A stretch of DNA of 40,250 nucleotides, taken from NCBI GenBank assembly GCA_902556355.1, contig CACDVW010000011.1, forward strand, positions 1-40,250. Direction: 5' to 3'. The notes below the pieces were generated by a model. The model was not told the DNA's origin. It saw nothing but the letters and a program-made list of their open reading frames with translations, and did no database searches. The stretch comes from an uncultured SAR86 cluster bacterium. GTDB taxonomy: Bacteria > Pseudomonadota > Gammaproteobacteria > Magnimaribacterales > D2472. Positions 1-40,250 of the stretch are shown piece by piece (within the stretch, counting starts at the first letter, position 1; each line of letters begins with the position of its first letter). Both the position numbers and the translations under genes were made by a program.

Positions 1-113
1 GGAGGTGGAGTTGTTGGACCACTATCACCACCGTTTCCACCTCCACCGCCACCGCCTCCACAGGAGACAATGAATAAAACACTAAATGTTATGGGTAGTA
101 ATTTTTTAATCAA
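1..113 (-). CDS. Lipoprotein N-terminus (partial, runs off window start)
   Basis: The reverse strand opens with TTG at 113 and reads a signal peptide of the form IKKLLPITFSVLFIVSC followed by eight glycines and a Gly/Asp/Pro-rich linker. FIVSC is a lipobox, so the Cys should be lipidated and the protein exported to the envelope. The remainder lies outside the window, so no function can be given. TTG is chosen because the frame has an in-frame stop a short way upstream and no ATG; there is no clear Shine-Dalgarno. The same Cys-Gly-run layout recurs in several lipoproteins of this window, which supports this being a real gene. It is too short for the ORF track. Confidence 0.7.
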   Translation of the reverse strand, partial: MIKKLLPITFSVLFIVSCGGGGGGGGNGGDSGPTTPP

Positions 114-123
114 CTTAATTTGG

Positions 124-147
124 TTTAGTTTAGTTTAGTTTAGTTTA
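124..147. repeat. TTTAG pentanucleotide tandem repeat (about 4.8 copies)
   Basis: TTTAG is repeated four times and followed by TTTA. The tract lies between tRNA-Ala and the TTG start of the lipoprotein at 113, in what should be its promoter or 5' leader. It contains an in-frame stop relative to that start, so it is non-coding there. Confidence 0.85.
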
Positions 148-190
148 TGTTCTAAATTAACTCGTATTACAATGAATGTAAATACCAAGA

Positions 191-266
191 TGGTGGAGCT
201 AGTCGGGATCGAACCGACGACCTTCAACGTGCCACGCTGACGCTCTCCCAGCTGAGCTATAGCCCC
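191..266 (-). tRNA. tRNA-Ala (GGC)
   Basis: The reverse complement gives a 76-nt cloverleaf with CCA encoded. The acceptor stem is GGGGCTA/TAGCTCC and includes the G3-U70 wobble that marks alanine tRNAs. The D arm is GCTC-AGCTGGGA-GAGC, the anticodon loop GTGGCAC gives anticodon GGC, and the T arm contains GTCGG-TTCGATC-CCGAC. Confidence 0.97.
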
Positions 267-326
267 ACAAAGATGCAAATTTTAAATAATTGATATGGTT
301 TAGACAATAATTAATGAGTTTAAAAT

Positions 327-866
327 TTACAGCTGATTATTTAAAACTTTTTCCACAAATGCCATTCTTTCTTCATTGCTCTTAAATTCTTGATCTAAGA
401 TTAAATTAGCCTCATCTCTGAGTAAAAACTGATTTTTATCTTGTAGCAAACCCTCATAGAATCGATACGTATACCTATGTGTATGCTTCTTGATAATGCA
501 AGCACTATCATTTGAATCTTTAGGTGGTAAAAATTTTAAATATTTAGCTGCATCCACTGAAACTTTTTTAAAAAATGGGCAAGGTTTAAAATTTATTGAA
601 CCATCATCATCTCTAGATACAGCACAGTTTGACTCTGCTACCTTGATATTGCTTACACTTCCATCATTGTTAATAGCGTAACTGACAATCGAATAACCTT
701 GGAAGGTTGTATATGGATATTCAGGTTTCATTATTTGTATTTTTCTAGTAGAACAGTCATCCTCAGTAATTGCAGCAGAAACCGAAGAGCTAATAAAAAC
801 AATACATGTTAACAAACAAGTAATTATGTTTGTTTTTTGAAAATACAGTTTGTTTGTCTTTTTCAT
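327..866 (-). CDS. Secreted TonB C-terminal-domain-like protein
   Basis: This 179-residue protein has an N-terminal hydrophobic signal segment (about residues 14-32, ending in SVSA). It then shows a pattern typical of the TonB C-terminal fold: a YP pair, then G-x-S-I-V-S-Y-A-I-N-N-D-G-S-V-S-N-I-K-V, then a conserved A-A-K-Y-L-x-F-L-P-P block around residues 105-115. A full TonB would carry a retained transmembrane anchor and a long Pro-rich spacer, and neither is present. It is therefore more likely a free periplasmic or secreted TonB_C-like protein than an energy-transducing TonB. Six cysteines lie in the mature part and could form disulfides. It sits alone between tRNA-Ala and the MBL gene. 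The domain assignment is by pattern only. Confidence 0.6.
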   Translation of the reverse strand: MKKTNKLYFQKTNIITCLLTCIVFISSSVSAAITEDDCSTRKIQIMKPEYPYTTFQGYSIVSYAINNDGSVSNIKVAESNCAVSRDDDGSINFKPCPFFKKVSVDAAKYLKFLPPKDSNDSACIIKKHTHRYTYRFYEGLLQDKNQFLLRDEANLILDQEFKSNEERMAFVEKVLNNQL

Positions 867-901
867 ATATTTATCCGATTTGTCGATTGAATTGTTTTGA
901 T

Positions 902-1870
902 TTATTTTAAATATATCACATCCCCGGGTGATACTGATTTAAAGTCTATAGAACCATTTTCATTAACTGCTTTTTTTAATCTCTCTTTTGGTTCAATAGT
1001 ATCTTCATCTGTTAGGGTAAATGTAGCCCAGTGCATTCCAAAAGCTTTTTCAGCCTCCAGATCAAGCATTATTTGCACAGCATCTTCAGGATTAACATGA
1101 CTCTCTGCCATAAACCATTCAGGATCATATGCGCCTATTGGTATAAAGGCATATTTTGGAGCCCCGAGTTTTAATCTGGTATCTATAAAATCTTTAGAGT
1201 AACCAGTATCTCCAGCATGATATATAGAATAGTCTTTATTTTTTATAAACCAACCTCCCCATAAGCTCTTATTTCTATCAAACAAAGATCTTTTAGACCA
1301 ATGTTGAACTGGGGTAAAGGTAAATACAAATTCCATGTGCTCAATTGATTCCCACCAATTAAAATTGTAAACATTTTTAATTCTTTTTCTTTGTAATAAC
1401 TTTTCATCACCTGCTGGAACTAAAAAAATAGCATCTGGATGATTTTTAGAAATTTTTTTTAATGAACGTATATCAAGATGGTCGTAATGATTATGACTTA
1501 CAGTAACAACATCAATTTTAGGAATCTTGTTTAGCGGTATGGCAGGAGGAATCAATCGTCTAGGTCCAATATTTCTAAAAGGTGATGCTCTTTTTGAAAA
1601 AATTGGATCAGTTAAAATTGTCACTCCATTCTTTTTAATTAAAAAAGTTGAGTGGCCTATCCAAACAGCATAATTATCATCTTCTGATAAGTTTATTTCT
1701 TCCCAGTCAGATGATATTTCAATTTTAGTAATCTCAGGTACTACATCTGATCTAATCCACTTCAACATATCCCCAAATGATTTATCTGAAGCAACACCAT
1801 TTGTGTTTTTATATTCAGCAAACAACAAACCTGAAGTAATTAATAGAAATATATATAAAGTTTTGTACAT
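902..1870 (-). CDS. NAPE-PLD-like metallo-beta-lactamase-fold hydrolase
   Basis: This 322-residue protein begins with a signal-peptide-like segment (residues 1-18, ending LLFA), so an exported enzyme is likely. The MBL metal signature SHNHYDHLD (HxHxDH) occurs near residue 128, followed by HAGDTG and a late GMHW histidine. The stretch IGPRRLIPPAIPL plus the later IPIGAYDPEWFM and HVNPEDAVQ block is characteristic of the N-acyl-phosphatidylethanolamine phospholipase D branch of the MBL superfamily. Members hydrolyse a phosphodiester in lipids; the actual substrate is unknown. It starts 4 nt after the deacetylase gene ends and is probably the last gene of that operon. Confidence 0.8.
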   Translation of the reverse strand: MYKTLYIFLLITSGLLFAEYKNTNGVASDKSFGDMLKWIRSDVVPEITKIEISSDWEEINLSEDDNYAVWIGHSTFLIKKNGVTILTDPIFSKRASPFRNIGPRRLIPPAIPLNKIPKIDVVTVSHNHYDHLDIRSLKKISKNHPDAIFLVPAGDEKLLQRKRIKNVYNFNWWESIEHMEFVFTFTPVQHWSKRSLFDRNKSLWGGWFIKNKDYSIYHAGDTGYSKDFIDTRLKLGAPKYAFIPIGAYDPEWFMAESHVNPEDAVQIMLDLEAEKAFGMHWATFTLTDEDTIEPKERLKKAVNENGSIDFKSVSPGDVIYLK

Positions 1871-1874
1871 AAGT

Positions 1875-2681
1875 TTAAATAAATCCTCTAAAACCTTTTT
1901 GAACTCTTAATTTAAAAGCAAAAAAATTATCCTTCCCGGACGCCTTTATCCTTTTTAGTTCAAAAGGTAAATCAAGATCAGCTACTCCTTCATCTGTTGT
2001 AACCGCAGATTCGTAACTGCTGTTTTTTACTATCTCAACATCATCGTCATTATATATTCCAAAAGGATAAGCAAAACTTGAAACTTTGCTATTAAATGTT
2101 GTTTCTAATATATTTTTACATTCAATCATTTCATATTGTTTATCATCGGTTGAGGTATTTGGTAAAAAAGGATGGGTAATGGTGTGGCCACCAAGTTCAA
2201 AAACCCCTGAATCTAACATTTCTTTAATATGATCATCAGATAATTTTTCTTCATTAGCTAAGACACCAGTGTTATGTTTAGGGTTCTTTTTTACAGACCA
2301 ATCATTTTTATGTCTATCAATAACTAAATACAAAGTAGCGCAGGCATTATATTTTTTTAATAAAGGGAATGCATTGGTATAGTTATCTAAATAACCATCA
2401 TCAAATGTTATTGCTACTACTTTATTGTCGTTTTCATAAAGTTGTAATTCAGACATCTTGATAAATTTCCATCCATTATTTTTAAAATACTTTAAGTGCC
2501 TCTCAAACATATCCGGAGAAACCCTTAAACCAGATTTTTTGGTGCTTTCAAGCTGACCTGAAATCATGTGATACATCATAATTCTTGTTTTTTTCATATC
2601 TTTTCTTGGGTACCACCATGCGTATTTCAATGAAAAAAGAATCAATAGTAGGTCAATAAGGATAGCTATGGTTATTGTCAT
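1875..2681 (-). CDS. Polysaccharide deacetylase (NodB homology domain, CE4)
   Basis: This 268-residue protein has an N-terminal hydrophobic helix (residues 3-22), consistent with a membrane anchor. It carries the CE4 motifs: AITFDDGYLDNY (metal and catalytic Asp, about residue 91), GGHTITHP (HxxxH metal ligands, about 166) and SFAYPFG (about 200). The family removes N- or O-acetyl groups from polysaccharides such as peptidoglycan or exopolysaccharide. Its ATG overlaps the stop of the upstream glycosyltransferase by 4 nt (ATGA), implying translational coupling. The pairing points to assembly or modification of a surface glycan; the substrate cannot be read from the sequence. Confidence 0.88.
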   Translation of the reverse strand: MTITIAILIDLLLILFSLKYAWWYPRKDMKKTRIMMYHMISGQLESTKKSGLRVSPDMFERHLKYFKNNGWKFIKMSELQLYENDNKVVAITFDDGYLDNYTNAFPLLKKYNACATLYLVIDRHKNDWSVKKNPKHNTGVLANEEKLSDDHIKEMLDSGVFELGGHTITHPFLPNTSTDDKQYEMIECKNILETTFNSKVSSFAYPFGIYNDDDVEIVKNSSYESAVTTDEGVADLDLPFELKRIKASGKDNFFAFKLRVQKGFRGFI

Positions 2682-3784
2682 GAGATTATTTCATTATAAA
2701 AATCTATAGTGGATTCACACATATTTGATTTTAAAAATTTTGTATTTTCTTTAATATCTCTATTGTGCCCGTCAAGTATTGAGATTGATTTTTCTAACAA
2801 GGATTTTGAATCATTTGCCTCTATACAACCGTAAGGATAGAGTTCTTCTAAAATCTCTTGTACTCCACCTCTATTATAGCCAATAGATGGAATTCCAATT
2901 GATAGCGGTTCTAAGATACTTCTTCCAAATGACTCAGGCTTGTTGGATGTATTAAAAACAATACTAGAGATTGCATAAATATTCTTAATATCTTTTCTAA
3001 AGTCTAAAAAACAAATATCTGAATCTAAGCTTAAGGATTTTATTAATTCTTTTAGTCGATTAAGATATTTTTGATGCTTATCTTTTGCTTCACCTGCAAT
3101 TAAAACCTTTACCTTATGATTTGAGTTATCCTTAATAGCTTTTGTAAGGTGAATAATTTTTTCAAAATCTTTCAGTGGAGATATTCTTCCGGCAATTGTT
3201 AATAAATTAGTATTCCTTGTCTCAGGATATTGTGAGTACCACTCTTCCAACCAATTATTAGACGGCCTGTAACCAGAAAAAAACTCTGAAGAATCAACAC
3301 CCCTGTATATAAGTTTTATATTTTTAGATTTTGTATTTTTATAATTTTCTAATAAATAGTTTTTTGCTGAATTTGAAACAGTAATAATGTTTTTTGGTTT
3401 TGACATTACAGCACTATAAAAATTTACAGAATATAGACCATGAATTGTTGAAACGAGATGAGGCCTTTTATTTTCTGGTATTTTTTTTAAGGCTTTCCAA
3501 ACTATCCATGCTGGCATTCTAGATCGAACATGCAAAATATCAGCATTCATTTCTTCAATCCATTTTGCCAATGGCTTAATCTGTCTAAATGTAAAAATAT
3601 TTTTTTTATGCAGATTCCAGTCGTGATGACGTGTTCCTTCCTGGATTAATTGATCTACTAGCCGTCCACCAGCAGAAACAACATGAGATTCATGACCGGC
3701 ATCTACTATAGCTTTTGATATTTCTAGGACACCCTGCTCAACACCACCACTTTCAAGAGTTGGAACAAATTGGATAACTTTCAT
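2678..3784 (-). CDS. Glycosyltransferase family 4 (GT-B fold)
   Basis: This 368-residue protein has the N-terminal ESGGVEQGVLEIS motif typical of GT4 enzymes (nucleotide-sugar acceptor domain with G-G-V-E). A central linker IAGRISPLKDFEKIIHL opens the donor domain. The C-terminal block contains PESFGRSILEPLSIGIPSIG and G-G-V-Q-E-I-L, the usual E-x7-E donor-binding region. It most likely transfers a sugar from an activated donor to a cell-surface glycan or lipid-linked acceptor on the cytoplasmic side. It is coupled by a 4-nt overlap to the downstream deacetylase. The nearest named relatives cannot be chosen without a search. Confidence 0.88.
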   Translation of the reverse strand: MKVIQFVPTLESGGVEQGVLEISKAIVDAGHESHVVSAGGRLVDQLIQEGTRHHDWNLHKKNIFTFRQIKPLAKWIEEMNADILHVRSRMPAWIVWKALKKIPENKRPHLVSTIHGLYSVNFYSAVMSKPKNIITVSNSAKNYLLENYKNTKSKNIKLIYRGVDSSEFFSGYRPSNNWLEEWYSQYPETRNTNLLTIAGRISPLKDFEKIIHLTKAIKDNSNHKVKVLIAGEAKDKHQKYLNRLKELIKSLSLDSDICFLDFRKDIKNIYAISSIVFNTSNKPESFGRSILEPLSIGIPSIGYNRGGVQEILEELYPYGCIEANDSKSLLEKSISILDGHNRDIKENTKFLKSNMCESTIDFYNEIIS

Positions 3785-3826
3785 GACAAGATTCTAACAC
3801 TGATGACGAAGGTATCTAAATTTTGT

Positions 3827-4114
3827 TTAGCTTACTCCCTCAACTATAGTTACCAATCTTTTTGCTGAAGCTTTTACATAAACTAGGGCTTCTTGATACT
3901 CATCAGAGTTATAACAAAATAATGCTTCATCAAAGCTATTAAATTCTATTAATACGGTTCTATGGTAACCATCACCCTCGACTTCAACTTGTTTACCACC
4001 TCTTACAAGAAACTTTCCTTTATATTTACTAATAATTGGTCCAGCTAAATCGATATATTTAGCATACTCATCTGGATTGAGTATATTACCTCTTACAACC
4101 CAATAGGCTTTCAT
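3827..4114 (-). CDS. DUF1330 family protein
   Basis: This 95-residue cytoplasmic protein matches the DUF1330 pattern: N-terminal A-Y-W-V-V-R, then Y-x-x-Y-I-D-L-A-G-P-I-I-x-K-Y-x-G-K-F-L-V-R-G-G, then VLIEFNSFDEALFCYNSDEYQEA. These small proteins adopt a dimeric alpha/beta (ferredoxin-like) fold and have no settled biochemical role. Its ATG follows the glcB stop by only 2 nt, so the two are co-transcribed and probably translationally coupled. A role linked to glyoxylate or organic-acid use is suggested only by that context. Confidence 0.9.
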   Translation of the reverse strand: MKAYWVVRGNILNPDEYAKYIDLAGPIISKYKGKFLVRGGKQVEVEGDGYHRTVLIEFNSFDEALFCYNSDEYQEALVYVKASAKRLVTIVEGVS

Positions 4115-4116
4115 GT

Positions 4117-6333
4117 TTAAGACTTAAATTTAAGTCTTGTTTGATGAAGAATTGGCTCTGTATAACCACTGGGCTGGACTCTTCCTTCGATAGCAAGATT
4201 GCACGCAGCCTCAAAAGCTAACCCATCATATGAGGGAGCCATTGATTTATATAGAGGATCAGAATCATTTTGCTTATCTACAACAAGTGCCATTTTTTTC
4301 ATTGCTTCCATAACCTGCTCATGAGAAACCAAACCATGATGAAGCCAATTGGCTATATGTTGACTAGATATTCTACAGGTTGCCCTATCTTCCATAAGCC
4401 CAACATTATTTATATCTGGAACTTTTGAACAACCTACACCTTGATCAACCCATCTAACTACATAACCCAAGATACCCTGACAATTATTTTCGAGTTCTGC
4501 TTGAATATCTTCAGAAGAAATTTCAGCAGGATTTTTATGAACAGGGATATCTAAAATGGCATCTAAACTCGCCTTTTCTCTATTCATTATTAAATCTTGT
4601 TCATCACTTACAAGAATCTGATGGTAGTGAATCGCATGAAGCGTTGCAGCTGTAGGAGAAGGAACCCATGCGCAGTTAGCGCCAGCTTTTGGATGCATAG
4701 TTTTTGTATTATACATTCCAAGCATTTCATCAGGCATTGGCCACATACCTTTACCTATTTGAGCCTTACCTTTAAAACCTGTTTCTAATCCTATATCTAC
4801 ATTCCAATTTTCATATTGCGCTATCCATTGATGTAGTTTCATGTCGGCCTTGGTAATCATTGGGCCTGCTTCCATACTTGTATGAATTTCATCGCCTGTT
4901 CTATCAAGGAAACCAGTATTTATAAAAATAACTCTATCTTTAGCTACTTCTATACATTCTTTTAAATTAACCGTAGTTCTTCTCTCTTCATCCATAATAC
5001 CCACTTTTGCAGTGAGTTGTGGAAGACCAAGAGCATTCTCAACGGCTGAGAATAAATCGCAAGTAAATTGTACCTCTTCAGGGCCATGCATTTTCGGTTT
5101 AACAATATATACACTTCCAGTTTTTGAATTTTGATACAAGCCATTTTTATTAAGATCATGCATGGCGATACAAATTGTGAACATGGCATCAATTATCCCT
5201 TCAGGAACCTCATTTCCTTGAGAATCTAAAACGCCAGGATTAGTCATAAGATGTCCAACATTTCTTACTAACATCAAACTTCTTCCAGGAAGAGTTAAAT
5301 CATTTCCATCTGCAGTTGTATATGATCTATCAGGATTTAATTTTCTTGTTAATAGAGATCCGTTTTTATCAAAAGATTCTTTTAAATCTCCCTTCATCAA
5401 TCCTAACCAATTTCTATATACAGCTGTTTTATCTTCTCCATCAACAGCAGCTACTGAATCCTCACAGTCTTGAATTGTAGTAATTGCAGATTCCATAAGG
5501 ATATCTTTAATACCTGCTTTATCGGTTTGACCAATAGAATGATTTGGATCGATTTGAATTTCAAAATGTAGATTATTATTTTTAAATAAAAGAGAGTAAG
5601 CATTATTTCCATTATCACTATAGCCAATATATTGAGCTGGGTTTTTTAAACCAACCTTGCCGACCTCTGGAAGCAGTACTTGAATTTTTCCTTCAACAAA
5701 TTCAAAACCCAGAACATCTTTAAAACTTCCTTGTTCAAGAGGAATAGCTTCATCTAAAAAATTCTTTGCAAAATCTATAACTCTATCTCCTCTTACTGGA
5801 TTATAGCCTCCTACCTTTTCTGCTCCATTATCTTCACTGATGACATCAGTTCCATACAATGCATCATAAAGACTACCCCATCTAGCATTTGCGGCATTTA
5901 GTGCAAATCTTGCATTCATAACTGGAACAACAAGCTGAGGACCAGCAATTGTTTTAATTTCAGGGTCTACATTATCAGTAGATATTGAAAAATCTTGACT
6001 CCTGGTTGCAATGTATCCAATGTCAGTTAAAAACGTTTTATATTCTTCATAGTCAAAATCCTGACCTTTGCGTTCAAGATGCCATTTATCAATTTGGGTT
6101 TGAATATCTTCTCTTTTTTGCAATAAATCTTTATTCCTTGGAGAAAATTCATTAATAATTTTTTCAAAAGAGGACCAGAAATGCTCTTTAGAGATATCCA
6201 AACCATCAAGGACTTCGTTCTCTAAAAATTCTTGTAAATGTTTTGAAATTATTAATGAGGTAGAATTTTTATTAGGTTTAGATTCTGGTTTTGGAGAATT
6301 AAAAAAAGCGGTTAATTTTGTAAATATATTCAT
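4117..6333 (-). CDS. glcB: Malate synthase G
   Basis: At 738 residues this is close to the usual length of the monomeric G-type enzyme (about 720). It condenses glyoxylate with acetyl-CoA to give malate. Recognisable blocks are [20 protein letters not shown] near residue 133, [10 protein letters not shown] near 360, [15 protein letters not shown], the [10 protein letters not shown] loop, [20 protein letters not shown] and [17 protein letters not shown]. No isocitrate lyase gene lies in the window, so the glyoxylate source may be glycolate, purine breakdown or an isocitrate lyase encoded elsewhere. DUF1330 follows after 2 nt. The gene is intact with its N-terminal extension in frame. Confidence 0.97.
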
Positions 6334-6387
6334 CGAAGAATTATAGCAAGTTAGATAAAATAACCAATACTAAAAAATTAGCACTAA

Positions 6388-7527
6388 TTATTTAAAATTT
6401 CTTACCTCTTCTTCAGGATCATAATTCCAAATCTTTTTTCTTATAGATCTAATTGCCAACGAAGGTAAATGCTTCATGACAAAATTTCTTAAGAAGACTA
6501 TTACTGGATTTGAAATATGATTAAGATGACCCTGCCTTAAAGACATCTTTGTAATAGTTTTTATTCTTTTGATTCTTAAAGCCTCATAAGCATTCTGTGC
6601 TTTATTAATGTCCGAATTGTATTTAATTAAAAAATGTCCAAAAATATAGGCATCCTCAAGTGCAAGGCATCCACCCTGACCAATAAAAGGGACAATTGGA
6701 TGAGCAGCATCTCCTAGTAGAGTAAGGTTTTTATATTTAATATTTTTAATGAGTGGTCTTATATAAACTCCCCATTTAAAAAGAGATGTTTCTTTGTTAA
6801 TAAAAGAATATAAATCTTTATTACTAAAAACTAGATCATTTTTTAATTCTTCGAATGTGCCTGAAGACTTCCATGATTCTTTATATTTTTTTGGTGTCTT
6901 GATAGCAGCAACGAAACTAATTTTTGAATTAGAAATAGGATATGTGACAATGTGATGATTTGGTCCTAAAAAAGTTTGAGTATTTTTTTGTTTTTTTTCT
7001 ACTATTGCTCTCCAAACAGAATAGCCACTATAAGTTGGTTCTTTTTGAAAATCTAATTTTTTTCTACATATAGATTTAATGCCATCACAGGCCACAATAT
7101 GTCTAACTTGATATGTTTTATCACCTGTAAATTTTAGTTCAGATTTATCAAAATCTACATCATATAATTGATGATCAAATAAAATTTGGCCATCTAGAGA
7201 AATGTATTTTTCATAAAGATATTTATATAAAACCTGTCTTGATGTTGTTATTACATCTACATCAAAACTATTTATCTTTTTATTATTCGAAAAAAAATCT
7301 GCTTGTTTTGGATTTGACGAAATAGAGATGATTTCATCGTATAAATTTAAATATTTTAGAATTTTGGCTCCGTTTGGCGAGATGGATATTCCTGCTCCAT
7401 ATTCACTTATATTGGTTGATTTTTCAAAAATAACGACAGGAATATCTGCTTTTTTTAAAATACAGCCCAAAGCTAGTCCTGAGATTCCTGCACCAATAAT
7501 ACCAATATAATTCTCGTAATTTTGCAT
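6388..7527 (-). CDS. FAD-dependent monooxygenase (salicylate hydroxylase / UbiH-like)
   Basis: This group A flavoprotein monooxygenase shows all three signatures: GIIGAGISGLALG (FAD Rossmann motif, about residues 8-20), ACDGIKSICR (the DG motif, about residue 146) and GDAAHPIVPFIGQGGCLALEDA (the GD motif, about residue 267). It would use NAD(P)H and O2 to hydroxylate an aromatic or quinone-type substrate. The ORF track starts at 7563, but those 12 extra residues are encoded by the rho-independent terminator of the preceding gene, so I prefer ATG at 7527 (MQNYENY). The terminator stem does contain a perfect GGAGG ahead of the upstream ATG, so the longer form is not excluded. The substrate is unknown. 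Confidence 0.85.
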   Translation of the reverse strand: MQNYENYIGIIGAGISGLALGCILKKADIPVVIFEKSTNISEYGAGISISPNGAKILKYLNLYDEIISISSNPKQADFFSNNKKINSFDVDVITTSRQVLYKYLYEKYISLDGQILFDHQLYDVDFDKSELKFTGDKTYQVRHIVACDGIKSICRKKLDFQKEPTYSGYSVWRAIVEKKQKNTQTFLGPNHHIVTYPISNSKISFVAAIKTPKKYKESWKSSGTFEELKNDLVFSNKDLYSFINKETSLFKWGVYIRPLIKNIKYKNLTLLGDAAHPIVPFIGQGGCLALEDAYIFGHFLIKYNSDINKAQNAYEALRIKRIKTITKMSLRQGHLNHISNPVIVFLRNFVMKHLPSLAIRSIRKKIWNYDPEEEVRNFK

Positions 7528-7548
7528 ATTATAATTATGCACTAATAA

Positions 7549-7577
7549 CAAAAAAGGAGGCATATAGCCTCCTTAAA
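7549..7577 (-). terminator. Rho-independent terminator after the secreted protein gene at 7595
   Basis: A perfect 8-bp stem AAGGAGGC / GCCTCCTT with a 5-nt loop is followed on the minus strand by a T-run. It lies 18 nt after the stop of the 250-residue secreted protein. Confidence 0.88.
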
Positions 7578-7594
7578 AAAATTAATATCTTCGG

Positions 7595-8347
7595 TTAGTT
7601 TTTTATTGGGACAATCGTAAAAGATCTTTGATTTTCGCAAACTCCACCCAATGCTTCCAAGGCTTCATATTCAGGCATTTCTTCTGCAGAACCCCAAAAG
7701 TTAGTCCAATTTTTTCCATAATCAGAAATTGTAGAAGTATAGACAGCTTGTACATAATCATAATCCCAACCAGGTGTTACCCCCATTGTTGGCCATATCA
7801 TTTTTCTACCTGCAACATCACCTAATTTTTTAGCAGCCTGAGCATATGCATAATAAGCATCATATTGTTGTTCTCCAGTTACACCTTCGCCATATTTGCA
7901 ATCTGAATAAACAACATAACCAGCTCCTCCATCAGGCGTTTCTGAAACTGTTCTTTGCCATGTATTAATTACTTGAGGGTTATTTACAGGAAGTTCGCCT
8001 AATAACTTACCTCCATTTTGAACCCAATAATCATTACCTTCGGCTTGCTTTTCTGGATTTGAATTGATTCCAAGCCAAATAAAATCAAATGTATCTAGGT
8101 TTACACCATAGTAAGGTATTAGCATTGATGCTCTATAGTCCTCATTTGGACCGGCAGCATCTCCAGTTGTTGCCCATTTTTTCCACTTTTCAGCCCATTT
8201 CATCATGTCATCCATGTCCTTTCCATCATTAAATGAACTGACATAATATTCAGCAACATTTGGTTCATAGGTAGGACCTTCTTCTGCATAAAGGTCTGAA
8301 GTTATAGTCATAGATAAAACTAAAACCATTGATAATAAGAATTTCAT
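7595..8347 (-). CDS. Secreted protein of unknown function, 250 aa
   Basis: A clear signal peptide (about residues 1-21, FLLSMVLVLSMTITSDLYA) precedes a mature domain rich in Trp and Tyr, with two Cys that may form a disulfide. The start is well supported by AGGAGGGG just upstream of the ATG. The sequence has no catalytic motif I recognise. The mature part begins Y-Y-V-S-S-F-N-D-G-K-D-M-D-D-M-M-K-W, a layout reminiscent of the alpha/beta-barrel proteins that measure 'movement in a pair', like the neighbour at 9476, but I cannot confirm homology. It has its own strong terminator, so it is likely a monocistronic, possibly abundant exported protein. Confidence 0.85.
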   Translation of the reverse strand: MKFLLSMVLVLSMTITSDLYAEEGPTYEPNVAEYYVSSFNDGKDMDDMMKWAEKWKKWATTGDAAGPNEDYRASMLIPYYGVNLDTFDFIWLGINSNPEKQAEGNDYWVQNGGKLLGELPVNNPQVINTWQRTVSETPDGGAGYVVYSDCKYGEGVTGEQQYDAYYAYAQAAKKLGDVAGRKMIWPTMGVTPGWDYDYVQAVYTSTISDYGKNWTNFWGSAEEMPEYEALEALGGVCENQRSFTIVPIKN

Positions 8348-8430
8348 CTTCCCCTCCTTTTTTTTAAATCATCATTAATACTACATTAAAGAATACGAAA
8401 ATGAAGTAAATATATGTATAAATCTTATAC

Positions 8431-9402
8431 TTAATTTATTCTTCCATTGATATCATAAGTGTTAAAAAAGTCCCATATTAATATCGATGCGCTGATACCA
8501 AAATTATCTTCTCTAGGCCATGTATGCCACATTCCATTAATTTTTTGTAACTCAACTTGAATATCATTTAAACAATTTTTATAAACTAGGTGCTCAACTG
8601 AATAACCATTTTCAAAAAAATCTTCTATCTTGATTGGCTCTGATGAACATGAATTATAAGACTTCCAGTATTCCATAACATCAGGAATACTCTCCATGCC
8701 TATAGCAGAATTACCATCAAATGGAACAATTCCATCAATGCTTCCATGTATTTGCAATATCGGAGTAGCGTGGGAAGGATCGCAACTACCCAATGTTTCT
8801 CTGCTCATTGAACCTGTAACAGATGCAATTGCTGCTATTTTAAAGCTTAAATTACATGCCAAATGATAACTCATAAAACCACCATTTGACATTCCAGTAG
8901 AGTAAATTCTATTCATATTAATGTCATATTTTTGTGAAATTAATTTGATGATAGTATCTATAAAATCTACATCATCTACATTGCTTCCAATTGTCCAAGC
9001 TCCAGAGTTCCAATGAGAGGCACTTGATGTAAGAGGAGTGTTAAGTGGTGCACCTTGAGGATGAATTAATATAAAATTATTTTCCTTTGTGTTTGTATAA
9101 TTATTTAAACCAGTGTATTCCATTTGAGCCAATGCATTACTACCGTAGCCATGCAAATTAAATATTACTGAGCTTGGTCCTGTTGCTTCTGGGTGCGGAG
9201 ATTGAATCAAGTAATATCTATCAAGCCCCTTGTGTTTAAAATCACATCTTTTGAAATTTATTTGTTGTTGCTGGCAAGTCTCAGATAAAGAGTTTGAGTT
9301 ATTGTTTGAATTATTGTTTGGCGGAGTTTCAACCGATGAGCTAGAGCCACCTCCTCCGCATGAAACAACTAAAAAAATAGAGAGTAAATATAATTTATGC
9401 AT
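8431..9402 (-). CDS. PHB depolymerase / CE1-type esterase lipoprotein
   Basis: This 323-residue protein has a lipoprotein signal (LFLVVSC-like lipobox VVSCGGGG) and a Ser/Asn-rich linker to about residue 40. The catalytic domain follows the poly(hydroxybutyrate) depolymerase / feruloyl esterase pattern: an oxyanion region VIFNLHGYGSNA, the nucleophile motif GMSNGGFMSYHLAC near residue 170, the acidic region IHGSIDGIVPF near 220 and a terminal His in MWHTWPR near 293. It probably hydrolyses ester bonds in a polymer or plant- or algal-type phenolic ester at the outer membrane. Cysteines in the core are consistent with an exported enzyme. The substrate is not determined. Confidence 0.85.
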   Translation of the reverse strand: MHKLYLLSIFLVVSCGGGGSSSSVETPPNNNSNNNSNSLSETCQQQQINFKRCDFKHKGLDRYYLIQSPHPEATGPSSVIFNLHGYGSNALAQMEYTGLNNYTNTKENNFILIHPQGAPLNTPLTSSASHWNSGAWTIGSNVDDVDFIDTIIKLISQKYDINMNRIYSTGMSNGGFMSYHLACNLSFKIAAIASVTGSMSRETLGSCDPSHATPILQIHGSIDGIVPFDGNSAIGMESIPDVMEYWKSYNSCSSEPIKIEDFFENGYSVEHLVYKNCLNDIQVELQKINGMWHTWPREDNFGISASILIWDFFNTYDINGRIN

Positions 9403-9435
9403 TTAGTATGAATAATAAATGATGCTTATAAAATA

Positions 9436-9461
9436 AAAAAGGAGCCATAGGCTCCTTTTTA
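9436..9461 (-). terminator. Rho-independent terminator after the 233-aa secreted protein
   Basis: The stem AAAAAGGAGCC / GGCTCCTTTTT with a 3-nt loop lies just after the stop at 9476 (minus strand) and carries a T-rich tail. Confidence 0.88.
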
Positions 9462-9475
9462 AAGCTAAATACAAA

Positions 9476-10177
9476 TTATTCGTATGCGGCTAAAACCACT
9501 ACAGTAGAAGTTTGAATTAGCTTTCTATTACCTGAAACAGCTTTAGAAAACTCTGCAAACTCATCACTTGAATATAATTGTTGTTGACCTTCCATAGCCG
9601 ACTTAATACTGCTGGCTCCAACAAAAGCATAGTGTGAATAGTATGAATTATTTCCAGCCACTTGAGCTCTTAATCCGTATCCACCATCCATATTTCCAGA
9701 ATCTTCTTGAGCCTTAACAATTTTAGAATAAGCTTTTGCATATGAGGCTGGATCTTTGACATCCATCCTATAGACTGTATAGACTTTGTTTTTTTCAGGA
9801 TCAGAGTCACCGCCGCTTATAAGTTTCATATGTAGAGATTGCTCAACAGCCTCAACATAAGACGAAGTTTTAGCTAGAAATGCTCCAAATGCTGGTTGAT
9901 AAAACATTTCTGTTCCAGATGCCATTTGATCAGTATCTTCATAACTAATGATTACTGCATGTGTAGCATCATCATATCCATTAAAAGCATAATGAGTTAA
10001 TGATACATAACCTGGAAATGCTTGACCCCAATCAGAAGCCATTAAGGTATCCATTTCTTTTGCAAACTGAGGTACATCAGATACCTTCATTGTATATGTT
10101 GCTATATATCCTTGAGCAATAATTAGTTGCGGTAATGTTATAAGCAAAGCAAATGCTGTAATTAAATATTTTTTCAT
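9476..10177 (-). CDS. Secreted protein with two ABM-like (dimeric alpha-beta barrel) halves, unknown function
   Basis: The 233-residue product has a signal peptide (residues 1-21, ending QLIIAQG). Two similar halves follow: YIATYTMKVSDVPQFAKEMDTL near 24-45 and VYTVYRMDVKDPASYAKAYSKIV near 130-152. Each ends with a short run resembling H-Y-A-F (THYAFNGYDD; SHYAFVGASS). Internal duplication of a ferredoxin-like or ABM-type unit is the simplest reading. No catalytic residue set is recognisable. Its start has an AGGAGAAC Shine-Dalgarno. A strong terminator follows, so it is a separate transcription unit. Confidence 0.8.
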   Translation of the reverse strand: MKKYLITAFALLITLPQLIIAQGYIATYTMKVSDVPQFAKEMDTLMASDWGQAFPGYVSLTHYAFNGYDDATHAVIISYEDTDQMASGTEMFYQPAFGAFLAKTSSYVEAVEQSLHMKLISGGDSDPEKNKVYTVYRMDVKDPASYAKAYSKIVKAQEDSGNMDGGYGLRAQVAGNNSYYSHYAFVGASSIKSAMEGQQQLYSSDEFAEFSKAVSGNRKLIQTSTVVVLAAYE

Positions 10178-10262
10178 AAAGTTCTCCTATTAGAATTCTT
10201 TTAAAGATAACACCAGAGTAAAAAGGAGAGAAAAATAATAATGTATAGAATCTATACATAAA

Positions 10263-10338
10263 TGGTGCGGTACGCCGGTCTCGAACCGGCGGCCTTCTGC
10301 TTGGCAAGCAGACGCTCTACCAACTGAGCTAGTACCGC
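10263..10338 (-). tRNA. tRNA-Gly (GCC)
   Basis: The reverse complement gives a 76-nt cloverleaf: acceptor GCGGTAC/GTACCGC, D arm GCTC-AGTTGGTA-GAGC, anticodon stem TCTGC/GCAGA with loop TTGCCAA (anticodon GCC), T arm GCCGG-TTCGAGA-CCGGC, and encoded CCA. The discriminator base is A, whereas E. coli glycine tRNAs carry U at this position. Confidence 0.97.
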
Positions 10339-10415
10339 ATTGGGTGTGTAATATAACCTTTAAGCATGATGCTTTCAAGCGTTCAAATTACAAAAAAGGT
10401 AATCGAAAAAAATTA

Positions 10416-10874
10416 TTAATTTACCTCTATTTTCTTGATTTCTTTTAAACCGAATTCATCTTGAAAGAGCAAAACTAGATGAGATATTTGCAAAGTTAAA
10501 GGTATAGCTATTTCAAATTCTTGATCAATGTAGCCACTAAATATTTCATTTTCTTCGTAACCAATATGATCAACATGAAAATAAAAAGGATCACCAAGAC
10601 CCACAAGTAAAACTTCTTTGCCCTCTTTATTTAAAGCGCGCAGAGCATATTTATCTTTTTTAGAAAGAGTATGATATTTACTCATGCTTAATTTGCTTGG
10701 TTTCTCAATTTTTATTGATTTAAGTGTCATGCTATCAAAACTTGCAGACACGCTATAAATCATAGCTTCATTATCAAGAGAAATATTTTCAGGTGATAAA
10801 TAATTTTGAGGACCCTTACTGAGACCAGCTTCAAGGTTTAGACTTAAAAGTAATATAAATATTTTTTTTACCAT
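10416..10874 (-). CDS. Small secreted protein of unknown function, overlapping the M64 gene
   Basis: The product is about 152 residues with an N-terminal signal segment (VKKIFILLLSLNLEAGLS). The ORF track begins at a TTG at 10883; ATG at 10874 is preferred because it gives a typical lysine-led signal peptide. This ATG overlaps the upstream stop (ATGGTAA), which implies translational coupling to the metallopeptidase. The mature part is beta-rich with a D-P-F-Y-F-H-V-D-H-I-G-Y motif, and ends in KEIKKIEVN. I do not recognise a family. The coupling suggests a partner, inhibitor or chaperone for the peptidase. Confidence 0.75.
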   Translation of the reverse strand: MVKKIFILLLSLNLEAGLSKGPQNYLSPENISLDNEAMIYSVSASFDSMTLKSIKIEKPSKLSMSKYHTLSKKDKYALRALNKEGKEVLLVGLGDPFYFHVDHIGYEENEIFSGYIDQEFEIAIPLTLQISHLVLLFQDEFGLKEIKKIEVN

Positions 10875-12997
10875 TTTGACCAATTAATACCCCATGTAAA
10901 TCCTAATGGTCCATTCATATAACCGTAATCAAAATTACTATATTGAGATGGATTTGGATCTCTTCTAAAATCATTACACTCTCCAGATGACTGATCGTAG
11001 TCAGCACACCAAGTAAAATTTGATTGGAATATACCTTCATAAAAATCATTATTATCTAAAATATCATCAGGAGATGTTATTGTTCCAGTTAAATCAAAAG
11101 CTTTTGCAGTATATATTTGAACAGAATTGTCAGCTGGTCTATTAAAACTAACTGATTTTTGATTCTCGAGCTCTGGTTGCTCTTCACCATTCACATACCA
11201 TTTAAGTGTAATTTTTGATGTATCATAATTTGCTAGTATCGTCATATCCCATCTGTTGTTACCATTTGAAAATCCAAAATCAACATCATCGAATGCATTA
11301 TAAAAACCTTGGTTGTGAATTGATCCAACCGCAAAACCCTCAACATTTACTGGACCATATCCTCCACTAGAACATGAATCCATAATTGAACAAAATGTTG
11401 GTCTATAGTTATCAAACTCTCCAAAGTAATTACCCTCAAATAATCCAACTTTAGAGCATTCTGGGTTTTTTCTAATAAATGGATATGTCACTTCTCCAGT
11501 GTCAGGATCTGTTACTCCTGCACCCCATTCATTAACCAAACAGGAACAACCTTCGCCATCAATATATTCTCTAGTTCTAATATCATAGATTCTTCCATCA
11601 CCCCAGTTGTAACAGACTTTTACATCCTTACCTAAAACATTTAGATGATCTTCAATATGATGTTTCCATTTGAGCAAAGATATTGAGGATTGTGTGGTTG
11701 TATTAGGATTTAAATCAGCCCAAGCAGATACATCTCTATCATCAGTACTTCTATACTCATCACCCATAAAACCATGTGCATGGCCTAACTCATGCATTAA
11801 TGTGGTACTTGTTCTTTCTGGGTCATTTTCTCTTATTCTTTGAATGTTTTTATTTCCTGAATTTACTCCTCTTCCATCAATTCTTGTAAGCACAGATATT
11901 AAATGTCTTCTATATTCGTATCCAGGAAGGAAGTCTGGAAAAAGATCAGTATCCATTTCACCAATACAATATATTGTTTCATCAAAATCAGCACACCCTG
12001 TTCTAATTCCAAACGGGGATGAGCCATCAGGATCAATGGGTTCTGCAGAAAGAATAGTAAAGTAATTTGGATTAAAAAACTCTGATGCATCAGAATCATT
12101 GAGTTTATTTACAGATGCTAAGAGCGCCCTTCTATATAAATTTATATCAATCTCTCCATTAAGAGAGTCACCAACGAATAAATATTTCGTACCAGCAGCA
12201 GAGTCTGGACCTCCAGACAGATAATATATTTCATAGTCCTTTGAAACTTTTTGACCTCCTTCAAACCCGTCTGTAGGGTCAACATCTTGTTGAATAGTTA
12301 TTGTTCTTCTGTTTCCAGCAAACCATGACTCAAAAATTACTGAATCATAATTAGTTCCATCAAATACTCTAATTTCAGCATCATAAAGACCACCACTTTG
12401 AAGTGAAGATAAATCAAAACTAAGAATCCCATCCCCTTCTGTTTCTGTAGAAGTATCAGGTGAGAAATTACCAGGAATTTCAGCATTACCTAAAACCATA
12501 TCAAAACTTAATTCATTTAGCTCGCTATCTGAATCTGTAACTTTAATGTTAAATGAAAGATTAGGATTATGAATCAAAGTATCTTTTGAAAAATTGATAT
12601 CTGATAGAACGCCAATTTCAGGTTCATCATTTACAGAATTAATAGTTATGTTAACTGTTGCATTTTTGGTAACATTTTTTTCTTCAGCAGTAACAGAGTA
12701 TTCGAATTGATCAGAACCAAAAAAATCTGAATCTGGTGTATAGGTTATTTCACCTGATGATGATAAATCTAAAGTACCCTTTGAAGTAGATGAGATTAGC
12801 GAATAGGTAATTGTAACAGTTTCATTTGCAGTAGCATTTAATGAGCCGGAGTATTGTGAATCTTCATCAACAGAGAATGCTGTTAGTCCAATTGTAAGAG
12901 AAAACGGTATAGGCTCAGGAGCAGAAACTTCCGAGCTTCCTCCACCACCACAAGCAGATAATATGAATAAAATTGATAATAAAAAAAGTTTTTTCAC
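10868..12997 (-). CDS. Lipoprotein with cadherin-like domain and M64 (IgA-peptidase-type) metallopeptidase
   Basis: The GTG-initiated 709-residue protein starts with lipobox ILSACGGGGSS. Residues about 35-125 form a cadherin/Ig-like domain (DEDSQYSGSLNATANETVT, then Y-T-P-D-S-D-F-F-G-S-D-Q-F-E-Y). A second beta domain precedes the peptidase. The zinc signature HELGHAHGFMGDEY near residues 400-413 matches the HExGHxxGxxxDEY signature of peptidase family M64. The C-terminal part is Cys-rich and beta-like (ITLKWYVNGEEQPELENQ). It is anchored in the envelope and likely degrades extracellular protein. The small gene at 10416 overlaps its stop. Confidence 0.87.
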   Translation of the reverse strand: MKKLFLLSILFILSACGGGGSSEVSAPEPIPFSLTIGLTAFSVDEDSQYSGSLNATANETVTITYSLISSTSKGTLDLSSSGEITYTPDSDFFGSDQFEYSVTAEEKNVTKNATVNITINSVNDEPEIGVLSDINFSKDTLIHNPNLSFNIKVTDSDSELNELSFDMVLGNAEIPGNFSPDTSTETEGDGILSFDLSSLQSGGLYDAEIRVFDGTNYDSVIFESWFAGNRRTITIQQDVDPTDGFEGGQKVSKDYEIYYLSGGPDSAAGTKYLFVGDSLNGEIDINLYRRALLASVNKLNDSDASEFFNPNYFTILSAEPIDPDGSSPFGIRTGCADFDETIYCIGEMDTDLFPDFLPGYEYRRHLISVLTRIDGRGVNSGNKNIQRIRENDPERTSTTLMHELGHAHGFMGDEYRSTDDRDVSAWADLNPNTTTQSSISLLKWKHHIEDHLNVLGKDVKVCYNWGDGRIYDIRTREYIDGEGCSCLVNEWGAGVTDPDTGEVTYPFIRKNPECSKVGLFEGNYFGEFDNYRPTFCSIMDSCSSGGYGPVNVEGFAVGSIHNQGFYNAFDDVDFGFSNGNNRWDMTILANYDTSKITLKWYVNGEEQPELENQKSVSFNRPADNSVQIYTAKAFDLTGTITSPDDILDNNDFYEGIFQSNFTWCADYDQSSGECNDFRRDPNPSQYSNFDYGYMNGPLGFTWGINWSKW

Positions 12998-13021
12998 AAA
13001 AAAAATTATACCAATATATAA

Positions 13022-13049
13022 AAAAAGAGGGCTAAAAAGCCCTCTTAAA
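13022..13049 (-). terminator. Rho-independent terminator of the TonB-dependent receptor gene
   Basis: The 9-bp stem AAGAGGGCT / AGCCCTCTT with an AAAA loop lies 21 nt after the receptor stop, and the minus-strand T-run follows. It also separates the receptor from the M64 gene. Confidence 0.92.
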
Positions 13050-13066
13050 TTTAATCAATTCTAAAA

Positions 13067-16000
13067 TTAGAAATTAACTCTAAAACCTATTTTATAAATT
13101 GGTCCATGATCTTGGTATAAGAATGTCATTTCTTCATATCTTGAATATAAATGAACATCTTGATCAGTTACGTTAATTCCTTCAACAAATACAGCTGCAG
13201 TATCACTTAGGTTGTAAGTAGCATTGAAATCTACTGTACTTCTTTCAGTAACAAACAATGGGTTATATTGATCGTATCCAGTAAAGTATTCACCAGTTAC
13301 GTTGTAGGCAACCCTTGCTGATATTTTTTCATTTTCATAAAAGACAGCTAAGTTAGCAGCATCACCAAATCCTGGTAAAGCAAACTGCTCTGAGGCATCT
13401 GCTGCAGGATAAGGATCAACATCCGTATCACCACTAATCATTGTTACGTTAGCTACAACACCCCAATCATTATCGAATAAATGCTGAACAGCAAGTTCAA
13501 CTCCTTCAAGTGTTCCATCATATTGATTGATAGGTTTTGCTAAATTAAATATATATAAAGGGTCGTCTCCATTGCTTTGGAATACAGCATTACCATTTCC
13601 AGGATCAGCAAAGCAGTCCTCTTGATTATTACATCCAAATGAGAAACCTGTGTTATTTAACCATGCCCAGTCAAACTGATTTGACCATCCACATGCCCAG
13701 TAACCCTGAGGGGCTGTCCACTGACATAATGCATCTGCATTATCTTCAGTTGCTAAAGCTGCTCTAGGCCCTCTAGTAATATCTGTTACGCCATTAAATG
13801 ATCCTTGCTCGAAACCAGCGCCATGATAGCCTTCAATATCTTTAACAAAAACGTTAACAGCAACATAACTACCTTCTTTATAGTAATACTCATATGCTAA
13901 ATCAACGTTAGTAGACTCATATGGCTCCAGTGCTGGGTTACCAGTCCCTAATGTAGCAGGATACATCCAGCTAAATGCAGCAGGAGTAGATACTGAAACA
14001 TCCATTTGCTCTAGAGCTGGTCTAGCTATAGTTTTACTTGCTGCAAACTTGATAACTCTGTTTTCAGCATGCTCAAAAGTTACATTTAAACTTGGTAAAA
14101 CGTAATCATTTGATCCTGTTCCAGTATAGGTTGCAGGCCCTGTCATAAGACCAACCTTATCACCGTATGAGAATGCACCTAAGCTCCATACTGTATTTGT
14201 AGGAACAGTCGTATCAGCAGTAGATGTTCTTTCCTCATCTTCATACCTAATACCAAATTGTGCTCTTAATTCTTGTCCTTTTTCTGTAACAGTTTCAAAG
14301 TTGAAGTTAACAAATAAAGCTTCTAATTCTTCTTTAATAACTGAGATTGAATCCCTGTCACCATAACAACCTTCTAATTGCCCCCAATTAGATGTTGGAG
14401 CTTCATACATATCTACTGCTCTTAATCCGTTTGGATTTCCATCAGCATCAAACGCATCATTTCTGTAACATGAAGATGGCCAATCTGAAGCAGGTCCATA
14501 AGCGTTCCACCATGTTCCGTCACCAGTATTTAAGTCTCCCATAAAACCAGCTCTACCAAACCAGTAGAATAAATCTTCTTGACTCATATCAAAATAATAG
14601 AAATTTCCTGTTGAGCCTAAGAAACCTGGGATAGAAACTTTAGTAAGAACATCATCAGGGAGCATCGCATATGTCATGTTTACTGGATCGCCATCTGCGA
14701 TGTGACCAGTTCTGACATAGTTAAACCATTTTTGACTATTAAACACAGTTTCTTGAGTTGAGTAACCAAAGTCAATAGATGTCAATGATTCCATAAACAT
14801 ACCTTCATTGTTATCCCATGTTCCGATTAACTGGAACTGATCAAGGTCGCTTTTTCTTTCTTGATAGTTTACATATGCTTCTCTTGGTCCGATATCGCTA
14901 GCATCAAACTCAGTGACGCCTAGATCAGCACCTTGGAAATTTTTATCAACTTGCCATGCAAGATTTCCATTTACTGATTGTGTGAAATCAAATGTTCTAT
15001 TTCTAAAACATGCTGACGCTTCATTTACAGGCCACCAGCCCCAAGCTGCCCAACAACCGTTACCAAAAGTTGCACTACTTGTAGCACTTCCACCAGGGTT
15101 ACCTTTATAACCAGCTGTTGAATCATGATAATCAGCAGTAAGTGTGAAGTTATCAGTAAGTCTAAACTCTAAATTTAAACCAATAGATTTGTTGTTTGTG
15201 TCATCATTTGCCCACTTAAAGTTGTTGTTAAATATACCACCATTGAAATACGTGCCATTAACAAATGCGCTTGTTACTGCACCATTAGGGCTTACTGTCA
15301 TGCTTGTTGTATCCCAACCTGATAACCATGAACCAGCTTCAACACCGAACTGACTTGCGTTAACAGATGAAATTGTGTAATCAAGAGTAGCAGTTACGAT
15401 TCCTTGCTCCCATTGAAGAGTAGTTTGAAGATTCTCTCTAGTTCTTTCATTATCCATGTTTTTATATAAAAGACCACTTGGATAAAAGAATGCACCATCT
15501 TCTCTTGTGTTGTTATTTGTTATTGTTGCATTTCCAGGAACATTGTTAATAATTGGGCTTGGTAACCATGTTATCTCGTTGGTACCTGATTCTCTGTTAT
15601 GCATTACATGATGAGAGCCTGAAACTGAGAAGCCCCATTTAGCATCACCAATTTCACCATTTCTTAAAAAGACTAAATCTACCTCTGGAGTGTGATCATC
15701 TCCTTTTTCTACAGATGAATGATGCATAGCTCTAACTGAAATACCGCCACCATTTTTACCATCTATTGGTTTTGTTGTTACCATGTTGATAGTAGCGCCA
15801 AGTCCACCTGTTGGAAGAATTGCATTAGCAGATTTATATACTTCAACTGCTGCAACACCAGAGGATGATACATCACCAAAGTCGAATGATCTTCCACCAA
15901 CCCATAAAGGCGGTACTGTTGGCATTGATCTGCCATTTAGAGTTACCAAGTTAAATTCTGGTCCTAATCCTCTAATTGTTACAGATGTGCTTTCACCATT

Positions 16001-16264
16001 ATCTCTATTAGTAGTAACACCAACAAGTCTAGATAACGCTTCAGCAATATTTCTATCAGCAAATTTACCAATATCCTCAGCTGTTATGGCATCTACAACA
16101 CCAACGTTTTCTCTTTTAATTGATATAGCATCAATCAAACTAGATCTAATTCCAGTTGTTACTACTTCCTCGACTTCTGCATTTTCAGCCTCTTCTGCTT
16201 CTTCAGCAAAAGTAAAAGTTGATAAAGGTAATAAAACCATTAATGATAATAAATATTTATTCAC
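13067..16264 (-). CDS. TonB-dependent outer-membrane receptor (Caulobacter-type, long)
   Basis: This 1065-residue receptor starts at GTG with a signal peptide (residues 1-20, ending TFAEE). A TonB-box-like segment VEEVVTTGIRSSL is followed by the plug domain (about 45-170: GVVDAITAEDIGKFADRNIAEAL, V-T-I-R-G-L-G-P-E-F-N, L-G-A-T-I-N-M-V-T-T-K-P). The rest is the 22-strand barrel ending in Phe (IYKIGFRVNF). The plug wording is that of the Caulobacter-type subfamily, often tied to carbohydrate or other large-nutrient import, with energy supplied by TonB-ExbBD. Many paired Cys and Trp occur in extracellular loops. The substrate is unknown. The upstream region carries TGTAAATA half-sites. Confidence 0.95.
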   Translation of the reverse strand: MNKYLLSLMVLLPLSTFTFAEEAEEAENAEVEEVVTTGIRSSLIDAISIKRENVGVVDAITAEDIGKFADRNIAEALSRLVGVTTNRDNGESTSVTIRGLGPEFNLVTLNGRSMPTVPPLWVGGRSFDFGDVSSSGVAAVEVYKSANAILPTGGLGATINMVTTKPIDGKNGGGISVRAMHHSSVEKGDDHTPEVDLVFLRNGEIGDAKWGFSVSGSHHVMHNRESGTNEITWLPSPIINNVPGNATITNNNTREDGAFFYPSGLLYKNMDNERTRENLQTTLQWEQGIVTATLDYTISSVNASQFGVEAGSWLSGWDTTSMTVSPNGAVTSAFVNGTYFNGGIFNNNFKWANDDTNNKSIGLNLEFRLTDNFTLTADYHDSTAGYKGNPGGSATSSATFGNGCWAAWGWWPVNEASACFRNRTFDFTQSVNGNLAWQVDKNFQGADLGVTEFDASDIGPREAYVNYQERKSDLDQFQLIGTWDNNEGMFMESLTSIDFGYSTQETVFNSQKWFNYVRTGHIADGDPVNMTYAMLPDDVLTKVSIPGFLGSTGNFYYFDMSQEDLFYWFGRAGFMGDLNTGDGTWWNAYGPASDWPSSCYRNDAFDADGNPNGLRAVDMYEAPTSNWGQLEGCYGDRDSISVIKEELEALFVNFNFETVTEKGQELRAQFGIRYEDEERTSTADTTVPTNTVWSLGAFSYGDKVGLMTGPATYTGTGSNDYVLPSLNVTFEHAENRVIKFAASKTIARPALEQMDVSVSTPAAFSWMYPATLGTGNPALEPYESTNVDLAYEYYYKEGSYVAVNVFVKDIEGYHGAGFEQGSFNGVTDITRGPRAALATEDNADALCQWTAPQGYWACGWSNQFDWAWLNNTGFSFGCNNQEDCFADPGNGNAVFQSNGDDPLYIFNLAKPINQYDGTLEGVELAVQHLFDNDWGVVANVTMISGDTDVDPYPAADASEQFALPGFGDAANLAVFYENEKISARVAYNVTGEYFTGYDQYNPLFVTERSTVDFNATYNLSDTAAVFVEGINVTDQDVHLYSRYEEMTFLYQDHGPIYKIGFRVNF

Positions 16265-16354
16265 GGATTTCCCCTTAAAAAATTAACGAAATTAGGCGCA
16301 TTTAACCCTCTTGTTGGTTAAATGTCAAGATTTATGTAAATAGTATAAAAAATG

Positions 16355-16396
16355 TAAATAATTTACACTATTTACACATAAAATAGATGTAATTAA
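16355..16396. promoter_or_regulatory. Cluster of TGTAAATA half-sites and inverted repeats upstream of the receptor
   Basis: The 15-nt palindrome TGTAAATAATTTACA at 16353-16367 sits inside a larger inverted pair, TGTAAATAGT (16335-16344) and ACTATTTACA (16367-16376). Four half-sites of one motif in about 42 bp, roughly 90 bp upstream of the receptor GTG, look like an operator array; the motif resembles the operator upstream of the PAN gene. The element starts at 16335, and this entry spans mainly its central and receptor-distal part. The binding protein is unknown. Confidence 0.5.
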
Positions 16397-16440
16397 ATCG
16401 TTAAATTATTGTGATTTTTTTACTTAAGATTTATAAATGA

Positions 16441-16686
16441 TTATCTTGATTCTTTAGGTCTAGATTCATTTACAACTAGCTTTCTTCCGTCAACTTCTGC
16501 TTCATTCAGTGCATCAATTGCAGCCTCAGCTCCATCACTCATCTCAACAAAACCAAATCCTCTAGAACGATTAGTCATCCTGTCAGTAATAATCTTTGCA
16601 GAAGTTACGGTGCCGTGTTCAGCGAAAAGATTTTCAAGGTCTTGATCATTCATTCCCCATGAAATATTTCCAACGTATATATTCAT
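16441..16686 (-). CDS. RRM-domain RNA-binding protein
   Basis: The 81-residue protein is a single RNA-recognition motif: RNP2 is IYVGNI (residues 2-7) and RNP1 is RGFGFVEM (about 43-50), with the beta-alpha-beta-beta-alpha-beta spacing intact. The family binds single-stranded RNA and in bacteria is often cold- or stress-linked. Its Shine-Dalgarno (AGGA) lies close to the ATG. There is no C-terminal Gly-rich tail, only a short basic RPKESR end. It stands alone between the receptor and patatin genes. Confidence 0.95.
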   Translation of the reverse strand: MNIYVGNISWGMNDQDLENLFAEHGTVTSAKIITDRMTNRSRGFGFVEMSDGAEAAIDALNEAEVDGRKLVVNESRPKESR

Positions 16687-16748
16687 TTATATCCTATTAT
16701 TAAAAAAGGTGTATCTTACAGTAAAAAATAGCGCAATAGTACAAAAAA

Positions 16749-17678
16749 TTAATCTTCTATGAAATTTAATACGCTTTCTTTATATTCTGACCACCAATCC
16801 AACCCCATAAGGTGAATTTTTTCTAAATTCTCTTCTGAGTCATCGTCTAACATTTTATTAATTTTGCCTATAGGTGAATTAATTCTTAAGTAATTGTTAC
16901 TTATAATATCCTCAGCTATATCGTTGTGAATCTCTGAATCGAGCATCATTCCCATAATGTCATTTCTTAACCAACCAACACCACCCCATTTAGATGATAT
17001 TTCTCCTGAAATTTTTTTCTTATTAAGTCCAGCACCTATGCTAAGCACTTTAATATTATTTGTGTTAAAAAAATTTTTTGCGTGATTAAACCCTATTAAA
17101 GTTGGATTATTTGTTACTACCCCTCCATCAATCATCCACGACCCATTATCCATTTGATATGTTGGGAAATACATCGGAGCTGCACTTGACGCGCAAACTG
17201 CATCAATATAACTAATACTTGGGGTCATATTACTTGAGTGAACTATATGAGATCTTTTTTCTATATCATAACAAAGGGTAACAATTGGCTTCTTTGAATC
17301 GCCAAGTGTTGCATTTCCAAATATCTCTTTAAGAACTTTTACCCTTCCCTTAGTCTCATACCTTGGTCTTGCTTGAATAAGTGAAGCTTGATCCCAAAAA
17401 AAAGAAGTTTCCATAATTCTATCTAAGTAATCTTTAGACCAATATGATTTCAATTCAACTGCACTCATTTCACCATGCGCTAAGCAAGCAGCATTAAAAG
17501 CTCCAGCACTAGTTCCAACAAACATATCAAATATATCTGATATCTTTCTACCGCTTTCAACTTCTAATTTTTTTAAGAAGACGATGCCGGCAATAACTCT
17601 TACACCACCACCATCAAAAGATATTATTTTTTTTGTTTTTTCTTTCTTTTTATTAAAAAGATTTGAAAGGATTTGCAT
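16749..17678 (-). CDS. Patatin-like phospholipase
   Basis: The 309-residue protein has the oxyanion loop FDGGGVR (about residue 22), the nucleophile motif GTSAG (about residue 54) and the DGG Asp (about residue 166, followed by VVTNNP). These are the Ser-Asp dyad features of patatin-type lipid acyl hydrolases. There is no signal peptide; the N-terminus is short and Lys-rich. It is probably an intracellular lipase or phospholipase involved in membrane lipid turnover. It is closely related in layout to the eukaryotic-style patatin group with ISFDGGG and KLE at the start. Confidence 0.92.
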   Translation of the reverse strand: MQILSNLFNKKKEKTKKIISFDGGGVRVIAGIVFLKKLEVESGRKISDIFDMFVGTSAGAFNAACLAHGEMSAVELKSYWSKDYLDRIMETSFFWDQASLIQARPRYETKGRVKVLKEIFGNATLGDSKKPIVTLCYDIEKRSHIVHSSNMTPSISYIDAVCASSAAPMYFPTYQMDNGSWMIDGGVVTNNPTLIGFNHAKNFFNTNNIKVLSIGAGLNKKKISGEISSKWGGVGWLRNDIMGMMLDSEIHNDIAEDIISNNYLRINSPIGKINKMLDDDSEENLEKIHLMGLDWWSEYKESVLNFIED

Positions 17679-17709
17679 AATTTAATTGTACCTTTTAATT
17701 AAATTGTAC

Positions 17710-17741
17710 ATAAAAAAAGGGGTTAAAAACCCCTTTTTTAA
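17710..17741 (-). terminator. Rho-independent terminator after the PAN-like gene
   Basis: The sequence AAAAAAAGGGGTT / AACCCCTTTTTT with an AAA loop lies just after the stop at 17754 and gives a strong stem with a T-run on the minus strand. Confidence 0.9.
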
Positions 17742-17753
17742 AATAAGAAAGTC

Positions 17754-18044
17754 TTATTGCTTAATTCCAGATGTAGCATTAGAGTTTGATACTTCTTTAG
17801 ATACATTTTTTAGAATTGTGCAACTGCCTTTATATGTATCCAATGTGAATGCAGCACATGAACTTCTAGACTCACATAAAGATTGACAAGCTTCTAAGTT
17901 TCTGAATTTCTTTGAAGTTTTTACCGAAGCAATTTTGCCTTTAAGAGATATGTTTTCTTTTTTTTCAAAAACCATATCGGCTGTATATGCTGGAATAGCA
18001 ACGATAATTGCTCCAAGAATAATTAGTTTAGATATTTTTTTCAT
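17754..18044 (-). CDS. Small secreted PAN/Apple-domain-like protein
   Basis: The 96-residue product has a signal peptide (residues 1-20, ending IPAYTA). The mature part contains the PAN/Apple pattern: F-R-N-L-E-A-C-Q-S-L-C-E-S-R-S-S-C-A-A-F-T-L-D-T-Y-K-G-S-C-T-I-L, with four cysteines (about residues 54-82) spaced as in PAN folds. Such domains bind proteins or sugars. It is preceded by twin palindromic operators and followed by a strong terminator, so it is a tightly regulated monocistronic gene. Confidence 0.8.
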   Translation of the reverse strand: MKKISKLIILGAIIVAIPAYTADMVFEKKENISLKGKIASVKTSKKFRNLEACQSLCESRSSCAAFTLDTYKGSCTILKNVSKEVSNSNATSGIKQ

Positions 18045-18068
18045 TTTTATACCTTATATAGGGGGTTA

Positions 18069-18131
18069 ATTATAATGTTTACACTGTAAACATATAGTAT
18101 ATTACATGTGAATGTTTGCACTGTAAACATT
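18069..18131 (-). promoter_or_regulatory. Promoter with twin palindromic operators upstream of the PAN gene
   Basis: A perfect palindrome ATGTTTACA-C-TGTAAACAT lies at 18075-18093, and a near-perfect copy AATGTTTGCACTGTAAACATT at 18111-18131; their centres are 37 bp apart. On the minus strand a consensus -10 TATAAT (18074-18069) directly adjoins the first palindrome, which therefore fills the -10/-35 spacer. That is the classical position for a repressor site. The cognate regulator is unknown. Confidence 0.75.
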
Positions 18132-18155
18132 ATTATGAACAAACAATATATAAAA

Positions 18156-18464
18156 TTAATCAATAATTTTTGTATCTAATAGCTTACTTGCTTCTAATAT
18201 GCTGCCAGCATTTTGAGCATTTATGTATCCTGCATCCAAAAGAATCTTGGTTGCCTTTCCTGATCTATTTCCACTCCTGCAGTAGAGATATATTTCTTCA
18301 TCTTTAGGTGTATTTGGTGATAGCTTTAAAATATCTTGCCATTCTATGTGAAGCGCTCCCTCGAGATGCCCAGTATCCCACTCAGCCTCAGTTCTTACAT
18401 CAATAATAGTAAGAGACATGCCTGTAAGAGAAAATATTAAAAGTGATATATATCTAAAATACAC
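18156..18464 (-). CDS. Rhodanese-domain protein (PspE-like)
   Basis: The 102-residue product holds one rhodanese domain: D-V-R-T-E-A-E-W near residue 22, G-H-L-E-G-A-x-H-I and the active-site loop CRSGNRSG with its Cys near residue 62. Rhodaneses transfer sulfane sulfur from thiosulfate or persulfides. The GTG start follows the stop of the GMC gene with no gap, giving a hydrophobic N-terminus (YISLLIFSLTG) like a signal peptide. An alternative ATG at 18419 (MSLTIIDVRT) would make it cytoplasmic. Co-transcription with the GMC gene is very likely. Confidence 0.9.
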   Translation of the reverse strand: MYFRYISLLIFSLTGMSLTIIDVRTEAEWDTGHLEGALHIEWQDILKLSPNTPKDEEIYLYCRSGNRSGKATKILLDAGYINAQNAGSILEASKLLDTKIID

Positions 18465-20150
18465 CTAAGACCAATCTTTAAGAATAATATCTGATGCTTT
18501 TTCTCCTATCATAATAGTTGGTGCATTAGTATTACCACCAACTAATGTAGGCATGATTGATGCATCTACAACTCTTAAGCTTTTAACTTTATGGACTTTG
18601 AGTTTGCTATCAACCACAGCCATATTATCGCTACCCATCTTGCATGTTCCAACAGGATGGTAAACTGTGTCTGCTGATTCTCTTATAGCTTTTTCAATAT
18701 CCTCATCATCATCTAAGTCTATTGGTCTCATAACGTGCTTACTTGTGTATTTAGAGATTGGTTCTTTATTCATAATTTTCATCATCTTTTTGTAGCCAGC
18801 GATCATGTCTCTGACGTCATCTGGATGAGACAAAAAATTTGGATCTATGCATGGGTCTTCTGCAGGATCAGCTGAATTTAGTGTAACCTCACCTCTTGAT
18901 TTAGGTCGTAATAAACATGAATGACAGCTGATTCCAGTACCCCATAATTGCTCTCTTCCGTGATCAACGATCATTCCAGGTGCAAAATGTAATTGGATAT
19001 CAGGCATATCTATATCATTTCTCGATCTAATAAATCCTCCAGCTTCAGCTACTGTTGATGTAAACATACCTGTTTTGGCAAGAATATATTTAAGTAATTC
19101 AAAAGGATATTTAAATAACAGAGTACCCATTGAAAAACCTAAAAGGTTTATTGATTTGTGTCTATGAACAGTTATGAAATCAATGTGGTCTTGAAGGTTT
19201 TTACCTACTCCCGGTAAGTTTATTTTATGCTCAATGCCATGCTTGGTTATTTCTTCTTCAGGACCTATGCCAGATCTGAGAAGAATCTGCGGTGAGCCAA
19301 AGGCTCCTGAGGATAATAAAACTTCTTTGGAAGCATTTATAGTAAATTCATTACCCTCCTCATCTATACATTGAACGCCTGTAGCCATTCCATCAGAAAT
19401 ATTAATCTTATTTACATTAGTGTCAGTTAATATAGTTAAATTATCTCTGTCTATAACCGGAACAAGATATGCCTTTGCAGCACTGCATCTTTTGCCATTT
19501 TTTTGAGTTGTTTGATAATAGCCAATTCCTTCTTGATTTTCTCCATTAAAATCTTCGTTATATCCAAAAATAGAAGATCCTGTTTTAACAAAATCATCAA
19601 CAGATTTATTTTTATGTCTTATTTTTGACACGTTTAATGGGCCATTTTGTCCATGATAATCATTATCAAAAACTTCATTATGCTCACATTTTTTAAAATA
19701 AGGTAATACGTCTTTATATGACCATCCTTCATTGCCCAACTCTGCCCAATGATCGTAATCCCACGCATGACCCCTGACATATAACATTGCATTAATTGAA
19801 CTGGAACCTCCCAAAGTTTTTCCTCTTGGCTGAAATCCTCTTCTATGTTCCATTACTTCAGTTTCAACTTCATGCACTCCACCTGCCGAATCTACAACCG
19901 AAGATGCAGGTTCTGTTACAGAAACCTTTTCAAATTCTTTTTGAGGAACGGTATCGTAGTTCCAACTATATTTGCTTTTATCACCCAAAAAAGCGAAGCC
20001 TAGTGGAACATGAAGCCTGACATCATTATCCTTTGAACCCGCCTCAATAAGACATACATTAAAGTTCGGATTTGAACTTAGCCTATTTGCTAAGACACAT
20101 CCAGCTGAACCAGCTCCTAAAATAATAAAATCGTAATCTTTAGCTTCCAT
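18465..20150 (-). CDS. GMC-family oxidoreductase (choline-dehydrogenase-like)
   Basis: This FAD enzyme of about 561 residues has IILGAGSAGCVLANRL (FAD-binding GxGxxG, residues 9-24), the GMC signature 1 region PRGKTLGGSSSINAM, signature 2 GAFGSPQILLRSGIGP, and the catalytic C-terminal HPVGTCKMG (about residue 498) and NTNAPT (about 540). It would oxidise an alcohol to an aldehyde or ketone. The TTG at 20171 in the ORF track is rejected in favour of ATG at 20150, since GAGGAGA lies just upstream. A stretch of about 25 extra residues (ASSVVDSAGGVHEVETEV) interrupts the region before signature 1. The alcohol substrate is unknown; neighbours suggest a lipid or terpenoid. Confidence 0.93.
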   Translation of the reverse strand: MEAKDYDFIILGAGSAGCVLANRLSSNPNFNVCLIEAGSKDNDVRLHVPLGFAFLGDKSKYSWNYDTVPQKEFEKVSVTEPASSVVDSAGGVHEVETEVMEHRRGFQPRGKTLGGSSSINAMLYVRGHAWDYDHWAELGNEGWSYKDVLPYFKKCEHNEVFDNDYHGQNGPLNVSKIRHKNKSVDDFVKTGSSIFGYNEDFNGENQEGIGYYQTTQKNGKRCSAAKAYLVPVIDRDNLTILTDTNVNKINISDGMATGVQCIDEEGNEFTINASKEVLLSSGAFGSPQILLRSGIGPEEEITKHGIEHKINLPGVGKNLQDHIDFITVHRHKSINLLGFSMGTLLFKYPFELLKYILAKTGMFTSTVAEAGGFIRSRNDIDMPDIQLHFAPGMIVDHGREQLWGTGISCHSCLLRPKSRGEVTLNSADPAEDPCIDPNFLSHPDDVRDMIAGYKKMMKIMNKEPISKYTSKHVMRPIDLDDDEDIEKAIRESADTVYHPVGTCKMGSDNMAVVDSKLKVHKVKSLRVVDASIMPTLVGGNTNAPTIMIGEKASDIILKDWS

Positions 20151-20245
20151 GATTAAACTCTCCTCATTCAAGTTTATGATTTCATACAGAAACTGTAAAC
20201 TTTTATATGTTGAAAAATTTACATATCATGATTATATAAATTGTT

Positions 20246-20995
20246 ATGAATTATTTTAGTATTTTTATTATTTTTTGGATCCTGGTTGCGTTTATAACTT
20301 TTATTTATCTATTTTACGTTGATGCTCCTTATGGAAGACATATAAGGAAAGGATGGGGTAAAAATATTTCAGCACGTCTTGGATGGGTTGTAATGGAATC
20401 ACCATGTGTAATCTTAATGATAATTTATGCATATCTTGCAAAGGATCAGCTTCAATCTATACATAAAGTATTTCTAATATTATGGTTGATTCATTACATA
20501 CATAGATCTTTCATTTATCCATTTGTCATAGATATGACAAATCCAAAAATGCCAATAAGTATAGCTGCTTCAGCCTTCTTCTTTAATATTGTGAATGTTA
20601 ATGTTCAAGCCTTCGGAATATTCTACTTTACAGAATATGCACAAAATTGGATAAATAATCCTGTGTTTTATTTTGGAATATCTATCTTTTTAATCGGAAT
20701 GTATATAAATATTCGATCTGATTATTTAATAATTTCTCTAAGAAAAGATAAAGGTCCTGGATATCATATGCCTAATAAATTTATGCATAAATACATTTCT
20801 GCTCCTAACTATTTAGGCGAAATTATTGAATGGATTGGATGGGCTTTTCTTACATGGAGCATCTCAGGCTTAGTGTTTGCACTTTGGACCATAGCAAACT
20901 TATTTCCACGCGCGCTTGCTCACCACAGATGGTATCAAGAAAAATTTAGCGATTATCCTAAAAATAGAAAAGCAATTATTCCTGGGATTATTTAA
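20246..20995 (+). CDS. 3-oxo-5-alpha-steroid 4-dehydrogenase (SRD5A) family membrane reductase
   Basis: The 249-residue protein has about six to seven hydrophobic helices. Its C-terminal half carries the SRD5A landmarks: N-I-R-S-D, G-P-G-Y-H-M-P, A-P-N-Y-L-G-E-I-I-E-W-I-G-W-A near residue 190, and a final A-H-H-R-W-Y...Y-P-K-N-R-K-A-I-I-P. Family members use NADPH to reduce a C=C bond conjugated to a ketone in steroids or polyprenoid-type substrates. It diverges from the GMC gene across 95 bp. Its end overlaps the SDR gene tail-to-tail by 8 nt. The bacterial substrate is not known. Confidence 0.9.
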   Translation: MNYFSIFIIFWILVAFITFIYLFYVDAPYGRHIRKGWGKNISARLGWVVMESPCVILMIIYAYLAKDQLQSIHKVFLILWLIHYIHRSFIYPFVIDMTNPKMPISIAASAFFFNIVNVNVQAFGIFYFTEYAQNWINNPVFYFGISIFLIGMYINIRSDYLIISLRKDKGPGYHMPNKFMHKYISAPNYLGEIIEWIGWAFLTWSISGLVFALWTIANLFPRALAHHRWYQEKFSDYPKNRKAIIPGII

Positions 20996-21992
20996 GTATT
21001 CCTAAATCTTTCATTTGATTGGCGATATCTAAGATCGACTCTTCTGCTGGCCTTGGATCCCATCCTAGTATTTCTTTTGCTTTTGTATTTTTAATACTTC
21101 TTGTTCTTCCAAGGTATGGTAATGTTAATTTTAATTCTTTGTTAAAGTTAGCAAGAATTTTTGCAAGCCATACTGGAATGCCCATGGTAGGTGCTTTATC
21201 AAAACCATTCTCTCTTAATATTTTAGCAACATCTGTATACCATAAATCTTTTTCAACTAGTGCAAATCTCTCACCATTTGAAGCCGAAGTTTGCATTGCA
21301 AGAATATGAGCTGCAGCAACATCTCTAACATCAACATATCCAAACATCATAGGCACTGCAACTGGCATTCTGCCGCTTGCTACCATTTCAACAGCTTTGT
21401 TTGATTCGCCAATATCACCTGAAAGTGAAGCTCCAACAACAAGAGCAGGATTTATGACAGCAAGTTCAAATGGATGACCATCTTTCTCCACAAATTCCCA
21501 TGCAGCTCTTTCTGCTAAAGTTTTGCTTTTTGAGTATGCACTTATTGCAGGATTGTCTGGATCAGACCAATCTGATTCATCAAAATGGGTTTTCTTTTCT
21601 AAAGTATCAAAAATAGCAGCTACAGACGATGTGAGTACAACTTTTTTTATATTATGTTTTTTTGCAAAGGATAGAGCCCTGTTCACACCATCAATAGCAG
21701 GTTGTACAAAATAAGCTTCGTCTGTTCGCTCCAAAGATATTGGAGAAGCAACGTGAAGCAAATAATCACAGCCTTCCATACCATCATCCCAGCCAGTATC
21801 TTCTGTTAAATTAAAGGTAAAAAGATTAAGGTGTTCTATAGATGTATTGTGACTTTTCAGAGCATTAATTATTTCATCTTTTCTTTCAGGAGACCTTACT
21901 GAACCATTTACAGCATAGCCCTGATTAAGTAGTTGGTGTATGCAGTGTAAGCCTATATATCCAGTAGCTCCTGTAACTAAAACTTTTTCCAT
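20988..21992 (-). CDS. NAD(P)-dependent extended SDR (dihydroflavonol reductase / 3-beta-HSD-like)
   Basis: The 334-residue protein opens with VTGATGYIGLHCIHQLL (TGxxGxxG cofactor motif) and has D-x-L-L-H-V-A-S-P near residue 80. Its catalytic YSKSK (about residue 155) is preceded by a TSS serine near 121. This is the extended SDR class that includes dihydroflavonol-4-reductase, cinnamoyl-CoA reductase, 3-beta-hydroxysteroid dehydrogenase and sterol-4-carboxylate dehydrogenase. It would reduce or oxidise a ketone or alcohol on a cyclic or aromatic substrate. The start has GGGGGAGA just upstream. It overlaps the SRD5A gene by 8 nt at the 3' ends. Confidence 0.92.
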   Translation of the reverse strand: MEKVLVTGATGYIGLHCIHQLLNQGYAVNGSVRSPERKDEIINALKSHNTSIEHLNLFTFNLTEDTGWDDGMEGCDYLLHVASPISLERTDEAYFVQPAIDGVNRALSFAKKHNIKKVVLTSSVAAIFDTLEKKTHFDESDWSDPDNPAISAYSKSKTLAERAAWEFVEKDGHPFELAVINPALVVGASLSGDIGESNKAVEMVASGRMPVAVPMMFGYVDVRDVAAAHILAMQTSASNGERFALVEKDLWYTDVAKILRENGFDKAPTMGIPVWLAKILANFNKELKLTLPYLGRTRSIKNTKAKEILGWDPRPAEESILDIANQMKDLGILK

Positions 21993-22076
21993 AATAAATC
22001 TCCCCCTATTAATTTAAGCTAGTAAGTAACTATATATTAATATTAATAGATGGAGAGATAATTCTCGGATATATTT

Positions 22077-22200
22077 TTATTCTATATCAACAATTTTTTT
22101 CTTATGTAATTGGGTTTCAGCTAAAAGATCACTCATGTATTCTTGAAAAAAGATAATTTTTCCATCTTTAAGTTTCATAACCATTACATAATTATTATCA
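22077..22200 (-). pseudogene. Remnant of a SnoaL/NTF2-like protein (C-terminal piece)
   Basis: On the minus strand an open frame reads ...NNYVMVMKLKDGKIIFFQEYMSDLLAETQLHKKKIVDIE and stops at 22079-22077. The hydrophobic strand followed by K-L-K-D-G-K-I and a Q-E-Y-M tail is the typical C-terminal part of SnoaL/NTF2-like (ketosteroid-isomerase-fold) proteins. No N-terminal half is present, and the sequence beyond 22200 changes to an opposite-strand ORF and terminator. I read it as a truncated, dead copy. A search could instead reveal a short bona fide gene. Confidence 0.5.
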
Positions 22201-22204
22201 ATGC

Positions 22205-22318
22205 ATGGATAAAGATGCGGGGTATGAAATATCAGAACAAATGCCTTATGAAGAATATCAAGAAAAATTAAAACAATATTGCCTCAATAAATTTCCAGAA
22301 AAGCTTATACCACTTTAA
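22205..22318 (+). CDS. Small ORF, 37 aa, possibly a C-terminal gene remnant
   Basis: ATG at 22205 opens 37 codons rich in charged residues (DKDAGYEISEQMPYEEYQEK..., ending KFPEKLIPL), and the stop adjoins a strong terminator hairpin. The charged, Pro-containing sequence looks like real protein. There is no ribosome-binding site, and the frame is open upstream only to 22181. It overlaps sequence that, on the other strand, would continue the SnoaL-like frame. It may be the end of a deleted gene. I do not recognise it. Confidence 0.35.
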   Translation: MDKDAGYEISEQMPYEEYQEKLKQYCLNKFPEKLIPL

Positions 22319-22347
22319 AAAAAAGAGAGCATTTTGCTCTCTTTTTC
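22317..22347. terminator. Bidirectional rho-independent terminator
   Basis: The 11-bp stem AAAAGAGAGCA / TGCTCTCTTTT with a TTT loop is A-rich on one side and T-rich on the other. It ends the plus-strand 37-codon ORF, and also the minus-strand riboswitch-controlled gene, whose stop is at 22363. Confidence 0.92.
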
Positions 22348-22362
22348 GTTAATTGAAAAACC

Positions 22363-22527
22363 TTACAAATAGTAAGGAAAGAATACATCCTTTTTAGGTT
22401 TAGACTTATGCTCAGTTTTATTTTGCATGCGTAAATTGTAATTAAGCTTGTTAATTGCGATTTGCAACATGACATTGTTTCCTAACTTAGGTGTATATTG
22501 TTTTTTTTGAATGTTTAAAGCATTCAT
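22363..22527 (-). CDS. 54-aa basic protein under tandem glutamine-riboswitch control
   Basis: This gene is absent from the ORF track. ATG at 22527 follows AAAAAGGAGA with a 5-nt spacer and opens 54 codons (MNALNIQKKQYTPKL ... KPKKDVFFPYYL). It has nine Lys, one Arg and only two acidic residues, so it is strongly basic. There is no signal peptide, Cys or membrane segment; a central amphipathic stretch (VMLQIAINKLNYNLRMQN) could be helical, with a disordered Lys-rich tail and a hydrophobic-aromatic end. Two glutamine aptamers precede it. In cyanobacteria, riboswitches of this type control small basic inhibitors of glutamine synthetase (GifB) or PII-binding peptides (PirA). A similar role here is an inference from context; I do not recognise the sequence itself. 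Confidence 0.85.
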   Translation of the reverse strand: MNALNIQKKQYTPKLGNNVMLQIAINKLNYNLRMQNKTEHKSKPKKDVFFPYYL

Positions 22528-22529
22528 AA

Positions 22530-22550
22530 CATCTCCTTTTTAAAAAGATG
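22530..22550 (-). promoter_or_regulatory. Shine-Dalgarno-sequestering hairpin (putative expression platform)
   Basis: The RNA CAUCUUUUU-AAA-AAGGAGAUG can form nine contiguous pairs (two G-U) that completely bury the GGAG Shine-Dalgarno of the 54-aa gene. Its 5' arm begins directly at the 3' end of aptamer 2, sharing the terminal CAUC. This is the expected position for a translational switch. Whether ligand opens or closes it cannot be told from sequence alone. Confidence 0.6.
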
Positions 22551-22599
22551 CGTTCCTTCGGTATCATTACCTACTTCCGTCTCTTGCGAGATGAACGAT
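22548..22599 (-). ncRNA. Glutamine riboswitch aptamer 2 (glnA / Downstream-peptide type)
   Basis: Read on the minus strand: closing stem CGUUC/GAACG (22597-22593 with 22555-22551), hairpin CUC-GCAA-GAG, conserved strand GACGGAAGUAGG, hairpin GGUA-AUGA-UACC, then CCGAAGGAACGC. This is the three-way-junction layout and conserved core of the glutamine-binding glnA and Downstream-peptide RNAs. It lies immediately upstream of the Shine-Dalgarno hairpin. Confidence 0.88.
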
Positions 22600-22603
22600 G
22601 ATA

Positions 22604-22653
22604 ATGCGTTCCTTCATCTTGCGACTACTTCCGTCCCCTTAAGGATGAACGAT
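22604..22653 (-). ncRNA. Glutamine riboswitch aptamer 1 (glnA / Downstream-peptide type)
   Basis: The 5'-proximal copy has the same closing stem CGUUC/GAACG (22651-22647 with 22611-22607) and the same conserved strands ACGGAAGUAG and GAAGGAACGC. Its two hairpins differ in sequence (CCUUAAGG-type; UC-GCAA-GA) yet still pair, which is covariation between the copies. A 4-nt linker separates it from aptamer 2. The predicted transcription start falls at its first base. Confidence 0.87.
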
Positions 22654-22659
22654 TTAAAA

Positions 22660-22688
22660 ATATTAACAGAGAAAAAATATATATACAA
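22660..22688 (-). promoter_or_regulatory. Sigma70-like promoter of the riboswitch transcript
   Basis: On the minus strand TTGTAT (22688-22683) and TAATAT (22665-22660) are separated by exactly 17 nt. A start about 7 nt downstream would fall near 22653, the first base of aptamer 1. The surrounding AT-rich tract would favour melting. Confidence 0.75.
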
Positions 22689-22757
22689 ATTTTATATATA
22701 TAAAATAGATAACTATTTTTAAACACAATATGTGTATAAAAATAAATTTAAATTAAG

Positions 22758-24182
22758 CTAATTGCCTATATTTCTATTAGAGAGATATATCTCAACATTA
22801 GCAGTGAAATTTGCTTTTAATGGAAACATAATTAAATCTTGGGTTCCATCTTGATTTACATCATATAAATACCCTTGAGAGTCATCATTCTCACTGAAAA
22901 CTGGCCAGCTTGAAGTATCTAGATTGTAATATTCACTATTACCTGAATTTAAATAAATTTCTGGTATACCTTTATTATTAGGTGATTGTTCATTCCATGC
23001 CTGACTGAATACCTGCGCAACAATATCCTTTTTATTATCTTGATTAATATCAAAACATGAAAAAAAATTAAAATTATGATCAGTTTCTTCTCCAATAATA
23101 GATATATTTTTTTCTAATAATTCATCATTTTCTATCTTGTAAAAAGAAAATAAAACTACTGGAGTTGTTTCATTTTGTGAATAATACTCATTTTCTATTA
23201 TTTCTCTATCAATTGGTTTGCTAGCATTTATCGTTGCTAAAATTAAATCATCTTTTCTGCACATTTCAGTTGTCATGCCATGAAAGTAGTATTCATTTCT
23301 ATATTCATAAACTCCAATTTGTTCATAGTTACCAGTACCAGTATTATTCCAAGCTTCAAAATATACTTTGAAAATTTCATCTTTCATCACTGATGATGTG
23401 ATTTCATTATTTCTTAAAAGCTCAAGGCCTTGTCTTCCATCTTTTCTTACACTATTAACAATAAATTCGTCATAAACTAAAAAACTTGAAAAACTAAGCT
23501 CTTTATATTTCTCAGATATATCAACCATATTTGAGTCCATATATTTAAATGCTTGAGATTTATGTCCTCCAAAAAGAGCTTCCTCATTCCTAATTTGAAC
23601 TGAGTGGCCCCAATCTTTCTCTCCTAATTCGATAACTTCATATCCTGAAACTGTGCTCAATAAAATAGCAGGATATGCATAATTTGTTTGAACTGTTTCT
23701 TCATCATATGCTGCCCTACCATCCTCCGCATTCATAGCAAACGCAAAATCATCTTTTCCATCTCCATTAATATCACCTCTTGCATACTTTCTGCTAGCAC
23801 CTCCAAGTTTTGGATATGGTTCACCGAATATATCTTGATTATTGATGACATAATTGCCATTACTGTCGCTTATATAAACAACCAGAGAATCTGGAACATT
23901 TTCATTGCTGATTTCTGCAGGAGTCTCTGAATCACACCAAAAATGGGCAATAAAATCTATAAAATTATCATCATTTATATGAACCGGAATTAAAAATTGA
24001 AATGAGGGATTATTGCAAGCATTTGAGTAATAACTAACAGCATCTTCTAGAATAATTGGATTTGGATTAAATAATGAAATTTCTGAATCAGGTATTTGTG
24101 GAATTTGATTTGGTACTGAAATGGATTCATTACTACACCCATAAATAAGAAAAAATGAGAAAAAGAGAACTATTTTTTTCAT
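22758..24182 (-). CDS. FG-GAP/VCBS-repeat lipoprotein, 474 aa
   Basis: A lipoprotein signal (FFLIYGCSNES; lipobox around Cys16) precedes a mostly beta protein. Calcium-loop-like FG-GAP motifs are visible: DINGDGKDDFAFAM (about residue 145), DINQDNKKDIVAQV (about 382) and DVNQDGTQDLIMFP (about 445), with a weaker early copy (HINDDNFIDFIAHF). Such repeats form beta-propellers exposed at the cell surface or periplasm and typically bind ligands or partner proteins. No enzyme motif is present. It has the same architecture as the 598-aa protein at 32831. Divergent from the ICMT-like gene across 57 bp. Confidence 0.87.
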   Translation of the reverse strand: MKKIVLFFSFFLIYGCSNESISVPNQIPQIPDSEISLFNPNPIILEDAVSYYSNACNNPSFQFLIPVHINDDNFIDFIAHFWCDSETPAEISNENVPDSLVVYISDSNGNYVINNQDIFGEPYPKLGGASRKYARGDINGDGKDDFAFAMNAEDGRAAYDEETVQTNYAYPAILLSTVSGYEVIELGEKDWGHSVQIRNEEALFGGHKSQAFKYMDSNMVDISEKYKELSFSSFLVYDEFIVNSVRKDGRQGLELLRNNEITSSVMKDEIFKVYFEAWNNTGTGNYEQIGVYEYRNEYYFHGMTTEMCRKDDLILATINASKPIDREIIENEYYSQNETTPVVLFSFYKIENDELLEKNISIIGEETDHNFNFFSCFDINQDNKKDIVAQVFSQAWNEQSPNNKGIPEIYLNSGNSEYYNLDTSSWPVFSENDDSQGYLYDVNQDGTQDLIMFPLKANFTANVEIYLSNRNIGN

Positions 24183-24239
24183 AGAATTATGTTGCCATAA
24201 TAGTTTGTTAAAATAAAAGACATTGTTTAGGATTAAATT

Positions 24240-24686
24240 ATGAAAAATAAAATACCACCTCCAATTGTTACTCTGTTCTTTGGTTTATGTATATATTTTT
24301 CACAAGAATACTTCCCAGAATCTAATTTAGAATTTTTGACTATATTAAGTTATATTTTTTACTTTTCTGGATTCTCTGTGCTTGTATTAGCTGTGAGTTT
24401 ATTTAAAAAGCAAAATACAACTGTTAATCCTATAAAAATTGAAAATGCGTCTTCATTAGTTACCTCTGGAGTTTTTGAATATTCAAGGAATCCAATGTAT
24501 TTAGGCATGGCTCTAATTTTATTAGGCATAGCATTAATGTTTAATGTGATTGGCGGCATCCTTTTCTCTCTTCTATTTACTATCTACATAACTAAATTTC
24601 AAATTAGGCCAGAAGAAGAAGTTATGGAAAAATTGTTTGGAGAAGATTTCTTAAAATATAAAAAAAATGTTCGAATGTGGCTATGA
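24240..24686 (+). CDS. Isoprenylcysteine carboxyl methyltransferase (ICMT)/PEMT-like membrane methyltransferase
   Basis: The 148-residue protein has four hydrophobic helices. Its C-terminal half carries the family motif: S-G-V-F-E-Y-S-R-N-P-M-Y-L-G-M near residue 80, followed by R-P-E-E-E-V-M-E-K-L-F-G-E-D-F-x-x-Y and a final K-N-V-R-M-W-L. These SAM-dependent enzymes methylate a hydrophobic acceptor within the membrane; the bacterial acceptor is usually unknown. Its stop overlaps the ATG of the next small gene by 4 nt (ATGA), so a short operon of membrane proteins follows. Confidence 0.92.
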   Translation: MKNKIPPPIVTLFFGLCIYFSQEYFPESNLEFLTILSYIFYFSGFSVLVLAVSLFKKQNTTVNPIKIENASSLVTSGVFEYSRNPMYLGMALILLGIALMFNVIGGILFSLLFTIYITKFQIRPEEEVMEKLFGEDFLKYKKNVRMWL

Positions 24687-24853
24687 ATCAAAATAAAGTT
24701 GCCAGAATAGTGCTTTGTGCCGCAGCCTTAGTTCACATACTAAATTTCTTGTTTTCTGGTCAGATGTCTATTTGGGGATATGTAATACCACCAGTTGTAT
24801 CTTTATTTATATCTATCTTTTTAGGATACTTAGCCTATAAATTAAAACCATAG
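24683..24853 (+). CDS. Small two-helix membrane protein, 56 aa
   Basis: This ORF is not in the track. ATG overlaps the stop of the ICMT-like gene (ATGA) and opens 56 codons with two hydrophobic segments (about residues 7-26 and 30-52), ending YKLKP. The overlap argues for translational coupling with the methyltransferase. There is no recognisable family; a small membrane partner is possible. Confidence 0.75.
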   Translation: MNQNKVARIVLCAAALVHILNFLFSGQMSIWGYVIPPVVSLFISIFLGYLAYKLKP

Positions 24854-24865
24854 AAAAAATATAAA

Positions 24866-25129
24866 TTGATAAAAATTTTCTACCCGCTGTTAATTCTTTT
24901 ATTTCCTTTGACTGGTAAAATTTTTTTTAAGCTAGATTGGAGTGGGTATGATTTTTTGGTTATGGCACTACTAATACTTTCTTTTAGCATCATAATAAAT
25001 CTTACTCTTTACTATCTAAAATCTTCTAAGTTCAAATTTTTATTAGTATTTATTTTAATGATTATTTTTATGCTTATTTGGATAGAACTAGCTGTTGGAA
25101 TTTTTGGAACAGCTTTTGCAGGTAGTTAA
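24866..25129 (+). CDS. Small membrane protein, 87 aa
   Basis: The TTG-initiated ORF encodes three hydrophobic helices (about residues 3-17, 29-49 and 58-82) with a G-I-F-G-T-A-F-A-G-S end. It begins 12 nt after the previous small gene and is followed by another ORF 3 nt later, consistent with one operon. No ribosome-binding site is obvious and I do not recognise a family. The hydrophobic pattern and lack of alternative frames support it as a real gene. Confidence 0.65.
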   Translation: MIKIFYPLLILLFPLTGKIFFKLDWSGYDFLVMALLILSFSIIINLTLYYLKSSKFKFLLVFILMIIFMLIWIELAVGIFGTAFAGS

Positions 25130-25132
25130 TTT

Positions 25133-25258
25133 ATGAGAGAAAGAACTAAATCAATAATAGGATGGACAGTTATTATTGTTGGCCTTATTGCTTATAACTA
25201 TTATGAGTACACTAGATGGTGTGATGGTTGGTTTTATATATGGAAGCCATGGTGCTAG
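25133..25258 (+). CDS. Small single-helix membrane protein, 41 aa
   Basis: This ORF is not in the track. ATG at 25133 lies 3 nt after the preceding stop and gives RERTKSIIGWTVIIVGLIAYNYY followed by a Trp/Tyr-rich tail ending KPWC. The basic N-terminus, one transmembrane helix and aromatic tail are typical of bitopic small proteins. It is probably the last gene of the ICMT-led operon. A further in-frame reading at 25249-25371 overlaps the cupin-like gene and was not annotated. Confidence 0.6.
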   Translation: MRERTKSIIGWTVIIVGLIAYNYYEYTRWCDGWFYIWKPWC

Positions 25259-25307
25259 GATTTATTTCATTTGTAATTTATTTAAAGAAAGTTCAACTAA
25301 GAAAAAA

Positions 25308-25760
25308 TTACTTCCAAGCCCCGTATTCACTTCTTCCATTTTTTCTCAGTCCATATGGACCAGCAAAATAAAGTGTAATTGGCTTAATACCTCGTTCTAA
25401 GTCAACTCGATGTAAATAATCAGCACTTCTAAAACCTATATAAAATTTTCCACGCCATTTTCTTTCTTTTTTAATGTTTGTCTCCCAGTATCCGCCACTT
25501 AAGATAATTGTAATATATGGAAAGGGATGATTATGAAGTCCAATACCGTGATCATTATCTATAATATGATTGATAAATATATTGAAAGGAAACCATTTCG
25601 GTCTTTTTCTAAATAGTAAATAATACCTATCAGTCCATGGTTTAGCTAAATGATATTCTGGGTGTGAGGGACCTCTATCCATTACAACTCTTTTTCGTCC
25701 TAATTTTTCGAGAATCTTAAGAAAAAACATAGAAATAATAATGCCATAACATACAAACAT
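25308..25760 (-). CDS. Cupin-like protein of unknown function
   Basis: The 150-residue product has a short hydrophobic N-terminus (about residues 4-14) and a beta-rich body. The central block GIGLHNHPFPYITIILSGGYWE (about residue 75) plus the later Y-L-H-R-V-D-L resembles a cupin metal site (HxH with a later His). Such folds bind metal or sugar ligands. The gene is convergent with the small membrane protein genes; its Pro- and Arg-rich region (PSHPEYHLAKPWTDRYY) is typical of small cupins seen in marine bacteria and phages. Function cannot be assigned. Confidence 0.6.
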   Translation of the reverse strand: MFVCYGIIISMFFLKILEKLGRKRVVMDRGPSHPEYHLAKPWTDRYYLLFRKRPKWFPFNIFINHIIDNDHGIGLHNHPFPYITIILSGGYWETNIKKERKWRGKFYIGFRSADYLHRVDLERGIKPITLYFAGPYGLRKNGRSEYGAWK

Positions 25761-25765
25761 AGCCC

Positions 25766-25792
25766 ATAAAAAAGCCCACTATTGTGGGCTTC
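25766..25792 (-). terminator. Rho-independent terminator after tRNA-Glu
   Basis: The 8-bp stem AAGCCCAC / GTGGGCTT with a TATT loop lies 10 nt beyond the 3' end of the tRNA on the minus strand and is followed by a T-run. Confidence 0.88.
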
Positions 25793-25801
25793 TTAGTAAA
25801 T

Positions 25802-25877
25802 TGGCATCCCGTAGGGGAGTCGAACCCCTGTTGCCGAGATGAAAACCCGGTGTCCTAGGCCTCTAGACGAACGGGAC
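25802..25877 (-). tRNA. tRNA-Glu (TTC)
   Basis: The reverse complement gives GTCCCGT ... ACGGGAT, D-arm TCGTCTAGAGGCCTAGGAC-type, anticodon loop TTTTCAT with anticodon TTC, T arm AGGGG-TTCGACT-CCCCT and encoded GCCA. The first acceptor pair is G1-U72, whereas the E. coli counterpart has G1-C72. The anticodon stem contains one G-U pair. Confidence 0.96.
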
Positions 25878-25931
25878 GTGATGCGAGACGTATTATATGG
25901 AATCATAAGCAATTAGCAAAGTAATTAATAA

Positions 25932-26657
25932 CTATTTTAGCTTCTTATTTATTGCAGCTAAAAAACCCCTCATAAAACTTGTTTCCATTTCATCTGGATG
26001 AAGTCTTGAAAACATTCGTTTTATTCTTGAAATGATTTTTTTTGGGTTATCTGGATTTATTACATCAATATTTTTAGCTGTTTCGATAAAATGATCTATT
26101 AGCATTTGAAGGTTTTCAGAATCTACTTCTGGGTAGTCGTGCCAATCTCTTGCTACTTGATTAAAATGAGATTTAAAAATTTCATAACATACTATTTGAG
26201 CTGACATAGCTAAATTTAATACTGGATATTCTGGGTTTGCTGGAATCTCAATATGAGTGTTTGCTAGTTGCAGCTCTTCATTAGTGAGACCTCTATCCTC
26301 CCTACCAAATAAAATTGAAACTTTCTTGTTTGATGTTACCTGATCATTGATTATTGAAGCTCCCTCCCCGGCATGGACTGTTGGCCATTGAATTGTTCTG
26401 CTTCTTGAAGATGTTGCATAAACAAAAGTGCTATCTTTTATTGCATCCTGAATTGAACTGAAGATTTGAGCATTTTCTAAAACGTCACCAGCATTTCCTG
26501 ACAAAGCATTTGCCTCTCCAGAAGGAAACTTTCTTGGATTAATCAATGATAAGCTAGAGAGTCCCATGGTTTTCATTGCTCTAGCTACAGATCCAATGTT
26601 TCCAGGGTGCGATGTCTCAACCAAGACAATGTTGATTAAATTACTTTTGAAACTCAT
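25932..26657 (-). CDS. trmJ: tRNA (cytidine/uridine-2'-O-)-methyltransferase TrmJ
   Basis: The SPOUT-class enzyme has motif 1 HPGNIGSVARAMKTMG, motif 2 LFGREDRGLTNEEL and motif 3 EYPVLNLAMSAQIVCYE, with the C-terminal extension typical of TrmJ (about 241 residues, close to the E. coli protein). It methylates the ribose at position 32 of certain tRNAs using SAM. The track start at 26699 is replaced by ATG at 26657 (MSFKSNLIN), which leaves a 35-nt divergent gap to suhB. In E. coli trmJ and suhB are likewise divergent neighbours, supporting both calls. Confidence 0.92.
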   Translation of the reverse strand: MSFKSNLINIVLVETSHPGNIGSVARAMKTMGLSSLSLINPRKFPSGEANALSGNAGDVLENAQIFSSIQDAIKDSTFVYATSSRSRTIQWPTVHAGEGASIINDQVTSNKKVSILFGREDRGLTNEELQLANTHIEIPANPEYPVLNLAMSAQIVCYEIFKSHFNQVARDWHDYPEVDSENLQMLIDHFIETAKNIDVINPDNPKKIISRIKRMFSRLHPDEMETSFMRGFLAAINKKLK

Positions 26658-26692
26658 ATGCCTATTATCTCTATTTCCATTACAATAGCGAC

Positions 26693-27490
26693 ATGTCAAT
26701 ACAAGCTTTATTAAATGTTAATCAGATTGCAGCTAGAAAAGGTGCTAGTGAGCTTGAATTTGCTGTAAAAAAAGTCCATAACTTAGATGCATCTAAAGGC
26801 GGTCCAGATGGGTACCTTAAAGCTATTATTAGAAGAGTCGAAGGCATAGTTATTGACGAAATTAGAAAATTTTATCCAGAAGATAACTTCCTTGGTGCTG
26901 AATCAGGTTCAGAAGTAAATAACTCTAATATTACTTGGGTATTAAAAGCAATTGATGGAGAAACAAATTTTATAAATGGTTATCCGCATTTTGCACTCTC
27001 ACTATGCTCTCTTATAGATGAAGTGCCAACAACAGCAGTAATTATTGATCCTTTAAGAAGAGAAGAATTTTCAGCATCTAAAGGCTCAGGAGCAGATTTA
27101 AATAACAGTAAAATCAGAGTAAGCAAACAACAAGGTTTAATCGGCTCTATGGTTTCATTTTTTAAAAATAATGAAACAAAAAAAAACTATTCATATGACT
27201 TTGATAAAACTTATAAAGAGATAGCTAATCAAGACTTATCACTCAGAACTTCAGGGTCTGTTGCGCTTGATTTAGCTTATATTTCAAGTGGTAGATTAGA
27301 TGCTATTTGGGCAAGCGGAGTTAAGCTTTGGGATGTTGCAGCAGGCCTTCTTATTGCTCAGGAATCAGGAGCGCTAATAAGTAATTTCAATGGGGACCCA
27401 AAATATTTAGATGGAGACCACTTTATTTGTTCTTCACCTAAAGTTTATAAATCTATACTAAAATCAGTAAAACCTTATTTCAAGGCTTAA
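26693..27490 (+). CDS. suhB: SuhB / inositol-monophosphatase family protein, probably catalytically inactive
   Basis: The 265-residue protein aligns along its length with SuhB (about 267). The family sites that hold the metals are altered: the usual EES is LGAESG (first Glu to Ala), WxxDPxDGTTNF is WVLKAIDGETNF (first Asp to Lys, Thr to Glu), and the early T-N-V-D Asp is also lost, whereas the later KLWDVAAG is kept. Phosphatase activity is therefore unlikely. In E. coli SuhB acts with NusA and RNA polymerase in rRNA antitermination, a role independent of catalysis, which could explain retention. Its ATG follows a TACAAT by 6 nt, so a leaderless transcript is possible. Its end overlaps secF by 4 nt. 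Confidence 0.9.
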   Translation: MSIQALLNVNQIAARKGASELEFAVKKVHNLDASKGGPDGYLKAIIRRVEGIVIDEIRKFYPEDNFLGAESGSEVNNSNITWVLKAIDGETNFINGYPHFALSLCSLIDEVPTTAVIIDPLRREEFSASKGSGADLNNSKIRVSKQQGLIGSMVSFFKNNETKKNYSYDFDKTYKEIANQDLSLRTSGSVALDLAYISSGRLDAIWASGVKLWDVAAGLLIAQESGALISNFNGDPKYLDGDHFICSSPKVYKSILKSVKPYFKA

Positions 27491-28401
27491 GGTAACTCTT
27501 CAAACTCTGCGCCTTCAGGCTCAGGTACTGCTAAATCTTCTTGAATTAGAGTTAGTGACATCAACATATTTGCAACAACATAAATTGATGAATAAGTACC
27601 AACGAGAACACCTAAAATAAGAGCTAAGCTAAAGCCTTTTATCATCTCGCCGCCGAAAATAAATAATGCAAACAATACCAACAAGGTTGTTAAAGATGTA
27701 ACAACTGTTCTTCCAAGAGTTTGATTTAAAGATAAATCTATCATTTGCATTGGTTCCATTTCTCTTTGAATTCTAAAATTTTCTCTAATCCTATCAGAGA
27801 CAACAATTGTATCGTTTAGTGAGTAGCCTATAACTGCTAATAAAGCAGCTAAAACAGTTAGATCAAAATCCCATGCAAAAATAGAAAATAAACCGAGAAT
27901 AATTACTACGTCATGACCTAATGCTGTTACGGCTCCTAATGCAAACTTATATTGGAATCTAAATGCTACGTAAATAAGAATCATAAACAGCGCAACCAAC
28001 ATACCTAAGCCACCCTGATCTCTTAATTCAGAGCCAACTTGTGGTCCAACAAACTCAACTCTTTTAAGCTCTCCTTTGTAACCCTCTTCATTTAAAAGAT
28101 TATAAACAGCCTCTCCAATTGAGCTATTACCGTTTTGGTCAGCAACCTTAATCAAAACATCTAAATTAGTTCCAAAATTTACAACCTGTGAATCTTCAAA
28201 ACCATTATCAGTTAGTGTTGTTCTTATAGATTCAAGATCAACTGGAGTTTCATAAGTCACCTCAACAAGAGTTCCCCCACTAAAATCAAGACCTAAGCTT
28301 AAACCTCGGAAAGTAAGTGATAAGACTGATAATGAAAATATTATAATTGAGGCAATACCTGCAATTTTTCTATACTTCATAAATTGAAATCTAATATTCA
28401 T
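27487..28401 (-). CDS. secF: Protein translocase subunit SecF
   Basis: The 304-residue protein has an N-terminal helix, a periplasmic domain (GLDFSGGTLVEV motif near residue 36) and a C-terminal set of five helices with the conserved VAxLALxHDV-like segment ALGHDVVII and the D-R-I-R-E-N-F and G-Y-S-L-N-D-T-I-V-V-S motifs. With SecD it uses the proton gradient to pull proteins through SecYEG. It overlaps secD by 1 nt in the queA-tgt-yajC-secDF operon. Confidence 0.97.
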   Translation of the reverse strand: MNIRFQFMKYRKIAGIASIIIFSLSVLSLTFRGLSLGLDFSGGTLVEVTYETPVDLESIRTTLTDNGFEDSQVVNFGTNLDVLIKVADQNGNSSIGEAVYNLLNEEGYKGELKRVEFVGPQVGSELRDQGGLGMLVALFMILIYVAFRFQYKFALGAVTALGHDVVIILGLFSIFAWDFDLTVLAALLAVIGYSLNDTIVVSDRIRENFRIQREMEPMQMIDLSLNQTLGRTVVTSLTTLLVLFALFIFGGEMIKGFSLALILGVLVGTYSSIYVVANMLMSLTLIQEDLAVPEPEGAEFEELP

Positions 28402-30257
28402 TATATTTTCAATTCCTTCACGTTTTTATTTCCATAAACAAGATTAACCATTGCCCTTGTGCACATAATTGCAGTAAACATTGAAGTTACTATTCCAATT
28501 GATAGAGTTATGGCAAAACCTTTTACAGGACCAGTTCCAATCACATACAAAATTAATGCAGCAATTAAAGTTGTAACATTTGCATCAAAAATAGTAATAA
28601 AAGCTCTTGAGAAACCATCCCTTATTGCTGTTTGAGGATCTTTTTCTTTGAGCTCTTCTCGAATCCTAGCAAAAATTAGAACGTTTGCATCAACAGCCAT
28701 GCCAACTGTAAGAACTATACCGGCTATACCTGGCAATGTTAGGGTTGCTCCAAGCAAAGACATAATTCCTGTAATTAAAACTAAGTTAATTAATAATGAT
28801 ATGTTCGCTGCAAGGCCAAAAACCCTGTAGTAAAAGATCATAAAAATAATCACTAATGCTAATCCCATCATTATTGATTTCATGCCTAGCTCAATATTTT
28901 CTTTACCCAGACTTGGGCCAACAGTTCTTTCTTCAACAAACTTCATTGGTGCAGCCAAAGCCCCTGCTCTTAACAATAAAGCTAGTTCACTTGCCTCTTG
29001 TGGCGAACCAACCCCAGTGATTCTGAAACTTGTTCCTAAGACAGCCTGGATAGTAGCAAGACTAATAATATTTTTTTCAATATATGTAGTCTGTTCTATA
29101 ACACTTTCACCTTGATCGTTAGTAACTAACTCTGATTTACTTTTTTGTTCAACAAAAAGGACCGCGAGTTTTCTGCCTATATTTCCTGATGTAGCTTTTT
29201 GCATAGCTCTACCACCTTCCATATCAAGGGTGATGTTAACTTGCGCAAAACCACTTTCATCAAAGCCAGTATTTGCATTCGTAACCCTGTCACCAGAAAC
29301 AACTACAGCTTTTTCTAAAGAGGCAGTCATAAGTTCATTTTCTTTAAATACAAATTCTTCCTTTCTAAGCGGTGACGTTCTAGAATTAGCTTCAAGTCTA
29401 AATTCTAAATTAGCAGTTTTTCCAATAATTTTTTTTGCTGCTGTAGGATCTTGAACGCCAGGAAGTTGAACAACAATTCTATTAGAACCTTGGCGCTGAA
29501 CAATCGGTTCAGAAACACCAAGTTCATTCACCCTATTTCTTAAGGTCATTAAATTTTGGCCAACAGCATAATCTCTAATTTTTCTTAATGCGACATCTGA
29601 ATATTCAAGTGAAAGCGAGTTAATTGAAGGCCTCTCAGTAATGATATATTGAAGTCCATTTATTGACTGACTGTCTAATCTCAATTTATTTAGAGCTTTG
29701 TTATAGCTATCTCTATCATTAAATTCAAAATTTAATTTTAAATCTGCGATCGATGACTTAGATAACTGTATCCTTTCTTCTTTAAAGTTTTTTCTATAAG
29801 TATCTAATAAAAGTTCAAGTCTTCCTTGTTGCGCAGTATCAATATCTACTTCCAATAAAAAATGAACACCTCCAGACAAATCTAATCCAAGCTTAAGTGG
29901 CTGACCTCCAATGTTTTTAAGCCAATCTGGAGTAGAAGGCTCTAAGTTCAGGGCAATAATCACCTTATCTAAAAGTTTATTTTGTAAGATAGTTTTTGAA
30001 TCAAGTTGATCATCAAGGGAATTAAATTTGATGACTATTTTATTTTCTCTTAAAAAAATCTCTTGAGGATTTATATTATTATCATCTAATATTTCTTCTA
30101 AATCATTCAAAAGCATTTGGTCAGCTGATTTACCCGAATCAGTGTAAGCTACTTGTATTGAGGGTTGAGTTGGGTATAAATTTGGGAGTGCATAAGTAAA
30201 TCCAAGTACCAATACAAAGAATATTAATAAATATTGATAAATGGAGAATTTATTCAC
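28401..30257 (-). CDS. secD: Protein translocase subunit SecD
   Basis: The 618-residue protein (GTG start; E. coli about 615) has an N-terminal helix, the D-L-S-G-G-V-H-F motif near residue 126, the large periplasmic P1 domain with VQLPGVQDPTAAKKIIGKTANLEFR, and the C-terminal helices carrying GLALVIIFMIFYYR, the A-V-D-A-N-V-L-I-F-A-R-I-R-E-E-L and D-A-N-V-T-T-L-I-A-A motifs. It forms the motor with SecF. It sits 5 nt after yajC and overlaps secF by 1 nt. Confidence 0.98.
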   Translation of the reverse strand: MNKFSIYQYLLIFFVLVLGFTYALPNLYPTQPSIQVAYTDSGKSADQMLLNDLEEILDDNNINPQEIFLRENKIVIKFNSLDDQLDSKTILQNKLLDKVIIALNLEPSTPDWLKNIGGQPLKLGLDLSGGVHFLLEVDIDTAQQGRLELLLDTYRKNFKEERIQLSKSSIADLKLNFEFNDRDSYNKALNKLRLDSQSINGLQYIITERPSINSLSLEYSDVALRKIRDYAVGQNLMTLRNRVNELGVSEPIVQRQGSNRIVVQLPGVQDPTAAKKIIGKTANLEFRLEANSRTSPLRKEEFVFKENELMTASLEKAVVVSGDRVTNANTGFDESGFAQVNITLDMEGGRAMQKATSGNIGRKLAVLFVEQKSKSELVTNDQGESVIEQTTYIEKNIISLATIQAVLGTSFRITGVGSPQEASELALLLRAGALAAPMKFVEERTVGPSLGKENIELGMKSIMMGLALVIIFMIFYYRVFGLAANISLLINLVLITGIMSLLGATLTLPGIAGIVLTVGMAVDANVLIFARIREELKEKDPQTAIRDGFSRAFITIFDANVTTLIAALILYVIGTGPVKGFAITLSIGIVTSMFTAIMCTRAMVNLVYGNKNVKELKI

Positions 30258-30262
30258 TGTTA

Positions 30263-30559
30263 TTATTTAATTGAATCTATGGTGCCTTTAGGCAAAATAT
30301 TTGCAATTGCTGATTTCTGAAGTTTGATAACGTTATTTTCACCAATTTCAATTGAAACATAGGCGCCACTAATGTCTTTTACTTTTCCTAGTATCCCGCT
30401 CGCAGCAATAATCTCTGATCCTTTTTCAAGCTTTGATAGCATATCTTTGATTTGTGCATTTCTTTTATTTTGAGGTCGAATAATCATTAAGTACATGAAT
30501 AAAAATAAACCACCAAAAATAACAAAGGTTGGCCACAATGAAGGTTGAGCTGGTTCCAT
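30263..30559 (-). CDS. yajC: Preprotein translocase accessory subunit YajC
   Basis: The 98-residue protein has one hydrophobic helix (about residues 9-25), MIIRPQNKRNAQIKDML, and the conserved L-E-K-G-S-E-I-I-A-A-S-G-I-L-G-K-V segment. YajC associates with SecDF in the inner membrane. It lies 9 nt after tgt and 5 nt before secD, in the canonical order. Confidence 0.97.
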   Translation of the reverse strand: MEPAQPSLWPTFVIFGGLFLFMYLMIIRPQNKRNAQIKDMLSKLEKGSEIIAASGILGKVKDISGAYVSIEIGENNVIKLQKSAIANILPKGTIDSIK

Positions 30560-30568
30560 AATTAAATC

Positions 30569-32693
<2,125 letters not shown>

Positions 32694-32741
32694 GAGAAGC
32701 TGATTTTAAATTAGTTCATACTTGGCTACAATGCCATGCGT

Positions 32742-32826
32742 GCCCTATTGGCGGAATTGGTAGACGCGCGCGATTCAAAATCGCGTTCCTTCGGGAGTGC
32801 CTGTTCGACTCAGGCATGGGGCACCA
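32742..32826 (+). tRNA. tRNA-Leu (CAA)
   Basis: The 85-nt class II tRNA has acceptor GCCCTAT/ATGGGGC (with a T-G pair), anticodon stem CGCGA/TCGCG and loop TTCAAAA giving anticodon CAA. A variable stem (TTCCTTCGGGA) and T arm GCCTG-TTCGACT-CAGGC follow, with encoded CCA. It stands between the heads of queA and the 3' end of the FG-GAP gene. Confidence 0.97.
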
Positions 32827-32830
32827 ATAT

Positions 32831-34627
32831 CTATTTATTACATTTTAAATTTATAAGAGTAAAAAGGTAATTTCTTGTATCCTCTTCATTATCACCCCAA
32901 CCAACATCTGTTACAGAAATTAAATCTAGACATTCAGAATTATCAGCATTTATTGGCAGACCTTTCATCAACATGTCATATAAATTTCCACCACTGTCTG
33001 GTCTATAAGGCAGGTCTGCATTTTCTAAAGAAATGAAATTTCCGTAGCCATCATTTATTGCAATATGTGCTCCATGGTAGCCACTCTCATAATCTCTAGT
33101 TGAATGAATAATATCTATAAAGCTATCATTATTCATATCTCTTACATAGATATTGCCCTCACCATGATGCTTGTCTGCTCTGAATTGATTTGGGAATCGT
33201 GAAGAAGTTTCATCAAATAATTTTCCAGTTCCATCATTTATAAGAACCTGAATATATGCTCCTTCGTAGTATGGATCATCTCGAGTAACAGCAACAACAA
33301 CGTCTTTGAAACCATCATTATTAAAATCTTCTGATGCTGCATGATTATATTTGTTCTTGTTTTCTCCAAATGGTCCATGAGGAAGAGCCATCTTTTTCCA
33401 GCTTTGAATATCAGCAGAACCATTGCTTAAGAGGATATATCCTTCATCTGCATCTGACCAAAATTGTCTATTATCAAAATTCCAAAAAACTAAATCATCA
33501 TAATCATCATTATTTAAATCAACCATAAGACTACTCATTGGATTCCCATATTGATTATTGATTTGCCAATTAAAATTTATATACGGGTGTATAGAAAAAT
33601 TACCTATTCCATCATTAATTAATAAAACATTGCATGCATAAATATCTATATCGCCATCATTATCAGGGTCCCCTGCACTAGCATCGTGAGCAAAGCCACA
33701 TAACATACCTTTACCATCGTTATCATCAATAATGTTTGATGAGCTTTCCACAAGTTTTCCATCTGGATTTGATAGCATCAATAGATGCGGGTATGGATTA
33801 ATATAATTTTGTGAGTAATCCTCTCCTCTGTATTGAATTCCCATTGAGCCCGCAAATAAATCATCAAAACCATCGTCATTGAAGTCTTCTGCTAAAAGCC
33901 TATATGCAAAAGGATGTGTAGGCGCTTCTCCAGAATTATAAATACTAAGATCTTCTTTGAATCTACCACTTTTATCATTTAAATAAATGTTAATTGGCGC
34001 GTTTACTTTTTGATCTTTTTCAATTGTGTGAGGAAACAGTGCCCATGCAACAACAAAATCTTCAAAACCATCTCCATTAAAATCACCCGTAGTCATGTTA
34101 TGAGCATCTTGACCAAAAAGTGCGTTCTCCCATGTCTCGCAATCATTAGCGGTGGGGTAACATATTGTTGCTGAAAATCTATCAGTGATAACTATCCCGC
34201 CAAAACCAATATCATTAATTTTGTAATAGTTTGAAGAGAGATCGGGTATATTGGCTGGAAATGCATCGTACTTTGTAGGAAATTTATTTACAGTCATTGA
34301 AATAGTTTTAGATGCAAACATACAGTTTCCCGATGGAATGGTAGACAGGGACAAATCAAAGTTCTCTGAATTTGAATAAATTATAGGATTTCTAAATGAG
34401 AAGTTTCTGTTATTAGTGCTAGATAAATGAATTAAATCATCATTATCGACTCTATATCTACAATTATTATTATCTGAGCTTACAGATATATTCTGTTTAT
34501 CAAAACTAAACCCACTTAAATTTAGGCCTGTAACAAAAATTTCAAAATTATCTTCATTGAGATTTGATGTTGGACTTCCTCCACATGCTATTAAAAAAAA
34601 TACGCAAAAAATAGATACTTTTTTCAT
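32831..34627 (-). CDS. FG-GAP/VCBS-repeat lipoprotein, 598 aa
   Basis: The lipobox FFLIACGGSPTS marks a lipoprotein. At least six FG-GAP/VCBS calcium-loop repeats follow (for example DFNGDGFEDFVVAW, DFNDDGFDDLFAGS, DPDNDGDIDIYACN, DLNNDDYDDLVFWN, DFNNDGFKDVVVAV, DMNNDSFIDIIHST), spaced 50-70 residues as in a beta-propeller, each ending in LxNDGxG-type segments. There is no obvious catalytic site. It is likely a surface adhesin or binding protein stabilised by calcium, abundant in seawater. It shares its layout with the 474-aa protein at 22758. Confidence 0.9.
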   Translation of the reverse strand: MKKVSIFCVFFLIACGGSPTSNLNEDNFEIFVTGLNLSGFSFDKQNISVSSDNNNCRYRVDNDDLIHLSSTNNRNFSFRNPIIYSNSENFDLSLSTIPSGNCMFASKTISMTVNKFPTKYDAFPANIPDLSSNYYKINDIGFGGIVITDRFSATICYPTANDCETWENALFGQDAHNMTTGDFNGDGFEDFVVAWALFPHTIEKDQKVNAPINIYLNDKSGRFKEDLSIYNSGEAPTHPFAYRLLAEDFNDDGFDDLFAGSMGIQYRGEDYSQNYINPYPHLLMLSNPDGKLVESSSNIIDDNDGKGMLCGFAHDASAGDPDNDGDIDIYACNVLLINDGIGNFSIHPYINFNWQINNQYGNPMSSLMVDLNNDDYDDLVFWNFDNRQFWSDADEGYILLSNGSADIQSWKKMALPHGPFGENKNKYNHAASEDFNNDGFKDVVVAVTRDDPYYEGAYIQVLINDGTGKLFDETSSRFPNQFRADKHHGEGNIYVRDMNNDSFIDIIHSTRDYESGYHGAHIAINDGYGNFISLENADLPYRPDSGGNLYDMLMKGLPINADNSECLDLISVTDVGWGDNEEDTRNYLFTLINLKCNK

Positions 34628-34646
34628 AAAAATAAGTATAAATTAA

Positions 34647-34674
34647 TTGTTTAAAAAGAAGTTGACTTTATAAT
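34647..34674 (+). promoter_or_regulatory. Sigma70-like promoter of proBA
   Basis: TTGTTT (34647-34652) and TATAAT (34669-34674) are separated by 16 nt. The predicted start near 34681 would leave a leader of only about 12 nt before the proB ATG at 34693, where the Shine-Dalgarno is weak. Confidence 0.6.
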
Positions 34675-34692
34675 CGCAGAAAACGCGAAAAT

Positions 34693-35463
34693 ATGATTTC
34701 AAAATCTAACAAAATTGTTATTAAAATAGGTTCATCTCTGCTCACAAATAAAAGAGGCGGTGTTAATAGGACTGTATTAAAAAATGTTGTTAAAGATATA
34801 GTCTGGTTATTAAATTCAAAAAAAGAAGTCATAGTTGTTTCATCTGGAGCTATATCTCTTGGTAGAGGGAAATTAGATCTAAAACATGATTTAACCTTAA
34901 ATGAATCTCAAGCTGTTGCGGCAAGAGGTCAAATTGAATTAATGACAGCATGGAAAAATGAATTTAAAAAATATAAAAAACAAGTAGCACAGATTCTTTT
35001 ATCACCCTCTGATATAAAAAATAAAAAATCATCTAAAAATGCTATGGCTACATTAGAAAATTTATTAAATTTTAATTGTGTTCCAATTATTAACGAAAAT
35101 GACACGACCTCTACTGATGAAATTAAGTTTGGTGATAACGACATTCTCGCGGCACAAATTGCAGTCTTAATTAATGCTGATCATCTAGTATTACTATCTA
35201 ATGTAGACGGCCTTTATAAAGAACCTCCTAAAAATAATAAAAACGATGATTTGGTTCTAGAAGTAAAATCAATAACAAAAAAAATTAAAGACATGGCAGG
35301 TGCTGCTTCTAAGCTTGGTAGAGGTGGGATGATTTCTAAAATTAAAGCAGCAGAAATATGCATGAAATCAAAATGTTCAGTTATTATTACCTCAGGATTA
35401 AAAGATAACCCTATTAAAAGTCTTATTAATAAGAAAACAAAATCAACTAAATTTATAGCTTAA
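34693..35463 (+). CDS. proB: Glutamate 5-kinase, short form without PUA domain
   Basis: The 256-residue protein covers only the amino-acid kinase fold: K-I-G-S-S-L-L-T near residue 11, V-V-S-S-G-A-I-S-L-G near 49, the F-G-D-N-D-I-L-A-A segment near 147, and G-R-G-G-M-I-S-K-I-K-A-A near 211. The E. coli enzyme has about 367 residues because of a C-terminal PUA domain, which is entirely absent here. It phosphorylates glutamate for proline synthesis. The feedback-inhibition site lies in the kinase domain, so the enzyme may still be inhibited by proline. proA follows after 2 nt. Confidence 0.95.
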   Translation: MISKSNKIVIKIGSSLLTNKRGGVNRTVLKNVVKDIVWLLNSKKEVIVVSSGAISLGRGKLDLKHDLTLNESQAVAARGQIELMTAWKNEFKKYKKQVAQILLSPSDIKNKKSSKNAMATLENLLNFNCVPIINENDTTSTDEIKFGDNDILAAQIAVLINADHLVLLSNVDGLYKEPPKNNKNDDLVLEVKSITKKIKDMAGAASKLGRGGMISKIKAAEICMKSKCSVIITSGLKDNPIKSLINKKTKSTKFIA

Positions 35464-35465
35464 TA

Positions 35466-36719
35466 ATGACTGATAACATCGATCAAATTGGTATTAACGC
35501 AAAAAAAGCAGCAAGAATTCTTGCCAAAACATCTTCAGAACAGAAAAATCATGCTCTACAAGCAATGTCAAAATATGTGCTTGCTGACAAGAAATTTATT
35601 TTAGAAGCTAATAAATTAGACATTGAAAATAGTAAATCAAAAAACTTATCTGAATCTTTTATCGATCGTCTAGAGTTAAATGATGAGAGAGTAGAATCTA
35701 TATCGGATACTCTTCTAGAGATTGAGTCTTTTAAAGATCCTGTAGGAAAAATACTCGATTCTTGGCAAAGACCGAATGGTATGCATATATCAAGAGTCTC
35801 AACACCTCTTGGTGTAATTGGTATCATATTTGAAAGTAGGCCAAACGTAACTGCAGATGCTGGAGCATTATCATTAAAAGCTGGTAATGCATCTATTTTA
35901 AGAGGTGGTTCAGATAGCATAAATTCTTGTCTAGCAATTCATCAATCATTAGTAAAAGGCTTAAAAGATGCTGAAATTGATGAAAATGCTATTCAAATCA
36001 TAAAAACTACTGACAGAGAAGTTGTAAAACAAATGCTTCATGGAATAAATAAATCTATAGATGTCATAGTCCCAAGAGGTGGTAAAAGTCTTGTATCTAT
36101 GGTTGAAGAAGAAGCAAGAGTTCCAGTTTTTGCTCATTTGGAGGGTATATGTCATATATTTGTAGACAAATCAGCAAATCTAGAAAAGTCATTAGATGTT
36201 TGTATTAATGCAAAAATGCGGAGACCAGGCATATGCGGTGCGGTAGAAACAATACTTGTTCACTCTGATATTGCTAATGAATTTATGCCACTTCTGATAA
36301 ATGCCCTAAAGGCTCGGGCTTGTGAGATTAGAGGATGTTCAGAAACATGTAAATATAATGAAAATATAAAACAAGCATCTGAAGAGGATTGGTCCACTGA
36401 ATATCTTCTCCCAATTGTTAGTATAAAAATAGTAAATAGCATAGATGTTGCAATTAAACATATTGAGCGTTACTCATCCGGACATACTGAATCAATTCTT
36501 ACAGAGGATTTAAACAGAGCTTCTATATTTCAAAAAGAGTTAGATAGTGCAATTGTTATGCATAACGTTTCTACCCAGTTTGCCGATGGTGGTGAATTTG
36601 GTCTTGGTGGAGAAATTGGAATAGCTACTGGTAAATTTCATGCAAGAGGGCCTGTTGGAATTGATCAATTAACAAGTTTTAAATATCTTGTTAATGGAAA
36701 TGGCCATACAAGAAATTAA
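35466..36719 (+). CDS. proA: Gamma-glutamyl phosphate reductase
   Basis: The 417-residue protein matches the expected length. It shows VIGIIFESRPNVTADAGALSLKAGNA, the D-V-I-V-P-R-G-G-K-S-L segment, and the catalytic Cys in R-R-P-G-I-C-G-A near residue 256. The C-terminal block F-A-D-G-G-E-F-G-L-G-G-E-I-G-I-A-T-G is typical. It reduces gamma-glutamyl phosphate with NADPH in proline synthesis, directly downstream of proB in a two-gene operon. Confidence 0.98.
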   Translation: MTDNIDQIGINAKKAARILAKTSSEQKNHALQAMSKYVLADKKFILEANKLDIENSKSKNLSESFIDRLELNDERVESISDTLLEIESFKDPVGKILDSWQRPNGMHISRVSTPLGVIGIIFESRPNVTADAGALSLKAGNASILRGGSDSINSCLAIHQSLVKGLKDAEIDENAIQIIKTTDREVVKQMLHGINKSIDVIVPRGGKSLVSMVEEEARVPVFAHLEGICHIFVDKSANLEKSLDVCINAKMRRPGICGAVETILVHSDIANEFMPLLINALKARACEIRGCSETCKYNENIKQASEEDWSTEYLLPIVSIKIVNSIDVAIKHIERYSSGHTESILTEDLNRASIFQKELDSAIVMHNVSTQFADGGEFGLGGEIGIATGKFHARGPVGIDQLTSFKYLVNGNGHTRN

Positions 36720-37040
36720 AAAAATCTTATAACTGTAGTAAAACTACAAAAATATATTCCTATAAACCTTTTTAAATCAACATTTATAAATAATTTGACA
36801 AATATTTATTTAATAAAATAGTATGCACTACAAGTATTGCTTGGATTACATTTTATAGTTATATGTTCTCCCCTATTAGAATGTGTAAACTATCTCCTCT
36901 CCAAAAAATTAATTACAAGCAATACAACTTTTTCTGCTTTGACTAAATCTTATTTATTAGAGGCATTTAATAAATTTATATATTTAGGACGCCCAGAAAA
37001 TTTTTATACAGATATATGTATGAAATAACTGGAAATAAGT
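36720..37040 (+). other. Intergenic region with a promoter and long leader
   Basis: No credible gene lies here; the TTG-initiated 63-codon ORF of the track has no ribosome-binding site and no coding character. A weak stem TGTAG/CTACA near 36733 may end proBA. A promoter-like pair, TTGACA (36795-36800) and TAGTAT (36819-36824), 18-nt spacer, would give a leader of about 210 nt before the lipoprotein gene. I saw no conserved RNA motif in it. Confidence 0.5.
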
Positions 37041-38936
37041 ATGAAAAATTTTACCTTAGTTTTTGCATCATTATTTATGATTGTCGCTTGTGGTGGTGGC
37101 GGTGGAGGGTCAGATGCATCAGGCTCTGGATACACTGCACCTACTAACAATCCTCCTTCAATAAATAACACTATTATGAACATTTCTGTTGTTGAAAATC
37201 AGATTTCAGCATTTACTGTAAATGCAACTGATCCAAATGGAGATACACTTACATATTCTTTAAGCGGTGATGATGCCAGTCTATTATCTATCTCAAATCA
37301 AGGTGTTGTAACCTTTAACACAGCTCCTGACTTTGAGAGCCCATCTGATGGCGATGCTAATAATGTTTATAAAATAACAGTTACTGTTTCTGATGGAAGC
37401 TTAAATGCAACTGCGAACTTTGAAATAACAGTTACAAATGATACATCTGATGACAGTACAACTGAAAATTACGACGGAACTTTTATACTATCTGGCCCTG
37501 TCCAGTCTGCAGACATATGTTTTGTTGAAAATCTTACAATTCCTTGTAGTGAATCATCTTACATCACAACAACATCTCAAGATGGCTCTTTTAGCCTTAG
37601 TGTTGATCCTAATGCAGGAACTGGAATCATAAAAACTGAAAATGGATTTGATCCAAATACTAATTGGGAATATGAAAAGGAAATAAGCTATGCTATAGGT
37701 GAACCTACAACTGGCCAAAATTTTATAATTAATCCAGCTACAACTGCTCTTTATCTTTACGATAATAATACTGATTACGAGACTTTTAAGAATAAACTAG
37801 ATATAGATTCAGGCTTTATGATTAGATTCGAAAATCCATTTACAAGTTTATCTTCTAAGGCTTCCAATAAAGTTGCAGTGATTTATTCTCAGCTCATTGT
37901 ATTAAATGAAATCCTCAGAGAAATTCATACATTTAATGAAAATACTTCTGAGTGGTATTTAACAAAGAATATAATCGAGAGAACTGGCGATCAAACTTCA
38001 TTGGGAGATACCACTTTCATAAAAAATCTGCTAAGCAATCTTGATGACAGTTTTTCGCCATCAAGCAGCCAGTTAGTGAGCCTTTCAGCAGGCATATCCT
38101 CATTTTTACAAAAGATGTATGCGGATAACAACAATGCACACTCCTACCTCACAAAGATAGGTACTAATGAACTAGAAGCCCTAATGGGGGCTGTAATGAA
38201 TAATACTGCTGATATTAATGAAATCGATAAATTAACTTTTAATACTATTGATTGGATTAATGAAAATACTTCATGGGAAGGTGGCAGCATAATCGACAAT
38301 GAACAAAATATAGTAACAACAACTTATTCTTTATCAAATGAAAGTAGTTCAAATTATCTTGTTGATCAGGTTAATACATCAAGCACTGAATTTATAATTT
38401 ATGTTAAAGAAGGTGACATAATTAAATTTGATGCAACAAGTTCAGTGACTTCGAATCACCCCTTTCTTCTATCCACTGAAGTTGATGATAGAGATGGCAG
38501 TGCACAAATTGGCACTAATGAGGGTTGGAATAAAGATACTCTAACATTAACGGTTTCAGAAAATACACCTGATGAAATTTATCCGTATTGTGAATTTCAT
38601 GCAGGTATGTACTCTAGAGGTAAAATTATAAAAGTTGATAGCTATAATGCTAATAATCTTGATGTAACTAATGTATCAGGGGCTCTTCAGGTTAAAGGTA
38701 CTGTTGCAACGGGTCCCTTTAAAGGCGCATCGGGCTTCACTTATAAAGTTTATTTAACTAGGCAAGACAGTTCTGATCACGAACATACATTCTATGAATA
38801 TCCAAACCTAACTTTCTATATGCCTAACGACCAAGGTTATCATGGTTCAGAAAATGCTTCTACTGATGAATTGTTTAAACCCAAGTCTCATTATGTGGCC
38901 TCGTCAGGAAACAGCGAATCAGATGATGGTTATTAA
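37041..38936 (+). CDS. Lipoprotein with cadherin-like and cupredoxin-like domains
   Basis: The 631-residue protein has lipobox MIVACGGGGGGSD, then a cadherin-like domain (about 45-135: VVENQISAFTVNATDPNGDTLTYSL, then ...YKITVTVSDGSLNATANFEITV). A poorly characterised middle region follows. Near residue 472 the sequence SNHPFLL, together with YPYCEFHAGMYSRGKI near 515, resembles a type-I copper site (His, then Cys, His and Met). The C-terminus (about 540-625) is a V-K-G-T-V-A-T-G-P-F-K-G-A-S-G-F beta-domain with D-H-E-H-T-F-Y and a Y-H-G stretch. It may bind copper or act in electron transfer at the envelope; the copper reading is an inference from motif spacing. Confidence 0.8.
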   Translation: MKNFTLVFASLFMIVACGGGGGGSDASGSGYTAPTNNPPSINNTIMNISVVENQISAFTVNATDPNGDTLTYSLSGDDASLLSISNQGVVTFNTAPDFESPSDGDANNVYKITVTVSDGSLNATANFEITVTNDTSDDSTTENYDGTFILSGPVQSADICFVENLTIPCSESSYITTTSQDGSFSLSVDPNAGTGIIKTENGFDPNTNWEYEKEISYAIGEPTTGQNFIINPATTALYLYDNNTDYETFKNKLDIDSGFMIRFENPFTSLSSKASNKVAVIYSQLIVLNEILREIHTFNENTSEWYLTKNIIERTGDQTSLGDTTFIKNLLSNLDDSFSPSSSQLVSLSAGISSFLQKMYADNNNAHSYLTKIGTNELEALMGAVMNNTADINEIDKLTFNTIDWINENTSWEGGSIIDNEQNIVTTTYSLSNESSSNYLVDQVNTSSTEFIIYVKEGDIIKFDATSSVTSNHPFLLSTEVDDRDGSAQIGTNEGWNKDTLTLTVSENTPDEIYPYCEFHAGMYSRGKIIKVDSYNANNLDVTNVSGALQVKGTVATGPFKGASGFTYKVYLTRQDSSDHEHTFYEYPNLTFYMPNDQGYHGSENASTDELFKPKSHYVASSGNSESDDGY

Positions 38937-38950
38937 AATAGTAAGTTAAA

Positions 38951-39265
38951 TTAAATATGGTCAGAAAACTTTTTAAGATTTTTGGCCATTTTTTTTGTAT
39001 ATCTTTTAAATATCTTCAAAGCCTTAATTAAGTCACTAGATTCTTCTAATTCTGATAAAGAATAGCCATCCCAATAGCTAATAATATAGCCGAATTTAGT
39101 TTCAGAAAGTTCAATTATTGCTGGATCCTGATTTTGCTCATTCAGGTGTATTATTTCCACCCTATCATCTCTTAAATCTATAGATGTATTCCTAACCTCT
39201 GAAAAAATTGATTTATAAAGATTTTCAATTCTAATATGATTAGCTTTTAAGTTTGTTTTGGTCAT
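38951..39265 (-). CDS. Hypothetical protein of about 104 aa
   Basis: The ORF track starts at a TTG (39289), but an in-frame ATG at 39265 (MTKTNLKANHIR) gives a 104-residue product. The protein is mixed alpha/beta with an acidic middle (LSETKFGYIISYWDGYSLSELEESSDL) and a Lys-rich C-terminal helix (IFKRYTKKMAKNLKKF). There is no signal peptide and I recognise no family. It overlaps the 3' end of the DUF2805 gene by 26 nt, and its end faces the lipoprotein gene at a 14-nt gap. Confidence 0.65.
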   Translation of the reverse strand: MTKTNLKANHIRIENLYKSIFSEVRNTSIDLRDDRVEIIHLNEQNQDPAIIELSETKFGYIISYWDGYSLSELEESSDLIKALKIFKRYTKKMAKNLKKFSDHI

Positions 39266-39497
39266 ATGAATGATGTCTTCCAACTTCAAAATCTCTTAAA
39301 CCCAAGTGTTTAGTTTTTCTTCCTCTTGCCCTCTTTCTCCAAAGAGTATAACTACCCTTTTTTAGATTTTTTCTCATCAAATCTTCAACCTGATTCTGAT
39401 TAAGGCCAAAAGTAGCTTCAATAGCATCAAAAGGAGTTCTATCCTCCCATGCCATCTCAATGATCCTAGAAATCTCTTCCTCTTTTAGCCTTTTAAT
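39240..39497 (-). CDS. DUF2805 / TIGR03643-family protein, possible ATT start
   Basis: The protein matches the small TIGR03643/DUF2805 family: MAWEDRTPFDAIEATFGL, L-M-R-K-N-L-K-K-G-S-Y-T-L-W-R-K-R-A-R-G-R-K-T-K-H. The ORF track begins at ATG 39455, but family members continue upstream with a helix of the type EEEISRIIEMAWEDR. The same frame here is open and reads I-K-R-L-K-E-E-E-I-S-R-I-I-E-M up to an ATT at 39497, preceded by a GAGGT 7 nt upstream. An ATT (AUU) initiation is therefore plausible, as in infC. Function is unknown, though the basic RGRKTKH core is conserved. Confidence 0.7.
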   Translation of the reverse strand: MKRLKEEEISRIIEMAWEDRTPFDAIEATFGLNQNQVEDLMRKNLKKGSYTLWRKRARGRKTKHLGLRDFEVGRHHSYDQNKLKS

Positions 39498-39652
39498 TTA
39501 GATACCTCAGACTCTAATTCAGCAATTCTTCTTTTTAATGGTTCAATTTCATCTTTTTGAACAAAACCCGCTTCCTTCATAAATTTTTCTAAAGCTGGCT
39601 TCATCATCTTCTCCATATTTTTAGCATCTTTCATCATTGTAAAAGGGTTCAT
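39485..39652 (-). CDS. UbiK/BMFP-like small coiled-coil protein, 55 aa
   Basis: This ORF is not in the track. ATG at 39652 has an AAGGAGATGA Shine-Dalgarno. The product begins NPFTMMKDAKNMEKMMKPALEKFMKEAGFVQKDE and ends with a leucine-heptad helix IEPLKRRIAELESEVSKLKG. The N-terminal amphipathic helix plus C-terminal coiled coil is the layout of UbiK/BMFP family accessory factors of ubiquinone synthesis, which interact with membranes. It is 9 nt downstream of rsmJ and overlaps the probable DUF2805 start by 13 nt. Assignment to UbiK rather than another small phasin-like protein is by pattern. Confidence 0.7.
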   Translation of the reverse strand: MNPFTMMKDAKNMEKMMKPALEKFMKEAGFVQKDEIEPLKRRIAELESEVSKLKG

Positions 39653-39661
39653 TTCATCTCC

Positions 39662-40250
39662 TTATATATATACATCAAACCTTGTTGATTTACCTTTAAC
39701 TTGATAATTTAAGTTAGTATCTATTATCTTTGATTTAATTGGTCTTTTTAAGACAATCTTTTTATATTCTTCTTTTTTAAAATCAAAAAATATCTGATCT
39801 TCAAGATTTTTGATTGCCTCAATTTCAAGAATATTTTTTATATCATTCATACTACCTGATCTAGCAGTATTTTTCTTGCTATCAGGATACATTGGGTCCA
39901 GATAAATCAGATCAATATTTCTAGTATTTTTGTAAATATCGATAGCATCTCCATGAGTTAAAACTAAATTTTTTAAAAAAATTAATTCATCTCTTGCTCT
40001 ATTAATAGCATCATTTAATAGCATAAACAAAACACTGCTTTGCTCACAAGCAATTACCTTGTGACCTAAGGCTAGAAAAATGAGGGTATCTGATAAAAAA
40101 CCTGCAGTTCCATCAAGTATTTTTAAATTGTCTTTTTTTTTACCTAATGCTTTCTTTAAAAGAGTTTCATGATCTGTTCTTTTAAGTCTCCATCCCATTT
40201 GCCCTTTTAAAAAATCTATATGAATGAATTTTTTTTGTGGTGAGTTAATA
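39662..40250 (-). CDS. rsmJ: 16S rRNA (guanine1516-N2)-methyltransferase RsmJ (5' end outside window)
   Basis: The ORF track starts at an internal Met (40198), but the frame stays open to the window edge. The added residues (HIDFLKGQMGWRLKRTDHETLLKKALG) are the expected N-terminal part of the RsmJ domain, so the gene continues past 40250. SAM-binding motif KILDGTAGFLSDTLIFLALGH is near the start of the visible domain, with YLDPMYPDSKK as the catalytic-region D-P-M-Y/F. The C-terminal IVLKRP and K-S-T-R-F-D-V-Y-I end are family-typical. It methylates G1516 of 16S rRNA. Confidence 0.93.
   Translation of the reverse strand, partial: INSPQKKFIHIDFLKGQMGWRLKRTDHETLLKKALGKKKDNLKILDGTAGFLSDTLIFLALGHKVIACEQSSVLFMLLNDAINRARDELIFLKNLVLTHGDAIDIYKNTRNIDLIYLDPMYPDSKKNTARSGSMNDIKNILEIEAIKNLEDQIFFDFKKEEYKKIVLKRPIKSKIIDTNLNYQVKGKSTRFDVYI

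Follow-up and report, generated by a model that had tools for sequence, protein, structure and literature searches.

The window, a stretch of 40,250 nt, belongs to an uncultured SAR86 bacterium of the Gammaproteobacteria. On its minus strand two adjacent structured RNA units are followed by a small ORF and a terminator-like hairpin (Table 1); an SDR gene comes next. Both units passed the gathering cut-off (35 bits) of the type-1 glutamine riboswitch (glnA) model RF01739 of Rfam 15, and no third copy was detected in the genome of this organism with the same model. The earlier note had described two adjacent units with shared strands, a CGUUC/GAACG closing stem and a core matching both the glnA and the Downstream-peptide RNAs. 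The shared strands and the closing stem were present as claimed, and the significant glnA match of each unit removed one of the conditions that would have refuted the proposal. The Downstream-peptide assignment had to be given up: the RF01704 model matched neither unit, with no match in the window at the gathering score nor at E-values up to 1.

Table 1. Positions of the features of the tandem riboswitch locus within the window
Feature	Positions	Strand	Basis
Possible promoter TTGTAT-N17-TAATAT	22660..22688	(-)	Sequence and similarity among g1 relatives; inference
Aptamer 1 (5'), type-1 glutamine riboswitch	22603..22653	(-)	RF01739, 59.9 bits, E 6.5e-11
Linker after P1 of aptamer 1 (CAUUAUCAU), proposed coupling helix	22598..22606	(-)	Ligand-free MFE and covariation
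Aptamer 2 (3'), type-1 glutamine riboswitch	22547..22599	(-)	RF01739, 61.9 bits, E 1.8e-11
Hairpin CAUCUUUUU-AAA-AAGGAGAUG with Shine-Dalgarno AAGGAG (22533-22538)	22530..22550	(-)	Fold
54-aa basic small protein MNALNI...KKDVFFPYYL	22363..22527	(-)	ORF, homologues, dN/dS, pI
Intrinsic terminator hairpin and U-tract, 3' of small ORF	22317..22346	(-)	Sequence and fold

Covariance-model alignments and stem counts revealed the architecture of RF01739 in both units, a P1/P2/P3 three-way junction with the conserved CGGAAGUA and GAAGGAACGC. As the earlier note had stated, the P2 and P3 hairpins differ in sequence between the two copies while pairing is kept. Among unique aptamers of the SAR86 order, the basal 3 bp were fully paired in 106 of 106 for P2 (5 triplet types) and in 104 of 106 for P3 (17 triplet types). 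The aptamers occupy a 5' UTR position, the small ORF starting ∼20 nt past aptamer 2 (transcript ends are unmapped). The earlier note had not picked out this ORF as the gene under control, nor had it seen that the locus belongs to a set spread across the order. The evidence supports a tandem type-1 glutamine riboswitch in a gammaproteobacterial genome; there are no data on selective binding of L-glutamine.

The locus had also been credited with its own promoter and terminator. The terminator was upheld: in a fold of positions 22310-22370 a 13-bp hairpin (-15.9 kcal/mol) with a U-tract follows the small ORF, although the pattern scanner did not flag this hairpin and marked only another, weaker stem. 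The promoter was not, since matches in a promoter pattern scan were no more frequent than expected by chance. The putative element listed in Table 1 would place the start of transcription near aptamer 1, a possibility read from sequence.

The 54-codon ORF very likely encodes a real protein, because pairwise dN/dS was 0.03-0.19 among seven copies of its own genus, indicating strong purifying selection. The product has a pI of 10.1 and its C-terminal FFPYYL is invariant among copies. AlphaFold2 (mean pLDDT 71.6) predicted helices at residues 3-11 and 15-41, with low confidence for the C-terminal tail; the model was considered too small for fold searching to be useful. In a profile search, 11 of the 107 genomes of the family proved to carry a homologue; 7 of these genomes belong to the own genus, and all 11 loci have the tandem directly upstream of the gene, with aptamer 1 kept in each. 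The profile was built from riboswitch-linked copies; the informative part is therefore that no homologue lacking an upstream tandem was found in the 107 family genomes. No related family was detected in Pfam, NCBIfam or PHROG, and no relation to solved structures was detectable.

A 2018 review placed this riboswitch class only in cyanobacteria and marine metagenomes (PMC6316151), a distribution that would fit an assembly contaminated by cyanobacterial or phage DNA. The nearest records with the same locus, however, were SAR86 genomes, several of them from single cells and one named Gamma proteobacterium SCGC AAA168-P09, and it recurs, in a chromosomal context and with the same neighbours, in many independent SAR86 genomes. 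Contamination can be virtually dismissed: the SAR86 relatives rule out that the contig is cyanobacterial or phage DNA, and the SAR86-type gammaproteobacterial host proposed in the earlier note was confirmed.

Type-1 glutamine aptamers were also observed ahead of tiny ORFs, mostly of 28-65 aa, in at least 120 IMG/VR viral stretches (L150-L269). Most members of one viral small-protein family (MTKYQ..RAVKKSL..NPFYP), which is similar to a SAR86 g14 peptide, follow tandem aptamers.

The cassette in the window could accordingly be phage-derived, a moron encoding a small protein that was of use to the phage, kept by drift or recent transfer without a role in nitrogen control of the host. The same aptamer and Shine-Dalgarno hairpin do lead tiny ORFs in most of those viral stretches, and the g14 resemblance points the same way. 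The peptide of the window, however, was not found in viral contigs and has no detectable homology to the phage family; moreover, purifying selection acts on it, and in 8 of 10 related loci the peptide gene also has near it the SDR gene that comes next in the window. We consider a phage moron improbable.

Directly 3' of P1 of aptamer 2 a hairpin holds the Shine-Dalgarno sequence in its 3' arm. The full 5-bp arm was kept in 82 of 107 unique SAR86 and viral leaders, when 42.0 (sd 3.3, maximum 52) were expected from 1000 rounds of re-dealt 5' arms. Arm forms include CATCT/AGATG, CACCT/GGGTG, CACTT/AAGTG and CAATC/GATTG, and the hairpin is conserved across 22 distinct SAR86 forms. These results establish covariation of the hairpin; relatedness between the sequences was not removed in this or the other re-dealing test.

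The base after P1, which is the first base of the 5' arm of the hairpin, was C in 105 of 106 SAR86 aptamers. The solved structure of the aptamer shows G23 inserted into P1, where ligand-mediated interactions pair it with C60 (PMC11477058); C60 is, by our reading, the base after P1. Folding without that C weakened the hairpin from -5.1 to -2.5 kcal/mol, a cost of ∼2.6 kcal/mol. By secondary-structure energies alone, the Shine-Dalgarno sequence was still ∼90% paired with the C held out. Since it is predicted to be mostly hidden even then, an ON sign is only inferred. We infer an ON switch in part by analogy with the cyanobacterial type 1 and type 2 glutamine riboswitches tested, in which glutamine activates (PMC6316151); a glutamine response of the window tandem has not been shown. 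The presence of GS, gltB, gltD and DUF4278 genes behind the same aptamer was counted in favour of the overall model set out below.

The opposite sign has to be weighed. Bound P1 might stack on the Shine-Dalgarno hairpin and hold it shut, so that only a shortage of glutamine would allow synthesis of the small protein. P1 and hairpin are adjacent with compatible secondary structures, the hairpin forming with the aptamer folded, and SAR86 glutamine synthetase and porin genes, for which repression by glutamine is expected, lie behind the same aptamer. Against this, the bound fold and the hairpin exclude each other because both need the C after P1 (PMC11477058), and the cyanobacterial examples tested are ON switches (PMC6316151). 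The GS, TonB and g3 porin leaders, in addition, carry a different tail (GTTAAAC..GTTTAAC), therefore their sign need not apply to the window tandem. An OFF switch appears rather unlikely to us.

In the ligand-free MFE structure, the first 7 nt of the linker between the aptamers (CAUUAUC) pair with GGUAAUG, the 5' strand of P3 of aptamer 2. Across 27 distinct short-linker tandem leaders, the linker-P3 helix counted from that C had a mean length of 5.15 bp. When linkers were re-dealt 2000 times the mean was 3.97 bp (sd 0.23), and no round (0/2000) was as good as the observed value. The control pairings P3a (1.81) and P2b (1.26) gave no such linker signal. The reversed-P3b control was somewhat elevated (31/2000) because P3b is partly palindromic. 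Compensatory changes were observed in L166 (CAUUGUU/GGCAAUG) and L200 (UAUUAUC/GGUAAUA), whereas the helix is missing from some tandem leaders (L191, L232 and the TonB leaders). The tandem leaders are related in sequence, therefore the re-dealing counts are not probabilities. A pairing of linker UAUCAU with the P3b loop AUGAUA was dropped, folds and covariation favouring CAUUAUC-GGUAAUG.

Like that of the Shine-Dalgarno helix, the covariation of the linker-P3 helix is an observed property of SAR86 and marine phage leaders alike, and it stands against two independent, pseudo-cooperative aptamers with no coupling helix, of which aptamer 2 alone would touch the ribosome-binding site and aptamer 1 would be a near-neutral duplicate. 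So does the retention of aptamer 1 in every locus with the 54-aa protein. Independence can claim that glutamine doublets have been filed as pseudo-cooperative with multiple platforms (PMC9481103) and that many leaders have a single aptamer; we hold it to be doubtful, and cooperativity of the tandem is inferred.

We favour, with a probability of roughly 0.6, a device in which two type-1 aptamers in series, the Shine-Dalgarno hairpin and the coupling helix control translation of the small protein, with glutamine turning it ON. In the absence of glutamine, (i) the C after P1 of aptamer 2 would close the hairpin that hides the Shine-Dalgarno sequence; and (ii) the tail of aptamer 1 would pair with the 5' strand of P3 of aptamer 2, leaving aptamer 2 misfolded. 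Glutamine bound to aptamer 1 would recruit the C of that aptamer to the G23-C60 pair of the bound fold and free P3 of aptamer 2, making binding there possible. Glutamine bound to aptamer 2 would then withdraw the second C, weaken the Shine-Dalgarno hairpin and turn translation on. The small protein may signal glutamine excess to nitrogen assimilation, like cyanobacterial gifB/IF17; its target is a guess. If the device is real, the tandem offers a testable way for one riboswitch to gate the folding of the next.

The glutamine aptamer is common in SAR86 and nearly absent from the other Pseudomonadota sampled. RF01739 was present in 50 of the 107 genomes of the family and, across the order, in 93 of 199. 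A class-wide sample gave 4 of 369 (the own genome, two more from its order, and another streamlined genome). In a phylum-wide sample of 388 the own genome alone carried it. Order loci behind the aptamer encode GlnII (24), TorF porin (18), a DUF4177-like protein (14), a circularly permuted ATP-grasp protein (9), TonB receptor (8), gltB (7) and DUF4278 (7), with type I GS (G109, G145) and several orphan small proteins as further targets. L026, which a loose pattern had filed under GlnII, was counted as DUF4177, and three loci are each listed under two handles (L001/L002, L096/L098 and L099/L100). Outside the order, G486 carries the aptamer on gltB and gltD.

Several further leaders were noted in this survey. 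The circularly permuted ATP-grasp genes (PF14403) follow a single aptamer in g8, g9 and one g1 genome (L012-L017, L020, L030, L031, L052; L015, inside that range, is a TonB locus). Some SAR86 small proteins of the DUF4278 type (with YRG repeats) follow an aptamer that has a large insertion in the P3 region (L063, L064) or only a weak model match (L095). The GS, TonB and g3 porin leaders (L003-L011, L033-L043, L101-L129) have in common a conserved tail, GTTAAAC..TCGAGTTTAAC..CTGCAG..ATGCA, which makes them a second type of expression platform. In L096 and L119 (G109, G145), type I GS lies behind the tandem leader found on GlnII in other f4 genomes, so the leader seems to persist when the enzyme behind it is exchanged.

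The only glutamine synthetase in the genome of the window is of the GlnII type, and an NtrB-like kinase is encoded after it. The genome retains that kinase together with GlnD and two PII proteins, therefore the riboswitch is not its only glutamine sensor. GlnE was absent from all 199 order genomes. GlnD (PF08335) was absent from 10 of 10 g3 genomes, from f4/g13 and from f3, and PII from 9 of 10 g3 genomes and from f4/g13; PII is present in most of f3. The lineages with a riboswitch on GS are g3 and g13. The genomes are incomplete, yet the pattern of sensor loss is consistent across each lineage. Sensor loss and the GS riboswitch coincide in two lineages only, therefore this is a correlation and no test of cause.

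We put forward as a tentative reading, for which the support falls short of an even chance, that an RNA glutamine-sensing network has replaced PII/GlnD in SAR86. Sensorless lineages would have put GS, porins and TonB receptors under riboswitches, and the others would use coupled tandems to drive small-protein nitrogen regulators, a design common to marine phages. If true, glutamine sensing by RNA has partly replaced PII/GlnD in a group of heterotrophs that is abundant in the ocean.

The aptamer class and its tandem forms are already known: 157 doublets and 4 triplets of glutamine riboswitches have been catalogued (PMC9481103; tandems also in PMC2864571), and the class has been reported in marine phages (PMC9004378). 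The 2018 review restricted the class to cyanobacteria, and there its associations with GS, PII and ammonium transporters came only from environmental sequences of uncultured strains (PMC6316151); gammaproteobacterial genomes now supply riboswitches on GS. A literature search that left out most subscription papers found no earlier report of glutamine riboswitches in SAR86 or Gammaproteobacteria, and in the literature searched we found no precedent for the SAR86 regulon, the sensor loss, the small protein or the coupling helix.

The window tandem resembles RF01739 type 1 in sequence, three-way junction, high score, known tandem forms and nitrogen-metabolism targets. It differs in its host, a gammaproteobacterial order, in its target, a new 54-aa protein, and in the covarying linker-P3 helix. 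RF01704 type 2 shares the very short downstream ORFs, but the window aptamers are type 1 and do not match its model. The cyanobacterial gifB (IF17) and DUF4278 genes under glutamine riboswitches likewise yield a basic small protein, and DUF4278 proteins also lie behind the aptamer in SAR86 relatives. The window protein, in contrast, has no detectable homology to DUF4278; the sequence homology expected of a GS inactivating factor (IF7/IF17, DUF4278) was not met in the Pfam, NCBIfam and PHROG searches, and no effect on glutamine synthetase has been shown. The marine-phage glutamine riboswitches of Melnitz and Mosig (PMC9004378) share the ligand class and likewise come from streamlined systems of marine heterotrophs, and viral leaders have the Shine-Dalgarno hairpin design in common with the window leader; those riboswitches lie in phage genomes (with a tmRNA and coactivator context in Melnitz), whereas the window is part of a bacterial chromosome.
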